Source: Chloroflexota bacterium
Lineage (GTDB): Bacteria > Chloroflexota > Dehalococcoidia > Dehalococcoidales > UBA5760
Direction of reading: 5' to 3'
Assembly (NCBI GenBank): GCA_015222205.1
Contig: JADFUW010000023.1
Coordinates: 1-61,165 of the forward strand
Length of the DNA: 61,165 bases
Shown here: in pieces, positions 1 through 61,165 of the stretch
How positions within the stretch are numbered: the first letter of the stretch is position 1
How the letters are laid out: each line of letters starts with the position of its first letter
The notes under the pieces: generated by a model
What the model saw: the letters and a program-made list of their open reading frames with translations, nothing else
The model's database searches: none
What the model was told of the DNA's origin: nothing
Made by a program: the position numbers and the translations under genes

Positions 1-36
1 ACTTAGGTGGGTTATCTTCTGATGAGAAAATAGCCC

Positions 37-73
37 GGGGGGAGGAGGCGAAGAAGGGGGTGGGGGGGTGGGG
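37..73. other. G-run tract downstream of tRNA-Pro
   Basis: Four runs of G (37-42, 56-60, 62-68, 70-73) lie on the + strand just past the 3' end of the minus-strand tRNA-Pro gene. On the tRNA transcript this is a C-rich, G-poor trailer, which resembles a Rho-loading site. On the + strand it could form a G-quadruplex. No stem plus T-run terminator is visible here. The function is inferred only. Confidence 0.3.
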
Positions 74-76
74 TAA

Positions 77-153
77 TGGTCGGGGTGAGAGGACTTGAAC
101 CTCCGGCCTCAGCGTCCCGAACGCTGCGCGCTACCAAACTGCGCTACACCCCG
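77..153 (-). tRNA. tRNA-Pro (anticodon CGG)
   Basis: A complete cloverleaf reads on the minus strand. The acceptor arm CGGGGTG (147-153) pairs with CACCCCG (81-87). The anticodon arm is CAGCG-TTCGGGA-CGCTG, giving anticodon CGG for proline codon CCG. A normal T arm with GTTCAAGTC is present. The discriminator A and the 3' CCA are encoded in the DNA (77-80), so no tRNA nucleotidyltransferase addition is needed for maturation. It is 77 nt long, has no intron, and its own promoter lies immediately upstream. Confidence 0.95.
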
Positions 154-161
154 ATAGTGAT

Positions 162-190
162 ATTATAGGCGGATTTAGACTATTCAGCAA
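162..190 (-). promoter_or_regulatory. Promoter of tRNA-Pro
   Basis: On the minus strand there is a TTGCTG -35 (185-190), a 17-nt spacer and a perfect TATAAT -10 (162-167). Transcription would begin near 155, only a couple of bases before the tRNA 5' end at 153. The spacing and position fit a housekeeping sigma factor promoter for a short-leader tRNA. Confidence 0.75.
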
Positions 191-342
191 CAGTAGTGAA
201 GGAGCAGCCCTGGAATAACCGTCAGCAATGCTGAGGGGCAAAAGTGGGCTTGTTTCCTGAAATCAGTTATAATATTATGGATGAGATTATGAGCAGGATT
301 GCTACAGGGGTGAGTTGCTCGAGTTCTGAGGGTAAGCGGTAA

Positions 343-1563
343 ATGGCTCTGATTGTGCAGAAGTATGGTGGCACCTCGGTGGCTGATGCCGACCGGATTA
401 AGGATGTGGCTCGGCGCATAGCGGCTACCAGGGACGAAGGGAACCAGGTGGTGGTAGTGATCTCAGCGATGGGAGATACTACTGATAGGCTTATTGAGCT
501 GGCTTACCAGATGGCTAGGGAGCCTAGTGAGCGAGAACTTGATGTTCTCCTGTCCACGGGTGAGATTGTTTCCAGCACCCTGCTGGCCATGACCTTGAGG
601 GATATGGGGTATGCGGCGATTAGCTTGAGCGGTGCTCAGGCGGGGATACATACTGATTCAGCCCATAGTCGGGCTCGAATCCTTGAGGTTGAATCTAAGA
701 GGGTGATTAAGGAGCTGGAGACGGGGAATATTGTCATTGTGGCAGGATTTCAGGGTGTCACTGGAGAGATGGATGTGACTACCTTGGGGAGGGGTGGCTC
801 TGATACTACGGCAGTGGCTCTGGCGGCTAGCCTTGGGGCTGAGGTATGTCAGAAGTATACTGATGTTGAGGGTATCTATACCGCTGACCCGCGACTTGTC
901 CCTGAGGCGAGGCTGCTTTCTGATATTGGCTATGAGGAGATGCTGGAGATGGCAGGCTATGGGGCCAGGGTGGTGCACCTTCGGGCGGTTGAGTTGGGGG
1001 AGCTGTATAATATTCCTATTCTGGTAGCCTCTAGCTTCACTCAAAAGCCAGGTACATTAATTCATGGAGGAGCGTCTATGGAAGTGCGAAATAAGGTAAC
1101 GGGGATAGCTCATGACCTTGATATAGCTAAGATAACAGTAGTCGGTGTGCCTGACCGGCCAGGCATTGCGGCAGCTATATTCCAACCCTTGGCTAAGGCA
1201 GGTATCAACGTAGATACTGTTGTTCAGAATGCCAGTATTGACGGTGTCACTGATTTAACCTTTACCATGGCTAAGCGTGATTTGTCTGAGGCAATGCGTG
1301 TTATAGAGCCGATAGCCAAGTTAATTAAAGCGAGGGAGTGTATTAGTGATTCCAGAGTGGGTAAGGTTAGTGTAATCGGCACTGGAATACAGAGTCATCC
1401 CGGCTATGCGGCTAGAATGTTTACGGCGCTTAGTGAGCGGGGTGTTAATATTCAGATGATTAGTACTTCGGAGATAAGGATAACCTGCATTATTGAGGAG
1501 GCAGGGGTTGAGGACGCAGTGCGTGCTTTACACCGGGCGTTTGAACTGGAAACAGGGGAATAG
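343..1563 (+). CDS. lysC: Aspartate kinase
   Basis: ATP-dependent phosphorylation of L-aspartate, the first step towards lysine/diaminopimelate, threonine, methionine and isoleucine. The 406 residues match a monofunctional aspartokinase. The kinase signature KYGGTSV starts at residue 7. GRGGSDTT (149-156) and [13 protein letters not shown] (172-184) form the nucleotide and aspartate pocket. Two ACT domains follow at about 264-335 and 343-404, the usual sites for end-product feedback inhibition. No homoserine dehydrogenase domain is fused. The start is ATG 343, preceded by a weak GAGGGTAAG ribosome site. A TATAAT-like box lies at 269-274 but has no convincing -35. No other amino-acid gene is adjacent, so regulation is probably at the enzyme level. 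Confidence 0.95.
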
Positions 1564-1634
1564 GTTAGTTTTAAATCCTGCTTCCCTTCTTATCTATTCC
1601 TTAGTGGATAACGAACGCTGTGGTAGACTCTGAC

Positions 1635-1663
1635 TTGTTTGGCTGTTTTACCTAGAGTAGAAT
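1635..1663 (+). promoter_or_regulatory. Candidate promoter for the TPR protein and gyrA
   Basis: TTGTTT (1635-1640), a 17-nt spacer and TAGAAT (1658-1663) precede the TPR gene by about 30 nt. The -10 matches five of six consensus bases but the -35 is weak, so this is a plausible rather than a strong call. Confidence 0.35.
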
Positions 1664-1692
1664 AATGGCTACGGCTGATTGCGAGGTAGGGT

Positions 1693-2499
1693 ATGACATA
1701 TCAGGAAGGGGAAGCGGCAGGATTAAGGCAGCAGCGCAGTAAGCAGGCCATAGATTTGGCGATGCAGGGTCGGTGGCAAGAGGCGGTAGCGGCTAATCAA
1801 GGTTTGATAGAGAGCTTCCCCAACGATGTCAGCGCCTATAATCGGTTAGGTAGGGCCTATATGGAGATAGGCGAGTTTTCTCGTGCTTGGGAAGCCTACA
1901 GCCGGGCTATAGAGCTTGACCCTTATAATACCATTGCCCAGAAGAATCTTAATCGGCTGTCCCGCTTACGGGGGGAAATTGCTGGCTCGCCGGAGGGTTC
2001 TCAGGTTGAGCCACAGCATTTTATTGAGGAGACGGGTAAGGCGGGGGTGGTTAACCTTGGCTACTCGGGGCCACCGGAGGTAGTGGCTAAAATGGTGGCT
2101 GGTGATAAGGTCTATCTGAAGATAGAGGGGTCTAGTTTAACTGTGGGAAATGGTCGTGGTGAGTATCTAGGGCAGGTCGACCCCAAAAATGGGCGGCGAC
2201 TTGTTAAGTTGATAGAGGGGGGAAATGAGTACACTGCCGCTATCGTCAGCTCGACGGAAGACATGGTGTCTATCATTATTAGGGAGATATATCAGGAGCC
2301 TAGTCAGGCTGGGCATCTTTCCTTCCCGGCAAGGGAGTTTAAGAGCCCTCGGCCTTATGTTAGCGATAGAATAATTAGGCATGAGCATGAGTTAGAATAT
2401 GAGGAGATGGCAGTGGAGGAGTCTGAATATACTATGATGAGTGGCGAGGAGGCAGAATTATCATCTGAGGAGCCCCCTGACATAAATATTCATGAATGA
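1693..2499 (+). CDS. Tetratricopeptide-repeat protein
   Basis: A 268-residue soluble protein. Residues about 15-95 contain tandem TPR-type helix pairs: the segment NRLGRAYMEIGEFSRAWEAY is a textbook TPR unit ending in the AIELDP consensus. Such repeats bind peptides or partner proteins. The remaining ~170 residues are a mostly beta region with an acidic C-terminal tail rich in Glu. I do not recognise that domain. There is no signal peptide and no membrane segment. It ends 37 nt before gyrA on the same strand, so the two are probably co-transcribed, but nothing in the protein points to a gyrase role. The start ATG 1693 follows a GAGG-type site. Confidence 0.75.
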   Translation: MTYQEGEAAGLRQQRSKQAIDLAMQGRWQEAVAANQGLIESFPNDVSAYNRLGRAYMEIGEFSRAWEAYSRAIELDPYNTIAQKNLNRLSRLRGEIAGSPEGSQVEPQHFIEETGKAGVVNLGYSGPPEVVAKMVAGDKVYLKIEGSSLTVGNGRGEYLGQVDPKNGRRLVKLIEGGNEYTAAIVSSTEDMVSIIIREIYQEPSQAGHLSFPAREFKSPRPYVSDRIIRHEHELEYEEMAVEESEYTMMSGEEAELSSEEPPDINIHE

Positions 2500-2536
2500 T
2501 AAAGATGATAGTGAGGAAAGAGAGGCAGAATAGAGT

Positions 2537-4975
2537 ATGGTTTTAGGCAAAATTAAACCGATAAACATAGAAGATGAGATAAAGAGTTCCTATCTTGACT
2601 ATGCCATGAGTGTTATCGTTTCCCGCGCCTTACCTGATGTGCGGGATGGGTTAAAGCCGGTTCACCGGCGTATTCTCTATGCCATGGATGGTCTGGGGTT
2701 AAGTCATGCTGGTCCTTATAAGAAGAGTGCCCGCGTGGTTGGTGAGGTGTTGGGTAAGTACCATCCTCATGGTGATACCTCCGTTTATGATGCTATGGTG
2801 CGTATGGCACAGGACTTCTCTATGCGCCAGATGCTGATTGATGGGCAGGGTAATTTTGGTAGTGTGGATAACGACCCACCAGCGGCCATGCGTTACACCG
2901 AGGTACGCCTGGCGTCCATTTCTCAAGAGATGTTGGCTGACATTGATAAGGATACTGTGGACTTCATGCCCAACTTTGATAATAGCCTTAAGGAGCCCAT
3001 GGTCCTGCCAGCTAGGTTGCCTAATTTGCTGGTTAACGGTGGCTCCGGTATCGCCGTAGGCATGGCGACCAATATCCCACCTCATAATCTGGGCGAGGTT
3101 TGTGACGGCATCTCTTATCTCATTGATAACCCTGAAGCCACGGTCAACGAACTTATCCCATGGATTAAAGGACCTGATTTTCCTACCGCTGGCGTTATTC
3201 TGGGACGGGATGGGATTAAGAGTGCCTACGCTACCGGGCGTGGCAAGGTAGTCGTCCGGGCTAAGGCTCACGTGGTAGATGCTCGAGAAGCGGGACATCG
3301 TCAAATAGTTGTTACTGAGCTTCCTTACCAGACGAATAAGGCGGCCCTGGTGGAAAGGATAGCCGACCTGGTCAAGGATAAGAAAATTAAGGGCATTAGT
3401 GAGGTTCGTGATGAGTCTGACCGCCAGGGTATGCGTCTTGTTATTGAAATAAGGAAAGATGCCCAACCGCAGCCGGTGCTCAATAACCTCTATAAGTATA
3501 CCTCAATGCAGTCGGCTTTCTTCATTAACATGCTGGCTCTGGTTGATGGACAGCCCCGGGTAATTAGTCTTAAGGAAGCGCTCCAGCACTACATCGACTT
3601 TCGCTGTCAGGTTATCACCCGGCGCTCTCGGTTTGAGCTCAAAGAGGCTAAGGCGAGAGCCCATATTCTAGAAGGGCTTAAAATCGCTCTGGACCAGATA
3701 GATAGGGTGATTACTACCATCCGCAAATCGGAAACAGCGGAGGTAGCTCGCCAGAACCTTATAACCGGCTTTGGCTTATCCCAGGCTCAAGCACAAGCTA
3801 TTCTTGATATGCAACTGCGTCGCTTGGCTAATCTGGAGCGGCGCAAGATACTTGATGAGTATGCCGAGGTAGTAAAAAACATTGCTTATCTAGAAGACCT
3901 GCTGGCTAACCCCCGGCGGATACTTATGCTGGTGAAGGCCGAGGTAGGTGACTTAAAGTCTAAATATGGCGACCCCCGGCGGACTGAGATAAAAGAGCAG
4001 GGAGTAATAGAATTTAGTGAGGAAGACCTTGTTCCTCACCAAAGAGTGGTGGTGACCCTCAGCAACAGGGGGTTTGTTAAACGGGTGCTCTCTCAGGTCT
4101 ACAGGGTACAGCATCGCGGTGGCAGGGGCATCATCGGCATGGTGACCAGGGAGAAAGATGCCGTAAGACTCTTGGTGGTGGCTGATACCCACGATAAACT
4201 CTACTTCTTTACCAACCGGGGTAAGGTTTTCTGCCTTCTGTGTTATGAAATCCCTGCCGATAGCTCCCGTACGGCTAAGGGGACGGCGGTGGTTAATCTC
4301 TTCCCGGTTACCGAAGGTGAGAGGGTTACCGCTATGGTGGCCGTGAGTGATTTTAAGCGGGGTGATTATCTGCTGATGGCTACTTGTAAGGGCGAGGTGA
4401 AAAAGACGGCGGTGGAGAAATTTACTCAGGTGCGTAGTAGCGGGCTTATCGCTATGGATCTGGCTGGGGGTGATGAGTTGGTGTCGGCCCACCTGGCTAA
4501 TGACCAGGATGATATCGTATTGGTGACGAAAACCGGGCAATCAATCAGGTTTACTGTTGTTGAGTTGAGGGCCAGTTTAAGAACCAGCGGGGGGGTGCGG
4601 GGTATCCGCTTAGCGCCTGGTGACCAGGTAGTCAGCATGGATGTTACCCATCCTGACTCTTTTCTGCTGGTGGTTACTACTAACGGGTTTGGTAAACTTA
4701 CCCCGATTGATGACTACCCCGGGCAGCATCGGGCTGGTGGTGGCGTCAGGACTTTTAGGGTTACGGAGAAAACGGGAGAGGTTGTTGGGGCCAAGCTGGT
4801 TTCTAAATCTCAACAGCTAGTGATAATATCGGCTGATGGCATTATTACCCGCACTCTGGTGAAGGAGAAAGACCCCAGGCAGGGCATTACTGTTCAGGGT
4901 CGGACTACACAGGGGGTAAGGCTGATGAGGCTGGGAGACGGCGACACGGTAGTGGCTATCGCTTGCTTTGAATAA
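2537..4975 (+). CDS. gyrA: DNA gyrase subunit A
   Basis: The breakage-reunion subunit of gyrase, which with GyrB introduces negative supercoils using ATP. It has 812 residues, the usual size. The catalytic tyrosine is Y120 in [10 protein letters not shown]. The quinolone-determining region is [10 protein letters not shown] (76-85), with Thr at the position of E. coli Ser83 and Asp at that of Asp87. The C-terminal beta-pinwheel carries the GyrA box as QHRGGRG (525-531), the mark of a gyrase rather than topoisomerase IV. gyrB is not nearby. Its last 20 nt overlap, tail to tail, the end of the minus-strand radical SAM gene, so the two transcripts share antisense 3' ends. Confidence 0.97.
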
Positions 4976-6803
4976 GACTCTGGTATTTTTGCTGGCAGGC
5001 TGGTTGCCAGCGCTGGAGTCCACAGGCACTGCAGTCTTGATAACGGCAATCAGGGGTCTCTTTGCTTTCAAGGGCATTCTTATATTCTCGCTTCATGAAG
5101 GCTTGCGTTATGCCAATATCAATATGGGCCCAGGGTAGCGGTTCATCCAGGGGGCGTTCCCGTTGAGCATAGAATTCGGCGTCAAGGCCAGCCTCTGTAA
5201 AAGCACGGAGCCAATTCTGGTAGTTAAAGTGTTCACTCCAGCCATCAAAAATTGAGCCCAATTGCCAGGCACGATAGATGACCTTGCCCAGTCGCCGGTC
5301 GCCTCGGGATAGGGCCGCTTCAAGCTGGCTAACCTTGGGGTCGTTCCAGGACAGCCTGATTTCCTTACGGCGTAGCCCCTGTTTCAGAAGTTCGTGTTTA
5401 GGGTTCAATTGCTCTTCGCTTTCCTGGGCGACCCACTGGAAGGGTGTGTGTGGCTTGGGAACGAAAGTAGCCAGGCTGATTCTTATCTGGGGCCTCCTCC
5501 CCTTAGTTTTTCTGCCCAGCGTGCTGACCTTGTCTACCAGTGTGATTATGGCTTCAACATCATCAGTAGTCTCGGTGGGTAGGCCGAGCATGAAGTAGAG
5601 CTTAAGGCCGCTCCAGCCGTGGGCAAAGGCTTCGGTGGCGGTTTCTAGGATGGCATCTTCCGGGGTATTCTTATTGATAGTCTGCCGCAGTCTCTTGCTG
5701 CCTGCCTCGGGGGCGAAGGTGAGCCCGGTTCTCTTGTGGGCTGCCAGAGAGTCCAGTAGTTTTACCGAAAAGCTGTCAATACGCAGGCTGGGCAGCGACA
5801 GGATGAGATTCTGGTCCTGATAGCGGTTAAATAACTTAGCTACCAACTCGTCAATATGAGGGTAGTCGCTTGAGCTTAGTGACATCAGGGAGACCTCATT
5901 ATAGCCGCAGTTGCTGATAAGCTCCCCGGCTGCCTGGAGCACCTCTTCCTGGGGGCGCTCACGCACCGGGCGGTATATAATTCCTGCCTGGCAAAAGCGG
6001 CAGCCACGGCTACAACCCCGCTGAATCTCTATCGCCCCCCGGTCGTGGACAACCTCAATATAGGGGACTACCGGCTTGGTGGCTGGAGGTGGTAGTTTGG
6101 TCACGAGCCGTCTCTTTATACGGGGACTAGCCTCAGCTACCATCGGGGTGATGCTCTTAAAGAGACCATCGGCTCCGTATGCCACTTGATACAGGCTGGG
6201 TACATAGATGCCGGGTATAGAAGCCAGCCGGCGCAGTAGCTCTCTCTTAGAAGCCCCCTTGTGCTTCCAGTCCCGGAGGCTGTCAAGTAGCTCAATGGTT
6301 ACCTCTTCCCCCTCTCCGATTACGAATAAATCAATGAAGTCAGCCATTGGCTCCGGGTTGAGGGCACAGCTGCCGCCGGCGATTACTACCGGGTGGGAAT
6401 CATTCCTCTCCGAGACCAGGACGGGTATTTGGGCTAAGTCAAGCATGTTTAGGACATTGGTGTAGGTAAGTTCATAGCCTAGGGAGAAACCAATAATGTC
6501 AAAATCTTTTAGCGGGCGCTGGGATTCAAGGCTTGGGAGGGGAATACCCCGGGCACGCATTACATCTGCCATATCCGGCCACGGGGCATAGACCCTTTCG
6601 GTGAGGACATCCGGCTGGCTATTGAGCAGCTCGTAGAGTATGGGCAGAGCCAGGGTGGACATGCCTATCTCATATAAATCCGGGTAGGAGAGGGCGACTC
6701 GAATATGGGTTTTGTCCCAGTCTTTGATGATACTGTTCCACTCGCCGCCGGTGTAGCGGGCGGGTTTTTTAACCTGATGCAGTATACTATCAAGCTCGGT
6801 CAA
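4956..6803 (-). CDS. B12-binding/radical SAM protein of the TIGR03960 type
   Basis: A 615-residue enzyme of unknown substrate. The N-terminal ~200 residues look like the cobalamin-binding-like fold seen in this family ([20 protein letters not shown], then [10 protein letters not shown]). The radical SAM cluster motif is [11 protein letters not shown], three cysteines in CxxxCxxC spacing, so it binds a 4Fe-4S cluster and S-adenosylmethionine. The C-terminal region carries more cysteines ([10 protein letters not shown]). Relatives often sit beside, or are fused to, a DUF2344 (TIGR03936) protein and the rplU-rpmA genes, but here the gene stands alone. Translation starts at TTG 6803, behind a GGAG ribosome site. 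It converges on gyrA and overlaps it by 20 nt. Confidence 0.85.
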
Positions 6804-6881
6804 TTTAGTTTCTCCAGTGGCTAATTATAGTTAAAGCTGAGGGAGTAATCCAGTGCTTAGCTGGGGATAAGCCGCTTAATC

Positions 6882-7670
6882 TTAGCTCTCATTCAGTTGT
6901 GACAGGTCAAACCTCATGCCGTCCCGGGCGCTAATTACTCTAACCCCGGTTTCCTGAGATAGCCTCTGGGCTATCTTCCAGGGCTTTGCCTGCCACATCG
7001 GCGTACCAAAGTGGGTCAAAATGGCTGCCTTAGGTTTTATTTCGGTAATAATGCGCTTGGCATCAGGCACCGAGAGGTGGTCAATGGTAGGGCGAGGCTC
7101 CAGAAAGACGACATTAATAATTACCAGCTCACCGCCGTAGCTAGCGCATAGACCGTCAAAGTAGCGGCTATCGGCAATATAGGAGAAGGTATGCTCGTGG
7201 GTTCTGAAGAGCATGCCGTAGGTTTCCACCGGGTGTATGTGTCGGATTGGGGTGGTAAAGGATATGTTGCCGATAGAATAGGACTTACCCTCTTGTAGAA
7301 TCTCAATACCCTCAAGGTAGTTTTTTAGGTAGGAGAAGATAACTGGCTCCCCCTCAAGGGCATCAGCGGGGGTAAAAAGCCAGCCGCGGTGCTTGAATCC
7401 CCCCTGGGTCATTGCCTCGGCCATAATATTAATATCTCCCGAATGGTCAAGGTGACGGTGGGACAGGATAATGGCGCTCAGCCTATCGGCTTTGAGCTTC
7501 CTCTTGGTGGACTGAACGATACAGCCGGGGCCGGGGTCGATGAGTATCTCAGTGTCATCTAGATTAAGCCATAAGCCACCTGAGGCTAAAATCTGATTAG
7601 CTACCACTATTCTGGCGCCGCCTGTTCCCAGAAAAGTGATGGTGTTTCGGGGTGGGTTTTTATCTTCCAT
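6882..7670 (-). CDS. MBL-fold metallo-hydrolase
   Basis: 262 residues of the metallo-beta-lactamase superfamily. The di-metal motif HRHLDH is at 71-76 (HxHxDH), followed by further candidate ligands including the GTPMWQAKPW region after a conserved LTHFG. This layout resembles RNase Z/phosphodiesterase-like or PhnP-like hydrolases rather than beta-lactamases; the substrate is unknown. No signal peptide, so it is cytoplasmic. It lies 78 nt upstream of the radical SAM gene on the same strand and may be transcribed with it. The ATG start has no obvious ribosome site. Confidence 0.8.
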   Translation of the reverse strand: MEDKNPPRNTITFLGTGGARIVVANQILASGGLWLNLDDTEILIDPGPGCIVQSTKRKLKADRLSAIILSHRHLDHSGDINIMAEAMTQGGFKHRGWLFTPADALEGEPVIFSYLKNYLEGIEILQEGKSYSIGNISFTTPIRHIHPVETYGMLFRTHEHTFSYIADSRYFDGLCASYGGELVIINVVFLEPRPTIDHLSVPDAKRIITEIKPKAAILTHFGTPMWQAKPWKIAQRLSQETGVRVISARDGMRFDLSQLNES

Positions 7671-7732
7671 AACTAAAGTAACTATAAAATATAGCCGTGT
7701 TTTTTACAATTGCGGGTACTCTCTTAACGCTC

Positions 7733-7761
7733 TTGACAAGGCTGGGTTGGTTGGTTACAGT
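7733..7761 (+). promoter_or_regulatory. Promoter of pfkA-aldolase
   Basis: A perfect TTGACA (7733-7738), a 17-nt spacer and TACAGT (7756-7761) give a leader of about 84 nt before pfkA. The pfkA start is then set by a very strong AAGGAGGTG ribosome site at 7839-7847, ending four bases before ATG 7852. Confidence 0.6.
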
Positions 7762-7851
7762 GGTCATTAGTTTCGGGGTTACGGTGTTTCTATTTTATAG
7801 AATACATACATGTCAAATTAAAGAAGGCTCTTTGATGTAAGGAGGTGGGAG

Positions 7852-8913
7852 ATGGCGAGTAAGCGGAGGGTTGGCATTCTGACAGGAGGGGGGGATTGTC
7901 CCGGGCTTAATGCTGCCATCAGAGCCACTGCCAAAACAGTAATCCCAATGGGTTATGAAGTAATCGGCATTCGCAATGGTTGGCAGGGTTTAATTGATGA
8001 TGAGAATGAGATATTGGATAGCGTTAGTACCTCAGGAATCATTGACCGGGGAGGCACAATTTTGGGAACTTCCAGGCTCAGTCCCCTCCGGGTTGAAAAT
8101 GGACCCCAGCGGGTTTTTGATGGATTTAGGAAACTGGGATTAGAGGCGTTAGTGGTTCTAGGGGGAGAGGGCACCTTGAGTGTAACCAGTAGGTTATTTA
8201 ATAGTATGGGTCTTCCCGTGATAGGCATACCTAAGACCATTGATAATGATGTAGAAGAGACTGATTACGCGATAGGGTTTCAAACTGCTGTCCAGATTGC
8301 TACCGAAGCACTGGATAGGCTTCGCTCTACCGCTGAGAGCCATCACCGGGTAATGGTTCTTGAAGTAATGGGGCACCATACCGGTTGGATTGCCACTTAT
8401 GCTGGGATGGCTAATGGAGCCGATGCTATCTTAATCCCTGAGATCCCCTTGGATAACGGGAGGGTGGAAGAGCTCTGCCAAATGCTTAGAGACAGAGATA
8501 AAAAGGGTAAGCGTTTTAGTATTGTAGTTGTCGCCGAAGGAACGGAGTTAGCTGGGAAACCTGTGCTGAGGCATGGCTTTGATATAACCCAGGGTGAAAA
8601 TATATGTAGGATAGAGGGACTGGGCGGGATAGGAATAGTCATTGGAGAAATTATTGAGAAGAAGACGGGACTGGAAACCAGGGTTTCTTCTTTGGGCTAT
8701 ATTCAGAGGGGTGGTACCCCCGTGGCTGGCGATAGAATTCTGGCTACCGCTCTGGGGGTAAGAGCGGCTGAGCTTATTCAAGAAAAGAAATACGGGGAGA
8801 TGACGGCTCTGCAAGGCAGTAGAATTACCAGTGTCCCTTTAGAAAAAATAGTCGATGGCATAAAAACAGTGCCTCTAGATGTCTATAAAGTAGCGGAGAT
8901 ATTTTTTGGCTAG
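7852..8913 (+). CDS. pfkA: 6-phosphofructokinase
   Basis: Phosphorylates fructose 6-phosphate to fructose 1,6-bisphosphate. 353 residues, longer than the E. coli enzyme and like the group III/long bacterial PFKs. GGGDCPGLN at 12-20 binds the phosphoryl donor. GGEGT at 104-108 has Gly where pyrophosphate-dependent enzymes have Asp. PKTIDND at 127-133 contains the catalytic Asp and has Lys where E. coli has Gly. This Gly/Lys pairing is the one found in ATP-dependent actinobacterial enzymes, so ATP is the better guess, although the donor needs an assay. It is followed after 10 nt by the aldolase, forming a two-step glycolytic operon. Confidence 0.93.
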   Translation: MASKRRVGILTGGGDCPGLNAAIRATAKTVIPMGYEVIGIRNGWQGLIDDENEILDSVSTSGIIDRGGTILGTSRLSPLRVENGPQRVFDGFRKLGLEALVVLGGEGTLSVTSRLFNSMGLPVIGIPKTIDNDVEETDYAIGFQTAVQIATEALDRLRSTAESHHRVMVLEVMGHHTGWIATYAGMANGADAILIPEIPLDNGRVEELCQMLRDRDKKGKRFSIVVVAEGTELAGKPVLRHGFDITQGENICRIEGLGGIGIVIGEIIEKKTGLETRVSSLGYIQRGGTPVAGDRILATALGVRAAELIQEKKYGEMTALQGSRITSVPLEKIVDGIKTVPLDVYKVAEIFFG

Positions 8914-8923
8914 GGGGTAAAAG

Positions 8924-9769
8924 ATGAAGGCGAAACTGGAAAAACTAAAAGAGAAAATAATGCCACACGGCAGAGCTATGATACTGGCTTATGACCAGGG
9001 TCTTGAGCATGGCCCGAGGGATTTTGGGGCTAATCCGGAAAGCAGAAGGCTGGAGTATATTTTGGATATAGCTAAAAGAGGCGGTTTTACCGGGATAGTG
9101 CTGCATGCCGGGCTGGCAGAGAAATACGAATCTGAGATTCATGATTCAGGAGTCCCGCTGATTCTAAAGCTAAATGGCAGGTCAGAACTTTACACCGGGG
9201 AGGACCCCTATTCTCCGCAACTCTACTCGGTAGCCGAGGCACTGGCTTTGGGGACTACTGCCGTGGGGTATACCGTTTATTCAGGGTCAAAATATGAGGC
9301 TCAAATGAACAGGGAGTTTTCCCAAATAATTAGGCAGGCTCATGTTGAAGGAATCCCGGTGATAGGGTGGATGTACCCCCGAGGCAGCTCTCTTTTTGAT
9401 ACGAAGTCGGCTTCAAAGACCCTTAAAATGGCATTGGAAGAGCAGGAGAGAACAGGTTTAGCTATAGATGAAACGCCTTCTATTGTCGCTTATGGGGCCA
9501 GGGTAGGGCTGGAATTGGGAGCCGATATAGTGAAGGTTAAATATACTGGCTCTAAAGAGAGCTTCCGGTGGGTAGTAGAGTCGGCTTTCCCGACCAAAGT
9601 GGTTATGTCAGGCGGCCCGATGACCAAAACAGATGAAGAATTCCTTGCCCGGGTAAAAGATGTTTTAACCGCCGGGGCAGTAGGTATAGCGGTAGGGAGA
9701 AATATCTGGCAGCGTAAGGACCCCTTGACGATTAGTGAAAAAATACACGATATAATCTTTGGCTCTTAG
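8924..9769 (+). CDS. Class I fructose-bisphosphate aldolase, DhnA type
   Basis: Cleaves fructose 1,6-bisphosphate to dihydroxyacetone phosphate and glyceraldehyde 3-phosphate through a Schiff base. 281 residues with the archaeal-type (DhnA/FbaB) TIM barrel. AYDQGLEHG at 22-30 is the family signature. VKVKYTG at 203-209 contains the Schiff-base lysine, one of K204/K206. GGPMTK at about 230 and VGRNIWQ near the C-terminus bind phosphate. The gene lies 10 nt behind pfkA, so its product uses what PFK makes. It has its own ribosome site (GGGGGTAAAAG). No fused phosphatase domain is present. A related DeoC/LacD-type aldolase role is possible but the operon argues for FBP. Confidence 0.92.
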   Translation: MKAKLEKLKEKIMPHGRAMILAYDQGLEHGPRDFGANPESRRLEYILDIAKRGGFTGIVLHAGLAEKYESEIHDSGVPLILKLNGRSELYTGEDPYSPQLYSVAEALALGTTAVGYTVYSGSKYEAQMNREFSQIIRQAHVEGIPVIGWMYPRGSSLFDTKSASKTLKMALEEQERTGLAIDETPSIVAYGARVGLELGADIVKVKYTGSKESFRWVVESAFPTKVVMSGGPMTKTDEEFLARVKDVLTAGAVGIAVGRNIWQRKDPLTISEKIHDIIFGS

Positions 9770-9860
9770 CCTTCAGAAAAGGGAATTGGGAGTCTCTGGT
9801 GACTGGTCAGGTTGTAGTTGTGGCAGGGGTTTAGGGGCAGTCGGCTTTAGATTGAAACCT

Positions 9861-9890
9861 TTGACGTCTTAGGGGCGGTTAAACTAAAAT
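9861..9890 (+). promoter_or_regulatory. Promoter of the DUF3343-kinase-yedF-HIT operon
   Basis: TTGACG (9861-9866), an 18-nt spacer and TAAAAT (9885-9890), giving a leader of roughly 115-120 nt before ATG 10016. No riboswitch fold that I recognise is present in the leader. The 246-nt gap after the aldolase gene holds nothing else that I can support. Confidence 0.5.
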
Positions 9891-10015
9891 AGTATCAAGT
9901 AGTCGCCTTCATTGTAATCAAAGGGTGGCGGAGACTTTAGTCCTAATTTGACTAGCTTTTTGCTTGGCAATTGGCTTTCTTATGTGGGACAAAGCATTGA
10001 GTGAGTGGAGGTATC

Positions 10016-10558
10016 ATGGCACCCCCTAATCGCAAGCAGAAATCGCGCTTTGAGGGTGGGGGCTTGGTGCTTTTTACGGCCGTGCGCGAGGCAATGGAAG
10101 CGCAGAGGGTACTTAAGAAGACTGGATATCTGGTTAAGCTGGTTGCTCCGCCAGCGGAATTGCGTCGGGGCTGTGATTTAGCTGTGGAAATAAACCTGGT
10201 GGAAAAGCCGGGCATTGAGCGGTTACTTGACCACAGAAACGTTGCCTATCTCAGTGTTATTCCCATCAAAGTAGGCACTTCGGAATTACTGGAGGTTGTT
10301 AAGGTGACTGATTTTGGTGATTGGCTTATGGTTAAAGCGGGTAACATGAAACTCACCTTTGATAAGGAGAGCGGTGTCGTCGTAAATACCTCTGGCGGTG
10401 GTTGCCCCGATATCCCCTATCTCCACGCTGAGCTGATTAGCAAACTGCTTACGGAAGCGCCACGACCTAGGGACATTGGTTTTACCCTGTGTGCTTTGAT
10501 GCTGGACCACGCCTTCGAGGAGGGCTGTATTCTCTGGCAGGGAGCTAGGCAGCCATGA
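10016..10558 (+). CDS. DUF3343 (putative Se/S carrier-like) protein
   Basis: 180 residues from ATG 10016, which sits 4 nt after a GGAGG site. An in-frame GTG at 10001 lies upstream of that site and is less likely. The first ~75 residues are a DUF3343 domain: it begins LVLFTAVREAMEAQRVLKK and continues to a conserved RGCDLA with Cys53, the residue thought to carry sulfur or selenium in relatives. The second half, with SGGGCPDIPYLHAEL around Cys130, is unfamiliar. The stop overlaps the start of the next gene (ATGA at 10555-10558), so the two are translationally coupled. Together with the YedF-type gene downstream, the context points to selenium or sulfur handling. That role is inferred. Confidence 0.7.
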   Translation: MAPPNRKQKSRFEGGGLVLFTAVREAMEAQRVLKKTGYLVKLVAPPAELRRGCDLAVEINLVEKPGIERLLDHRNVAYLSVIPIKVGTSELLEVVKVTDFGDWLMVKAGNMKLTFDKESGVVVNTSGGGCPDIPYLHAELISKLLTEAPRPRDIGFTLCALMLDHAFEEGCILWQGARQP

Positions 10559-11457
10559 TGCTCATTGCCGGCACAGTTCCGGTTAAAGGCTTACCCCTGA
10601 CTATGGCCAAGGTAAGGGCAGAAGGAGAGTCCTTGGTTATCGATAGTCACCATATCCCTTGCACTCAGGGCACTGGAGCCACGATTAGTGCGGCGCTGGC
10701 AGCTACGGACTACTTAAAGCTGGAGCCCCCACAGGTGCTGGTGGTGGGAGATATTGGTAAGGGTAAGGGTAGCCGGGAGATTTACGAATATCTAATCCAG
10801 AGAGTCGGTGAGCTTTCCCCAGCAGTGCTGGTGCTGCATTACTGCCTTCCTGACATGGCCCTGATGAGGAGGCTGTGCCAATCCATCAAGGGGTGTAGCC
10901 AGAGACCGCTCATGGTGGCTGATGCCGGCTCAATGTATGCCGCTAAAGCTGCCGGCTTAGCCACGGAATTTGACATCTTCACCCCGGATGCTGCCGAGTT
11001 AGCTTTTCTGGCTGACCAAGGTGCCACCCATCCAGCCTATATTAACCGACACCTCTTTGATACCGATATTGCCCGACTGCCGAGACTGATAGTGGATGCT
11101 TACCGGCACCGGAATGCCGCCAAGCTATTACTGGTTAAGGGGGCCACCGACTATATTGTCCGTGATGGTGATATTCTGGCTACCATCGCTGAACCCGATG
11201 TACCCGAGCTAGAGGCCATCGGGGGCACCGGCGATAGCGTAACGGGGCTGGTCTCTGCCTTCTCCTATATTGGTCTGGAGCTTCATGAGGCGGCTATAAT
11301 TGCTGCCAAGACAAACCGTATGGCGGGAAAATTTGCTAGTGTAACTCCAGCTGCCGGGGTGAGGCAAATTATCGGCCAGTTTCCCTCTGTATTCAGGGAG
11401 TATCTTTGTCACTGGAGCGGAGTCTGCCATGTGGAAGGAGGCAACTATCATGACTGA
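10555..11457 (+). CDS. YjeF-C/NAD(P)H-hydrate dehydratase-like kinase-fold protein
   Basis: 300 residues of the ribokinase-like fold, closest by eye to the NAD(P)H-hydrate dehydratase (YjeF C-terminal) branch. An Asp-rich VADAG is at 121-125, TPDAAELAFL at 143-152, KGATDYIV near 195-202, and the anion-hole motif GGTGDSVTG at 223-231 with the catalytic Asp. The N-terminal segment (IPCTQGTGATISAALAAT) is atypical. Two ATGs lie in tandem at the start, inside an ATGA overlap with the DUF3343 gene. The end overlaps yedF by 8 nt. The fixed packing between two selenium-type genes suggests a dedicated kinase or dehydratase for an Se/S-related metabolite rather than a general repair enzyme. That is inference. 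Confidence 0.65.
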   Translation: MMLIAGTVPVKGLPLTMAKVRAEGESLVIDSHHIPCTQGTGATISAALAATDYLKLEPPQVLVVGDIGKGKGSREIYEYLIQRVGELSPAVLVLHYCLPDMALMRRLCQSIKGCSQRPLMVADAGSMYAAKAAGLATEFDIFTPDAAELAFLADQGATHPAYINRHLFDTDIARLPRLIVDAYRHRNAAKLLLVKGATDYIVRDGDILATIAEPDVPELEAIGGTGDSVTGLVSAFSYIGLELHEAAIIAAKTNRMAGKFASVTPAAGVRQIIGQFPSVFREYLCHWSGVCHVEGGNYHD

Positions 11458-12022
11458 AGTTGACGCCCGGGGGCTTCCCTGCCCTCAACCAGTTATCAAA
11501 ACCAAGAAGGCGCTGGAGGCAATTGAAGAGGGGGCAGTTACCGTTCTGGTCGATAGCCCTGAGAGCCGTGAGAATGTGCAGCGATTCGCCCAGAGTGAGG
11601 GCTGTCGGGTAGAGTTACAGGAGAGAGAAGGGGTTTTCTACCTAGATATTACTAAGGGGCAATCAAGTCAAGCTGAGCCAAAAGAAAGTGGCGACGTTAT
11701 CTTAATTACTAGTGATCGGCTCGGTACTGGAGATAAGAGGTTGGGGGAAATATTGATGAAGGCCTTCCTTAATACCCTATGGGACTATGAGCCTAAGCCA
11801 GCCAAGCTACTATTTATTAACAACGGAGTAAGGCTGACTATTGAAGGCTCTGGGGTTCTGGAAACCTTGCAGATGCTAGAGAAAAAGGGAGTGCAGATAT
11901 TTTCCTGTGGCACCTGTTTGGAGTATTATAACCTGAAAGAGAAGCTAAGGGTGGGACTGGTTAATAACATGTATGCCACTGTGGATGCTCTGCTTTCGGC
12001 CACTAAAGTCATAAAGATTTAA
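11450..12022 (+). CDS. yedF: YedF-type sulfurtransferase-like selenium metabolism protein
   Basis: 190 residues from ATG 11450, chosen because AAGGAGG (11435-11441) lies 8 nt before it. An upstream in-frame GTG lacks a site. Residues 1-70 are a TusA domain with the persulfide motif GLPCPQP (Cys11). Residues about 80-190 are a DsrE/DsrF-like domain with FSCGTCLEYY. This two-domain architecture is that of the selenium-metabolism YedF family, usually found near selD or selenium-dependent molybdenum hydroxylase genes. Neither is in this window. The gene overlaps its upstream neighbour by 8 nt and is followed 10 nt later by the HIT gene. Confidence 0.85.
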   Translation: MTEVDARGLPCPQPVIKTKKALEAIEEGAVTVLVDSPESRENVQRFAQSEGCRVELQEREGVFYLDITKGQSSQAEPKESGDVILITSDRLGTGDKRLGEILMKAFLNTLWDYEPKPAKLLFINNGVRLTIEGSGVLETLQMLEKKGVQIFSCGTCLEYYNLKEKLRVGLVNNMYATVDALLSATKVIKI

Positions 12023-12032
12023 GGGGGGTTAA

Positions 12033-12506
12033 ATGGAGCAGATTTGGGCGCCGTGGCGTATAAAGTATATTCAGATGGGAAAGCCGGAAGGCTGCATTTT
12101 GTGTGACAAACCAGGGCAGAATAATGATGCCCAAAACTATATTCTGTATCGGGGAAGCAAAAACTTTGTTATTATGAATGCTTATCCCTATAACCCGGGG
12201 CATCTGATGGTAGCCCCCTACCGGCACGTAGCCAGTCTGGACGAACTGACTGATGACGAACTTCACGAGCACTTTAACATAGTCAGCCGGAGTGTCAGGC
12301 TCTTGAGGCAGGTATTTACCCCCGGTGGTTTTAATATAGGCGTAAACATGGGCAAGGTGGCTGGTGCCGGTATAGATGAGCATATCCACACTCATATTGT
12401 ACCCCGGTGGCAGGGTGATACCAACTTTATGCCGGTAATATCTGAGGTGCGGGTAGTTCCTGAGGCCCTGGCTGAAACCTACGGTAAGCTAAAAGGCAAA
12501 TTCTGA
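12033..12506 (+). CDS. HIT-family nucleotide hydrolase/transferase
   Basis: 157 residues. The histidine triad is H117-I-H119-T-H121 followed by IVPRW, the nucleophile site that forms a nucleotidyl-histidine intermediate on substrates such as AppppA or AMP-lysine. CILCDKP at 21-27 gives a possible zinc half-site. The N-terminal WAPWRIKYI is typical of the bacterial Ap4A-phosphorylase-like/FHIT branch. Strong ribosome site AAGGGGGG before ATG 12033. It is the last gene of the operon, 10 nt after yedF, and is followed by a convergent tRNA-Glu. Exact substrate unknown. Confidence 0.87.
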   Translation: MEQIWAPWRIKYIQMGKPEGCILCDKPGQNNDAQNYILYRGSKNFVIMNAYPYNPGHLMVAPYRHVASLDELTDDELHEHFNIVSRSVRLLRQVFTPGGFNIGVNMGKVAGAGIDEHIHTHIVPRWQGDTNFMPVISEVRVVPEALAETYGKLKGKF

Positions 12507-12522
12507 TTTAGGGTAGATATCT

Positions 12523-12598
12523 TGGTGCCCCCAAGCGAATTCGAATCGCTGTTACCGGCTTGAAAGGCCGATGTCCTAGGCCTCTAGACGATGGGGGC
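12523..12598 (-). tRNA. tRNA-Glu (anticodon TTC)
   Basis: A full cloverleaf reads on the minus strand. GCCCCCA (12592-12598) pairs with TGGGGGC. The anticodon loop CTTTCAA gives anticodon TTC for glutamate. The T arm contains TTCGAAT. CCA is encoded at the 3' end (12523-12525 on the + strand). 76 nt. It converges on the HIT gene, whose stop is 16 nt away. Confidence 0.95.
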
Positions 12599-12609
12599 GC
12601 ACTATCTAA

Positions 12610-12639
12610 AGTATAGCAGAGATACAAGCCAGTGAGCAA
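12610..12639 (-). promoter_or_regulatory. Promoter of tRNA-Glu
   Basis: On the minus strand: TTGCTC (12634-12639), an 18-nt spacer and TATACT (12610-12615). Transcription would start near 12603, five bases before the mature tRNA. The -35 shares TTGCT with that of tRNA-Pro. Confidence 0.65.
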
Positions 12640-12773
12640 TGTATATATAGGTGTCTATTGGCTCCGCATTGGTTTGTCTTAGGGTTACCGTTCTCTCTCG
12701 GTCTTTATTTAATATCCCCCCTATCTATTCCTCTTTATGACCACCCCCTTAAATATGCTACTATAGAGGTCAA

Positions 12774-13388
12774 ATGCGTAATATATTTAGCCGTGAAAAG
12801 CTGGGTGGCACAGAGAAGAGAGACTGGCTGGGGGTAGTTCTGAAAGGGAAAGTGCTGCCGGTATTGGGCATTGCTACTGTCGTCGCTATTACGGTGGCTA
12901 TCTTTCTCTATCGGGACCGGGTTGCTGAGCTTGGCGTTTTGGGCTATCCCGGTGTTTTCCTGGTCAGTATGGTCTGGAACTCCACCGTGCTGGTCCCGAT
13001 TCCCAGTTTCTGGACCTATTTCTTTCTGGGTCAAATTTTTCATCCGGCGCTTGTTGGGCTGGCTGGTGGGAGTGGAGCCTCTGTTGGTGAGCTAACCAGC
13101 TGGCTGGCAGGGTACAGCGGCCGGGTGATTTTGGAACGGCGAAGGCTGAAGATATATACCCGGGTAGAGAACTGGATAAAGAAATGGGGACTGGTTGTTA
13201 TCTTTGCTTTTAACCTGGTGCCCTTTTTCCCCTTTGACATAGTGGGGATAGCGGCGGGGGCGACACGTTTTCCCCTGTGGAAGTTCTATCTAGCGTGCCT
13301 GGCGGGTAGAAGCCTGGCTTACGGGTTTATCGCCTTTGTTGGCTCTCAGGGATGGATACCGCCGTTACCGTTTCTTAATCCCCCATAG
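12774..13388 (+). CDS. VTT/SNARE-associated (DedA-superfamily) membrane protein
   Basis: 204 residues with about five membrane segments (near 30-48, 56-75, 84-105, 146-166, 175-192). The VTT signature is split in the usual way: a re-entrant region WNSTVLVPIPSFW, then a glycine-rich stretch GLAGGSGASVGELTSW, then LVPFFPFDIVGIAAG. Members of this superfamily act as lipid scramblases or transporters in the inner membrane. The short cytoplasmic N-terminus is basic. Start ATG 12774 follows GAGGTC. The last 24 nt overlap the end of the convergent MFS gene. Confidence 0.8.
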   Translation: MRNIFSREKLGGTEKRDWLGVVLKGKVLPVLGIATVVAITVAIFLYRDRVAELGVLGYPGVFLVSMVWNSTVLVPIPSFWTYFFLGQIFHPALVGLAGGSGASVGELTSWLAGYSGRVILERRRLKIYTRVENWIKKWGLVVIFAFNLVPFFPFDIVGIAAGATRFPLWKFYLACLAGRSLAYGFIAFVGSQGWIPPLPFLNPP

Positions 13389-14645
13389 TAGTGCCGAGCT
13401 GACAATAAGAGATGTAAGAGAGGCTAGAAGCATAGCTGTGTAGCCCAGACCAAAGCGGCGAGCATTAAAGAAGTCAATCATCGGTCCCTGGAGGCGAGCC
13501 AGGGCTGAGCCACCGGCCGAAGCGAGATTGGTCAGACCAATGTATTTCCCGGCTTCATCCTTGGGGACCACATCTACTGCCAGTGCCCAGTTACTGCTCA
13601 TCAGGCCGGCGAAGCCAATTCCCATAAGGATGGCGCTGGTTAAGATAAACTGGTAGCTGCGGAAGAAGAACAGTAGCCCAATCCCTATAGCACTAATAAG
13701 CCCCGAGGTAAGGCCAATCGGTCTGCGTCCGAACTTATCCGACAGGAAGCCGGCAGGGTAGACCATACCTAGCATGCACAGAGAAGACACTAGGGTAAAG
13801 TTGCCCATAGTGGCAGCCGGATTAGCCACAGCGAGATAGTCCCGGAAAAAATATAGCCCAAATGCCTGAAACGCAGTTAGGGGGATGATGAAAAAGAGGC
13901 GGGAGAGCACAAACCGGATAAAATCAGGGTTCGCCTTAACATCAATCCTAAAGGTTTTAGATAGCGTTGATAGCAAGGGCAGCTTAGGCCCACCGGCTCC
14001 AGGCTGCTCTTTGACCATGAGTACAGTGGCGAGCATAGTGCCCAGGAAAACAGCCGCCAGTGTACCCAGGCTTAGCCATAGCCACCGGCCTCCCTCGCTG
14101 GTAGCGTAGTTACCCATTAGGTTACCTATTAACCAGATGGAGATACCTGCCCCCAATATCTCGAGCAGGCCCTTTATCCCTGAGGCTAGCCCCCTCTTCC
14201 CTCCCGGCACTAGGTCGGGAATAAAGGCTAGATATGGCCCCAGTGCCGTATTGGCGCTAATCTGCAGCAGGTAGTAGGTGGCAAAAAGGATGGGCCAGCC
14301 TTTAGCTAGGCCTATTCCGGGTAGAAATGACAGCGTCAATATAGCGCCGATAAGGATGTAGGGGCGCCGCCGTCCCCACTTAAGACCAGAGCGGTCACTC
14401 ATGGCCCCCGCTATCGGCTGGACGACTATAGCCAGGAGTAAGCCGGTAACAGTAAGCAACCCGAGGTAGGTAGCCTGCTGTCCCGCAGGGAAGAAGTCGG
14501 CTATCCGCAGGGGCAGAATGATGCTGTGCAGGCTGCTCCAGAGAGCCGTCATGGCCAGGCCAAAGATGGTAATCTTGACATAGTCAACCCGGCGAAACTC
14601 CTTAGCCTTGCCACCAGTGTCGTTATTGCCGTCTAATCTTCTCAT
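13365..14645 (-). CDS. MFS transporter, GPH/SLC45-like
   Basis: 426 residues with twelve predicted membrane helices. The pattern QPIAGAMSDRSGLKWGRRRP between helices 2 and 3 is the MFS loop motif as it appears in glycoside/sucrose-type carriers. A matching FLSDKFGRRPIG appears in the second half. Substrate unknown; sugars are the usual cargo for this branch. It is divergent from the radical SAM-SPASM gene, and its 3' end overlaps the VTT gene by 24 nt. No ribosome site is evident before ATG 14645. Confidence 0.82.
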   Translation of the reverse strand: MRRLDGNNDTGGKAKEFRRVDYVKITIFGLAMTALWSSLHSIILPLRIADFFPAGQQATYLGLLTVTGLLLAIVVQPIAGAMSDRSGLKWGRRRPYILIGAILTLSFLPGIGLAKGWPILFATYYLLQISANTALGPYLAFIPDLVPGGKRGLASGIKGLLEILGAGISIWLIGNLMGNYATSEGGRWLWLSLGTLAAVFLGTMLATVLMVKEQPGAGGPKLPLLSTLSKTFRIDVKANPDFIRFVLSRLFFIIPLTAFQAFGLYFFRDYLAVANPAATMGNFTLVSSLCMLGMVYPAGFLSDKFGRRPIGLTSGLISAIGIGLLFFFRSYQFILTSAILMGIGFAGLMSSNWALAVDVVPKDEAGKYIGLTNLASAGGSALARLQGPMIDFFNARRFGLGYTAMLLASLTSLIVSSALLWGIKKR

Positions 14646-14708
14646 GTTTATAAATAAAGCATAGCAGAGGCAGGGTCACTAGACAATACGCAATCTAACC
14701 CTTTCGGT

Positions 14709-14738
14709 TTGATTTCACCTCCTGCCACCAGCTATACT
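14709..14738 (+). promoter_or_regulatory. Promoter of the radical SAM-DUF1464 operon
   Basis: TTGATT (14709-14714), an 18-nt spacer and TATACT (14733-14738), about 45 nt before the TTG start at 14783. It lies in the 137-nt gap shared with the divergent MFS gene. Confidence 0.5.
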
Positions 14739-14782
14739 ACTTGATGACATGTAGCATAGTTTTAGGCTGAGGAGTTTATATC

Positions 14783-15826
14783 TTGCGTGAAGTTAAATCC
14801 CCCTATCTGGTTGATTGGGCAATAACCCCGAAGTGTAATCTGAGCTGCCAGCACTGCCGTGGTTTTCCTGAGGGAGAGGTCTCAACTGAGAGAGCCAGAG
14901 GGCTTATCGCTGAGATAGCTGAACTGGGGCCGGACTGGGTTATTGTTGAGGGTGGTGAGCCGCTACTGCGGGAAGATATCTTTGAGCTATTGGGCTTAAT
15001 GCGAGACAGACGGCTTACGGTTCACCTGATTACTAATGGCATGCTGGTAAACCCCCAGATAATAAGTGCCCTTAAGCAGCTAGGGGTGAAGGTGATGGTG
15101 AGCATTGATGGTGCCACCAGGGCAACCTATGAGGCCATAAGAGACGGGGCTAGCTTTGCCCAGGTGGTTCGCTCAGCTCGCAGTTATGCCAAAGCCGGGC
15201 TGCTGGAGGCAATAAATTTTACCCTGCTCAGAACGAACTATACTGAAATACCGGGGCTCTTGGAGCTAGCGGCACGGATTGGGGTGGAAAGGGTAACGAT
15301 TATTGGGCTCAAGCCGTGCCGGGATTTCCGTGAGAAGCTTCTCACCCCTGAGGAATATGGAGAGGCCATCAGGCTTACCTGCCAGGCAGCCCAGAAAACA
15401 GGGGTTGAGTTCTTCTTTGACGAGCCATTCTTCTGGTCGGTAGTTAAGGAATGGGGACTTATGGCCCAGATGCCAGCGGCGGGCACCGGGATTTTGGTTT
15501 CCTCAACCTCGGCGTGCATCTTTGGGGAGTATATTTTTGTTGAGACTGATGGCGGGGTGAAGCCGTGCAGCTTTTCCCCGATGAGTGTCGGTAATGTCAA
15601 TGAGAAATCACTGGTCCGAATCTGGGAAGAGATGCTTTCCTCCCCCCTACTTAACCAGATTAAAGACCCCAAGACCAGAACCGGCTATTGCCTGAGTTGC
15701 CCGTATCTGGAGGAGTGTAAGGGGTGCCGCTCCCGGACCTTTGCCCTCACCGGGGACTGGTTTGCCGCCGATGCTGTTTGCCCGTTAATTCATAAGAATT
15801 CAGCCGTCAGGGAGGGGATTAAGTGA
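14783..15826 (+). CDS. Radical SAM/SPASM-domain protein
   Basis: 347 residues. The radical SAM cluster motif is C18-NLS-C22-QH-C25. GGEPLLREDIF follows at about 57 and binds SAM. The C-terminal SPASM region has CSFSPMSVGNV and then CLSCPYLEECKGC plus a last Cys in DAVCPL, enough ligands for one or two extra 4Fe-4S clusters. SPASM enzymes modify peptides, proteins or tetrapyrroles (for example AhbC/AhbD in alternative haem synthesis). No precursor peptide gene is visible next door. Start TTG 14783 is behind an AGGAGT site. The stop overlaps the GTG of the DUF1464 gene (GTGA), so the two products are probably made in equal amounts and work together. Confidence 0.85.
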   Translation: MREVKSPYLVDWAITPKCNLSCQHCRGFPEGEVSTERARGLIAEIAELGPDWVIVEGGEPLLREDIFELLGLMRDRRLTVHLITNGMLVNPQIISALKQLGVKVMVSIDGATRATYEAIRDGASFAQVVRSARSYAKAGLLEAINFTLLRTNYTEIPGLLELAARIGVERVTIIGLKPCRDFREKLLTPEEYGEAIRLTCQAAQKTGVEFFFDEPFFWSVVKEWGLMAQMPAAGTGILVSSTSACIFGEYIFVETDGGVKPCSFSPMSVGNVNEKSLVRIWEEMLSSPLLNQIKDPKTRTGYCLSCPYLEECKGCRSRTFALTGDWFAADAVCPLIHKNSAVREGIK

Positions 15827-16878
15827 GGGTTATCGGGATAGACCCCGGGACAGGGAGCTTTGATTTCTTCGGTATGGACGGGGAAGGAGTCATCCTGGAT
15901 ACTTCGGTGCCGGTGCCTGAGGTTGCCCGGAACCCCAAGGTGCTCCTGGATACGGTGAGGAGTGTCTTCCCACTGGATATGATAGTCGGCCCCTCAGGCT
16001 ATGGCCTGCCGCTAACCCCAATCCGGGATATAACCGAGCGGGAGCTAACCATGATGGTGCCTGATGACAAGAGTATTCCCCTGTATGATGGCATCCGGAT
16101 GGTTATCCGGCTGATGCAGGATGAAGGCTTCCCGCTTTATTTTACCCCTGGCGTCATTCACCTTCCCACCGTGCCCCGTTATCGTAAAGCCAACAAGATG
16201 GACATGGGCACGGCGGATAAGGTATGCTGTGTTGCCCTGGCTATGAGAGACCAGGCCGAGCTTTACGGCATAGACTACGGCGCCACCTCTTTTATCCTGG
16301 CAGAGATAGGCTATGCCTTCAATGCCATAATCGGCGTTGACGGGGGCAAGATAGTTGACGGTTCGGGAGGGACATCGGGGGGACCTGGTTTTATCACTCT
16401 GGGCAGTATGGATGCTGAGCTGGCAGTGCGTTTGGGAAGCTTTCCCGGGGCAGTGCTCTTTAGCGGTGGTGCCAAGGATGTGAGCGGCAAAGATGACTTA
16501 ACCCCTGAGGAGCTGGCTCGGGAGCACCATAAATATCCAGAGTCGTGGGGTATGCTTCTGGAAAGTATCACCAAAGGGGTGGCGGCGGTGATGGTTAGCG
16601 TGGGCAGTCCACGGGAGATTCTGCTTTCGGGCCGGCTCTCCCGAATTCCCGAGATTAGGGAGGCGCTGGCGGATAAGCTGGCTCAATTTGGAAAGGTGCG
16701 GAGATTGGGGAGACGGGCCAGCGTCGCCAAGGAGGCGGCGGAAGGGGCATATATCGTCGGGGAGGGGCTATTGGGTGGCAGATATAAGGCTATTATAGAT
16801 TCTCTGGAGCTTAGGGGAGCCAGCGGCACCATGTTTGACTATGTTCTGCTCAAGGGAGCCGAGCCGGAGAAGCCGTAA
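15823..16878 (+). CDS. DUF1464 family protein (predicted butyrate-kinase-like ASKHA protein)
   Basis: 351 residues. The N-terminal VIGIDPGTGSFDFF is the phosphate-1 loop of the actin/sugar-kinase/Hsp70 fold. DGGKIVDGSGGTSGGPGF at about 173 and LFSGGAKDVSG are the phosphate-2 and adenosine-type glycine-rich motifs. LLSGRLSRIPEI is also typical. The family (COG2441) is best known from archaea and is only predicted to be a butyrate kinase. It starts at GTG 15823, in a 4-nt overlap with the radical SAM gene. That coupling argues against simple butyrate metabolism and for a shared pathway with the SPASM enzyme. The substrate is not identifiable from sequence. Confidence 0.75.
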   Translation: MRVIGIDPGTGSFDFFGMDGEGVILDTSVPVPEVARNPKVLLDTVRSVFPLDMIVGPSGYGLPLTPIRDITERELTMMVPDDKSIPLYDGIRMVIRLMQDEGFPLYFTPGVIHLPTVPRYRKANKMDMGTADKVCCVALAMRDQAELYGIDYGATSFILAEIGYAFNAIIGVDGGKIVDGSGGTSGGPGFITLGSMDAELAVRLGSFPGAVLFSGGAKDVSGKDDLTPEELAREHHKYPESWGMLLESITKGVAAVMVSVGSPREILLSGRLSRIPEIREALADKLAQFGKVRRLGRRASVAKEAAEGAYIVGEGLLGGRYKAIIDSLELRGASGTMFDYVLLKGAEPEKP

Positions 16879-16957
16879 GAATTTCTGCCTCAGACCAATC
16901 TTTTTATGTGGGCTAATCTCCTACTTTCAAACCGAAGTGAGCCAATCTTGTGTTTAC

Positions 16958-17009
16958 TCCTAGTTTCAAGCGTTAACCAAGGCTGTGCTATAATATCAGG
17001 TGTAGAGAT
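16958..17009 (+). repeat. Imperfect direct repeat, copy 1 (promoter copy in front of HEPN gene)
   Basis: Shares TTTCAAG, then a similar spacer, then the near-identical segment GCTGTGCTATAATATCAGGT and TAGAG, with 17900-17951 in front of prfA. The match weakens further upstream but stays recognisable (TGTG..TACTC). The two copies bracket the HEPN gene. Confidence 0.8.
16965..16994 (+). promoter_or_regulatory. Promoter of the HEPN-like gene
   Basis: TTCAAG (16965-16970), an 18-nt spacer and TATAAT (16989-16994). Because this promoter lies inside the longest possible reading frame (from 16906), the true start must be downstream, at ATG 17047. Confidence 0.6.
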
Positions 17010-17046
17010 AGTAGGAATCTGTCTAGGGGTAAGAGCGGGGGAAAAT

Positions 17047-17829
17047 ATGATTAAACAGCGCATATGGAGTTATATCCAAATTGGTACTGACCTCCGTTAC
17101 CTACAAGATGCCGGAGAGGGCTATTATCTGAAAAGAAAAGGTGAAGGTGGCTGGATTCTTGATAATATCAAGGAAACACTTGATGCTCTTGATAAGTTTG
17201 GACTCCCAGTTACTAAGCGAGCCTCCATAGAGTTACAGGAATTCTATAACAAACGTCGGAACTGTAAGTTTGATACACGGATTACGGCGGAGGAAGCTTC
17301 TAAATTAAATGGAATTATTAACACACTAAGGCATACTTTTACGTTTGAAGCTCAAGGCATATTCGCTTATATTGTGACTGACAAGAGGATAGATACAAAT
17401 AAGTTACTAAGCGATGTTCCTGCACTATTTAACAATGGAGTATTCCACCTAATGCCTGACATGGCTCAGTATGATTTTAGGGAAGCTGGGAAATGTATTG
17501 CCTATGAGTTACCGACTGCAGGTGCGTTTCACGTTTTACGTGGAACGGAATCAACATTACGTTTATACTATTGCAAGCATGTCAAGCGACGTCGTATTTC
17601 CACTCTATTATGGCGACCAATGGTAGAACATTTAAGAAAGTGCAAGAGACCAATATCTAAGATTCTCTTAGATAACCTTGACAATATAGCTGTTAATTTT
17701 AGAAATCCGACGGCGCATCCTGAATATAAATACGACATTAACGAAGTTCAGGGTTTATTTAATTTATGTGTCGATGTCAACAACAGAATGATTGGTGACC
17801 TAATTAAACATAAATTGATTTCCCCATAA
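17047..17829 (+). CDS. HEPN-domain-like protein, possible RNase/abortive-infection effector
   Basis: 260 residues from ATG 17047 (GGGGGAAAAT before it). A frame extending up to 16906 lacks a ribosome site and contains the promoter. The C-terminal third is helical and carries R219-N-P-T-A-H224, the R(N/D/H)xxxH motif of HEPN ribonucleases, preceded by FHVLRGTESTLRLYY, a helix often seen in C-terminal HEPN families. I do not recognise the N-terminal 150 residues, which look helical and include a basic GYYLKRKGEGGW stretch. The gene is clearly richer in A+T than its neighbours and is flanked by a duplicated promoter, so it was probably acquired. No antitoxin-like partner is adjacent. The role in defence is inferred. 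Confidence 0.6.
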   Translation: MIKQRIWSYIQIGTDLRYLQDAGEGYYLKRKGEGGWILDNIKETLDALDKFGLPVTKRASIELQEFYNKRRNCKFDTRITAEEASKLNGIINTLRHTFTFEAQGIFAYIVTDKRIDTNKLLSDVPALFNNGVFHLMPDMAQYDFREAGKCIAYELPTAGAFHVLRGTESTLRLYYCKHVKRRRISTLLWRPMVEHLRKCKRPISKILLDNLDNIAVNFRNPTAHPEYKYDINEVQGLFNLCVDVNNRMIGDLIKHKLISP

Positions 17830-17899
17830 CAAGTATAGAATACCCCGTCTGAATTCTCCCCCAGTATTGTTTGAGTACTATCTATGTCTGTGCATACTC

Positions 17900-17951
17900 A
17901 GCCCCGTTTCAAGTCCTAATTGACGCTGTGCTATAATATCAGGTATAGAGG
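17900..17951 (+). repeat. Imperfect direct repeat, copy 2 (prfA promoter region)
   Basis: Second copy of the repeat seen at 16958-17009. The block GCTGTGCTATAATATCAGGT is shared exactly, and TTTCAAG is at the same distance. Confidence 0.8.
17908..17937 (+). promoter_or_regulatory. Promoter of prfA-prmC
   Basis: TTCAAG (17908-17913), 18 nt, TATAAT (17932-17937), about 25 nt before ATG 17963. An alternative TTGACG lies within the spacer, too close to the -10 to serve as a -35. Confidence 0.6.
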
Positions 17952-17962
17952 TGCTTTAAATT

Positions 17963-19033
17963 ATGCTAAACAGGTTAGCCAACATAGAGAAGCGTTACCA
18001 GGAGCTGGGCCAAGAGATGGCTAAACCTGAGGTGGTCTCTGATGTGAAGAGATTGCAGGAGCTGGCTCAGGAGAGAGCCAGTGTGGGAGACCTGGTAACC
18101 AAGTACCGGGAGTATAAAGAAATCGCCAGGTCCCTGGAGGAAACTAAAGGTATGCTGAATGGTGAGCTGGATGAGGACATGACGACTTTAGTCAAGCAGG
18201 AGATAGAGAGCCTGGAGGAAAAGCGGGGCCAGCTACTTTCTGAGCTAAAGCTGGGCCTTTTACCTAAGGATGCCAGTGATGAAAGGGATGTTATTATGGA
18301 GATTCGGGCGGGGGCGGGTGGTGATGAAGCCGCCCTCTTTGCTGCCGCCCTCTTTCGTATGTACAGTCGCTATGCTCAGTCTAAAGGCTGGGTGGCAGAC
18401 ATCGTTGACTGTAATGAGAGTGGGATAGGTGGCTTTAAGGAAATTATATTTGAGATAAAGGGTAAAGGTGCTTTCAGCCGGCTTAAGTATGAGCGGGGGG
18501 TTCATCGGGTACAGCGAGTGCCGGTTACTGAATCTTCAGGGAGGATTCACACCTCAACAGCAACCGTGGCTGTTCTTCCTGAGGCGAGCGAGGTAGAGGT
18601 GTCTATTAACCCCGATGACCTGCGGACTGATATTTTTCATAGTGGGGGGGCTGGGGGGCAGAATGTAAACAAGGTGGCTACTGCTGTCCGTATCACCCAT
18701 CTCGCGACCGGTATCGTGGCTGTCTGTCAGGATGAGCGTTCTCAGCTACGAAACCGGCAGAAAGCTATGGCGGTGTTGCGGGCACGATTGCTGGATGTGG
18801 AACAGCGTAAACAGGAAGAGACTATAACCCGTGAGCGCCGCTCCCAGGTGGGTACCGGCGACCGGGCAGAGAAGATACGAACCTATAACTTCCCCCAGGA
18901 CCGCGTTTCTGACCACCGTATTGGCCTGACCCTGCGTAACCTGCCCCAGATTCTGGAGGGAGACCTGGACAGGCTTATTGATGCCCTGGCTACTGATGAC
19001 CAGGCAAAGCAGCTGGAGAGGCAACTGGTATGA
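17963..19033 (+). CDS. prfA: Peptide chain release factor 1
   Basis: Recognises UAA and UAG stop codons and triggers peptidyl-tRNA hydrolysis. 356 residues, the standard length. [14 protein letters not shown] marks the PCRF domain. PVT in [12 protein letters not shown] is the RF1-type PxT stop-codon reading tripeptide, not the RF2 SPF. The catalytic GGQ is at 231-233. Its stop overlaps prmC by 4 nt, the near-universal bacterial arrangement that couples RF1 to the enzyme that methylates its GGQ glutamine. Confidence 0.97.
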
Positions 19034-19911
19034 CCCTGAAACAGACGCTCTATCAGGTTAGAGAAGTCCTCGCCAGCCATAACATTATGGATGCCCGCCT
19101 TGAGTCTGAGCTATTGCTAAGGCAGGTACTGAGGATAAGCCAGGTTGAGTTATATCAAGACCTTGACTGCCAGCTAAGCCCTAAAGAAGAGGAGGATTTT
19201 GGGCGGCTAATTAAACGCCGCTTGGGCGGTGAACCGACAGCCTATATAACCGGGCATCGTGAGTTTTACGGGCTTGACTTTTATGTTGACCGTCGTGTCT
19301 TAATCCCCCGGCCGGAGAGTGAGTTGCTGGTAGAGAAGACACTATGCCTGGCTCAAAATCATCCGGTGTCTACTATAGCTGATATTGGCACGGGTTGCGG
19401 TGCTATTGCCATCAGCCTGGCACTGAACCTGCCCCAGGCCAAAATCTATGCCATTGATATATCAGCTCCCGCTCTTGAAGTTGCTCGCTTTAACTGCCAG
19501 AAACACGGGGTAGCCGATAGAATTTGTCTCTTAGCCGGTGACATGCTTGACCCTCTACCCGAGTCGGTTGACCTTATAATCGCCAATCTGCCTTATGTTA
19601 GAGAGCTTGAAGTCTCTCAGACGGGACTGGCTGATTTCGAGCCGCAACTGGCGCTAAACGGGGGCTGGGATGGACTGGGAAAGATATGCCGGTTATGCCG
19701 TGGGGTAAATGATAAGCTTCGTCCTGAGGGCTATCTACTTCTGGAGATAGGGCAGGGACAGAGCGGAGATGTAGCCGGTTTCCTGCCTGGTCTCTTCCCC
19801 TCGGCCGAAATAGAAATCACCCCCGACTTGAGCGGCATAGACCGAGTGGTAAGCCTAAACCTGGCTGCTGCAACCTCCCGTGAGCTGGAGTCGCCCTGTG
19901 AAGTCACTTAG
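19030..19911 (+). CDS. prmC: Release factor glutamine N5-methyltransferase
   Basis: Methylates the GGQ glutamine of release factors using S-adenosylmethionine. 293 residues: an N-terminal helical release-factor-binding domain (1-85), then a Rossmann methyltransferase with [17 protein letters not shown] as SAM motif I. RxFYG (HREFYGLDF) and VLIPRPESE are PrmC signatures. The catalytic motif, NPPY in most members, reads N186-L-P-Y189 here. The second position is therefore Leu, as in KsgA-type dimethyltransferases. The substitution leaves the substrate-binding Asn and Tyr intact. The start overlaps the prfA stop (ATGA). Confidence 0.93.
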
Positions 19912-19985
19912 AAGGGATAGTCTCGGTCATCTGCAATTCTTTTGAACCTAACTATGTAGAATGTGGGGAAAGGTGGGGCAGTCTT

Positions 19986-22043
19986 TTAGCCCTTTTCAGC
20001 TTGTCTTTTGGCAATAATCTTTTGAGTGATGTTAGACGGTATCTCCTCATAATGGCTGAAGTCTACGGTGTAGCTGCCCCGTCCCTGGGTTATTGACTTC
20101 AGGTCTATAGCGTAGCGCAGAATCTCAGCCATCGGTACCTGAGCTTCAATAACATTCATGCCATTCTCAGGGTTCATGCCCTGCACTCTGGCTCGTTTAC
20201 CGTTAAGGTCGCCAATAATATCACCAGTAAAGTCCTCGGGAACCATCACCCTGATATTCATCATTGGCTCGAGGAGGATAGGTTGCCCTTCGGCTAGGCC
20301 TTTCTTTAGTGCCCCGGCTCCGGCAATCTTGAAGCATATGTCTGAGGAGTCAACCGGGTGAAAGCTACCGTCATATACTGTCGCCCTTATGTCTACTACC
20401 GGGTAATGAGCCAACGCTCCTTCTCCCATGGCTTCGTTAACCCCCTTCTCTACCGCCGGAATATAATTCTTGGGTATCGTCCCGCCGACTATCTTGTCAA
20501 CAAACTCACAACCGCTGCCGCGCGGTAAAGGCTCCAGCTTCAGAAGGACATGCCCGTACTGACCGTGCCCTCCCGTTTGTTTCTTGTGCTTATACTCGGC
20601 CTTGGCCGGCATGGTGATAGTCTCTTTATAGGGGACCTTTGGCGTTTCCAGGTTCACGCTCACCCCGAATTTACGGTGCATCTTATCAGCGGCTACTTCA
20701 ACTTGAGTCTCACCCAGCCCGGATATAATGGTCTCATTGGTGTCATGCTCTCTATGTACTCGGAGGGTAGGGTCTTCCTCGGATAGCCGGGAGAGGGCTG
20801 CTCCCAGTTTGTCTACATCAGCCTTGGTCTTCGGGTGCACTGCCTCACTGAAAACTGGCTCCGGAAATAGAACAGGGGCAATTTTAAGTGGCTTATCCCG
20901 ACTGCCTAATGTGTCCCCGGTGCTGGTTAGACTCAATTTAGCTACTCCCCCGATATCCCCAGCCCCAACCTGGGCTACCGGTTCCTGGGTCTTCCCTCTC
21001 AGCATGAATAGCTGGCCGATGCGCTCGGTCTCGCCTCGTGTGGCATTCCACACCTGAGAATTGCTATCAATGGCGCCGTTATAAACCCGAAAATAAGTAA
21101 GCTTACCGACATAGGGGTCAGCACTGGTTTTAAACACCAGGGCGGCTAGAGGGGCATCCTGGCTTGGCTTAACCTTCGGCTCTGTTCCCTCGCCGACAAT
21201 GGCTATCTCTTGCTCTTTAGGTGATGGCAGATAGTTATCTATGGCGTCCAGAAGCGGGGTAATGCTTATATTCTGCGTTGCCGACCCAGCTAAAATGGGC
21301 ACAATCCGGCCGCTCACTACTGCCTTGTGCAGGCCATCATTCAGCTCCTCCAGGCTGAGCTCTTCACCGCCGAGGTACTTCTCTAGTAAGCTGTCATCAA
21401 TTTCGGCTACCGCTTCTATTAATTTCTCCCGAAAAGAACTGGCTTGAGTCTCCAGTGACGAGGGTATCTCGGCTTCTTTTGCTGGCGAACCGGTATAGCC
21501 TTTCATGGTTAGCAGGTCAACTGTGCCCTGGAAATCACTTTGGGCGCCGATGGGTAACTGCACGGGGAGGCATTTGGAGCCGAACTTTGATTGAATCTGC
21601 TGGACCGTTCGGTAGAAGTCGGCGTTCTCGCGGTCCATCTTATTAATAAAGATGAGACGGGCTAGACTGGCTTCCTCGCTGTACTCCCACACCTGTTCTG
21701 AGCCAACCTCAACACCAGAGGCGGCACAAATTACTATTACCGCCCCCTCGCTAACCCGAATGGCGGCTTTGACCTCACCGACAAAGTCGGCATAACCCGG
21801 GGTATCAATAAGGTTAATCTTGGTCTTTTGCCACTCGCTAGGCAGCACGCTCAGATTAAGACTGATCTGGCGTTTCACCTCATCCGGGTCGTAATCTGAG
21901 GTAGTTGTCCCGTCATCAACCTTGCCTAATCGTGTAGTGGCACCAGTAGTGAATAGAACTGCTTCAGCTACTGATGTCTTGCCGGCACCACAGTGGGAAA
22001 GTAAAACAGCATTGCGAATATCATCTAGCCCATATTGCTTCAT
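19986..22043 (-). CDS. Elongation factor G-like GTPase (EF-G2 type)
   Basis: 685 residues with all five EF-G domains. G1 is SHCGAGKTS at 16-24 instead of the canonical AHIDAGKTT. G3 is DTPGYADF and G4 is NKMD. The G1 change and the divergent switch region (DDGTTTSDYDPDE) place it in the EF-G-like paralogue group (EF-G2/FusB in TIGR nomenclature) and not with the main translocase. No rpsL-rpsG-tuf genes are near, as would be expected for the main fusA. Members may act in translocation under stress or in recycling; the role is not settled. Ribosome site AGGTGATT before ATG 22043. Confidence 0.88.
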   Translation of the reverse strand: MKQYGLDDIRNAVLLSHCGAGKTSVAEAVLFTTGATTRLGKVDDGTTTSDYDPDEVKRQISLNLSVLPSEWQKTKINLIDTPGYADFVGEVKAAIRVSEGAVIVICAASGVEVGSEQVWEYSEEASLARLIFINKMDRENADFYRTVQQIQSKFGSKCLPVQLPIGAQSDFQGTVDLLTMKGYTGSPAKEAEIPSSLETQASSFREKLIEAVAEIDDSLLEKYLGGEELSLEELNDGLHKAVVSGRIVPILAGSATQNISITPLLDAIDNYLPSPKEQEIAIVGEGTEPKVKPSQDAPLAALVFKTSADPYVGKLTYFRVYNGAIDSNSQVWNATRGETERIGQLFMLRGKTQEPVAQVGAGDIGGVAKLSLTSTGDTLGSRDKPLKIAPVLFPEPVFSEAVHPKTKADVDKLGAALSRLSEEDPTLRVHREHDTNETIISGLGETQVEVAADKMHRKFGVSVNLETPKVPYKETITMPAKAEYKHKKQTGGHGQYGHVLLKLEPLPRGSGCEFVDKIVGGTIPKNYIPAVEKGVNEAMGEGALAHYPVVDIRATVYDGSFHPVDSSDICFKIAGAGALKKGLAEGQPILLEPMMNIRVMVPEDFTGDIIGDLNGKRARVQGMNPENGMNVIEAQVPMAEILRYAIDLKSITQGRGSYTVDFSHYEEIPSNITQKIIAKRQAEKG

Positions 22044-22141
22044 CTAAATCACCTGCTCTCCGTAGCTTATTCCTTCACATTATAATCATAGTTGGCAAAG
22101 ACGGCAAGTAACATGGCTTATTTCCCGATATGGGTTTACGC

Positions 22142-23224
22142 CTAGAACGGCGCTTTTATGTTGACCTCTTCTCCGATTCTTCTTACTTCCTCGACTACCT
22201 TGTAGTAAATGCGCACCTCTTCTTTTTGTTGCTCGTAAAGCTCGAACTCCTTCTCTCCATGAATGAATATCCTGTCCCTACCGGCTGCCTTTTCTGAGTT
22301 CTTCAGCGTATTTATATACTCATCCATTAGGCTCTTAAACAGGGTTGGCTCAGTGAAGGCATCTATCTTTATCGCCCCAAAGAAGTGAGATACCTTGGTT
22401 GACACCCCTTTTTTAGAATAGAGATTTAGCCCAAAGGTACTACCGGAGAGCACTCCGCAGAATATATCTACAGCCAGGCATAAGCCATATCCTTTGTGGC
22501 CCCCGCTCTCCTCTTCGGCACCCCCGAGTGGCAGCAGTCCACCGCCCTTCTTATTAGCTATATTTGCCAGTACCCTGGATACATCCTGCGTTGGATTTCC
22601 GGACTCATCTGTTGCCCAGGTAATTGGCATTGTTTTACCGGTGCGCTCGTAGACTTCAAGCTTACCCCGGGGAGCAGTTGAGGTTGCCATATCCAGCACG
22701 AACGGTCGCTCTTTACCGGCCGGGACGGCAATGGAAATAGGGTTTGTCCCAATTACCGCATTTTTGCCATTCGTTGGTACTACCAGAGGTTCAGCGTTTG
22801 TCATTGAAAGCCCGATAAGGTCGTGCTTGAGTGCCATCATGGAATAGTACCCGGCAATCCCGTAGTGATTAGAATCGCGCACGGCGGCAAAGGCAATGTT
22901 GTTTTTAAGTGCCTTATCTATAACAAGCTTCATCGCTTTATAGCTGGCAACCTGACCAAGCCCGTCTCCACCTGAGATGAGTAGTGTATTTGGCGTTTCT
23001 TTCAGGACCTTCATCTCGGTGATTGCCTTCATTACCCCGGCTTTCAATCCGTCGGTGTATCTTATAAGCCTCTGAAGACCATGGGAGCCGACACCCCTTT
23101 GGTCGGCTGTTATCAGTACGTCAGCGGCTATTTTGGCATCGTCAACCGGGACGCCGAATTTATTAAATATACTGATAGTGAATTCCCGTAGGGCATCAAC
23201 CCGTATCCTGATATATTCTTCCAT
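22142..23224 (-). CDS. Malate/lactate dehydrogenase, Ldh2 (YlbC/ComC) family
   Basis: 360 residues of the NAD(P)-dependent 2-hydroxyacid dehydrogenase family that is unrelated to the classic Rossmann LDH/MDH. Signatures: DQRGVGSHGLQRLIRY near 53-68, DSNHYGIAGYYSMMAL near 121-136 with the catalytic His, TNAEPLVVPTNG, and VDIFCGVLSGSTFG. Substrates in the family include malate, sulfolactate, ureidoglycolate and 2-oxo acids of coenzyme M synthesis, so the substrate is open. Strong AAGGAGGC ribosome site. 98 nt separate it from EF-G2 downstream. Confidence 0.88.
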   Translation of the reverse strand: MEEYIRIRVDALREFTISIFNKFGVPVDDAKIAADVLITADQRGVGSHGLQRLIRYTDGLKAGVMKAITEMKVLKETPNTLLISGGDGLGQVASYKAMKLVIDKALKNNIAFAAVRDSNHYGIAGYYSMMALKHDLIGLSMTNAEPLVVPTNGKNAVIGTNPISIAVPAGKERPFVLDMATSTAPRGKLEVYERTGKTMPITWATDESGNPTQDVSRVLANIANKKGGGLLPLGGAEEESGGHKGYGLCLAVDIFCGVLSGSTFGLNLYSKKGVSTKVSHFFGAIKIDAFTEPTLFKSLMDEYINTLKNSEKAAGRDRIFIHGEKEFELYEQQKEEVRIYYKVVEEVRRIGEEVNIKAPF

Positions 23225-23278
23225 CTTGCCTCCTTCGCTGGCTCTGCGTAGAAGTTTCTCTTGTATTTTGGCGGATTT

Positions 23279-24118
23279 TTACCGGCGATAGTGAACGCGT
23301 CTTCTTCTTCGGAACAGGGGCATGAGCCATAGAAAAACTATTATGCCCAGGAAGGGAGAGGGTCCTAAATAAGTGCCGCCTGTTTTGGGGGCGATGGCAG
23401 TTGCTGGTTCAGTGGCTGGTTCTTGCCGGACTATGGTCTCTTCGCCTACTTCATAGGCGGCTATCCGAGTGTTAATGAATTCCTTAGGCACCCAGCCCAG
23501 CGGGTTATTTTTACCGGTAGCCTCAGCCCAGACCCACCCTGGCTCACCGTCTAGTTCAAATACAGCCGTAGCTTTATTATAGTCAGGCAGATAGACTAGG
23601 GCGGCGGTGTGACCGTCGCCAAGTGCTATGGCGGAGCGGTAGCCGGCTCCCTTATACATGACGGCTAGTAATACGGCGCTGTCTTCGCAATCACCATAAC
23701 CAATGCCGTCTTGGTCAATGGTAATAGCCAGCTCATCGGCATTTAGGGCAAACTCGTCATAGCCAAACTGGTCTATATCCGGGGTATACGTTACCCTGTC
23801 TCGGACAAAGCGAAATACTGCTTCCGCCCGCTGTATTTGGTTCGGGTATTGGGTGGCGATTTGCTCCCCCAGGCTGTAGGCTAGGGCGGCTTCTTCCCCC
23901 AGGCTCTCAAAGGCGATGGCTGGTCGGAAGGTTGTCTCCGATAGCTGATAGAAGCCATCTTCACCAAAGACTCTGGTTCTAAATACCCCCCAATCATCGA
24001 AAACCTCACCATCTGTCTCGTGAAAATCGGCCGAGGGGGTCGCCGATACATAGTGAGTAGTGCCTAATCCAGCCAGCAATACGGATGTTAAAATTACTAA
24101 AATCTTAGTCTTTTTCAT
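23279..24118 (-). CDS. Secreted, membrane-anchored transglutaminase-like protein
   Basis: 279 residues. Residues 1-26 form a signal peptide (KK, hydrophobic core, cleavage near VSA). Residues about 85-200 are a transglutaminase-like cysteine protease fold: Cys144 in YGDCEDSAVL, His170 in GDGHTAAL and an acidic residue in WVWAEATG (E199) give the expected Cys-His-Asp/Glu triad. A C-terminal hydrophobic helix (about 250-268) followed by RRRRRVHYRR anchors it with the catalytic domain outside. It starts in an ATGA overlap with the upstream DUF350-like gene, so the two are coupled and probably act together at the membrane. Substrate unknown; such enzymes often process peptides or cell-surface proteins. 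Confidence 0.8.
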   Translation of the reverse strand: MKKTKILVILTSVLLAGLGTTHYVSATPSADFHETDGEVFDDWGVFRTRVFGEDGFYQLSETTFRPAIAFESLGEEAALAYSLGEQIATQYPNQIQRAEAVFRFVRDRVTYTPDIDQFGYDEFALNADELAITIDQDGIGYGDCEDSAVLLAVMYKGAGYRSAIALGDGHTAALVYLPDYNKATAVFELDGEPGWVWAEATGKNNPLGWVPKEFINTRIAAYEVGEETIVRQEPATEPATAIAPKTGGTYLGPSPFLGIIVFLWLMPLFRRRRRVHYRR

Positions 24119-24600
24119 AGCGGTGTAGTTAAGGCGGCGTGGAGTATCAGACCAAAGAAGATGAGATAACCAAAGACGTAGATACCTACTGCCACCGGAC
24201 TTTTGTTGATGTTCAGAAATGGTATTTTGGGTGTTAGTTTGTCCACGATACGTAGCAGGGCGACGCCGATTAACAGACTTATGGCAAAGCTAACGGCAGC
24301 CAGCCCCCAGGTTCTAAAGTCAAAGATAAAGCCTACCGGGGAGATACCAACGGCGGCGTATGATGTAGCCGCTCCGTGGATGACCAGACCCACCAGGATG
24401 AAAAAGCCGGCGATGAATAGCCCAGTAGAGACCGGACTCTCGCCGATACGCTCGCGCTCATGAATATTTGGGGTAAGGGTATCTAATGCCCTGAGTCCAA
24501 GCCAGGCAAGAAGCGAGCAGATGAGGACCAACACAATGATTCTGGCTACCCACATCAGAACAATAAGCCAGTAGGGGGTGGCTAAACCTAACTCGTTCAT
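24115..24600 (-). CDS. Small membrane protein, DUF350-like with internal duplication
   Basis: 161 residues, four membrane helices built from two copies of one unit. ALDTLTPNIHERERIGESPV is followed by a helix ending LVIHGAAT, and IVDKLTPKIPFLNINKSPVA is followed by one ending LILHAALT. That repeat (D-x-LTP ... P-V-x-x-G ... G-x-x-x-H-x-A) resembles the DUF350/UPF0719 pattern, but I could not confirm the family. Good ribosome site (AAGGAGGG). The last 4 nt overlap the transglutaminase-like gene. The promoter was not located in the 179-nt A+T-rich gap upstream, where I see no other gene. Confidence 0.65.
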   Translation of the reverse strand: MNELGLATPYWLIVLMWVARIIVLVLICSLLAWLGLRALDTLTPNIHERERIGESPVSTGLFIAGFFILVGLVIHGAATSYAAVGISPVGFIFDFRTWGLAAVSFAISLLIGVALLRIVDKLTPKIPFLNINKSPVAVGIYVFGYLIFFGLILHAALTTPL

Positions 24601-24779
24601 AGAAAGCCCTCCTTAAATCAAAAAATAGGGTTGGCTTAATTGCTAGCATATAATAAGATTGAAGCTTTGTAAAATACGTTTCTCTTGTATTCTGATGCTT
24701 CTCTGACCTGCTTACGGTTGAGGCTACGAAACAGCTAGACACCAACAGGCAGTATTACAGTATTATAAGTAGGTTAACC

Positions 24780-25328
24780 TTATTTACGGCCCCATTTCTC
24801 ATAGAAGGCAATCTCGGGGAGTTTCTTTCGTGGTGTCGGGCGGGGTTGGTGGTCGGGGTAACCAAGGGGCGTCATGGCCAAAACACAAAAACCTGATGGT
24901 ATCCCCAGAATACTGGTTACCCTTTCTTCATTAAACCAGCCAATGTACACGGTGCCTAACCCGAGCGAATGGGCTGCCAGTACCAGGTTCTGCATTGCCA
25001 GCGCCACATCAAACATATACCAGTCACCCTTGTCTGAGGATAGTTTCCCACCAAGATAGCCGGATTTACCCAGCTCGGCACAGGCTACGATGACCACTGG
25101 TGCCTGTCTCATTGCCCGGTTAGCGGTATTGCCCTTGGGGAGGGTGTCAGCGAGCTCACTCTTAGTCTTGGTATCCCGTACCACGATAAATCTCCAGCAC
25201 TGGGTATTATCCCAGGATGGTGCCCAGCGGGCAGCTTCCAAAACAAGCTCCAGGGTTTTGTCATCTACCGGGTCGGGCTTATACTTACGAATACTTCTTC
25301 TAGACTTAATTGCTTCCTGAACTTCCAC
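24780..25328 (-). CDS. Nitroreductase-family flavoprotein
   Basis: 182 residues. The N-terminal IKSRRSIRKYKPDPV and the AARWAPSWDNTQCWRF segment bind FMN. The C-terminal TPLGYPDHQPRP is typical of the nitroreductase fold. Members reduce nitroaromatics, quinones or act in flavin-linked dehalogenation and BluB-like reactions; the native substrate is unknown. GTG start behind AAGGAGGGAAGG. Neighbouring genes give no pathway clue. Confidence 0.88.
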   Translation of the reverse strand: MEVQEAIKSRRSIRKYKPDPVDDKTLELVLEAARWAPSWDNTQCWRFIVVRDTKTKSELADTLPKGNTANRAMRQAPVVIVACAELGKSGYLGGKLSSDKGDWYMFDVALAMQNLVLAAHSLGLGTVYIGWFNEERVTSILGIPSGFCVLAMTPLGYPDHQPRPTPRKKLPEIAFYEKWGRK

Positions 25329-25418
25329 CCTTCCCTCCTTAAAGTTTTTTACTCTGTAATGCTATATTAATTATATATCTTCCCTTCTTGACTAAAAAGT
25401 GCTTTAACAGTGAGACTT

Positions 25419-26057
25419 TTATTCTTCCTTCCAGGCATCCTTACCGATGAGGGGAACAAAGCGGCAGCCACCTAGATTCTGAACTATGTTCCTCTGTCTT
25501 TTCCGGGTGATTTTATATAACTCCTGCACATGGCGTGAGCCTACCGGAATCACCATTCGTCCCCCGATGGCTAGTTGGGCTAAAAGGCTAGTTGGCACCC
25601 TGGGAGCTGCTGCCGTAACCATTATGGCACCATAAGGTGACTCTGGTTGATAACCCAAGGTTTCCTCAACCAGATGAATCTCAATGTTGGTGTAGCCCAG
25701 GCTGTCCAGTACATTCTTAGCTGCCTCAGCTAGAGGGGAAAGGCGCTCTGTTGTCACCACGGAGCGGGCTAGTTCAGCGAGGATAGCTGCCTGATAGCCA
25801 CAGCCTGTCCCTACTTCTAGCACCTTCTCGCTGCCAGTAAGTTCTAGGGCTTTGGTCATAAGGGCAATGATAAGGGGTTGTGAGATTGTCTGGCCTAGGC
25901 CGATAGCCAGCGGTATATTTTCATAGGCGAGGTGTTGTGCTTCTGGGGGCACAAAAAGCTCTCGCGGAATGTGAGCTATAGCCGCCAGTACTCGCTTATC
26001 GTTAATCTCAGGGCTAATGTGCTCAACTAATCTAGCTCTCGCTGCCTCAAAGTCCAT
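25419..26057 (-). CDS. pcm: Protein-L-isoaspartate O-methyltransferase
   Basis: Repairs isoaspartyl residues in aged proteins by SAM-dependent carboxyl methylation. 212 residues. FVPPEAQHLAYENIPLAIG and GQTISQPLIIALMT are the family signature, with the LEVGTGCGYQAAILAEL SAM motif I and VTAAAPRVP. It lies 25 nt behind the 95-residue tail-anchored protein, itself 37 nt behind xerD, on the same strand. The three probably form one transcript. Confidence 0.93.
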   Translation of the reverse strand: MDFEAARARLVEHISPEINDKRVLAAIAHIPRELFVPPEAQHLAYENIPLAIGLGQTISQPLIIALMTKALELTGSEKVLEVGTGCGYQAAILAELARSVVTTERLSPLAEAAKNVLDSLGYTNIEIHLVEETLGYQPESPYGAIMVTAAAPRVPTSLLAQLAIGGRMVIPVGSRHVQELYKITRKRQRNIVQNLGGCRFVPLIGKDAWKEE

Positions 26058-26082
26058 GTTGGCTACTCACTATCAGGACAGC

Positions 26083-26370
26083 TCAGGGTAGAGCTACAGA
26101 TAGTATTGCCAGGACTGCCAGCATAATCCCGGCTGTAATACCAATCCTTCGCAGTTCACTGGCTACATAGGGGTGCTTAACCATAGCTGGCCTGGGTATG
26201 GGGGTGGGCACACGTGCCGAAGGCGCTATTATCTGGGAAGAGGCAGCCGGTGTATAGGCTTGAGCAGCTACTGGCGTCTCAGTAGCCGTAACGACGGGAG
26301 CTCGCCTTTCTTTTATTTTTTTACCCTGAAATGAATGCTTTCCCCGTTTGTGCCGTGATTTGCTAGACAT
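26083..26370 (-). CDS. Small basic protein with C-terminal membrane helix
   Basis: 95 residues of no recognised family. The N-terminus is strongly basic (SKSRHKRGKHSFQGKKIKER). The middle is Pro/Ala/Thr-rich and likely disordered. Residues about 73-94 form one hydrophobic helix at the extreme C-terminus (AGIMLAVLAILSVALP), giving a tail-anchored layout with the basic domain probably in the cytoplasm. A good GGAGGT ribosome site supports expression. It sits between xerD and pcm; an interaction with nucleic acid or the membrane is conceivable but unproven. Confidence 0.65.
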   Translation of the reverse strand: MSSKSRHKRGKHSFQGKKIKERRAPVVTATETPVAAQAYTPAASSQIIAPSARVPTPIPRPAMVKHPYVASELRRIGITAGIMLAVLAILSVALP

Positions 26371-26407
26371 CTAGAACCTCCGTATAAGCGTTCCTACCAG
26401 CTTCACC

Positions 26408-27313
26408 CTACTTAGCTCTGGGGTGGGCTTTTTCATAGGTGCGGCGGATGTGCTCTGTCGTCAGATGGGTGTAAACCTGTGTTGTTGAGATGTTGGCATG
26501 TCCCAGCAGTTCCTGAACCGACCTCAGGTCAGCCCCGCCGCTCAGCATGTGGGTAGCAAAGCTATGTCTTAGGGTGTGGGGGGTAATACCCTCTAGCTCA
26601 GCTGACTTGGCATACTCCTTTAATATTTGCCACAGCCCCTGCCTCGTCAGCCTCTCACCCCGAGCGTTAACGAATAGAGACAGCTCATCCTGGCTATGTA
26701 CTAAGCGAGGACGAGCCTCTTTTACATATTCGTCTACTACCTGGGCGGCCCGGGGAGCAATAGGGATGAGCCGCTCCTTGTGTCCCTTGCCAAAGCAGCG
26801 CACAAAGCCACCCCCTATATCTATATCATTCAGGTTTAGGGATACCAGCTCACTTACCCTCATTCCGCTGGCATATAGTAAATGCAGGATTGCCGTATCC
26901 CTTTTGGCCTCAGGTTTAGACTCTTTGGTTGGCTCTTCCAGTAAACGGCGAACCTGGCTGATGGAGATGGGTTTAGGTAATGCCCTCCCTACCTTAGGTG
27001 AGCCGACATTCTGCGAGGGGTTATCTTTCATGTCGCCTTCAGTCATCATAAAGTTAAAGAACGACCTTGCCGCGGCTACCTTGCGGGCCATGGTCGTGGC
27101 AGCGTAGTTTCTCTCCTTGAGATTAAGTAGATAGCTTAGCATCCCCTGCCGCCCAAAACCAGCCCATGACGGGGCCAAACTACCCTTGGCTGCCTCGTCC
27201 TCAATAAAGCTGGCTAACTGATACAGGTCATTATGATAAGCAGCTACTGTATTTTGGGAAAAGCCCTTCTCCACCGCGAGATAAGTAAGAAAACTCTCTA
27301 TAGCCTCTTCCAT
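26408..27313 (-). CDS. xerD: Tyrosine recombinase XerD
   Basis: Site-specific recombinase that with XerC resolves chromosome dimers at dif. 301 residues. The N-terminal SAM-like core-binding domain occupies 1-105 and the catalytic domain 115-290. The active site is R152 (GMRVSEL), Lys in FGKGHKE, H246 and R249 in HTLRHSFATH, H272 in GHANIS, and nucleophile Y281 in TQVYTH. Full length and typical sequence with no adjacent integrated element, so a housekeeping Xer and not a phage integrase. It is preceded by two perfect 15-bp tandem repeats. Confidence 0.9.
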   Translation of the reverse strand: MEEAIESFLTYLAVEKGFSQNTVAAYHNDLYQLASFIEDEAAKGSLAPSWAGFGRQGMLSYLLNLKERNYAATTMARKVAAARSFFNFMMTEGDMKDNPSQNVGSPKVGRALPKPISISQVRRLLEEPTKESKPEAKRDTAILHLLYASGMRVSELVSLNLNDIDIGGGFVRCFGKGHKERLIPIAPRAAQVVDEYVKEARPRLVHSQDELSLFVNARGERLTRQGLWQILKEYAKSAELEGITPHTLRHSFATHMLSGGADLRSVQELLGHANISTTQVYTHLTTEHIRRTYEKAHPRAK

Positions 27314-27321
27314 AACATTTC

Positions 27322-27351
27322 CTTAATAAATACTAGCTTAATAAATACTAG
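27322..27351. repeat. Perfect 15-bp tandem duplication upstream of xerD
   Basis: CTTAATAAATACTAG occurs twice head to tail (27322-27336 and 27337-27351), starting 9 nt upstream of the xerD start codon. It covers the xerD 5' leader, including the AAGGA ribosome site region. It may be a slipped-strand duplication or a protein-binding pair. Confidence 0.9.
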
Positions 27352-27570
27352 ATAGAGGATTATCATTAACATAATATTTTAACATAACATAATCAAAAAT
27401 AACAGTCTGCAAAATAGCGTAGGTCTGAAGAATATTATATGTCAGGACAAGATAGAAGTGTTAACATAGACGCTCACCGGTTTGGCATCTATGGTTTAAT
27501 CTTAGGCTGGTGCGTTCCTCAAGTCTCCCTCGGGTGAGAATATACCCACAGAGGTTAGTTTGGGTTTTCG
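27352..27570. other. A+T-rich intergenic region between divergent xerD and an unknown gene
   Basis: The 312-nt gap between 27313 and 27626 holds the tandem repeat, a run of ATAACATAATATTTTAACAT-like A+T-rich DNA and the promoter at 27571. I see no further gene in it. Confidence 0.6.
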
Positions 27571-27599
27571 TTGAATTTCTCTGGGGTTTTCTTTATAAT
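27571..27599 (+). promoter_or_regulatory. Promoter of the 27626 gene
   Basis: TTGAAT (27571-27576), 17 nt, and a perfect TATAAT (27594-27599), about 20 nt ahead of the coding start. Confidence 0.65.
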
Positions 27600-27625
27600 T
27601 CCTCTAGTTAGTTTGGAGCTGTTAT

Positions 27626-28447
27626 ATGAGCAAATTCATAGATAAATTAAATGGGGCTTTAAGGACTGGGCTCCAGACTATGGGATTTAGACCCGGACAG
27701 CCGAGCTTGCCCGGTCCCAGAATCCTGCTGGTTGCCAGTCTAGCTCAGGCTAGTGTTAGTAACCTGGCTGACCGTGTGGCTGGAGCTGATGCTGGGCTGG
27801 TGCATATTCCCAGGTTAAAGGCGGATACCAAGACCCTTCAAAAATATTCTCAGGCTGTGCCTGATATCCCCTGGGGTGGGTGGCTAAGAGGCATCAGGGG
27901 GAGGGAAATCAGCTTAGAGGGTATTAGCGGTGACTTTGTGGTTTTCCCGGCAGATACCCCTCTGGGGATTCTGGAAAGGGCTAAAGCGGGCAGGAAGGAT
28001 GCTGAAGTTAGCACGAAAAATAATAAGGTGGGTAGGATATTAGAGGTTGAGGCATCGCTAAGTGAGGGCTTGCTAAGGACGATTGACGAGCTGCCGGTGG
28101 ATGCGGTACTTATTACGGGTAAACAAGAAGGGGACTACCAGCTTACCTGGCAACAGCTAATGTTCTTTCAGCACTTTGCTGATTTGGTGACCAAACCCTT
28201 GTTAGTCCAGGTACCATCAAAAGTAACGGCCGTTGAGCTTCAGATACTATGGCAAGCCGGGGTGGATGGCGTAATCGTGGCAGTGGGGGCGGGAGAGCCT
28301 GTGGGGAGACTGAGAGAACTCCGGGAGACGATTGATAAGCTAACCTTCCCGTCGCAGCGAAGGCGGGGCAAGGTGAAGGCTTTACTGCCTTACATTAGCA
28401 GTGGGGAGACGGATATAGAGATAGAGACAGAGACTGAAGAAGAGTAG
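27626..28447 (+). CDS. Conserved-looking protein of unknown function
   Basis: 273 residues, soluble, no signal peptide. The alternation of short hydrophobic strands and helices (ILLVASLAQ, DAGLVHIPRL, GDFVVFPADT, VDAVLITGK, KPLLVQVPS, VDGVIVAVGAGEP) reads like a TIM-barrel or flavodoxin-like fold. No catalytic motif stands out. The C-terminal end (SQRRRGKVKALLPY, then an acidic tail of alternating Glu/Thr) is unusual. A strong promoter and a GGAG ribosome site indicate a real, expressed single-gene unit. I cannot assign a function. The region after it (28448-28557) has only a weak hairpin at 28471-28491 between the convergent genes. Confidence 0.6.
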   Translation: MSKFIDKLNGALRTGLQTMGFRPGQPSLPGPRILLVASLAQASVSNLADRVAGADAGLVHIPRLKADTKTLQKYSQAVPDIPWGGWLRGIRGREISLEGISGDFVVFPADTPLGILERAKAGRKDAEVSTKNNKVGRILEVEASLSEGLLRTIDELPVDAVLITGKQEGDYQLTWQQLMFFQHFADLVTKPLLVQVPSKVTAVELQILWQAGVDGVIVAVGAGEPVGRLRELRETIDKLTFPSQRRRGKVKALLPYISSGETDIEIETETEEE

Positions 28448-28557
28448 CCGCCTAGTGATTTGTAGTGTAAAGGGCTGATTTGCTATGCCCTCTAAAGCCG
28501 GTTTTATCGGTTATTCTGATTCAAGGCTAGTAGTCGGGTTATATTAAGCAAGGCAGG

Positions 28558-29802
28558 TTACTTGCTTATCAGGCTCTTTATCAGGGCGAGTTCGTCTCTA
28601 ACCAGTCGGGGCATAAGGAAGTTTTGGGTGACGATTTTCTTACCTTCCTCACCCAGTTTTTTGCAGACCGCTGGATTTTGTAACAGGTATACTGTTTTCT
28701 CGGCGCACTCCTCGGTGCTATTTACCAGGTAGTGGCTGAGTTCACCAGTCATCTGTAGGGGGATACCACCGGCGTTACCGGCGACTACTGGCTTTTCTTT
28801 CCATAGTGCCTCAGCGACTACTAGGCCGAAGCCCTCCCTGATTGATTTCTGAATAACCACGTCACTGGCTCGCTGAAAGGCATTGACCTCCATATTGCCT
28901 ATCCCGGTGAGGTTAGAGTAGACAAACATGTCGTCATCTTTATTGGCTTCGGTGTGAATAGCGGCGTACATGTCCCATGATTCGGGGTCATCTTGGGCAA
29001 AGCTACCTATCATGGCTAGCTGGAGGCCGGGTACTTCTTTCTTAGCTAGTCGGTAGGCAGCGATGGTGCCGAAGGGGTCTTTCCAGCGGTCAAACCGAGA
29101 TACCTGGGTAATCAAAGGGCGGTGGCGGTCAAGTCCAAGACTTTCCAGTAGCTCCCGACATACATATTTCTTAATAAACATATTCTTGGGGCTGAAGGCG
29201 CAAATAGCTGGTGCCATAGTTGTAGTCTTGGCTAGACGAAGGTCTTGGGGTACGAACTCACTGGTGGTGAAAACAGCGGCATCGTGTTCTTCAACGTAGG
29301 GACGCAGAAAATCCCACACTGTAGCGTCTGGCTGTGAGCTATCTACATGGCAACGCCATATCCATTTGGTGTTGCTATCTGGTGAGTAGTGGCGTAGGGC
29401 GGCTGGCTGAGGGTCGTTGACGACAAAAACGTCATAATTGGGGTCAAGCTCGCGGGCATTGGCGAAATTATTAGCCAGGTATACCCTTTTGGTGCTTATC
29501 TTTTCAATTTCGGCAAACGGGGCTCCTTGCAGGGCATTGTGCAAGCCTTTGGTAAAGGTAAAAAAGCGGCGGTCACCGCGTATAACCTGCCAGTCGGCTT
29601 TAATGCCTAAGGAGCGTAGTAGTGGTATATAAGAAACCAGAAGTTCGGCTACCCCGCCGCCAAAGGGGGTTGAATTTATATGGCACAGGCGCAGTCCCTT
29701 AAGCTCTTTCCCCAGACTGACAGCCTCATCGATAAGCCCCCTGGCCTCTATAAGGCGGTATTTATCAATATCACATGTTCCCAGGGAGATTTTATGTAGC
29801 AT
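28558..29802 (-). CDS. treT: Trehalose glycosyltransferring synthase (TreT-like GT4)
   Basis: 414 residues of the GT-B fold, family GT4. N-terminal HINSTPFGGGVAELLVSY, then WQVIRGDRRFFTFTKGLHNA, are the TreT/trehalose phosphorylase signatures that bind the acceptor. REGFGLVVAEALWKEKPVVA with the conserved Glu pair binds the nucleotide-sugar or phosphate. TreT makes trehalose from NDP-glucose and glucose in one reversible step; a trehalose phosphorylase of the same family is the alternative. Trehalose would serve as a compatible solute. The gene is monocistronic, between convergent and same-strand neighbours with no other sugar genes. Confidence 0.8.
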   Translation of the reverse strand: MLHKISLGTCDIDKYRLIEARGLIDEAVSLGKELKGLRLCHINSTPFGGGVAELLVSYIPLLRSLGIKADWQVIRGDRRFFTFTKGLHNALQGAPFAEIEKISTKRVYLANNFANARELDPNYDVFVVNDPQPAALRHYSPDSNTKWIWRCHVDSSQPDATVWDFLRPYVEEHDAAVFTTSEFVPQDLRLAKTTTMAPAICAFSPKNMFIKKYVCRELLESLGLDRHRPLITQVSRFDRWKDPFGTIAAYRLAKKEVPGLQLAMIGSFAQDDPESWDMYAAIHTEANKDDDMFVYSNLTGIGNMEVNAFQRASDVVIQKSIREGFGLVVAEALWKEKPVVAGNAGGIPLQMTGELSHYLVNSTEECAEKTVYLLQNPAVCKKLGEEGKKIVTQNFLMPRLVRDELALIKSLISK

Positions 29803-29849
29803 TCAAACTGCCCTGCCTGCTTATTAGGTATAAAAACCTGAGTATAGCA

Positions 29850-30995
29850 CTAGTGTGGTGACCTTGATAGTTGCCAGGATTTTCCTTCAGTAGTAATCGC
29901 CGGTGCCACTACCATCTCAGCCTGGTGCATTTCTGCGATGGTGAAGGCGCCACAGACACCCATTGCTGTGCGAACTGCCCCGATGAGGTTTTGACTACCA
30001 TCGGTGACTGAAGTAGGGCCGAAGAGAATTTGCTCCAGCGAGCCAGTGATACCAACTTTTATTCGGGTGCCTCTGGGTAGTGCCGGGTGTGGGTGGGACA
30101 TACCCCAGTGATAGCCCATGCCCGGTGCCTCTTTGGCTTGTGCTAGAATGGAGCCAAGCATTACCGCATCAGCCCCGGCAGCCAGCGCTTTGCATAAATC
30201 TCCACCCTTACGAAAACCACCGTCGGTAATTATTGGTACATATCTGCCTGACTCGCGCTGGTAATCATCTCTAGCGGCGGCGCAGTCAATAGTAGCTGTT
30301 ATCTGGGGGACACCGATGCCGAGAACCTCCCGGGTGGTGCAGGCAGCACCCGGCCCAACACCGACCATGACCCCGGCGATTCCTGTCCTCATGAGCTCCA
30401 GGCAGGCACCGTAGCTGACACAGTTACCCACGATAATGGGTACAGGTAGCGATTTGCACAGCTCGGAGAAGATTAGCCCACGATAGCTTTTAGATGTATG
30501 CTTGGCGGTGGTAACGGTAGATTGGACGGCAAGAATATCAACCCCGGCTTCAGTTGCTAGCGGTGCTAGGCGTTTGGTATTAGCCGGTGTCACCGAAACA
30601 ACACATACCCCCCCACCCCTTTTAATCTCCTGTATTCGTTCGCCGACAAGGTTCTCCTTAATCGGTTGAGAGTAGACCTTCTGAAGTAACGGCGTAATCT
30701 CAGTATCAGATGCCCGGGTAATTTCAGCAAGTATCTCCCGTGGCTTATCATACCGGGTCTGCACTCCTTCTAGGTGGAGAACGGCTAGACCACCTAGCTT
30801 ACTCATCAAGATAGCGAGGTTGACATCGGTTACCGCATCCATGGCAGAAGCGATGATGGGGATAGAGAAGGTGAGGCCCTCTATTTTGAGGCTTACGTTT
30901 GCCTGGTCGGGGTTAATAGTTACCTCTCCCGGCACTATCGCCACTTCGTCGAATCCGTAGGCACGCCGTAGCTGCTTGAACTGAGGAGGAGCCAT
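29850..30995 (-). CDS. GuaB3-family IMP dehydrogenase-related protein
   Basis: 381 residues from ATG 30995, which follows an AAAGGA site. The frame extends 18 codons further upstream but without a site. (beta/alpha)8 barrel of the IMPDH/GMP reductase family without CBS domains. [18 protein letters not shown] carries the catalytic Cys loop. [21 protein letters not shown] is the IMP phosphate site. The N-terminal [20 protein letters not shown] and [16 protein letters not shown] are GuaB3 (TIGR01304-type) features, not the canonical GuaB flap. Whether this is the cell's real IMP dehydrogenase or a paralogue of other function cannot be told; no other guaB lies in the window. Confidence 0.85.
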
Positions 30996-31074
30996 TTTGC
31001 TGTCCTTTCTTAAGAGGGAACTATACCAGAGACAGTGGCTCAAAGTCAAGAAAGTTTAACCAGGTTGTTTGGTA

Positions 31075-31164
31075 GGGGGATTAAAAGGGGGCTTCACCCC
31101 TTTAAGAAATCCTCTTCCCCCTCCCATTAGGAAGAGGAGGGGGATAAAGGGTGAGGGGGGTTGG
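31075..31164 (-). repeat. Two-hairpin dispersed repeat, locus A (reverse orientation)
   Basis: Read on the minus strand it runs CAACCCCCCTCACCCTTT, ATCCCCCTCCTCTTCC, a loop, the complementary arm, then TTAAAGGGGTGAAGCCCC. Inner stems are CCTCTTCC/GGAAGAGG and AAAGGGG/CCCCTTT. It matches loci B (48058-48144), C (56168-56325) and D (60608-60637). It lies between guaB3 and degV, both on the minus strand, where nothing else is seen. Confidence 0.75.
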
Positions 31165-31231
31165 TAGAAGCTCTCTTTAACAGTAGCTATGTCAGAGAGG
31201 GCTTATTACCATAGACGGGGGGTGTAGTCTT

Positions 31232-32098
31232 CTAATCCTCACCGTAGAATCCAACTTCAACTATGCCCTCTCCGTTTAAGACAGCACCAATAGGTGGCAT
31301 TTCGCTAACATAAATTTCATCAGCTAGGTCAAACCGGGACAATAGCTTCTTTTTTAGCCTCTCAGCTTCATCAGGGACACTGACATGGGTTATGGCAGCA
31401 TGCAGCCTCTTCCCTTTAGTCCTTTCTTCTATCACATTGAGTGTGGTTTCTACTGCCTTAGCTGGACTTTTCTCTCTCAATAAAGGTCGGGCAGTACCAC
31501 CACTGGCAGCATCTGTCTCTAGAACGGTTACTGTAGAGATTGCCGCCTTAGCCCAGCTTTTAGCCTTACCCGTTCTCCCGTAGTGCTCAAAGTGAAAGAG
31601 GGATAGTCGCAGGGCAAGCTCGGAAACACTCTGCTTTACCCGCTTAGCCACCTCAATCACTTCAGGGAGGCTCTTGCCTTCGCTGGCTGCCTTTGCTGCC
31701 TCAATGGTGATAAGCATCTCGCCGCCGACAACGGTGAGAGAATCCAATACCTCAATGGTGGTGTTGGGTAATTGCTCCTGAGCCAACTTTTTAGCATTTA
31801 GTGCCGAATTATAGGATTGGGAATAGCCAGAGGTTATGGTAACAACTAAGATAGCCTTTGCCTGCTGGCTTGCCCTCTTAAAGAATTCTAGGAATTCGGC
31901 CGGAGAGGGGGGTGAGGTGGTGGGTAGGTTTTCCTTACTCCTAATTCGGGCATAGAGCTGCTCCTTATCTATGGTAGTGTCTAGGTAGTCCGTGCCATCC
32001 ATTACAATATGGAAGGGTACCAGTGAGATGTCATATTCTTTGGCTACCTCTGGTGGTACGGTGGCAACACTGTCAGCTGTAACAGCTACCTGTTTCAT
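31232..32098 (-). CDS. DegV-family fatty-acid-binding protein
   Basis: 288 residues with the two-domain DegV fold. TADSVATVPPEVAKEYDISLVP and TSPPSPAEFLEFF (the TSxPSP fatty-acid carboxylate site) are diagnostic. DSLTVVGGEMLITIEAAKAA and HFEHYGRTGKAKSW complete the lipid pocket. DegV/FakB proteins present fatty acids to the kinase FakA for incorporation into phospholipid. No fakA is in the window. Ribosome site AGGAGG before ATG 32098. Confidence 0.92.
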   Translation of the reverse strand: MKQVAVTADSVATVPPEVAKEYDISLVPFHIVMDGTDYLDTTIDKEQLYARIRSKENLPTTSPPSPAEFLEFFKRASQQAKAILVVTITSGYSQSYNSALNAKKLAQEQLPNTTIEVLDSLTVVGGEMLITIEAAKAASEGKSLPEVIEVAKRVKQSVSELALRLSLFHFEHYGRTGKAKSWAKAAISTVTVLETDAASGGTARPLLREKSPAKAVETTLNVIEERTKGKRLHAAITHVSVPDEAERLKKKLLSRFDLADEIYVSEMPPIGAVLNGEGIVEVGFYGED

Positions 32099-32158
32099 TA
32101 ACTGCCTCCTTTTCGTTTTTACTTAGTGAGGGAAGGAATTATGTTAAGTATACTAAGA

Positions 32159-32187
32159 AGAATACAAAAGGTAAACCCATCTGTCAA
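32159..32187 (-). promoter_or_regulatory. Promoter of the DegV gene
   Basis: On the minus strand: perfect TTGACA (32182-32187), 17 nt, TATTCT (32159-32164). The leader is about 55 nt. The same -35, spacing and -10 occur at 41181-41209. Confidence 0.7.
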
Positions 32188-32248
32188 GCACTATAGACGA
32201 GTGATAAGATATAAGGTTATAATGGGCTTGGTTAGAGGAAGATGAAAG

Positions 32249-33067
32249 GTGATGCCGACTCTTTACCTGGTGGCTACCCCTATTGGTAATCTGGAGGATA
32301 TTTCTTGGCGTGCCCTGCGTACCCTGAAAGAAGTAAGGCTTATTGCGGCTGAAGATACCCGCCGCACCAAGCAGCTTCTGGCCGCTTATGATATTAAGAC
32401 ACGACTGACGAGCTATCATGAGCATAATAAGTGGGCTAAGCTAGGTTATATTCTGGATTGCCTTGGGGGTGGGGATGTGGCTCTGGTTTCTGATGCCGGG
32501 ATGCCGGGGATGTCTGACCCTGGCTATGAATTGGTCGTGGCAGCTACTGAGCGAGGTATCCCGGTGGTGCCGGTTCCCGGGCCTTCAGTTGTTATTACGG
32601 CACTGGTTATCTCGGGACTGCCTACGGAGAGGTTTATCTACCTGGGCTTTCTGCCCCGTAGAGCCGGCAGCCGGCGGCGGGTTCTGGAATCGGTGGCTGA
32701 TGAGTGTGGCACTATTGTCGCCTTAGAATCACCTCATCGCCTGATAGCTGCCCTGAATGATATTATGCTCGTTCTGGGAGACAGAAGGGTGGCTGTTTGC
32801 CGTGAACTGACCAAGATTCACGAGGAGGTCTTCCGGGGGGTAGTAACCGGGGCGCTGGAACACTTTGCCCAGCCAAGGGGGGAGTTTACCCTGGTTATTG
32901 CCGGTCGGGGAGAGAAGGCTAAGCCACAGCTGACTGAAGATATTGAGCGACAGTTAAGTGGTCTGCGCTGGTCCGGGGTGAGGGCTAAAGAGGCGATAGC
33001 CAGGATAGCTGGTGAAACCGGTTTATCGCGGAAGGAGTTGTATCGTGCCTGGCTTAAAATACTTTAA
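32249..33067 (+). CDS. rsmI: 16S rRNA (cytidine-1402 2'-O)-methyltransferase
   Basis: 272 residues. YLVATPIGNLEDISWRA at the N-terminus, AAEDTRRTKQLL, LVSDAGMPGMSDPGYEL and VALESPHRL are the RsmI series of tetrapyrrole-methylase-fold motifs. The enzyme methylates the ribose of C1402 in the ribosomal P site using SAM. The C-terminal ~45 residues (GVRAKEAIARIAGETGLSR) form the small helical RsmI tail domain. It is divergent from degV; its own promoter has a TATAAT at about 32218 but no clear -35. Confidence 0.93.
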   Translation: MMPTLYLVATPIGNLEDISWRALRTLKEVRLIAAEDTRRTKQLLAAYDIKTRLTSYHEHNKWAKLGYILDCLGGGDVALVSDAGMPGMSDPGYELVVAATERGIPVVPVPGPSVVITALVISGLPTERFIYLGFLPRRAGSRRRVLESVADECGTIVALESPHRLIAALNDIMLVLGDRRVAVCRELTKIHEEVFRGVVTGALEHFAQPRGEFTLVIAGRGEKAKPQLTEDIERQLSGLRWSGVRAKEAIARIAGETGLSRKELYRAWLKIL

Positions 33068-33157
33068 TATTTCAACCTTTGTGTCTGGCTCAAAAAATGA
33101 CTTGAGGTTCTCAGGCATATCTGAGGTTTATATTAGAACTTGAGGGGGGTTTATAAA

Positions 33158-33358
33158 ATGCGCCAAGGGTGTATCTCTTTAGGCAATATCTGGTGTGATG
33201 AGTGTCATCGCCTTATTATGCATGCCGAGCGCTACTTGATTATTGAAGGGACGGACGGCGATAAAAAACGTCTGTGTAAGGACTGTAGCCTGGAGAGGGG
33301 TTATGCTCGCTATAAGGACGAGAAGGGGGAACAGGTGCTAACCTTCTTCTTGGAGTGA
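33158..33358 (+). CDS. Small zinc-ribbon-like protein
   Basis: 66 residues from ATG 33158, set by GAGGGGGG nine bases upstream. A TTG at 33140 overlaps that site and is less likely. Two Cys pairs, CDECH and CKDCS, spaced ~30 residues apart give one probable zinc ribbon. Between them IIEGTDGDKKRL is a turn-rich strand pair. The remaining sequence is soluble. It lies 115 nt before metG on the same strand. I know no assigned function; small proteins of this kind often bind RNA or act as chaperone-like adaptors. Confidence 0.6.
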   Translation: MRQGCISLGNIWCDECHRLIMHAERYLIIEGTDGDKKRLCKDCSLERGYARYKDEKGEQVLTFFLE

Positions 33359-33431
33359 GTATTAAGCCAGTTATTTGCCGGTGGCGAAGTACCTAGTTTA
33401 TTAAGTATTTATAAAAAAGCTAGCGAGAATA

Positions 33432-33451
33432 CCCCGCAGCTTGCTGTGGGG
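33432..33451. repeat. Strong hairpin in the metG leader
   Basis: CCCCGCAGC and GCTGTGGGG flank a TT loop: nine pairs, one of them G-T. It ends 10 nt before the metG ribosome site (GAAGG at 33461). No T-run follows on either strand, so a Rho-independent terminator is unlikely. A stabilising or translation-affecting stem, or a repeat remnant, is possible. Confidence 0.6.
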
Positions 33452-33472
33452 AGATTCATTGAAGGAAAGAGT

Positions 33473-35152
33473 ATGGGTGAGAGAGTTTTTATTGGGGTAG
33501 CTTGGCCCTATGCTAACGGCCCTTTGCATTTAGGTCAAATTGCGGGGGCATATTTATCAGCGGATATATTTGCCCGATACCACCGGGCTAAGGGTAACGA
33601 AGTTTTAATGGTATCCGGTTCCGACCAGCACGGTACACCGATAACCCTTAGGGCTGAGCGAGAGGGAAGGAAGCCGGAAGAGATAGCCACTCAGTATCAT
33701 CACCAGTTTCTTGAGTCGTGGCAGAAGCTCGGCATTTCCTTTGATTTATTTACCTCTACCGGCACGGCTAATCACGCTCGGGTATCACAGGATATTTTCC
33801 TTACCCTGCTTAAAAAGGGTTATATCTACAAGGCTACAGTATCCCAGCCTTTTTGTCCTCACTGCCAGCGCTTTTTGCCAGACCGCTATGTTGAGGGTAT
33901 CTGTCCCTATTGTCAGTCTTCCGGGGCTCGGGGTGACCAGTGCGACGATTGTGGTAAACCTCTAAATCCGGCTGAGTTAACTAGCCCAAGATGTTCCTTC
34001 TGTAGCGCTACTCCCGAGTTTAGGGACTCGGAGCACTTCTTTTTCAGGCTCTCTGCTTTTCAGGATAAGCTACTAGATTGGGTGAGGCAAAAGAGCCACT
34101 GGCGGCAGAATGTCCTCAACTTTACCCTGCGCTATCTGGAAGGGGGACTGAAGGATAGGGCTATTACTCGTGATATAGACTGGGGGGTGCCGGTGCCGCT
34201 GGATGGCTTTGAGGACAAGCGTCTTTATGTGTGGTTTGAGGCGGTCATCGGTTACCTCTCCGCGGCTAAGGAGTGGGCTAAGCACAGTGGCGATGAGGGA
34301 AAGTGGCGCTATTTCTGGCAGGATAATGCCGCCAAGAGCTATTACTTTATCGGCAAGGATAATATTGTCTTTCATACTATTATCTGGCCAGCGATGCTGA
34401 TGGGCTATGATGATAACCTGAATCTGCCCTATGATGTGCCGGCTAATGAGTTCTTAACCATTGAGGGTAAGAAACTCTCTACCAGCCGCCGTTGGGCTGT
34501 CTGGCTACCTGATTACTTGTCGCGCTATGACCCTGACCCGCTGCGTTACTTATTATCTATAAGTATGCCCGAAACTAGCGATACTGATTTTTCCTGGCGT
34601 GAGTTTGTCAGGCGTAACAATGATGAGCTGGTGGCTACTTATGGGAATCTGGTTCATCGGGCGCTCACCTTTACCTATCGTAGTTTTAATGGCTGCGTGC
34701 CGTCACCTAGGGAGCTAGATAGCCGTAGTCAGGCGATACTTGATTTGGCTAAGGATACCCTTAATACCATGGATAAGCTTCTCTCCGGTTGCCATTTTAG
34801 GGAAGCAGTAAGGTCAGCCATGTCTTTAGCTCAGGAGGCTAATCGCTACTTAGAAGAAAAGTCGCCCTGGAAGGTGATTAAAGAAGACCGGCAGGCTGCT
34901 GCTGATGCCCTCTATGTGGCCATCTCAGTCATCTCCTGCCTTAGAACAGCGCTGTATCCCTTCCTACCCTTTAGCTCTCAGAGGCTACACGGGTATCTTG
35001 GTTTTGATGGTAGTGTGGAGGGTGACGGCTGGCAGCCTCGTTCCCCGTCACCAGGGCAGAAATTACTGCCCCCGGAGCCCTTATTCTCCAAATTGGATGA
35101 GGGGTTGATAGATGAGGAGATTAGTCGCTTGGGACAGGGCTATGATAAGTAG
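33473..35152 (+). CDS. metG: Methionyl-tRNA synthetase
   Basis: 559 residues from ATG 33473, with GAAGGAAAG just upstream; an in-frame GTG at 33446 lies in the hairpin stem. Charges tRNA-Met for initiation and elongation. The class I HIGH motif is PLHLGQ in PYANGPLHLGQIAGAY, and the KMSKS motif appears as KLSTSR in GKKLSTSRRWAVW. The connecting domain has four Cys knuckle pairs (CPHC, CPYC, CDDC, CSFC), so it probably binds two zinc ions, as in the MetRS1 group. No C-terminal tRNA-binding EMAP domain is fused. It is followed 14 nt later by the polyprenyl synthase. Confidence 0.95.
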   Translation: MGERVFIGVAWPYANGPLHLGQIAGAYLSADIFARYHRAKGNEVLMVSGSDQHGTPITLRAEREGRKPEEIATQYHHQFLESWQKLGISFDLFTSTGTANHARVSQDIFLTLLKKGYIYKATVSQPFCPHCQRFLPDRYVEGICPYCQSSGARGDQCDDCGKPLNPAELTSPRCSFCSATPEFRDSEHFFFRLSAFQDKLLDWVRQKSHWRQNVLNFTLRYLEGGLKDRAITRDIDWGVPVPLDGFEDKRLYVWFEAVIGYLSAAKEWAKHSGDEGKWRYFWQDNAAKSYYFIGKDNIVFHTIIWPAMLMGYDDNLNLPYDVPANEFLTIEGKKLSTSRRWAVWLPDYLSRYDPDPLRYLLSISMPETSDTDFSWREFVRRNNDELVATYGNLVHRALTFTYRSFNGCVPSPRELDSRSQAILDLAKDTLNTMDKLLSGCHFREAVRSAMSLAQEANRYLEEKSPWKVIKEDRQAAADALYVAISVISCLRTALYPFLPFSSQRLHGYLGFDGSVEGDGWQPRSPSPGQKLLPPEPLFSKLDEGLIDEEISRLGQGYDK

Positions 35153-35166
35153 CTGGGAGGAGACCA

Positions 35167-36135
35167 TTGTCACTAGGCGCAATCTATGAGCCTATTCAGG
35201 AGGATATGACCAAGGTAGAGGCTAGGCTAAGGTTGGTCGGCGAGGTTAGCCCTACCTGGCTGGCTGAGCTTTTAGCGCATAGTCTGGAGAACGGCGGCAA
35301 GAGGCTTCGCCCGGCCCTGGTTCTCCTATCCGGTGGGTTTCAGGACTACGACTTAGGTTCTCTGCTGCCTATGGCGGCAGCTGTTGAGGTCTTGCATACA
35401 GCTACCCTGGTTCATGATGATGCCATTGATAACTCTCTGGTTCGCCGTGGTCGCCCCACGATTAACAAGGTGTGGGGTGAAGATAAAGCTATACTCCTCG
35501 GGGACTACCTGCTGGCTAAGTCAGAGGAGCTTGCCGCTGATACTGAAAATCTACGGGTAATAAGGCTCTTTGCCCGGGCTATTATGACTATTGCTGGCGG
35601 AGAGTTGAGTCAGTCTTTTGGTGCCTTTAAGCTCGAGCAGAGCCGCCAGCAGTACTTGGAAAGGATTTCCGCTAAGACCGCCTCCCTGATTTCCCTGGCC
35701 ACTGAATCTGGGGCTATCCTGAGTCAGGCACCAGAAAAGCTGGTTACGGCACTCAGGGAATATGGCTATAATCTTGGTATCGCTTTTCAGATTGTGGATG
35801 ATATCCTGGATTTTGCTGGCGATGAGGCAGAAATGGGTAAGCCCACCGGCTCTGATTTAGCTGAGGGCACCCTGACCCTGCCGGCGATGCTTCTTTTAGA
35901 GCGCTACCCTGATGATAACCCGGTAAGGCGGCTGTTTCAGAACGAGGGTGATAAGCGGGAGAATATAAGACTGGCTATAGAATTAGTGCGTGACTCAGAG
36001 GTCACTCAAGAGTGCTATAAAGTTGCCTCGGATTATTGTGCCCGGGCCTGCCGTAATCTTGACCGGTTGCCCGATAATGCCAGTCGCCGGTCGTTAAGAG
36101 AACTGGCTGAATATGTAGTAGCACGGAAGAAATAA
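35167..36135 (+). CDS. Polyprenyl diphosphate synthase
   Basis: Chain-elongating trans-prenyltransferase making C35-C50-type isoprenoid diphosphates for quinone side chains. 322 residues. GGKRLRP at 43-49, the first aspartate-rich motif DDAID at 84-88 followed by NSLVRRGRPT, and the second in IVDDILDFAGD bind Mg2+ and substrates. The residues just before the first DDxxD (HTATLVH) are small, which usually allows long chains. The start is TTG 35167 behind a GGGAGGAG site, 14 nt after metG, so probably co-transcribed. Chain length cannot be read from the sequence. Confidence 0.9.
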   Translation: MSLGAIYEPIQEDMTKVEARLRLVGEVSPTWLAELLAHSLENGGKRLRPALVLLSGGFQDYDLGSLLPMAAAVEVLHTATLVHDDAIDNSLVRRGRPTINKVWGEDKAILLGDYLLAKSEELAADTENLRVIRLFARAIMTIAGGELSQSFGAFKLEQSRQQYLERISAKTASLISLATESGAILSQAPEKLVTALREYGYNLGIAFQIVDDILDFAGDEAEMGKPTGSDLAEGTLTLPAMLLLERYPDDNPVRRLFQNEGDKRENIRLAIELVRDSEVTQECYKVASDYCARACRNLDRLPDNASRRSLRELAEYVVARKK

Positions 36136-36153
36136 CCTTCTGAGGTTCCGGAT

Positions 36154-36600
36154 TTATTTTCCCTCAATCCAGGTACTGCCGTCCTGATAGGTTTCTTTCT
36201 TGTGTGTCGGTATTTTCTGCTTGAACTGGTCAATAGCGTACTGGCAGGCTAGAAAACCCTCCTGGCGGTGGGCAGCCGGCACCGCAATAACCAGATTAAT
36301 ATCGCCCACGCTTAGCTTACCTATTCTGTGGCATATAGCTATGTTACCGAGTCGCCATTTTTGTTTAGTGTCGTCGGCTATCTCCCTGAGCCTGTTTGCT
36401 GCCTTTCCGTCGCTGTCACTGTATTCTACGGAGATGACCTGTTTACCCCGGGAGTGGTCGCGAATCAGCCCAACATAGGTAACGACGCAACCGCTCTCCT
36501 GAGTCTTTGCTCTATTAACTATAGTTTCCGGTGAAATAGGCCGCTCTGTAATTTCTATGATGCTTTCCGGTGGGATAGGCTTTTTGGGAATTTCTACCAT
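36154..36600 (-). CDS. moaE: Molybdopterin synthase catalytic subunit MoaE
   Basis: 148 residues. GCVVTYVGLIRDHSRGK and VEYSDSDGKAANRLREIAD form the MoaD-docking face, and AIAVPAAHRQEGFLACQYAID with KKETYQDGSTWIEGK contains the conserved catalytic Lys and Arg. MoaE with MoaD inserts the dithiolene sulfurs of molybdopterin. Its first 20 residues (EIPKKPIPPESIIEITERPI) contain a tandem PISPE/TERPI-like repeat. No moaD, moaA or moaC is adjacent, so molybdenum cofactor synthesis genes must be elsewhere. Ribosome site AGGAGAG. Confidence 0.9.
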   Translation of the reverse strand: MVEIPKKPIPPESIIEITERPISPETIVNRAKTQESGCVVTYVGLIRDHSRGKQVISVEYSDSDGKAANRLREIADDTKQKWRLGNIAICHRIGKLSVGDINLVIAVPAAHRQEGFLACQYAIDQFKQKIPTHKKETYQDGSTWIEGK

Positions 36601-36693
36601 GCTAGTAATCTCTCCTGATAGATATAATAGACATCTCTATCGGGGAAATGGGTTTTCTAATCCGAATGTTGGAACAGCCTATCTTATCCCTAA

Positions 36694-38622
36694 TCAAGCG
36701 TAGCCGGGGCTGGTTTCAGTAGAAGGTTGCTGTATGGCCGGGGCTTTCCTGGGCACAGCCTTGGTTTTAGCTTTGGCCTTTATCGGTGGTGTGGTCGCCG
36801 GTTTGGCGGTAGCTACTTTTGGAGGGGCTGGGGTAGACTTGCTAAGTAGCTTCTCAAGTTCTTCGCCCTCCAGGGTCTCTTTGGTAATGAGCTCTTTAGC
36901 AATCTTTATCAGTTTCGTTTTGTTTTTGGTCAGAATCTTACTGGCTACTCTATGAGCGTTTCGGATAATCTTATTGACTTCTTCATCAATGGTGTCGGCT
37001 ATCTTGTCGCCGTAGTCCTTTTGCTCAGCGATTTCACGACCGAGGAAGACCATCTCCTGCTTGTCTCCAAAGGTTCGTGGTCCCAGTTTATCGCTCATGC
37101 CCAAATCAGTTACCATACTATGGGCAATCTTGGTCGCTAGTCCAATATCCTCATGAGCCCCTGATGTCCTCTCCTTGAAGATTAATTCTTCGGCAGTCAG
37201 GCCACCCAGAAGGGTAGCTAACCTATCCTTAAGTTGAGAACGCGTCATCAGGTATCGGTCTTCGGTAGGTAGCTGTCGGGTGTGACCCAGCGACATCCCA
37301 CGAGCCACTATGGAGATTTTATGTACCGGGTCAGCATTAGGCAGCACTTTGGCGACAAGGGCATGCCCGGCTTCGTGGTAGGCGGTGATTTCTTTTTCCT
37401 TGGGGCTTATCCGCCGGCTCTTTCTCTCTGGTCCGGCAATCACCCGGTCTATAGACTCCTCAATCTCCGGCATGTCAATAGTATCCTTGCCCCGCCGGGC
37501 GGCTAGAATGGCGGCCTCATTGACCAGATTGGCGAGGTCAGCACCACTGAAACCGGCAGTTTGTTTAGCTAATACTTCTAGGTCGACCGATTCTGCCAGC
37601 GGTTTACCGTTGGTATGTACTTTAAGGATTGCGGCTCGACCGTGGATATCGGGTCGGTCCAGGATCACTCGGCGGTCAAAGCGCCCTGGGCGCAGTAGAG
37701 CGGGGTCAAGTATATCTGGTCGGTTAGTAGCCGCTAGAATAATCACATTAGTATCGGTATCAAAGCCGTCCATCTCGGTTAGAATCTGGTTAAGGGTTTG
37801 TTCCCGCTCATCATGACCACCACCCAGCCCAGCACCACGGTGACGACCTACGGCATCAATCTCATCAATGAAGATAATACATGGGGTATTGCGTTTAGCT
37901 TGCTCAAAGAGGTCACGTACCCGAGAGGCACCGACACCAACAAACATCTCTACGAATTCGCTGCCGCTAATAGAGAAAAAGGGTACGCTAGCTTCACCAG
38001 CTATCGCCCGAGCCAGTAGCGTTTTTCCCGTGCCCGGTGGACCCACCAGTAATAATCCTCTGGGAATGCGAGCACCTAGCTTCTGAAACTTCTCCCGCGA
38101 CTTGAGAAAGTCTACTACTTCGTGGACTTCTTGCTTAGCCTCATCTACCCCGGCAACATCGTTAAAGGTTACTGTTGGCGTATGAGCTGGGAACAACCGG
38201 GCTCGACTGCGGCCAAAACTCATCGCCTGGTTATTAACCCCCTGGGCTCGGCGGAAGAGGAAGAACAGTAAGCCACCAAATATCATGAGGGGAAGGAAGT
38301 TTAGCGCTAGGTTAGCCCAGTTAAACCCTGAAGGTTTTACCGTCCAATCTACTCCCTCAAAGTTAAACCCTAGTTCCTGGAGGTCAACCAAGCTCATATT
38401 ACCTATGGTTGCTTTTAGCTCTGTGCCGGCAGTACTGGTGATGAGTAATTCTTCACCATCGACAATAATCTCCTCTATCTCGTTATTCTGGGACATGGCA
38501 ATAGCTTCGTCGACGCTGATTTCCTCAGGTTTATTAGTCGTCGGTGCGAAATAGGAGAAAAGGGCTATGGCAACACTTAGCATAGCGATAAATATTATTA
38601 GGTTACGGTTCAAACCAAACAT
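36694..38622 (-). CDS. ftsH: ATP-dependent zinc metalloprotease FtsH
   Basis: Membrane-bound AAA+ protease for misfolded membrane proteins and short-lived regulators. 642 residues: two N-terminal membrane helices (about 7-24 and 108-126) enclosing a short periplasmic domain, a AAA+ domain with [15 protein letters not shown] (Walker A), [11 protein letters not shown] (Walker B) and RPGRFDRR, then the M41 peptidase with zinc site HEAGH. The C-terminal ~45 residues are an Ala/Pro/Lys-rich tail ([20 protein letters not shown]) unlike the E. coli enzyme. Monocistronic; ribosome site GAAGGGT. Confidence 0.97.
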
Positions 38623-38751
38623 TACCCTTCACCCTGAGTTATAATTAGCCTTCAGGCTGAGCTACCTTATTCATGCAACCTATACACATTGATAATTAAT
38701 TATACCAGAAATAGTGAGTAAATGGAAAAACTAAAGCGACTCTTTAGGTAG

Positions 38752-39591
38752 TCAGCCTGCTTTTAGTAAGCTATTAGAGGTTTCTTGCAGGAGTAAAGCG
38801 TCCTCTTCTAGACTGGGACTTTCGCAGATAACCAGACCCTGGGCACCGTAATCCCGCAACGCTTGAAGAAGTTCAATGTATCGCAAATCTGACTCTTTTA
38901 GGTTCAGATGGTTTATTTCCCCCTTCTTCCCATAAGCAATACCAGAAACATGAAGGTGCATATTATCCAGGGCAGCTCTACCCAGCCGCTCTTTAACTTT
39001 AGTGAGGATAGAGGCGAACTCGGGGTAGGAGTTAAACTTCCCTGTCCGAGCATGCCAGTGAGCAAAGTCTATGCCGGGGGCTACCCCTTCCAGGTCAGCA
39101 CATAAATCAAGTATTTCTTCTATAGTTCCAAACTGGCTAACCTTACCCATAACTTCAGGTCTAATCCATACTTTATTGTTTTCGCTTTTGAGTTGGTTTA
39201 ATGCTTCGGTTAGGTGTTTCTTGACGGTATTATAGGTTTCCCGGGGTGGATCACCGAGGTAAAAAGCGGCATGGAAAACGACACTCTTGGCTCCACACAA
39301 AGAGGCGATGCGAGCTGCCTGAAGTAGCCGCTCCTGACTTGCCCTTATCTTTTCTGGCTCATGAGCATTAAAGTTTATAAAGTAAGGGGCGTGAGCAGAT
39401 AGTTTGATACCTGTTCTAGTTGCTGTTTCAGCAACCTGGTAAGCTGCCGTCTCGCTCATCTTTACCCCCTGGACAAATTCTATTTCCATACAGCCAAGTC
39501 CAAGCTCAGCAGCACGCTCGATTCCGGAGACAGTGGAGCGTAGTTTGGTACTATGAGGAATGCCGGCAGTTCCAAAAAGTAGCCCAGCCAT
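38752..39591 (-). CDS. TIM-barrel protein, endonuclease IV/xylose-isomerase-like
   Basis: 279 residues of the AP-endonuclease-2/sugar isomerase fold. LSAHAPYFINF (His in the second strand), VVFHAAFY, PEVMGKVSQFGTIEEILDL, PGIDFAHWHARTG, DNMHLHVSG and ICESPSLEEDAL place His, Glu and Asp residues where endonuclease IV binds its three metals. Full endonuclease IV has additional DNA-recognition loops that seem shortened here, so either a small Nfo-type AP endonuclease or a sugar-phosphate isomerase is possible. Ribosome site GGGGGAG before ATG 39591. Confidence 0.75.
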   Translation of the reverse strand: MAGLLFGTAGIPHSTKLRSTVSGIERAAELGLGCMEIEFVQGVKMSETAAYQVAETATRTGIKLSAHAPYFINFNAHEPEKIRASQERLLQAARIASLCGAKSVVFHAAFYLGDPPRETYNTVKKHLTEALNQLKSENNKVWIRPEVMGKVSQFGTIEEILDLCADLEGVAPGIDFAHWHARTGKFNSYPEFASILTKVKERLGRAALDNMHLHVSGIAYGKKGEINHLNLKESDLRYIELLQALRDYGAQGLVICESPSLEEDALLLQETSNSLLKAG

Positions 39592-39732
39592 TTATTGCTA
39601 CTCCCCCTTGCTTATTTTGAATAGACTAGTGTAGTATACCATAATTGGTGTGTTTGTTTAGCTGGTTCCAAGCTATAGCTTGTGTATTAGTGGCTACTCG
39701 TTTTTAAAATATTAACTAATGACTGATTGGGG
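39592..39732. other. Intergenic region with a perfect 14-bp palindrome
   Basis: Part of the ~400-nt gap between the divergent TIM-barrel and DksA-like genes. CAAGCTATAGCTTG at 39669-39682 is a perfect palindrome, a possible repressor site. No gene is seen. Confidence 0.5.
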
Positions 39733-39761
39733 TTGATAAAATAGACTAATTAGGGTACACT
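39733..39761 (+). promoter_or_regulatory. Candidate promoter upstream of the DksA-like gene
   Basis: TTGATA (39733-39738), 17 nt, TACACT (39756-39761). Transcription would begin near 39768 and meet the hairpin at 39773-39806 almost at once. Confidence 0.4.
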
Positions 39762-39772
39762 ATAAGAGTATA

Positions 39773-39815
39773 CCCTGCGCTCCTGGGTTTGGTATAGCGA
39801 GCAGGGGTTATTTTT
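39773..39815 (+). terminator. Hairpin plus T-run in the DksA-like gene leader
   Basis: CCCTGC (39773-39778) pairs with GCAGGG (39801-39806), with GCT/AGC stacked inside past a two-base bulge; it is followed by GTTATTTTTATTT. This looks like a Rho-independent terminator lying about 180 nt ahead of the coding start. It may attenuate the operon or end a short leader RNA. Confidence 0.45.
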
Positions 39816-39995
39816 ATTTGGCGGGTGGATAGTATCATTAGCCGATTATAAGTCGTAGCTGAGGTGGAACCAATTTTTTCTTGCCATCTTGCTTTCTTAG
39901 TTAATCACTAATATAATAGCTTACTCGTCAACTCAAAATAAGGAGAATCAAAAAGGCTACCTTGAAACTTGATAGGTAAGCTGGAGGAGGCTGGA

Positions 39996-40364
39996 GTGAG
40001 TTTTAACGTCGATTTACTTCGTTCTCACTTGGAGAGCGAGCAAGAGCACTTAGCTCATGAATTAGAGCAACTAAAGGCTAGCGTCCGCCCTGCCGATGAG
40101 AGGCGAGAGGGTAGCCCCTTTGGTAAAAGGGAGGAGGAGGCTACTGAGACTGCTGAGTTAGAGACGCGGTTGGGGTTAGAGAAGCGTATTAGAGACCAGT
40201 TAGCCGCTGTTGAGCACGCTTTATCTAAGTTTGAAAAAGGGACCTATGGTTTATGTGATATTTGCGGTCAACCTATAGACCCAGCTCGTTTGGAAGCCCT
40301 TCCCCAGGCAAGCCTGTGCTTGAATTGTAAGGCTAGTCAGGCAAAGGATGCGAAAGGCAAATAG
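39996..40364 (+). CDS. DksA/TraR-type zinc-finger protein
   Basis: 122 residues from GTG 39996, chosen because GGAGGAGG (39983-39990) sits 5 nt before it; the frame opens further upstream at TTG 39969 without a site. An N-terminal coiled-coil region (about 5-85) contains LESEQEHLAHELEQLKAS. The C-terminal C4 zinc finger is CDICGQPIDPARLEALPQAS followed by CLNC. Such proteins bind the RNA polymerase secondary channel (DksA) or are YteA-like. The DxxDxA acidic tip of true DksA is not evident. It overlaps lspA by 17 nt. The order with lspA and rluD nearby recalls the lspA neighbourhood of Gram-positive genomes. Confidence 0.83.
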   Translation: MSFNVDLLRSHLESEQEHLAHELEQLKASVRPADERREGSPFGKREEEATETAELETRLGLEKRIRDQLAAVEHALSKFEKGTYGLCDICGQPIDPARLEALPQASLCLNCKASQAKDAKGK

Positions 40365-40884
40365 TCTTCAGGGTAAGTGGTGGCAGGCTGTAGTCTTTTT
40401 TCTTATTGCCCTAGCGGTGGTGGTGGGAGACCAGCTCAGTAAAACCTGGATAAGGTCTAATTTGGCTTTAGGGCAGTCGTTACCTGAGGGAGAGTTTTTT
40501 CGGTTAACCCATGTCCAGAATACCGGCGCTGCCTTTGGCATATTTCAAAACCACACCTTCCCGCTAGCTATAGTCAGCTTGGTTGGTGCTGGCGGTATTC
40601 TCTTCTATACCTTCTTTGTGTGTCGTCGGTTTCCCCTTTTAAATAACATGATAAGCAAGGCGGCTTTGGGTTCTGTTCTCGGTGGCATCGTTGGTAATCT
40701 GATTGACCGGTTAAGCCTGGGTTATGTTACCGACTTTATTGGTGTCGGTACCTTTCCTGCATTTAATGTGGCTGATTCGGCAGTGACAGTAGGCGTTTCT
40801 GTATTTGCTGGTTTTCTAATCTATCTTCTCGTTAAGGAGAAGCGGGAAACAGAGGCGGACGAGGCAGCTTCCCAGAGAAACTAA
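40348..40884 (+). CDS. lspA: Lipoprotein signal peptidase (signal peptidase II)
   Basis: 178 residues, four membrane helices. The conserved segments are VVGDQLSKTW, HVQNTGAAFG, GGIVGNLIDRLSLGYVTDF (first catalytic Asp) and FPAFNVADSAVTVG (second catalytic Asp). It cleaves prolipoproteins after lipidation; the rhodanese lipoprotein at 53.2 kb would be a substrate. Its start lies inside the end of the DksA-like gene (17-nt overlap). The C-terminal tail is hydrophilic and charged. Confidence 0.95.
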   Translation: MRKANSLQGKWWQAVVFFLIALAVVVGDQLSKTWIRSNLALGQSLPEGEFFRLTHVQNTGAAFGIFQNHTFPLAIVSLVGAGGILFYTFFVCRRFPLLNNMISKAALGSVLGGIVGNLIDRLSLGYVTDFIGVGTFPAFNVADSAVTVGVSVFAGFLIYLLVKEKRETEADEAASQRN

Positions 40885-41078
40885 AGCCTTCCTCAGAGTG
40901 GCTTGAAGGGGGTGGGGGTGTGAGTGGGTATGGATTAACCCAAAAGCTACAGTTCACAGTAATTTATGGGAAAACCCTGCATTTAGTCAGGAAAAGATAC
41001 AAAAGAGTTGTGCTTTATTAGCGTAGGAAACTAAAGGCATTAACCTGATGATAGTCTTTGAGATATAACCCCCCCTTC

Positions 41079-41093
41079 TACTACCCGGTAGTA
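41079..41093. repeat. Inverted repeat TACTACC-C-GGTAGTA
   Basis: Seven-base arms around a single C, in the 359-nt gap between lspA and the small gene at 41244, about 100 nt ahead of that gene's promoter. It could be an operator half-site pair or a short hairpin. The rest of the gap (40885-41180) shows no gene I can support. Confidence 0.45.
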
Positions 41094-41180
41094 AAGACGC
41101 TTGGTTCTCGATTTTGGCATATTTGGTAGGTGTTACCCTCAACCAGAGAGACGAGAGTCCCTTCTTGTAGAGATAGGGTA

Positions 41181-41209
41181 TTGACAAATGTCCATTATTA
41201 TGCTATTCT
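41181..41209 (+). promoter_or_regulatory. Consensus promoter of the 41244 gene
   Basis: Perfect TTGACA (41181-41186), 17 nt, TATTCT (41204-41209). The start site would fall near 41216, inside the adjoining palindrome. Confidence 0.75.
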
Positions 41210-41226
41210 AGTGTCCTGCGACACTA
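41209..41226. promoter_or_regulatory. Palindromic operator candidate at the start site
   Basis: TAGTGTC-CTGC-GACACTA: perfect 7-base arms around 4 bases. It begins on the last base of the -10 box and spans the predicted transcription start. That is the classic position for a repressor that blocks promoter clearance. It could also fold as a short 5' UTR hairpin. Confidence 0.55.
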
Positions 41227-41243
41227 AGTGCGCAAGGGGAAAT

Positions 41244-41555
41244 GTGTTACCCGGTAAAATGATAATATTGCTCGCTATCGCAGAAGCCAGAGGGTTTGGT
41301 GAAAAGGTACCAACCTGCTCGATAGGGGATATGTCGGGTGAATATGTTGGCCACTTACACTATTTACTGGTCAGGTGCGGCTATCTGAAGAGTAATAGTT
41401 TAGGAGAATGTCAACTTACCTCGAGGGGCAGGGGAGCCCTTATTGATTACCTGTATAAGGATACAGATATAGTAACAGGTGCGATAAAAAAGTTAGAAGA
41501 CAGACACATTGAGGTTGGTCCAGCGATAGATAAAGTTAAAAGGGGAGTCAACTAG
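41244..41555 (+). CDS. Small winged-helix-like protein of unknown function
   Basis: 103 residues if it starts at GTG 41244 (AAGGGGA just upstream, spacing short); ATG 41259 is an alternative. An extended frame from 41130 runs back through the promoter and can be excluded. The sequence IGDMSGEYVGHLHYLLVRCG, then YLKSNSLGECQLTSRGRGAL, reads like helix-turn-helix plus wing: a recognition helix followed by a strand-turn-strand ending in TSRGR, as in MarR/PadR-type proteins. The palindrome over its own promoter supports autoregulation. Family not recognised. Neighbours lspA and rluD give no clue to its job. Confidence 0.5.
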   Translation: MLPGKMIILLAIAEARGFGEKVPTCSIGDMSGEYVGHLHYLLVRCGYLKSNSLGECQLTSRGRGALIDYLYKDTDIVTGAIKKLEDRHIEVGPAIDKVKRGVN

Positions 41556-42158
41556 AGAAAAATAACTTCTGCGCTACAGATGATTGCGAGAGCCCAGAGG
41601 TGGCATTGTGAGAATGAGGGTGGTTAATTACATGAATAGGGTCTTGTTTCGGGTAAGATGGCTAGCTATGTCTGATAGAAAGAGATATGCCTATCTGTTA
41701 GACCGAACAAGAGGGACGCTACGTGGACATCCATACCCTTCTTGCTGCTGACGGGCATTCGGCTGATGATGGGGAGGTATCAGCCAGTTTGCGGAGAGGG
41801 AATGAGAATATAATGAGAATATGAGGAATCTGCCCGATAAACTCGTCTAAAAGCGTTTGATATCTTCCCTCTCCCTGTCTTGGTGTGGTGGTAACTGCGA
41901 CTCAGAATAATGAGGAAAGCCCAGCTACCACCACACACTGGTTTTAGCCCTACCAATTGCTAGGCACGGTATTTTTCTCAGTGCCAATCAAACGGTGTTG
42001 TTGTTTTCATCATTGCCCCCGAAATTTTTGACTCGCATCTCCTCCTGTCTTAAAGTCTTGCCCTATAAATCCCTCTATCTATATTCGTTGCTTACTCCCT
42101 GAGGTAAGTGCTAGACTGCAAGGGAAACCATACGATGTATGTGGTGGGGTGAACTGTT
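41556..42158. other. 600-nt intergenic region without a supportable gene
   Basis: Only short frames (under 50 codons) are open, such as one from about 41610 to 41752, none with a good ribosome site. A hairpin with 11-base arms, GTGTGGTGGTA (41883-41893) and TACCACCACAC (41926-41936), encloses a 32-nt loop. The stretch may be a decayed gene or an untranslated leader of rluD. Confidence 0.5.
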
Positions 42159-43058
42159 TTGCACAAAGTATCTAGCTTTGTGGCTACCGAGCCGGGGGTG
42201 CGCCTTGATAAGTATGTTGCTGAAAAGTTTCCCGACCTCTCCCGTACCCAGGCTCAAAGGCTTGTTGATAATGGCTACGTCACGGTTAATGACCGTGTGG
42301 CTAAGGCCGGAGTGAAGCTTGATGCTGGTGATAGGGTAAGTATTACTCTACCTTCCCCTCCCCCCAGCCCCCTGTTACCAGAGGCGATGCCATTAAATAT
42401 CATTTATGAGGATAGCGACCTCTTGGTTATTGACAAACCAGCCGGCCTTGCTGTCCACCCGGCACCGGGACACCCCAGTCATACCCTGGTTAATGCTCTT
42501 CTGTCGCATCTCCCTGACCTGCCTGAGAGTGACTCACTGCGACCGGGAGTGGTGCATCGTCTGGATAAAGACGCCTCGGGGGTGATGGTGGTAGCCAAGA
42601 ACAGCCCAGCCCAGCTAGATTTGATTAGCCAGTTCAAAACCCACTCGGTGGTGAAGGCCTATGTGGTACTGGTTAAGGGGCGGCTCACCGCAGATGATGG
42701 CGTTATTGAGGCGCCTATTGGGCGTGACCCCCGCAACCGGAAGCGTATGGCGGTGGTGGCCGAGGGTAAGGGTAGGGAGGCACGCACCCACTATCATGTC
42801 GTTAAGCATCTAGAAAACTATACCCTGCTTGAAGTCAGACCGGAGACCGGTCGTACTCACCAGATTCGGGTTCACCTCTCGGCTATTGGCTATCCGGTAG
42901 CTGGCGATAAGGTCTATGGCGTAAAATCAGCCCAGTTGCCGCGCCTTTTCCTCCACGCCTGTCGCCTGGGCTTCAAGCTACCCTCCACCGGCGAATATAG
43001 AGAGTTCACCTCTAATCTGCCCCCGGATTTGGAGCAGGCACTAGCAGATATTGGCTAG
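42159..43058 (+). CDS. rluD: 23S rRNA pseudouridine synthase, RluD family
   Basis: 299 residues. N-terminal S4 RNA-binding domain (RLDKYVAEKFPDLSRTQAQR and VTVNDRVAKAGVKL), then the catalytic domain with GVVHRLDKDASGVMVVAK containing the nucleophilic Asp, plus LEVRPETGRTHQIRVH. It isomerises uridines 1911/1915/1917 of helix 69 in E. coli RluD; the exact target in this lineage may differ. Starts at TTG 42159. It is the usual lspA neighbour, separated here by 1.27 kb of accessory DNA. Confidence 0.93.
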   Translation: MHKVSSFVATEPGVRLDKYVAEKFPDLSRTQAQRLVDNGYVTVNDRVAKAGVKLDAGDRVSITLPSPPPSPLLPEAMPLNIIYEDSDLLVIDKPAGLAVHPAPGHPSHTLVNALLSHLPDLPESDSLRPGVVHRLDKDASGVMVVAKNSPAQLDLISQFKTHSVVKAYVVLVKGRLTADDGVIEAPIGRDPRNRKRMAVVAEGKGREARTHYHVVKHLENYTLLEVRPETGRTHQIRVHLSAIGYPVAGDKVYGVKSAQLPRLFLHACRLGFKLPSTGEYREFTSNLPPDLEQALADIG

Positions 43059-43123
43059 AATACTAAAGATTTAGGTGATAGAATGGGGGGGAAAGGGAAA
43101 TCAAAAGGAACTTTGGCGTTAAT

Positions 43124-43342
43124 ATGCCTAAACTGAAATCTAAGGTAGTTGAAGGGGATAAATTCTTTTACTCTGTTTCTTTTGACATAGATGATTTTAT
43201 TGGTGATGGCGTATGGTGGTTGGGAATTTATGATAGCCATCGAAATAAAATATATGATAAACCTCTTGCTTCAAGTATGGGCAAATCAGATATGTATCGG
43301 ATTGAAGATATTATCAAGCAAGAATTCTTAACATATAGGTAA
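43124..43342 (+). CDS. Small protein of unknown function, first gene of the EVE-nuclease cassette
   Basis: 72 residues, soluble: KFFYSVSFDIDDFIGDGVWW and LGIYDSHRNKIYDKPLASSM suggest a small beta-rich fold. No family recognised. The ribosome site AAGGAA lies about 13 nt before ATG 43124, longer than usual. It is A+T-rich like the next two genes and unlike rluD and gltX, and ends 12 nt before the EVE-nuclease gene. It may be an accessory, inhibitor or antitoxin-like subunit; this is a guess from position. Confidence 0.5.
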   Translation: MPKLKSKVVEGDKFFYSVSFDIDDFIGDGVWWLGIYDSHRNKIYDKPLASSMGKSDMYRIEDIIKQEFLTYR

Positions 43343-43354
43343 GGAGAATATGTT

Positions 43355-44386
43355 ATGAGAGCACATGTTTTTATAACCGATAAAGATACCTTCCCAGTAG
43401 TCAGAGATAACAGTTTTTGGGGCGTAGGGATAAAAGATATACCCAATACACTAGAGGAAGTAGTTAAGGAAAACTTGAGAAATGGTAAGAGACCATATTT
43501 TGGAATGATGGGTGATATTTTAGGTACACGAATAGGAGATGTGGTTTTTCTTTATGAAAGACAAATAGGATTCCACGGAATATATAAAATTACGAGTGAG
43601 CCATTTTTTGATGCTACGCCAATAGGATGTGTTGGGGAAATTTGGCCTATGAGGGTAAAGATAGAATGCTTAAATTATTTCCCTAAACCGGTGCCTGAAG
43701 ATTATCTATTCTCTACAAAAGAATATGAATCTAAATTTTGGGGGTGGTTTTATAGGAAAATACAGGGCGCAAGAGGAATTAACACTATAAATCCTGAGGC
43801 CACCGAAGCCCTTATTGAATTGCTTGTAAAGATGAACGGGAATGCCATAAATAAGCCCTCTTGGATTAAACCTTACCCCTCAAAAAATATTACTAAAATT
43901 ACCTTACCCTTAAATAGAGAGGGTAAAGTCTATTTGGAAGATATATTGAGAGCATGGTTAATTTCAAATATTGATAACCCCAACCGAAAAGATTTAAGGG
44001 ATATTTTTGGCCCTACCGAAGATATAGAGTGGTTTGCTAATAATGTGCCTTATCATGTTACACGAAAAAATATTGACGTCCTTTGTTATCATAAGAATAT
44101 GAAATATACAGGTTTCCCGCTAAGGTATCAATTTAGCGTTGTAGAATTAAAAAGAGACAGAGCCAAACCCGAAGACGTAACACAGGTTATCAACTACTCA
44201 AAATGGGTAGCGGGTCGGCTGGCGAACAATGAAATAGAAACTGTTCGACCTATTCTGATTGCTTTTGGTTTTGATGAAGAAACAATTACAAAAGCAAGAG
44301 ACAGTGATTTTAGCGACAGAGGAATCTCTCTTTTCCAATATGAGGTGAAAAATAGTGATTTAAGATTTGAAAAGGTGAGCGGATGA
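43355..44386 (+). CDS. EVE-like domain fused to a PD-(D/E)XK nuclease
   Basis: 343 residues. Residues about 1-115 resemble an EVE/PUA-type reader: FWGVGIKD, then GDVVFLYERQIGFHGIYKIT and SEPFFDATPI, then WPMRVKIECL. Such domains recognise modified bases in DNA or RNA. Residues about 190-310 look like a RecB/NucS-type nuclease: D241 in NIDVLC, E264-L-K266 in FSVVELKRD, and Q277-VIN-Y281, the D-ExK-QxxxY arrangement of PD-(D/E)XK enzymes. The combination suggests a modification-dependent endonuclease. It starts 12 nt after the 72-residue gene, behind AAGGAG, and overlaps the next gene by 4 nt (ATGA). The A+T-rich composition points to horizontal acquisition. Confidence 0.65.
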   Translation: MRAHVFITDKDTFPVVRDNSFWGVGIKDIPNTLEEVVKENLRNGKRPYFGMMGDILGTRIGDVVFLYERQIGFHGIYKITSEPFFDATPIGCVGEIWPMRVKIECLNYFPKPVPEDYLFSTKEYESKFWGWFYRKIQGARGINTINPEATEALIELLVKMNGNAINKPSWIKPYPSKNITKITLPLNREGKVYLEDILRAWLISNIDNPNRKDLRDIFGPTEDIEWFANNVPYHVTRKNIDVLCYHKNMKYTGFPLRYQFSVVELKRDRAKPEDVTQVINYSKWVAGRLANNEIETVRPILIAFGFDEETITKARDSDFSDRGISLFQYEVKNSDLRFEKVSG

Positions 44387-44640
44387 ATCGAAAAGAAGTG
44401 CCCCACAGAGTAACCCTATGGGAAAACGAAGACATAGATTACAATCACGTTCTATCTGATGGGTTTGGTATACCCGCAGTTGTCATATCATGTCCGATTG
44501 AAAGTGAATTTGGAAAATATACGGGTAAGGATGAATATGCAGAGGAGGTCGAAGGAATCAGCTTTGATGATTGCATGGACTGTGGGTTCTTTGGCGGATT
44601 TGGACTGGGACAAGAGATTTACTGCACTTACAAAAAGTAA
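44383..44640 (+). CDS. Small protein of unknown function, last gene of the EVE-nuclease cassette
   Basis: 85 residues; acidic, with VVISCPIESEFGKYTGKDEY and CMDCGFFGGFGLGQEIYC. The three cysteines (CxxC plus one near the C-terminus) could hold a metal or form a disulfide. It begins in a 4-nt ATGA overlap with the nuclease gene, so its translation is coupled. It ends 16 nt before gltX. No family recognised; a partner or immunity role is inferred only from the overlap. Confidence 0.55.
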   Translation: MNRKEVPHRVTLWENEDIDYNHVLSDGFGIPAVVISCPIESEFGKYTGKDEYAEEVEGISFDDCMDCGFFGGFGLGQEIYCTYKK

Positions 44641-44656
44641 AAGTTTGAGATGAGAT

Positions 44657-46126
44657 ATGACTAAACCAGTTAGAGTGCGTTTTGCCCCCAGCCCCACCGG
44701 TTATCCCCACGTGGGCAATATCCGGACAGCCCTGTTTGACTGGCTGCTTGCCCGGCATGCGGGTGGCAGTTTTATCCTTCGTGTTGAGGACACTGATGTT
44801 GCCCGTAGGGTTGAGGGTGCCGTTGAGGCGATTATGGACGGTCTTAAGTGGCTGGGGCTTGATTGGGATGAGGGACCGGAGGTGGGGGGTAACTACGGGC
44901 CCTACTTTCAATCACAGCGCCTGGAGCTATACCGTGATGCTGCCAGGCGTCTTGTTTCCCAGGGGGATGCCTACTATTGCTACTGCTCTCCCCAGCGCCT
45001 GGAGGAGATGCGCGCCGAGCAGGTCAGGCAGAAACAGCCGCCGGGCTATGACCGCCGCTGCCGTAATTTAACTGAGTTGGAGCGGGCACAGAAAGAGGCT
45101 GAGGGCATCACGCCGGTAGTTCGTTTTAAGACTCCACTTGAGGGTCAGACCAGATTTAACGACTTAATCTGGGGTGAGGTGGTCTTTGAGCATAACACTA
45201 TTGACGACTTTGTGCTGCTCAAGTCGGATGGCTACCCTACCTACCATCTGGCAAATGTGGTTGATGACAGTGCGATGAAGATTAGCCATGTCATCCGGGC
45301 TGAGGAGTGGATATCCAGCACCCCCCGCCACCTGCTCTTGTATCAGGCTCTGGGGTTTGAGCCACCCCAGTTTGTTCACCACCCGATGATACTGGGACCC
45401 GACCGCTCTAAACTCAGCAAGCGGCACGGTGCCGTATCTATACTTGAATACCGGGAGCAGGGCTACCTGCCGGAAACAATGGTCAACTTCCTGGCTCTAC
45501 TCGGCTGGTCACTGGATGATAAAACCGAGATTTTATCCCGTAAGGAGCTAACAGATAACTTTTCCCTGGAGCGAATCGGCCGGACCGGGGCTATTTTTGA
45601 TTGGAATAAGCTCAGCTGGATGAATGGGGTGTATATCCGCCGCTTAAGCTTAGAGGATTTTACCCAGCGAGCCCTCCCTTTTCTAGAGAAGGGTCTGCCT
45701 TCTAGCGTTAAGCGGCCGCTATCTATTGACTACACTAGGCAGATCATGCCTCTTATCCAGGAGCGTGTCCGAACCCTGACTGAGGTTGCTGGGCTAACTG
45801 AGTTCTTCTTTATAGATGGGCTTGACTATGATAGCAGCCTGCTAATAGTTAAGAAGATGAATCAGGAGTCAGCCGTTAAGGCGTTAGAGGTGTCAAAACA
45901 GAAACTCGTACCGGTAGAGGCGTTTGATACCGGGTCTCTGGAGGCAGTGCTCAGGCCCCTGGCGGTGGAGCTAGGGCTGAAGGCAGGACAGCTTTTTGGC
46001 TCGCTGAGGGTAGCCGTTACCGGGAGGACAGTAGCCCCACCCTTATTTGAGACGATGTCGGTTCTAGGTAAGGAACGGTGCCTGGAGCGAGTTGAATCTG
46101 CTCTGGGAAGGCTGCGTAGTTTGTGA
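44657..46126 (+). CDS. gltX: Glutamyl-tRNA synthetase
   Basis: 489 residues, class Ib. RFAPSPTGYPHVGNIRTALF contains the HIGH-equivalent and SKLSKRHG is the KMSKS-equivalent. The C-terminal helical anticodon-binding domain is complete. Whether it is discriminating or charges tRNA-Gln as well cannot be judged; no glnS or gatCAB lies in the window. It matches the tRNA-Glu(TTC) at 12.5 kb in function. Starts 16 nt after the accessory cassette; its own promoter is not obvious, so it may be read through from the cassette. Confidence 0.95.
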   Translation: MTKPVRVRFAPSPTGYPHVGNIRTALFDWLLARHAGGSFILRVEDTDVARRVEGAVEAIMDGLKWLGLDWDEGPEVGGNYGPYFQSQRLELYRDAARRLVSQGDAYYCYCSPQRLEEMRAEQVRQKQPPGYDRRCRNLTELERAQKEAEGITPVVRFKTPLEGQTRFNDLIWGEVVFEHNTIDDFVLLKSDGYPTYHLANVVDDSAMKISHVIRAEEWISSTPRHLLLYQALGFEPPQFVHHPMILGPDRSKLSKRHGAVSILEYREQGYLPETMVNFLALLGWSLDDKTEILSRKELTDNFSLERIGRTGAIFDWNKLSWMNGVYIRRLSLEDFTQRALPFLEKGLPSSVKRPLSIDYTRQIMPLIQERVRTLTEVAGLTEFFFIDGLDYDSSLLIVKKMNQESAVKALEVSKQKLVPVEAFDTGSLEAVLRPLAVELGLKAGQLFGSLRVAVTGRTVAPPLFETMSVLGKERCLERVESALGRLRSL

Positions 46127-46167
46127 TGGTTATGGCTTATTCAGGCAGAAAGTGAAGGAGGTATTTA

Positions 46168-46734
46168 GTGAAGGCAATAGCTATTGTGGGTAGTCCCAGG
46201 GAGAATGGAAATACAGAAATCCTTTGTAAACACGCTCTGAGGGCGATAGAAGAGGAAGGGGTGGATACGGAGCTTGTAAGATTGGCTGATTTAGATATTA
46301 AACCGTGCACTGCCTGCATGGTCTGCAAGGACGAAGAAAGTTGCCCTATTGAGGATGACCTGTGGCCGATATATTTAAAGATGAAAGAGGCTGATGCTAT
46401 AATACTGGCCTCACCGGTATACTTTGGCTCGGCTACAGCTCAGATAAAAGCCCTCATGGAGAGGGCTGGTTATATTGCCTACTGGAACGGTAGGCCGTTT
46501 GATGGGAAGGTGGGTGGCCCCCTGGTGGTGGCGCGCCGGGCGGGTAAGACATTTACCGCCGCTCAGCTGACTAACTGGTTTCAAATACTGGGATTTTTTA
46601 TACCTGGTTCCACCTACTTTAATGTTGCCTTTGGCCGGAATAAGGGTGAGGTAGAGCAGGATGAAGAGGGGATGAGAACAGCCTGGAACTTCGGCAAGAA
46701 TATTGCCCTTCTGGTGAAAAAGCTGAAGGCTTAG
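46168..46734 (+). CDS. NADPH-dependent FMN reductase / iron-sulfur flavoprotein
   Basis: 188 residues of the flavodoxin-like fold. IVGSPRENGNTEILCKHAL binds the FMN phosphate, and ASPVYFGSATAQIKALMERAG the isoalloxazine. The compact cluster motif C-TA-C-MV-C-KDEES-C (Cx2Cx2Cx5C) after DIKPCTACMVC is that of the ISF family, which holds a 4Fe-4S cluster and is common in anaerobes. Function: electron transfer, possibly oxygen or quinone detoxification. GTG start behind GGAGG at 46168, 41 nt after gltX. Confidence 0.87.
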   Translation: MKAIAIVGSPRENGNTEILCKHALRAIEEEGVDTELVRLADLDIKPCTACMVCKDEESCPIEDDLWPIYLKMKEADAIILASPVYFGSATAQIKALMERAGYIAYWNGRPFDGKVGGPLVVARRAGKTFTAAQLTNWFQILGFFIPGSTYFNVAFGRNKGEVEQDEEGMRTAWNFGKNIALLVKKLKA

Positions 46735-46818
46735 CTTGCTTTGCAAGGGCAGCTTGAGATTTTGTAACCTCATCTCCCCAGATGCCACCCATACCGGTTA
46801 ATATTTGCAGGAGCCTAG

Positions 46819-47808
46819 ATGAAACCTGAGGAGCCGAGATATATTTCTCTATACCATTCTGGTGAGCTTGAGCGTCGGGCGGAGCGGCTTGAAGCTCGGC
46901 TGGAGTCTTGTGACATCTGCCCCCGGGGATGCCGGGTTAACCGCCTTGAGGGTGAGCTGGGCTTCTGCCACTCAGGCCGCCATCCAATAGTATCTTCATT
47001 CTGTGCTCACCATGGTGAGGAGCCAGCCCTTTCCGGGAGCCGGGGTTCGGGAACGATATTCTTTGCTAACTGCAATATGAGGTGTGTCTATTGCCAGAAC
47101 TACCAGATAAGCCAGAACTGGGAAAGACAGAGGTTTAATGAGATAGACTGTCATATCCTGGCTGAACACATGCTCTACCTCCAGGATGAGCTTGGCTGCC
47201 ACAATATCAACCTTGTTTCACCATCGCACTTCGTCCCGCAATTAGTCAGGGCGGTGCTGGAGGCAGTGCCTATGGGGCTTAGATTGCCGCTGGTCTATAA
47301 TACCAACAGCTATGATTCCGTAAAAACCCTAAACGAGCTTGACGGTATTATCAGTATTTACCTGCCCGACCTGAAATATGCCTCCGATGGTTGGGCTAAT
47401 GAGCTCTCACAGGCTGCCGATTATGTAGACTGGTCTCGTCAGGCAATTAAGGGGATGTATCGGCAGGTGGGTGAGCTGGTGGTAGATGAGTTTGGTGTTG
47501 CCCAGCGGGGGTTGATTGTCCGCCATCTTGTCCTGCCCAATGGGCTGGCTGGTAGCCGCGACTCACTTGGTTGGCTAGCCAGCGAGGTTTCGCCTAGGGT
47601 TACAGTTAGCCTGATGTCCCAGTATCATCCCATGCACCAGGCTCATAGGTTTCCCCTGTTATCCCGTCATATTTCGTCGGCTGAACATGAGGCTGTGCTC
47701 AAGGTAATGGATGAGGTGGGGTTAGAAAACGGCTGGCTCCAGGAAATGGGTGCTCAAGAAATCTATCTGCCCGATTTTGACCGTGAAAAGCATCCGTTTA
47801 GGGTTTAG
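46819..47808 (+). CDS. Radical SAM protein, PflX/COG1313 type
   Basis: 329 residues. The radical SAM motif is C-NMR-C-VY-C in FANCNMRCVYCQNYQISQ. An upstream Cys cluster, CDICPRGCRVNRLEGELGFC, precedes it, as in PflX. The DLKYASDGWANELSQAADY and MSQYHPMHQAHRFPLL segments also match that family. PflX proteins are presumed glycyl-radical or related activators but have no assigned substrate. No glycyl-radical enzyme is in the window. Preceded by AGGAGCC and 84 nt after the flavoprotein on the same strand. Confidence 0.85.
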   Translation: MKPEEPRYISLYHSGELERRAERLEARLESCDICPRGCRVNRLEGELGFCHSGRHPIVSSFCAHHGEEPALSGSRGSGTIFFANCNMRCVYCQNYQISQNWERQRFNEIDCHILAEHMLYLQDELGCHNINLVSPSHFVPQLVRAVLEAVPMGLRLPLVYNTNSYDSVKTLNELDGIISIYLPDLKYASDGWANELSQAADYVDWSRQAIKGMYRQVGELVVDEFGVAQRGLIVRHLVLPNGLAGSRDSLGWLASEVSPRVTVSLMSQYHPMHQAHRFPLLSRHISSAEHEAVLKVMDEVGLENGWLQEMGAQEIYLPDFDREKHPFRV

Positions 47809-47837
47809 CGTTGAAGGCTAGATGCTGAGTTGCTCTT

Positions 47838-47957
47838 TTAATTCTTTCGCTTTCGTTTGGTGAAGGCGAATCGGATTTTCTTACCGTTAAGTTTGCTGCC
47901 TTTCTTGTTCACATTCTCAATGAAAGTTTGCAGGTCTATCATCTTTTTTTCAGTCAT
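47838..47957 (-). CDS. Possible 39-residue basic micro-protein
   Basis: An ATG-initiated frame on the minus strand encodes 39 residues, beginning MTEKKMIDLQTFIENVNKK and ending in a very basic run (FTKRKRKN). The composition is peptide-like, with an amphipathic N-terminal helix. The ribosome site is poor (GGAG about 17 nt upstream). It is short and could be chance, but the alternating Lys pattern is unusual for random frames in this genome. It converges on the radical SAM gene. Confidence 0.35.
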   Translation of the reverse strand: MTEKKMIDLQTFIENVNKKGSKLNGKKIRFAFTKRKRKN

Positions 47958-48057
47958 TTTGGTGCTCTTTATCTCCGTTCTCTTTAGCTTAGACAGCCAA
48001 TTATATCACGTTGCTTAGTATAATATAAAATCAGCTGGGCTTATGGTAGTATTTGGT

Positions 48058-48144
48058 ATCTACCTCACCCCCTTTATCCCCCTCTCCTTCAAAGGAGAGG
48101 GGGGAGGATTAGAAAAGAGGGGCTTAGCCCCTCTTAAACACCCT
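48058..48144 (+). repeat. Two-hairpin dispersed repeat, locus B
   Basis: Begins TACCTCACCCCCTTTATCCC. First stem: CCCCTCTCCTT / AAGGAGAGGGG around CA. Then GGATTAGAAAAGAGGGG and a second stem, AAGAGGGGC / GCCCCTCTT around TTA. It is the cleanest copy of the family in the window. A TATAAT occurs right at its end (48144-48149), ahead of the 48177 gene. Confidence 0.8.
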
Positions 48145-48176
48145 ATAATGGTTGTTATAATAAGGAGGAGTGTAAA

Positions 48177-48362
48177 ATGTGGAGGAAAGTTGTTGGTTGG
48201 ATATTGTTCGCATTAGGGATAATAAATATTTTAAGTTTAGCTGCTGAATCTCTAGTAGGTTGGCTTGGAGGCTTGAGCTCAACTTGGCCGATTACCGTTG
48301 TAATTACTGTGCTTATGCTATGGGGTGGTTGGAAGTTAGCTCATTCTAAGCCTAAAAAATGA
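48177..48362 (+). CDS. Small two-helix membrane protein
   Basis: 61 residues; two hydrophobic helices (about 5-25 and 36-55) and a short basic tail (HSKPKK) that should lie inside the cell. A strong AAGGAGGAG ribosome site before ATG 48177 supports a real gene. No family recognised; LiaI/LiaF-type or other small stress-linked membrane proteins are loosely similar in layout. It follows the repeat at locus B. Confidence 0.6.
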   Translation: MWRKVVGWILFALGIINILSLAAESLVGWLGGLSSTWPITVVITVLMLWGGWKLAHSKPKK

Positions 48363-48428
48363 ACTAATGCGTTTTTGAGATATTCTGGAAATTAGAGCTT
48401 CTCTAGGAGAGAAATTTTGAGGTGACCT

Positions 48429-49040
48429 ATGAATGACACCAATGAACCAAAGGGTATACGTAAACTTAGCATTTTCGTTACCGCTGATGCTCTACTGGCA
48501 GCTATCCTCTTGGTTTGGGCACAGCTCTGGATACAACCCTCATTGCAGCTTTGGGTGCGAGAATATGGTAAAGGGGAACCTGCTGAGATACTTGATACAT
48601 TTAGTATGAATGTAGGTATCGGGCTTGTTTGGACATATTTCGCGGTGTTTCTTGCGTTGGTAGCTTTGGCATGGGCTGGGTGGCGCTCTTTCACAACTGA
48701 AGAGAAATCTGAACGCAACAAGACTCCTGATTTTTCTATCGGGTTATTCTCCGCATCTCTTGTGATGGCTGTGCTGGATGTTCTGCAATCATTCGCTACC
48801 AATATTAAGAAGCTTATGATGTCTGGCATGCCAATTTATAAACCTCTGGAACTCCCCGAGAATCTTTTGCACCTAAAACCTTGGTGTATCGGGGTTGTAA
48901 TTGCACTGGGGGTTTTGATAATCATTTTCTCTATATTAGGGGCCAAGTCACACAAATATAAGCTCTGGTTAAAGGCAGAGGCCGTAGCCATTTTAATTGT
49001 AGGGGTCTTCTTTCTCTATATATTATGTATTGCTCAATGA
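48429..49040 (+). CDS. Four-helix membrane protein of unknown function
   Basis: 203 residues with four membrane helices (about 17-35, 60-82, 104-122, 153-170 and possibly one at 182-200). A loop LTWPEYGKGEP-like segment between helices 1 and 2 would be outside. No catalytic motif visible. ATG start behind GAGGTGACC. Same strand as the 61-residue protein, 66 nt after it, so perhaps one operon. Convergent with mutM. Unrecognised family. Confidence 0.55.
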   Translation: MNDTNEPKGIRKLSIFVTADALLAAILLVWAQLWIQPSLQLWVREYGKGEPAEILDTFSMNVGIGLVWTYFAVFLALVALAWAGWRSFTTEEKSERNKTPDFSIGLFSASLVMAVLDVLQSFATNIKKLMMSGMPIYKPLELPENLLHLKPWCIGVVIALGVLIIIFSILGAKSHKYKLWLKAEAVAILIVGVFFLYILCIAQ

Positions 49041-49101
49041 GCGGAAGTTATCAGGATGATGGCTAACCAAGGTATCTTACGCGGGATCCGCGTCCTTGAC
49101 T

Positions 49102-49938
49102 TTACCTGAGTGCTGGTGGATATTGCGGCTGGCACTTAGGGCAGAAGTAGGTGCCACGGTTGCGGACGAGTATTCGCTCAATAGGGGTGCTACAGACAGG
49201 GCAGAACTTGCCCCCCAGCCTATGGGCAACCCGAAACTCAAAGTGCGCTGTACCCAGTGTGCCATCAGGGCGAAAGTAGTTCTCCACGCTGGCGCCTTTA
49301 TTGCCAATAGCTGAGAATAGCACCTCTTGAATGGCACGGTGCAGTCTTTTTACCTCTTCCGGGGACAGGCTTTCCCCTGGCCTTAAGGGATGTATTCCAG
49401 CGGAGAATAGGGCTTCGTCGGCATACATATTACCGATGCCGGCAATGAAGTTCTGGTCAAAGAGAAGGGCCTTTATCGGTGCCTTACGCTTGGCTAGGCG
49501 CTTAGATAGAATCTGAGGGGTAAAGTTTTCATCCAGGGGCTCAGGCCCGAGCTTCCTCACCACACTGTTGGTATCTTCTACTAGCCACATCGCCCCAAAC
49601 TTGCGCGGGTCGCGAAAGTAAATCTGGCAGTTATTATCCAGGTGGATTATGGCACGGATAAATTTATCGGGCGCGTCCGGTGCTGAGCTTAACAGGAGAG
49701 AGCCGGTCATTTTCAGGTGAATAATTAGCGCTTCACCACTGCTCAGGCTAAAGATAAGGTATTTGCCGCGCCGACTGAGTCTGGTTATTTCTTGCCCGAT
49801 AAGGCGGGAACAGAATTCTTTAACCGAGGGCTTGCGGACTATCCTCTCCCAGCACAGGGTAATGCCCGTGACCCGACGACCGAGAATATGGGGCATAAGC
49901 TCGTTTTTTATCGTCTCTACTTCAGGAAGTTCCGGCAT
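49102..49938 (-). CDS. mutM: Formamidopyrimidine-DNA glycosylase
   Basis: Removes 8-oxoguanine and Fapy lesions and nicks the abasic site by beta/delta elimination. 278 residues. The N-terminal PELPEVETIK supplies the catalytic Pro and Glu after Met removal. The helix-two-turn-helix region has NMYADEALFSAGIHP. The C-terminal zinc finger is CPVCSTPIERILVRNRGTYF followed by CPKC, intact. It is upstream of polA on the opposite end of the same strand gene order (polA 98 nt upstream), a plausible repair pair. Confidence 0.95.
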   Translation of the reverse strand: MPELPEVETIKNELMPHILGRRVTGITLCWERIVRKPSVKEFCSRLIGQEITRLSRRGKYLIFSLSSGEALIIHLKMTGSLLLSSAPDAPDKFIRAIIHLDNNCQIYFRDPRKFGAMWLVEDTNSVVRKLGPEPLDENFTPQILSKRLAKRKAPIKALLFDQNFIAGIGNMYADEALFSAGIHPLRPGESLSPEEVKRLHRAIQEVLFSAIGNKGASVENYFRPDGTLGTAHFEFRVAHRLGGKFCPVCSTPIERILVRNRGTYFCPKCQPQYPPALR

Positions 49939-50036
49939 CTAAACCCCTCAAAAGCAGCGTCTCACCCATTCCATATTGTGAGTCCAGATATATGATACAC
50001 TAGAAAGCAAGTCTGGCAGACTATGTGAGACACCAT

Positions 50037-52769
50037 TTATGATGATTCCATCTCTCCCCAGTTATGACCACTCTTAACATCCACCTTTAAGGGAACGCTA
50101 AGCTCAAGAGCCGTAGACATTACCTGGGGTACTAACTGGCGCATTATTTCTATTTCTTCTTGAGGCACCTCAAAGATAAGCTCGTCATGAACCTGAAGCA
50201 ACATCTGGCTCTTTAGCTGACGGCTACCCATCTCCCGGTATAGGTTAATCATGGCTACTTTTATGATGTCGGCTGATGTCCCCTGCACGGGCATATTTAT
50301 CGCCATGCGTTCGGCGGATTCCCTTACCTGCCGGTTGGATGAGTTAATCTCAGGGATAAAGCGTTTTCTACCCAGCAGCGTTTGAACATAGCCCAGTTCC
50401 CTTGCCCGTTTTTTGGTTGCCTCAAGGTAATCCCTTACCCCGGGGTATTTCTCAAAGTATGAGACAATAAACTGGGCTGCCTCCTGCCGGGATAGCTCGG
50501 TGGCCTGCTCCAGCCCGTAGTCACTCATACCGTAGATAACACCAAAGTTAACCGTCTTAGCCAGACGGCGTCTATCCGGTGTTACCTGGGAGGCATCTAC
50601 ACCGAAGAGCTGGGCGGCGGTAGCGGCGTGAATATCCTCATCTTGACTGAAGGCTCTTATTAGGCCTGGGTCTTGGGACAGGTGAGCTAGGACACGGAGG
50701 TCAATCTGTGAGTAGTCTCCCGCCAGAAGATAAGAGTCGGGTGGAGCCACAAATGCCTGCCTTACTTCCCGGCCTACTTCACCCCGGACGGGGATATTCT
50801 GTAGGTTTGGCTCGCTGGAGGAAAGCCGGCCGGTAGCCGTTCTGGTCTGGTTAAAGCTGGTGTGCACCCGACCTGTCCTGGGGTTTACCAATGCTGGTAG
50901 GGCATCAATATAGGTTGATTTTAGCTTGGCTAACTGACGGTAGTCTAAAATCAGTTCTATTATCGGGTGGACGCCGCGCAGTTCCTCCAAAACTGCGGCA
51001 CCGGTGGAATAGCCACCTTTCGTCTTTCTCGCTGGCGGTAGTTTAAGCTCATCAAACAGGACAGAGCTTAGTTGTTGGGGCGAGTTTATATTAAAGCGGT
51101 GGCCAACGCCGTTATATATTTCCGCCTCCAGCTTGAGTAACTTTTCACCGAGGCGGTGGGACATCTGCCTCATTAGCTCCATATCCAGGGCGACACCGTT
51201 TCTTTCCATGGTGACCAGCACCGGCACCAGCGGCATCTCAACCTCAGCGAAAAGTCGCCACAGCCCCTGCTGGTGAAGCTCAGGGCGCATTAGTTCAGCC
51301 AGTTGTCCCGTGATGTCGGCATCAGCGCCGGCGTAATTAGCCGCCTTACTTATCTCTATCTCCGACATAGAGAGCTGCCTAGAGCCTGTGCCAATAAGGG
51401 CGGTGATGGGTGTCATCTCAATGCCCAGCCGGCTGAAGGCGAGGGTTTTTAAGCCCATGGATTTCTCACCCAGCAGGTAGGCCGCTACCATGGTATCAAA
51501 TGCCAGGTTGTTGACGGTTACCCCATACCCGGCCAGCACCGCCATATCATACTTGCCGTTGTGAGCTAGCTTGGGGAGGGAGGTGTCTTCCAGTAGCGGC
51601 TTAAGCCCGCCTATGGCCTGCTCCAGGGGCAGCTGTGATACCTCTCCCCAGCCAACGTGACCCACTGGAATATAATAAGCCTCGGCTGGGGCTGGCGATA
51701 CCGATATGCCTACCAGCTGGGCGGATATAGCATCTAGACTTGTTGTCTCCAGGTCAAAGGCAAAGGATGAGGCGTCTTTAAGGCGGTTCAGAAGCTCATC
51801 AAAGGCAGGGGTGGTATTTATAATGTGATATGCAGGTTGGGGTTGGGGCTTAATTTTAGCTTGGGGGGGAACTTCGAGTGCTGTCTCTGCCTCTGCTATT
51901 TCGGGCAATTTAGCTAAGAGCCTAAAAAACTCTAACCTACGGAAAAGCTCGGCTACCTTCTGGCGGTCATAATGACTGGTCTGGCAGTCATCAAGTTTAA
52001 GGGTAATAAGCGGCACTTCGGTAACGATAGTCGCCAGCTCCTTACTCTGATGAGCTATGTCTTCATTTTGCTGCAATAGAGCCTGGAGTTTGGGTGGGCT
52101 CACCTGGTCTATATGGGTATATATTTCTTCTATGGTACCGAATTGCTGGATGAGTTTAACAGCTGTTTTCTCACCGATGCCGGGAACACCGGGGATATTA
52201 TCTGAGGGGTCACCCTTTAGCCCTTTAAGGTCGGCGATATGCTCCGGCGTGACGCCATATTTCTGGCTTACGGCGGCCTCATCGTAGAGCACAGTATCAC
52301 CAAAAGCCCGCTTTGGGGCAAATACTTTTACTTGAGGTGATACCAGTTGCATAGCATCGGCGTCACCGGTAATGATGATGGACTCAATGCCCTGCTCGCT
52401 GGCCTGCTGGCTGAGGGTACCCAGAATATCGTCTGCCTCATAGCCCTCAAGCTCAAAGATGGGAATATGGAAGGTGGTAACTAACTCTCTTACCCGCTCC
52501 AGTTGACTCACCAGTTCGTCCGGGGCTGGGGGACGCTGTGCCTTATACTGCTGAAAGAGCTGGTGCCTGAAGGTAGGAGCTTTCATATCAAAGGCGATAG
52601 CGTAGTGGGTCGGTTTTAGCTCACTTATCGTCTTTAAGAGCATAAGGGCAACGCCGTAAACGGCACCCACCGTCTCGCCGGTCTTACTCACTGTTAGTGG
52701 AGGCAGGGCGTGAAAGGCACGGTGAACCAGGGCGTTGCCGTCAAAGAGAACCAGAAGCGGCTTTTTCAT
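50037..52769 (-). CDS. polA: DNA polymerase I
   Basis: 910 residues with all three Pol I domains. The 5'-3' exonuclease is in 1-295 (FDGNALVHRAFHALPPL, YEADDILGTL, GLKGDPSDNIPGVPGIGEKT). The 3'-5' exonuclease-like domain is in 320-500 and has AFDLETTSLDA, so its first acidic pair is present. The polymerase has SSEPNLQNIPVRG, LLAGDYSQIDLRVLAH (motif A), the Lys/Tyr O-helix RRLAKTVNFGVIYG and QVHDELIFEV (motif C). It fills gaps and removes primers. The -10 box ends only six bases before the ATG, so the transcript may be leaderless. Confidence 0.96.
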   Translation of the reverse strand: MKKPLLVLFDGNALVHRAFHALPPLTVSKTGETVGAVYGVALMLLKTISELKPTHYAIAFDMKAPTFRHQLFQQYKAQRPPAPDELVSQLERVRELVTTFHIPIFELEGYEADDILGTLSQQASEQGIESIIITGDADAMQLVSPQVKVFAPKRAFGDTVLYDEAAVSQKYGVTPEHIADLKGLKGDPSDNIPGVPGIGEKTAVKLIQQFGTIEEIYTHIDQVSPPKLQALLQQNEDIAHQSKELATIVTEVPLITLKLDDCQTSHYDRQKVAELFRRLEFFRLLAKLPEIAEAETALEVPPQAKIKPQPQPAYHIINTTPAFDELLNRLKDASSFAFDLETTSLDAISAQLVGISVSPAPAEAYYIPVGHVGWGEVSQLPLEQAIGGLKPLLEDTSLPKLAHNGKYDMAVLAGYGVTVNNLAFDTMVAAYLLGEKSMGLKTLAFSRLGIEMTPITALIGTGSRQLSMSEIEISKAANYAGADADITGQLAELMRPELHQQGLWRLFAEVEMPLVPVLVTMERNGVALDMELMRQMSHRLGEKLLKLEAEIYNGVGHRFNINSPQQLSSVLFDELKLPPARKTKGGYSTGAAVLEELRGVHPIIELILDYRQLAKLKSTYIDALPALVNPRTGRVHTSFNQTRTATGRLSSSEPNLQNIPVRGEVGREVRQAFVAPPDSYLLAGDYSQIDLRVLAHLSQDPGLIRAFSQDEDIHAATAAQLFGVDASQVTPDRRRLAKTVNFGVIYGMSDYGLEQATELSRQEAAQFIVSYFEKYPGVRDYLEATKKRARELGYVQTLLGRKRFIPEINSSNRQVRESAERMAINMPVQGTSADIIKVAMINLYREMGSRQLKSQMLLQVHDELIFEVPQEEIEIMRQLVPQVMSTALELSVPLKVDVKSGHNWGEMESS

Positions 52770-52775
52770 AGCTTA

Positions 52776-52810
52776 ATTATAGCAGAGTGGGGGAGATTTG
52801 GCTTAGCCAA
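52776..52810 (-). promoter_or_regulatory. polA promoter -10 with an inverted repeat at the -35 position
   Basis: Minus-strand TATAAT (52776-52781) sits six bases before the polA ATG (52767-52769), so transcription would begin at or next to the start codon. The -35 region lacks TTGACA and instead holds TTGGCT-T-AGCCAA (52798-52810), a 13-base palindrome that could bind an activator or repressor. Confidence 0.45.
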
Positions 52811-52879
52811 GTTAGTCGAAACAGTCTGGATTCCCAAAACTTGAAATGACACTAAGATTGCCTTGAAGTATATGGTGGG

Positions 52880-53134
52880 CGTGTAGCTGGGTTTCACAAG
52901 CTACGCACACGTCGCTCTGGAAGCCAGCGCTATGTAGATCTTCATCTGGTAGTTGACAAAGCCCTCAGTCTGGAGCAGGCTCACGAAATTTGTGACCAAA
53001 TTGAGGCCGAGATAGAAATTAGGCTCCGTGGGACTAGTGTAGTTATTCACCTTGAGCCGTGTGATGGTAGATGCGAGCGGTGCTCTGCGGCCTGTGCTAA
53101 AGCTGAGACCGATAGCTCCCGTTTGACCAAATAA
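52880..53134 (+). pseudogene. 3' fragment of a cation diffusion facilitator (CDF) transporter
   Basis: An open stretch on the + strand translates to a CDF C-terminal cytoplasmic domain: VAGFHKLRTRRSGSQRYVDL, then LVVDKALSLEQAHEICDQIE, then VVIHLEPCDG and a Cys-rich end CERCSAAC. In intact CDF proteins this follows six membrane helices. Here those, and any start codon, are missing; a stop lies in frame at about 52852. It ends at TAA 53132-53134. The fragment is a relic of a deleted zinc/cadmium/iron efflux gene lying between the minus-strand polA and rhodanese genes. Confidence 0.7.
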
Positions 53135-53196
53135 TCAAACTAACTCAGTCCTTTAGCGAAGTGTCAACCTGCCAGAGCCTTTGGCTAATTTCTATT

Positions 53197-54009
53197 TTAC
53201 GATTTTACGGTTGGGAAACCCTCTGACTTCCACCTGATAAGCCCGTCCGATATATTATAGACTTCCCGGAAATTAAGCTCCGTCATTATAGCCAAGGTTC
53301 CTGTATCTACACCCCCACAGTGGCAGGTGTAGTAAACGAGGTAGGTATTATTCTTATCAAGCTTATCAAGCTCATCCTGAAAAGCTTCTGAATGGTAATC
53401 TATATTTATGGCATTTTCTATATGACCACCGGCAAAGTGTTCCGGGGCTTGCACATCAAGGATTACAAAATCGGGGTTGTCCTGGTTTTCCTGTATTAGG
53501 GTGAACGCCTCTTGAGGGGTAATATCTTCAATTATCTGGGTGGGTGTTCCCCGAATGGTTGGCAATCCTTCTTCCACCCATTGAATAATCCCACCCGTCA
53601 TATTGTAGGCTTCCCTGAAATCAAGCTCTACCATGATATCCAAAGCGTTTCTGCTTCGACCTCCACTTCGGCAGTAAATGAGGTAGGTTTTGTTCTTATC
53701 CAGCTTATCAAGCTCATTCTGGAAGTTTTCAGAGTGGTAATCTAAATTGATAGCATCTTCTATATGTTCCTCGGTAAATTCTTCCGGGGTTCGCACATCA
53801 ATAATGATAAAATCGGGATTGTCCTGGTTTTCCTGTATTAGGTTAAATGCCTCTTGAGGGGTAATATCTTCAATTATCTGGGTGGGCGTTTCCTGGGGTG
53901 GAGTCCCGGGTTCTGTGCCAGTGCAACCTGCCGTTAAGGTAACCCCGATAACTAGCGATACTACTAAGGGCGCTAGCAATATTAAGTTTTTTAGACTCTT
54001 TCTTGCCAT
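53197..54009 (-). CDS. Lipoprotein with two tandem rhodanese domains
   Basis: 270 residues. Signal peptide with lipobox LTAGC (Cys29), so it is anchored to the outer face of the membrane after LspA processing. Two rhodanese domains, about 45-150 and 160-268, start with the same EDITPQEAFxLIQENQDNPD. The first has an active-site loop CRSGGRS. The second reads YTCHCGGVDTG, so its nucleophile is shifted and probably degenerate. At DNA level an ~80-nt block (about 53465-53547 and 53812-53894) is almost identical, pointing to a recent duplication. Likely sulfur transfer or thiosulfate/polysulfide handling outside the cytoplasm. It is 54 nt downstream of the CxxC membrane protein. Confidence 0.83.
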   Translation of the reverse strand: MARKSLKNLILLAPLVVSLVIGVTLTAGCTGTEPGTPPQETPTQIIEDITPQEAFNLIQENQDNPDFIIIDVRTPEEFTEEHIEDAINLDYHSENFQNELDKLDKNKTYLIYCRSGGRSRNALDIMVELDFREAYNMTGGIIQWVEEGLPTIRGTPTQIIEDITPQEAFTLIQENQDNPDFVILDVQAPEHFAGGHIENAINIDYHSEAFQDELDKLDKNNTYLVYYTCHCGGVDTGTLAIMTELNFREVYNISDGLIRWKSEGFPTVKS

Positions 54010-54063
54010 GAGTTATCACCCCCTTTTTCTTTATTTTACATCATGTTTCACCCTCTATGACCG

Positions 54064-54372
54064 TTAGGGTAACAAATGTGGAGCAAAAAGGAGTAATACG
54101 CCTAAAATAAGTAGCACTGTCCCGCCTATTGGTTTGCAATACCTTGCATATTTGTCTGTTACCCTGTCATTGAATGGCTTTTGTTCATCGCAGTGTGAAC
54201 AGCCTGGAAGATAAAAGAAGTGCACCCCAAAACCTTCGCCAGCAGTTGAGGTTGCCACTTCCTGACCTGTAAATAGAAGGATGCCCCCCAAGATTATCAG
54301 AGATATGACTAAGTATCTCTTGAAGGGTTCTTGATAAAGTTTTCTCCAGAAGTCAGTCAGCTTATTATTCAT
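54064..54372 (-). CDS. Membrane protein with an isolated CxxC segment
   Basis: 102 residues: helix at about 18-36, then an outside loop with GVHFFYLPGCSHCDEQKP, then a second helix at about 80-99. The GCSHC with the preceding FFY strand is exactly the start of a thioredoxin fold, but only ~20 residues of it remain before KYARYCKPIGG. It may be a deletion-derived hybrid or a genuine small redox protein. Same strand as, and upstream of, the rhodanese gene, so a joint thiol role is possible. The ATG start lacks a good ribosome site. Confidence 0.5.
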   Translation of the reverse strand: MNNKLTDFWRKLYQEPFKRYLVISLIILGGILLFTGQEVATSTAGEGFGVHFFYLPGCSHCDEQKPFNDRVTDKYARYCKPIGGTVLLILGVLLLFAPHLLP

Positions 54373-54545
54373 TACTATAACTATAACAATAATAATATAT
54401 AATGATGGATTATGACAAATATCTTCCTTGTTCAGCTTCCCCGTGTCTTGCCGTGTCTTGCTAGGATAATTTCTGTCATTTTTGCCCCTCTATTTAATAG
54501 TTGTTTTTCGTGATATACTATGGGATTATAAAAAGGGAGGTTAAC

Positions 54546-55487
54546 TTGCAGGGTAAGGACTTACTTTCTGTATCTGACCTCAGTAGTGAGGGTATTCACT
54601 CACTTATTCAAGATGCGGCCGATATGAAAGCTAGAGGCTGGCTTTCTGTGCTTAGTGGTAAGACGCTAGCTCTCGTGTTTGAGAAGCCCTCGCTAAGAAC
54701 CAGGGTTAGCTTTGAGCTAGCTATGCGGCAGCTGGGTGGGGGGAGTATTTATCTGTCGCCCGCTGAGGTTGGTCTGGGGGAGCGTGAGTCGGTTTCTGAC
54801 ATTGCCCGTGTGCTCAGCCGCTATGTTGATGCTATTACCGCCCGCACCTTTTCTCACCAAACCCTAGAGAGTTTGGCTAACTATGCCGATGTGCCCGTAA
54901 TAAATGCCCTATCTGATTTAGAACACCCGTGCCAGGCATTGGCTGACCTGCTTACTATTTATGAGAAGAAGGGCGAGTTAGAAGGCCTGACCTTAGCCTT
55001 TATTGGCGACGGAAACAATGTGGCTCACAGTCTTATGTTAGCGGCTTCACTTATGGGGATGAAGTTCAGGATTGCTTCCCCGGCTGATTATGGGGTTCAG
55101 GAGGGGATACGGCATCTGGCGCAGGGCTACGCTCTTGGTAGCGGGGCAGAAATATTCTGCACCGAGGAGCCCCAGCGGGCAGTTAGTGGCGCTGATGTCA
55201 TTTATACTGATGCGTGGACGAGTATGGGGCAGGAGGCTGAGGCCGAAGAGCGGCGTCGGGTGTTTGCTGGCTATCAGGTAAATAGTGGGCTTCTGTCCTT
55301 AGCTAAAGGGGATGCCATATTGATGCATTGCCTGCCGGCACATAGAGGCGAGGAAGTAGAGGAGGGTATTCTAGATAGTCCACGGTCGGTCGTCTTCGAC
55401 CAGGCTGAGAATAGGCTGCACATGCAGAAAGCACTGCTGGCGATGATGCTCGGTGGTTTGGAGATACCACTAGCTGGTTATCGATAG
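54546..55487 (+). CDS. argF: Ornithine carbamoyltransferase
   Basis: Joins carbamoyl phosphate and ornithine to citrulline in arginine synthesis. 313 residues from TTG 54546, behind AAAGGGAGG; the frame extends upstream to 54501 but with no site. The carbamoyl-phosphate loop is KPSLRTRVSFE (SxRTR). The ornithine loop is MHCLPAHRGEEV (HCLP), and DLLTIYEKKG and DAWTSMGQE also fit. Leu in place of the usual Thr within SxRT is noticeable but occurs in relatives. No other arg genes are adjacent, so it is probably regulated on its own. Confidence 0.93.
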   Translation: MQGKDLLSVSDLSSEGIHSLIQDAADMKARGWLSVLSGKTLALVFEKPSLRTRVSFELAMRQLGGGSIYLSPAEVGLGERESVSDIARVLSRYVDAITARTFSHQTLESLANYADVPVINALSDLEHPCQALADLLTIYEKKGELEGLTLAFIGDGNNVAHSLMLAASLMGMKFRIASPADYGVQEGIRHLAQGYALGSGAEIFCTEEPQRAVSGADVIYTDAWTSMGQEAEAEERRRVFAGYQVNSGLLSLAKGDAILMHCLPAHRGEEVEEGILDSPRSVVFDQAENRLHMQKALLAMMLGGLEIPLAGYR

Positions 55488-55496
55488 GGGGATAAT

Positions 55497-56156
55497 ATGA
55501 ATGTATCAGGAACCATAAAGACATGGATCTGGTGTCCCATTATCATAACGGTACTGGCGTTAATTAGCTCTATATATAACTGGCCAATCTCAGCTTCGGC
55601 ACCAACCCTGGTTACTATCTTAGTTATTGGCCTGGTGATAGCCGTAACTGGAGTCAGGAGAAAGGACCTGGAGTTTTCACTACTGAGGCTCAGGCAAATA
55701 GCTGGATATTTTAATCGTCGGTTTATGGGCGATTCGTCTCTGTCTATCTTTGCTATTATAGATAGCCTATTCAGTATTGATAATCCTAAGTTATGGGATT
55801 GGGCGCGGGCGTGTGATATGTCAAAGCGGGTTTTCAATACCTGGTGTGATAGCTTCATCAACCGGATGGAGAGTGATGTCAGAAGTGGCCGGCTCAAAGA
55901 TTACCTGTATACCTATTTGAATGAGCTGTGGCTGGTAAATAATCATTATTTTGAATTTATCGAGCAGTTTTACGAGGTGGCAGAGAAGGTCGAAATCCCA
56001 CCGGAAACGGTAGACCAGTACAATAGACTGGTGGTGGAATACAACGCCTTTGCCCAGGAGTTCCGAGAAAGTATTAGCGGGTTTAAGAGGATTACCCGAA
56101 CTGAGATTGAACCCCCCAGCGTGAGATTTGCTCAAGAGCTAGCGCCGGTAAAGTAA
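55497..56156 (+). CDS. Membrane protein of unknown function downstream of argF
   Basis: 219 residues. Two N-terminal membrane helices (about 10-28 and 34-52) precede ~165 cytoplasmic residues that are helical and acidic/basic mixed (RLRQIAGYFNRRFMG, WARACDMSKRVFNTW, DYLYTYLNELWLVNNHYFEF). No enzyme motif. Possible adaptor or scaffold. It begins 10 nt after argF with GATAGGGGGATAAT ahead of the ATG, so probably in the same transcript. Family not recognised. Confidence 0.55.
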   Translation: MNVSGTIKTWIWCPIIITVLALISSIYNWPISASAPTLVTILVIGLVIAVTGVRRKDLEFSLLRLRQIAGYFNRRFMGDSSLSIFAIIDSLFSIDNPKLWDWARACDMSKRVFNTWCDSFINRMESDVRSGRLKDYLYTYLNELWLVNNHYFEFIEQFYEVAEKVEIPPETVDQYNRLVVEYNAFAQEFRESISGFKRITRTEIEPPSVRFAQELAPVK

Positions 56157-56167
56157 TATATTATTTA

Positions 56168-56325
56168 TCTACCTCACCCCCTCAAGTCCCCCTCTCTATG
56201 ATGGACATATATTCCTGTTATGAGGGGAAGAATACTAAAAGAGGGGTGAAGCCCTCTTAGACATCCTGTTAGCTCAGGGTGTATCCTTTAGATAAAGGGG
56301 AGGGATAAAGGGTGAGGGGGTTGGT
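56168..56325 (+). repeat. Two-hairpin dispersed repeat, locus C (composite)
   Basis: Starts TACCTCACCCCC, carries the AAAAGAGGGGTGAAGCCCTC hairpin of the family, and ends GGGATAAAGGGTGAGGGGGT, the reverse complement of the family's left end. So it is longer than loci A and B and has imperfect inverted ends. It fills the gap between the argF operon and der; nothing else is seen there. Confidence 0.7.
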
Positions 56326-56361
56326 AAATAATCTCTACAGGGAGCTTGGGAGGAGGCGGCT

Positions 56362-57675
56362 GTGAGTAAGCCTATTGTGGCTATTGTCGGTAGACAGAAT
56401 GTAGGTAAGTCTACCCTTTTAAATCGCCTGGCAGGTAAGCCGATAGCTATTACAGATGATTTGCCGGGGACAACCCGTGACCGCCTGTTGGCTCATGTCC
56501 CCTTACCGGGAAATGAATTCACCATAGTTGATACCGGCGGTCTAGAACTAAGACCTGATTCTAATATGGCTCGGGAGGTTAACGAACAGGTTGAGGCGGC
56601 TATTGCAGATGCGGATGCCATTATTTTTTTAGTGAATGTCAGGGATGGGGTGATGCCTGCCGACCTGGAAATAGCAGACCGGCTTCGCCAGATAAGTAAA
56701 GCCGTAGTACTGGTGGCGAATAAGGCAGATAATGCCAGGTATGAGGCTGGGGCGGTAGAATTTTATGAGTTGGGGCTGGGTGAGCCACTGGCCATCAGCG
56801 CTTATCACGGGCGGGGTGTAGCTGGGCTGCTGAACAGGATTGCCTCTTTGTTACCAGTGCCGTCGCTGGCTGAGGCTGAGCCGGAGGCTATTAAAGTGGC
56901 TATTGTCGGTAGACCAAATGTGGGTAAATCGGCACTACTAAATGCTATCCTGGGTGACGAGAGGGCTATTGTCGATGATGTTCCCGGTACTACCCGTGAT
57001 GCCATAGATACCTTATTTGACTTTAATGGGGAAAATGTGCTACTTATTGATACCGCTGGTATCAGGCGGCGTGGGCGATTAAGGGGTGGGGTGGAGCGGT
57101 ATAGTGTCATCCGTGCTTTACGGGCTATTGACCGTGCCGATATTGCCCTGCTGGTTCTTGATGCTACGGAGTTAGTGACAGCTCAGGATATGCATGTTGC
57201 TGGTTATATCCGAGGGGCAGCTAAAGGGGTTGTGCTGGTAGTTAATAAGTGGGACCTGGTTGATGGTGGGAGTGCGGCTGAGTGTAGCCGATACCTGAGG
57301 AGCTACTTTAAGTTTGTGGCTTACGCACCAGTGCTATATGCTTCAGCTAAACTGGGATGGGGGGTGGATAAGATTATGCCTCAAGTACACGAGATATATC
57401 AGGAGAGGCTTAAGCGGCTGTCTACCGCCACCGTAAATAGTGCTGTCCAGCAGGCAGTAGCTGCTCACGGCTTACCCCGAAGGGGTAGTCGGCAGTTAAA
57501 GATTCTGTATGCCACTCAGGTTGAAGTGAATCCGCCAACCTTTGTCTTTTTCGTTAATGACCCCCGGCTAATGCATTTCTCATACCAGCGCTACCTTGAG
57601 AATAGGTTGCGCCAGTCATTTGGCTTTACCGGTACACCAATCCGTTTTGCCTTTAAAACGAGGGGGGAGCAGTGA
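56362..57675 (+). CDS. der: Ribosome biogenesis GTPase Der (EngA)
   Basis: 437 residues with two tandem GTPase domains and a C-terminal KH-like domain. First P-loop GRQNVGKST near residue 9, with DTGG (G3) and NKAD (G4). Second P-loop GRPNVGKSA near 186, with DTAG and NKWD. Assembles the 50S subunit. GTG start behind GGGAGGAGG. It overlaps plsY by 4 nt; the der-plsY-gpsA order is common in bacteria and joins ribosome assembly with phospholipid synthesis. Confidence 0.95.
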   Translation: MSKPIVAIVGRQNVGKSTLLNRLAGKPIAITDDLPGTTRDRLLAHVPLPGNEFTIVDTGGLELRPDSNMAREVNEQVEAAIADADAIIFLVNVRDGVMPADLEIADRLRQISKAVVLVANKADNARYEAGAVEFYELGLGEPLAISAYHGRGVAGLLNRIASLLPVPSLAEAEPEAIKVAIVGRPNVGKSALLNAILGDERAIVDDVPGTTRDAIDTLFDFNGENVLLIDTAGIRRRGRLRGGVERYSVIRALRAIDRADIALLVLDATELVTAQDMHVAGYIRGAAKGVVLVVNKWDLVDGGSAAECSRYLRSYFKFVAYAPVLYASAKLGWGVDKIMPQVHEIYQERLKRLSTATVNSAVQQAVAAHGLPRRGSRQLKILYATQVEVNPPTFVFFVNDPRLMHFSYQRYLENRLRQSFGFTGTPIRFAFKTRGEQ

Positions 57676-58361
57676 TAATCACCAAGTTTATTCTGGTAGC
57701 GGTAGTTGGTTACCTTCTAGGTTCTATCCCTTTTGGCCTGATAATAAGCAAACGGATGTCCAAGGTAGATGTCAGGCAGTATGGTAGTGGCAAGCTCGGG
57801 ACGACCAATGTGCTCAGGACGGCTGGTGGCAAAGCGGCGGTTCTTGTTTTTGTCTTAGACCTGCTGAAAGGGATGCTGGCGGTATTATTCGCCGGGTTAA
57901 TATTTGGTAGAGGATATCTGGTGATAGGTGGTTTTCACTGGGGGGTGCTGATGGCTCAGGTCATAGCGGCTCTGGCGGCTATTGCAGGACATAATCGGTC
58001 GGTATTTCTTGGGTTTCGTGGTGGGGGGAGGGGTGTGGCTACCTTTTTTGGCGGGCTAGCTGCTTTATTCCCACCGGTAGCACTTATCGGTGGTGAGGTT
58101 TTTCTTATCGGAGCTGGTCTAACCAAGTTTGTTTCCCTGGCCTCTATTGCTGCCGCCGTAAGTACCTACGCCGTACTTATCCCCTTGACTATTCTGCATA
58201 GATTCCCTGTTGAGTATCTGGTTTATGCCCTAATTGGTACCATTGTTATTTTTATTATGCACCGGGATAATATTAGCCGGTTACTGTCAGGCAGGGAGCG
58301 TAAGCTAGGCGAGAAGGTCAGGCTAAGGCGTAATTCCTTGCCTCATACCTCAAAGCTATGA
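57672..58361 (+). CDS. plsY: Glycerol-3-phosphate acyltransferase PlsY
   Basis: Transfers acyl groups from acyl-phosphate to glycerol 3-phosphate, the first phospholipid step. 229 residues with five to six membrane helices. GYLLGSIPFGLIISK, GSGKLGTTNVLRTAGGK and GHNRSVFLGFRGGGRGVAT are the three PlsY motifs. Starts at GTG in a 4-nt overlap with der. The C-terminal ~25 residues are charged. gpsA, which makes its glycerol 3-phosphate, follows 37 nt later. Confidence 0.93.
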   Translation: MIITKFILVAVVGYLLGSIPFGLIISKRMSKVDVRQYGSGKLGTTNVLRTAGGKAAVLVFVLDLLKGMLAVLFAGLIFGRGYLVIGGFHWGVLMAQVIAALAAIAGHNRSVFLGFRGGGRGVATFFGGLAALFPPVALIGGEVFLIGAGLTKFVSLASIAAAVSTYAVLIPLTILHRFPVEYLVYALIGTIVIFIMHRDNISRLLSGRERKLGEKVRLRRNSLPHTSKL

Positions 58362-58398
58362 TTTTAAGAGCTCTAAAACGATGACCATGAGGTAAGAT

Positions 58399-59445
58399 AT
58401 GTCCAAGATTGCTATTATTGGCACCACAAGTTGGGGGAAAACCCTGGGGATGGTACTTGCCAATAAGGGACAACAGGTTATATTATGGGCACGGACCGAC
58501 CGGGAAGCTGCTGAACTCAGAAACGGTAGGTCTAACTCGGTTCTACCCTTTGGTATTACCTTCCCCCCTCAGCTATCTATTACCAGTTCCTTAAGTGAAG
58601 CTTTAGATGGGGCGCAGGCACTAATTCTAGCGGTACCCTCCCAGACCATGCGACAGAACATCAGATTGGCTAAAGGCTATCTTAATCGGTCGGTGCTGGT
58701 GGTAAGCGCGGCTAAAGGGCTGGAGTTAGGTAGCAATAGGCGTATGTCAGAGGTAATTGCTGAGGAGATACTTCCTGATTTTTGTTCTAATATTTGTGTG
58801 CTCTCTGGGCCTAACCTCTCCCGCGAGATTATTCGTGATTTACCCGCGGCTACGGTGGTAGCCGCTGAGGATGAAGCTGTAGCCCAGAAAGCCCAGAGGC
58901 TACTCTCAACGGCTAAATTTTGTGTTTATACCAATACTGATGTTATCGGGGTGGAGCTGGGGGGGGTATTGAAAAATATCGTTGCTCTGGGTGCCGGCAT
59001 GGTTGATGGGCTCGGTTTTGGGGATAACACCAAGGCAGCCCTTATTACCCGTGGCCTAATCGAGGTAGCGGCTCTGGGGGTTGCTCTTGGGGCAAACCCA
59101 CTCACCTTTACCGGCTTAGCCGGTCTGGGTGATGCTGTTGCTACCTGTGCCAGCCCGCTGAGTCGTAATCACTACGTCGGTGTAGAGTTGGCCAAGGGAC
59201 GCTCGCTGGAGGAGATAACAGCCTCAATGACCGGCATAGCTGAAGGGGTGAATACGACTATTGCGGCGAGAAATCTCGCCCGACAGCAGGGGCTGGGAAT
59301 GCCGGTTACGGAGAAGATTTATCAGGTGTTATTTGAAGACGCTGACCCTCGCCAGGTAGTAGCTGAAATAACATCGGCTGAGGCTAGCCATGAGTTAGCC
59401 GGGCAGAACTGGGAATTTTTTTCCTTTTCTCATCGCCGGAAGTAG
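58399..59445 (+). CDS. gpsA: NAD(P)-dependent glycerol-3-phosphate dehydrogenase
   Basis: Reduces dihydroxyacetone phosphate to glycerol 3-phosphate for phospholipids. 348 residues. The Rossmann motif reads IIGTTSWGKTLG where most members have GAGSWGTALA, so the first Gly-x-Gly is altered and dinucleotide preference could differ. GGVLKNIVALGAGMVDGLGFG contains the catalytic Lys. It works with PlsY immediately upstream. GAGGTAAG precedes ATG 58399. Confidence 0.93.
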   Translation: MSKIAIIGTTSWGKTLGMVLANKGQQVILWARTDREAAELRNGRSNSVLPFGITFPPQLSITSSLSEALDGAQALILAVPSQTMRQNIRLAKGYLNRSVLVVSAAKGLELGSNRRMSEVIAEEILPDFCSNICVLSGPNLSREIIRDLPAATVVAAEDEAVAQKAQRLLSTAKFCVYTNTDVIGVELGGVLKNIVALGAGMVDGLGFGDNTKAALITRGLIEVAALGVALGANPLTFTGLAGLGDAVATCASPLSRNHYVGVELAKGRSLEEITASMTGIAEGVNTTIAARNLARQQGLGMPVTEKIYQVLFEDADPRQVVAEITSAEASHELAGQNWEFFSFSHRRK

Positions 59446-59526
59446 TGCTGAGGTGTGTTAGGTCACCCTGAATGCTTACGGCCCACCAGAGTCGCTTTTG
59501 CCTAATCTGGCTAGAAGCCCCATATT

Positions 59527-60600
59527 TTAAGAGTATTTTTCTGCTGGGCCTAGGGTTTTCGCCAGCTCCTCGAAGAGTTGGCGTTGCTTTTTAGTTAATG
59601 AATCGGGGGTAACCACATTTAGGGTAACGAGCTGGTCACCACGTCCCCTTCTATGGAGATGAGGGATACCTTTATTCTTAAGCCTAAAGACCTGACCTGT
59701 CTGACTGCCTGCTGACACCTTAATTGTGATTTTACCATCTAGTGTAGGCACGTCTACTTCGGCGCCGAGGGCGGCTTGAGCAAAGTTAATAGGTAGTTCG
59801 TATAGGGTATCATCACCATCACGGGTGAAAGCCTCATGCTGTTTCACAGTCAGGGAAATGTAGAGGTCGCCTGGGGAGCCGCCTCTGTCTCCAGCATGAC
59901 CCTCACCACTGAGGCGTATTTGGGTGCCATTGTTAACTCCAGCCGGGATTCTGACTGAGATACGGCACTCGTGCTTTTCCTTACCTGTCCCCCGGCACCG
60001 GGGGCAGGGCTCAGTGATAATTCTGCCCTCGCCATGGCACTGGGAGCAGGTGGCGATATTAGTAAAGTGACCAAAGATACTCTGCTGGACACGATGCACC
60101 TGCCCGCTACCATTACAGCTAGGGCATCGGTTGGGTTTGGTGCCTGGCTTGCAGCCAGTGCCTTGACATAGGGAACAATTCCCCGTGCGTAGAATATCTA
60201 TTTCTCTTTTGCAACCAAAGGCAGCTTCCTCAAAGGTAATAATAGTATTATAGCTGAGGTCAGCGCCGCGCTGTGGACCTCGGTGAGCGGTACTAGCTAC
60301 TCCGCCGAAGAAAGTATCGAAGATATCACCGAAACCACCAAAGTTAAAGCCTTCAAAACCGCGCCCAAAAAGTCCCTCGGTGTCACCATGACCAAAGCGG
60401 TCGTAGGCAACGCGCTTATCCGGGTCGGAGAGCACTTCGTAAGCCTCGTTTGCCTCTTTAAATTTTTCCCCGGCGGTATCATCACGGTTGTGGTCAGGAT
60501 GATACTTGAAGGCTAGCTTACGGAAAGCCCTCTTTATTTCCTCGTCGGTAGCATTTTTAGGGATACCGAGGACTTCATAGTAATCTCGCTTTGCTGGCAT
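59527..60600 (-). CDS. dnaJ: Chaperone protein DnaJ
   Basis: Hsp40 co-chaperone of DnaK. 357 residues, slightly short. J domain with [10 protein letters not shown] (HPD tripeptide), a Gly/Phe-rich linker ([15 protein letters not shown]), four zinc repeats [32 protein letters not shown], then two substrate-binding beta domains. No dnaK or grpE next to it. Its leader reads through the GGGGGTGAGGTAG of repeat locus D, which is the nearest ribosome-site-like sequence. Confidence 0.96.
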
Positions 60601-60607
60601 TTATTTT

Positions 60608-60637
60608 CTACCTCACCCCCTTGTTCCCCTCTCCTTC
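60608..60637 (+). repeat. Two-hairpin dispersed repeat, locus D (left arm only)
   Basis: CTACCTCACCCCCTTGTTCC followed by CTCTCCTTCAA: the left end of the family up to the tip of its first hairpin, then cut off exactly at the start of the recombinase remnant. Directly upstream of dnaJ. Confidence 0.65.
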
Positions 60638-60785
60638 AACCGTGGTGTACGCAAGGTAAAACTCCCACGGTTTCCTCGGAGACACTATACGGAGGCATAG
60701 GGATAGTATAATACATTTTTGCTTTTGATTCACCCACCTCAATCCTTTCTACAAAGGACTTGAAGAAGCTCCTTTGCTCAGTTAT
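60636..60785 (-). pseudogene. 3' remnant of a large serine recombinase
   Basis: The minus-strand frame encodes QRSFFKSFVERIEVGESKAK followed by MYYTIPMPP and ends VLPCVHHG. This resembles the C-terminal end of large serine recombinases (resolvase/integrase family), whose last strands read F-(I/F)-K-x-F-V-x-x-I-E-V ... YTIP-(L/M)-PP. The ~450 upstream residues, including the catalytic Ser domain, are absent, and the frame further up is unrelated. So it is a relic of a mobile element. Confidence 0.5.
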
Positions 60786-60967
60786 GGAGGATTTATGGTG
60801 GCTGGGCATCTTGGTTGGTTGGGTTGTCGTAGCCAGTGTCGTCACGGTCAGGTTTTTTCGGTGGGAGTGGCATCTCAGAACGTCACCACCGTTGAACGAC
60901 GGCCTCAATTGCACCTTTTAGCGTTTCGTGCAATGCTTCTATTTTCAATGCTATAATAATATTGGCT
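60786..60967. other. Intergenic stretch after the recombinase relic
   Basis: Nothing I can support as a gene; it probably contains decayed mobile-element DNA between the recombinase relic and the DUF5679 gene. Confidence 0.4.
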
Positions 60968-61108
60968 TCAACCTTTTCCTATTCTGAACATCTTGGTCCC
61001 ACACACAGGACATATGCCTTGGGTTGCCGGCTTGCCATTCTTCATGGTGATAGCCTTGGTATCCTTCATTTCCCTTTTAGTACGACATTTCATACAGTAT
61101 GCTTGCAT
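60968..61108 (-). CDS. DUF5679 zinc-ribbon micro-protein
   Basis: 46 residues, found by eye because it is very short. It begins MQAYCMKCRTKREMKDTKAI, continues with NGKPATQG and ICPVCGTKMFRIGK. The Cys pairs CMKC and CPVC form a zinc ribbon, and the overall text is that of the DUF5679 family, frequent in Chloroflexota. AGGAGGT lies 8 nt upstream of the ATG. Function unknown. This is one of the better taxonomic clues in the window. Confidence 0.9.
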   Translation of the reverse strand: MQAYCMKCRTKREMKDTKAITMKNGKPATQGICPVCGTKMFRIGKG

Positions 61109-61165
61109 TAGGTTTACCTCCTCGTTGGTATGTTTGGTATGAACAGTAAACTATTCCCTCCCACG

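Follow-up and report, generated by a model that had tools for sequence, protein, structure and literature searches.

An EVE-like domain fused to a NucS-type nuclease in a candidate restriction cassette of Dehalococcoidales, with repeated loss of the neighbouring methyltransferase among its relatives

Results

A low-GC cassette between rluD and gltX

The stretch of DNA analysed here (the window; 61,165 nucleotides) is contig 17 of a Dehalococcoidales genome of 941 kb in 32 contigs, with an estimated completeness of ~90%. Three open reading frames (ORFs) designated A, B and C lie between rluD and gltX (Table 1). An earlier note had described them from the sequence as tightly packed and A+T-rich, and both descriptions held: each ORF was found in its place, the start of C overlaps the 3′ end of B by ATGA, and the GC content of the A-B-C stretch is 36–37%, as compared with ~50% around it. 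Third-position GC is 0.28–0.39 in A, B and C versus 0.57–0.60 in rluD and gltX. In all five congeners examined, rluD and gltX are directly adjacent, and B was not found in any of the eight congeners searched. Most simply, the cassette is a recent insertion between rluD and gltX.

Table 1 Features of the rluD-gltX interval and their positions in the window
Feature	Position	Strand	Description
rluD-gltX interval with cassette	43059..44656		1598 bp, versus 63–82 bp in five congeners
Gene A	43124..43342	+	72 aa; small family with the core FDIDDF.GDG....L..Y
Gene B	43355..44386	+	343 aa; EVE/PUA-like (~1–160) and NucS-type PD-(D/E)XK (~190–340); predicted modification-dependent endonuclease
Active-site span of B	43937..44197	+	Codons 195–281: E195, D241, E264-x-K266, Q277xxxY281, all invariant
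ORF C	44383..44640	+	85 aa; candidate gene in a variable small-gene slot; plausible start

Elsewhere in the window, a second low-GC patch (~39%; 16906–17829) holds a 307-aa ORF whose 261-aa portion starting at 17044 is without a match in Pfam, as is a 141-aa ORF upstream of rluD (41130–41555).

B joins an EVE-like domain to a NucS-type nuclease

B consists of an EVE/PUA-like domain followed by a NucS-type PD-(D/E)XK nuclease. For the window's B alone, the match to Pfam EVE is below the Pfam cut-off (E = 0.04, residues 59–123), and further matches were obtained to PRK00809, an EVE-type family (E = 6.5e-5, residues 61–114), and to NucS (E = 5e-4, residues 260–306). The EVE assignment is firm, as Pfam EVE is matched by all 18 members of the B family (best E 6e-9) even though the single sequence is sub-threshold; five of the 18 also match the EVE-like DCD domain. 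These family counts leave out L040 and L042, which are partial nuclease-domain matches, and L041, which is broken by unread bases. Invariant in the 18-sequence alignment are D62, G75, R100, E195, D241, E264, K266, Q277 and Y281, the last six of which are also invariant among the eight close homologues. The PD-(D/E)XK catalytic motif is thus complete, and the positions of D241, E264, K266, Q277 and Y281 that the earlier note had picked out proved exact.

An AlphaFold model of B, built from eight sequences, is weak overall (pLDDT 56; 66–86 across the last ~80 residues). The best fold matches of its N-terminal domain are the EVE proteins PH1033 and Rpa0253, plus YTH domains, and its C-terminal domain aligns to NucS/EndoMS with a Z score of 11.4 (rmsd 2.6 Å over 108 residues), the next rows being at Z 7.7 and the modification-dependent enzymes MspJI and AspBHI at Z 6.4–6.8. 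A search of PDB sequences with B gave no relevant match. Structure prediction, which had been proposed as a check, therefore recovered both an EVE-like N-terminal and a PD-(D/E)XK C-terminal domain in this weak model, and the nuclease is borne out by its invariant motif as well as by its NucS/EndoMS-like fold. The reader domain had been placed at residues 1–115; the family-wide EVE matches and the N-terminal fold uphold the domain itself, and its extent has to be revised to ~160.

This type of fusion is not new, since Bell, Wolf and Koonin (2020, PMC7641849) had already predicted EVE/DCD-PD(D/E)XK fusions to be type IV enzymes. B resembles those proteins in combining an EVE-like reader with a PD-(D/E)XK nuclease, in its patchy occurrence and in its defence-type context, but is set apart by the NucS-type core of its family, the small upstream partner A and the often-decayed neighbouring methyltransferase. 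EVE domains read modified bases, and the EVE-HNH enzyme VcaM4I flips 5mC/5hmC (PMC7897488). The two-domain layout of B, with an N-terminal EVE reader and a C-terminal nuclease, is that of VcaM4I, although the nuclease is HNH there and PD-(D/E)XK here, and the alignment of the B model's EVE part to VcaM4I is weak (Z 5.4, rmsd 4.8). MspJI and AspBHI likewise couple a PUA-superfamily reader to a PD-(D/E)XK nuclease; their reader, however, is SRA rather than EVE, and no sequence similarity to B was found. With NucS/EndoMS, B shares the C-terminal nuclease domain but neither the N-terminal domain, which is EVE-like in B, nor the genomic context; the NCBIfam NucS equivalog scores 19 bits on B against a cut-off of 216, over residues 260–306 only. 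The PADLOC candidate PDC-S02 is matched by all eight close homologues (best E 3e-7; residues 192–331 in B), the match being limited to the nuclease half. Neither a McrB GTPase nor McrC, the components of McrBC, is present in or beside the cassette, where B is accompanied only by A, C and the housekeeping flanks.

Relatives of B are patchily distributed across phyla

To find close homologues of B, 84,980 genomes were scanned. Eight close loci (the window and L081–L087), at 61–96% identity, were obtained from Dehalococcoidales, Stahlbacteria, Omnitrophota, Anaerolineales, Kapaibacterium and others; as all of them are on contigs of metagenome-assembled genomes (MAGs), single taxon assignments may be binning errors. 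The nearest relative found is a Dehalococcoidales MAG. Such similarity across phyla (61–96% identity), combined with neighbouring genes that differ from locus to locus, is indicative of horizontal transfer. B was found in 6 of 101 relatives and in 16 of 294 genomes of the class. One homologue (32% identity), without the small partners, is on a plasmid of the haloarchaeal Halobaculum. No relatives of B were found in phages, and viral contigs searched with A, B, C and three alignments yielded none.

Neither the window nor L081 has a working methyltransferase at the cassette locus. Between the two, the dN/dS of B is 0.068 (44.5 synonymous and 13.5 non-synonymous differences); B is thus under purifying selection and is retained as a working protein.

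The proximity of the nuclease domain to NucS/EndoMS, by profile as well as by fold, would be expected if B were a repair or housekeeping relative of these enzymes whose EVE-like domain serves to recognize mismatches or base damage and not the modifications of phage DNA. Such a role is improbable for a gene so patchily distributed and so similar across phyla; moreover, its low GC, the empty site in congeners and the pairing with methyltransferases described below are the behaviour of a defence gene.

The L081 cassette lies between topA and xerC and ends in the first 44 bp of a gltX (L081:7258–7301), which is identical to the window gltX at 41 of 44 positions. A complete gltX is found elsewhere in the L081 genome, far from the cassette, and matches the fragment at 37 of 44 positions (by eye). 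On the simplest reading of these sequences, the cassette would formerly have stood before gltX in a relative of the window's genus and taken a piece of gltX along.

A neighbouring methyltransferase is often truncated or absent beside intact B

At L082, a full-length N6_N4-type methyltransferase lies upstream of the B homologue and overlaps A. The methyltransferase of L083 has motif I and HPPYH, is ~35–40 residues shorter C-terminally and overlaps B directly. At L081, L084, L086 and L087 the methyltransferase is cut short upstream of the PPY motif, each time at a different point; these points may partly reflect assembly errors, and B downstream reads intact in each. L085 has no methyltransferase upstream of B and an unrelated restriction-modification (R-M)-like pair 1.9 kb downstream, and the window has no methyltransferase at the cassette. 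In total, the methyltransferase is truncated or absent in six of the eight close loci (from incomplete genomes), with B intact. When the genomes of L081, L085, L086 and L087 were searched with the L083 enzyme, no close second copy was found, a result in which a protecting methyltransferase elsewhere could be missed because the genomes are incomplete MAGs. In the window's genome, the best methyltransferase match is 33% identical and belongs to another R-M-like locus.

Among the more distant homologues, L027 (28% identical to B) has a methyltransferase of the same family directly upstream, L028 has a methyltransferase remnant cut after motif I, and L035 and L037 have a different methyltransferase downstream and an R-M-like look. 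Neither an adjacent methyltransferase nor a remnant was seen at 13 of 17 such loci, some of whose contigs end close by. An adjacent intact methyltransferase, the mark of a type II R-M system, is therefore present at L082 and L027 and absent from the window. As judged from these gene orders, a DNA methyltransferase is the first gene of the ancestral-looking cassette.

The truncated methyltransferases (L081:4935–5549, L086 ~5500–5970 and L087:5416–5877) keep a long open N-terminal part of ~140–200 aa that is 45–59% identical to L083. This part may be more than a decaying remnant.

The pattern of repeated methyltransferase loss beside intact B is the new element among these relatives. Loss of its methyltransferase is expected to make an endonuclease lethal to the cell, and a type II enzyme of the conventional kind should not persist after it. 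As the methyltransferase has repeatedly been lost or truncated with B intact, B seems to be tolerated without a cognate methyltransferase, which suggests an enzyme that spares unmodified host DNA. B could still act as the restriction half of a type II R-M system, with the EVE-like domain helping to recognize an unmodified target and another host methyltransferase of the same target acting as a substitute. The one methyltransferase family that adjoins B in L082, L083 and the distant L027, the different ones at L035 and L037, and the presence of other N6_N4-type methyltransferases in the window's genome would all suit such a system. It is nonetheless unlikely, as truncation at four points or absence in six of eight close loci left B intact, no close methyltransferase was found elsewhere in four of those genomes, and most distant loci carry neither gene nor remnant (with the reservation on contig ends given above). 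Decay of the methyltransferase next to an intact, selected B thus makes an ordinary type II R-M enzyme less likely and favours a type IV-like, modification-dependent nuclease.

A is a recurrent partner of B and the slot after B is variable

A is encoded directly upstream of B at four of the seven complete close loci (L081, 90% identity; L082, 54%; L084, 46%; L085, 58%), with FDIDDF and GDG strictly kept among its homologues, and is absent beside intact B at L083, L086 and L087. Its dN/dS is 0.14 between the window and L082 and 0.62 between the window and L081 (only 11 changes); A is therefore a real gene, perhaps loosely constrained lately. Family searches gave no significant match for A. Its profile found a match in its own genome only among 350 Chloroflexota, and 197 genomes of the class gave short chance-level matches only. 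An AF2 model of A (pLDDT 76) consists of four strands and one helix, has no PDB match and gave nothing below E 0.4 in Foldseek. One A homologue weakly matched Pfam Sp-CxC (E = 0.09), a match that is not significant and was set aside. A is dispensable, and is probably an accessory of B in stability, DNA binding or control.

For C, no homologue covering its length was found, and 201 genomes of the phylum gave short chance-level matches only. The downstream slot of L081 has the first ~40 bases of C in common with the window and then diverges; at L083, L084 and L085 another small gene follows the nuclease, and at least 12 of the 17 distant homologues have yet other small genes there. The downstream gene of L085 was not found in 294 genomes of the class, and plasmids yielded no relatives of A, of C or of the alternative downstream gene. 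A single family uniting C with the relatives' small downstream genes was also considered and rejected, as no similarity was seen. By comparison of the loci, the slot 3′ of the nuclease is variable and C is not an obligate part.

The earlier note had given the nuclease two small partners and had proposed the neighbourhoods of homologues as a check. Co-occurrence at L081, L082, L084 and L085 substantiates A, whereas C, with no full-length homologue and different small genes in its slot, drops out. Tight packing and the conservation of A and its two motifs at four other loci would accord with A, B and C acting as one dedicated defence system that requires both small proteins; with C retained nowhere and A missing beside intact B at three of seven loci, such a system is very unlikely. 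The fixed three-gene system envisaged at the outset accordingly finds no support, the recurrent ancestral partner being a DNA methyltransferase.

B as a proposed type IV-like endonuclease

The reading preferred here, to which a probability of roughly one half (0.52) is assigned, is that A-B-C is a horizontally acquired restriction cassette and B a type IV-like, modification-dependent endonuclease. In the proposed mechanism, B would recognize foreign DNA by a modified base, probably in a flipped-out state, that is bound by its N-terminal EVE/PUA-like domain. Cutting nearby would fall to the C-terminal NucS-type PD-(D/E)XK domain, which probably works as a dimer. For B, we infer the DNA substrate, the dependence on a modified base, dimerization, cutting and a defence against phages or plasmids. 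Ancestors of B would have been encoded with a DNA N6/N4-type methyltransferase whose gene was later lost or truncated repeatedly. Of the earlier claim of EVE-nuclease restriction, then, the fusion and the restriction-type context stand, the three-gene system does not, and modification dependence is retained as a prediction for B.

The main counter-evidence to the modification-dependent reading is the old association with a methyltransferase. It is explained either by an R-M ancestor or by a methyltransferase whose protection of host sites takes another form, as has been proposed for DCD-methyltransferase/nuclease pairs. The closeness of the nuclease domain to NucS, a repair enzyme, also counts against the type IV-like reading.

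A more far-reaching and tentative possibility is that a family of R-M endonucleases has repeatedly escaped its methyltransferase. The latter would have been truncated in independent events, and the EVE-nuclease, aided by A, would persist as a stand-alone, modification-dependent enzyme that moves between phyla. If true, this would make it visible how type IV restriction can evolve out of R-M. Repeated methyltransferase loss beside an intact, selected nuclease is a natural test of modification-dependent restriction arising from R-M pairs, and the locus points to a testable enzyme of unusual EVE/NucS make-up with an undescribed small partner.

Other small genes at restriction loci

At L029, a stand-alone DCD-domain protein (L029:7068–7508; Pfam E 8e-20) is encoded directly upstream of a B homologue. 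A family of 73–79 aa proteins (MLDR..V..EFLD...EDDYYEWLKDNFKSFF.HG.PDW; L067–L079, for example L029:8528–8749) was also observed in Dehalococcoidia. Its members adjoin TdeIII-type genes, HNH plus methyltransferase genes, EVE protein genes, GmrSD-type genes and B homologues, with a restriction or methyltransferase gene adjacent at 12 of the 13 loci found.
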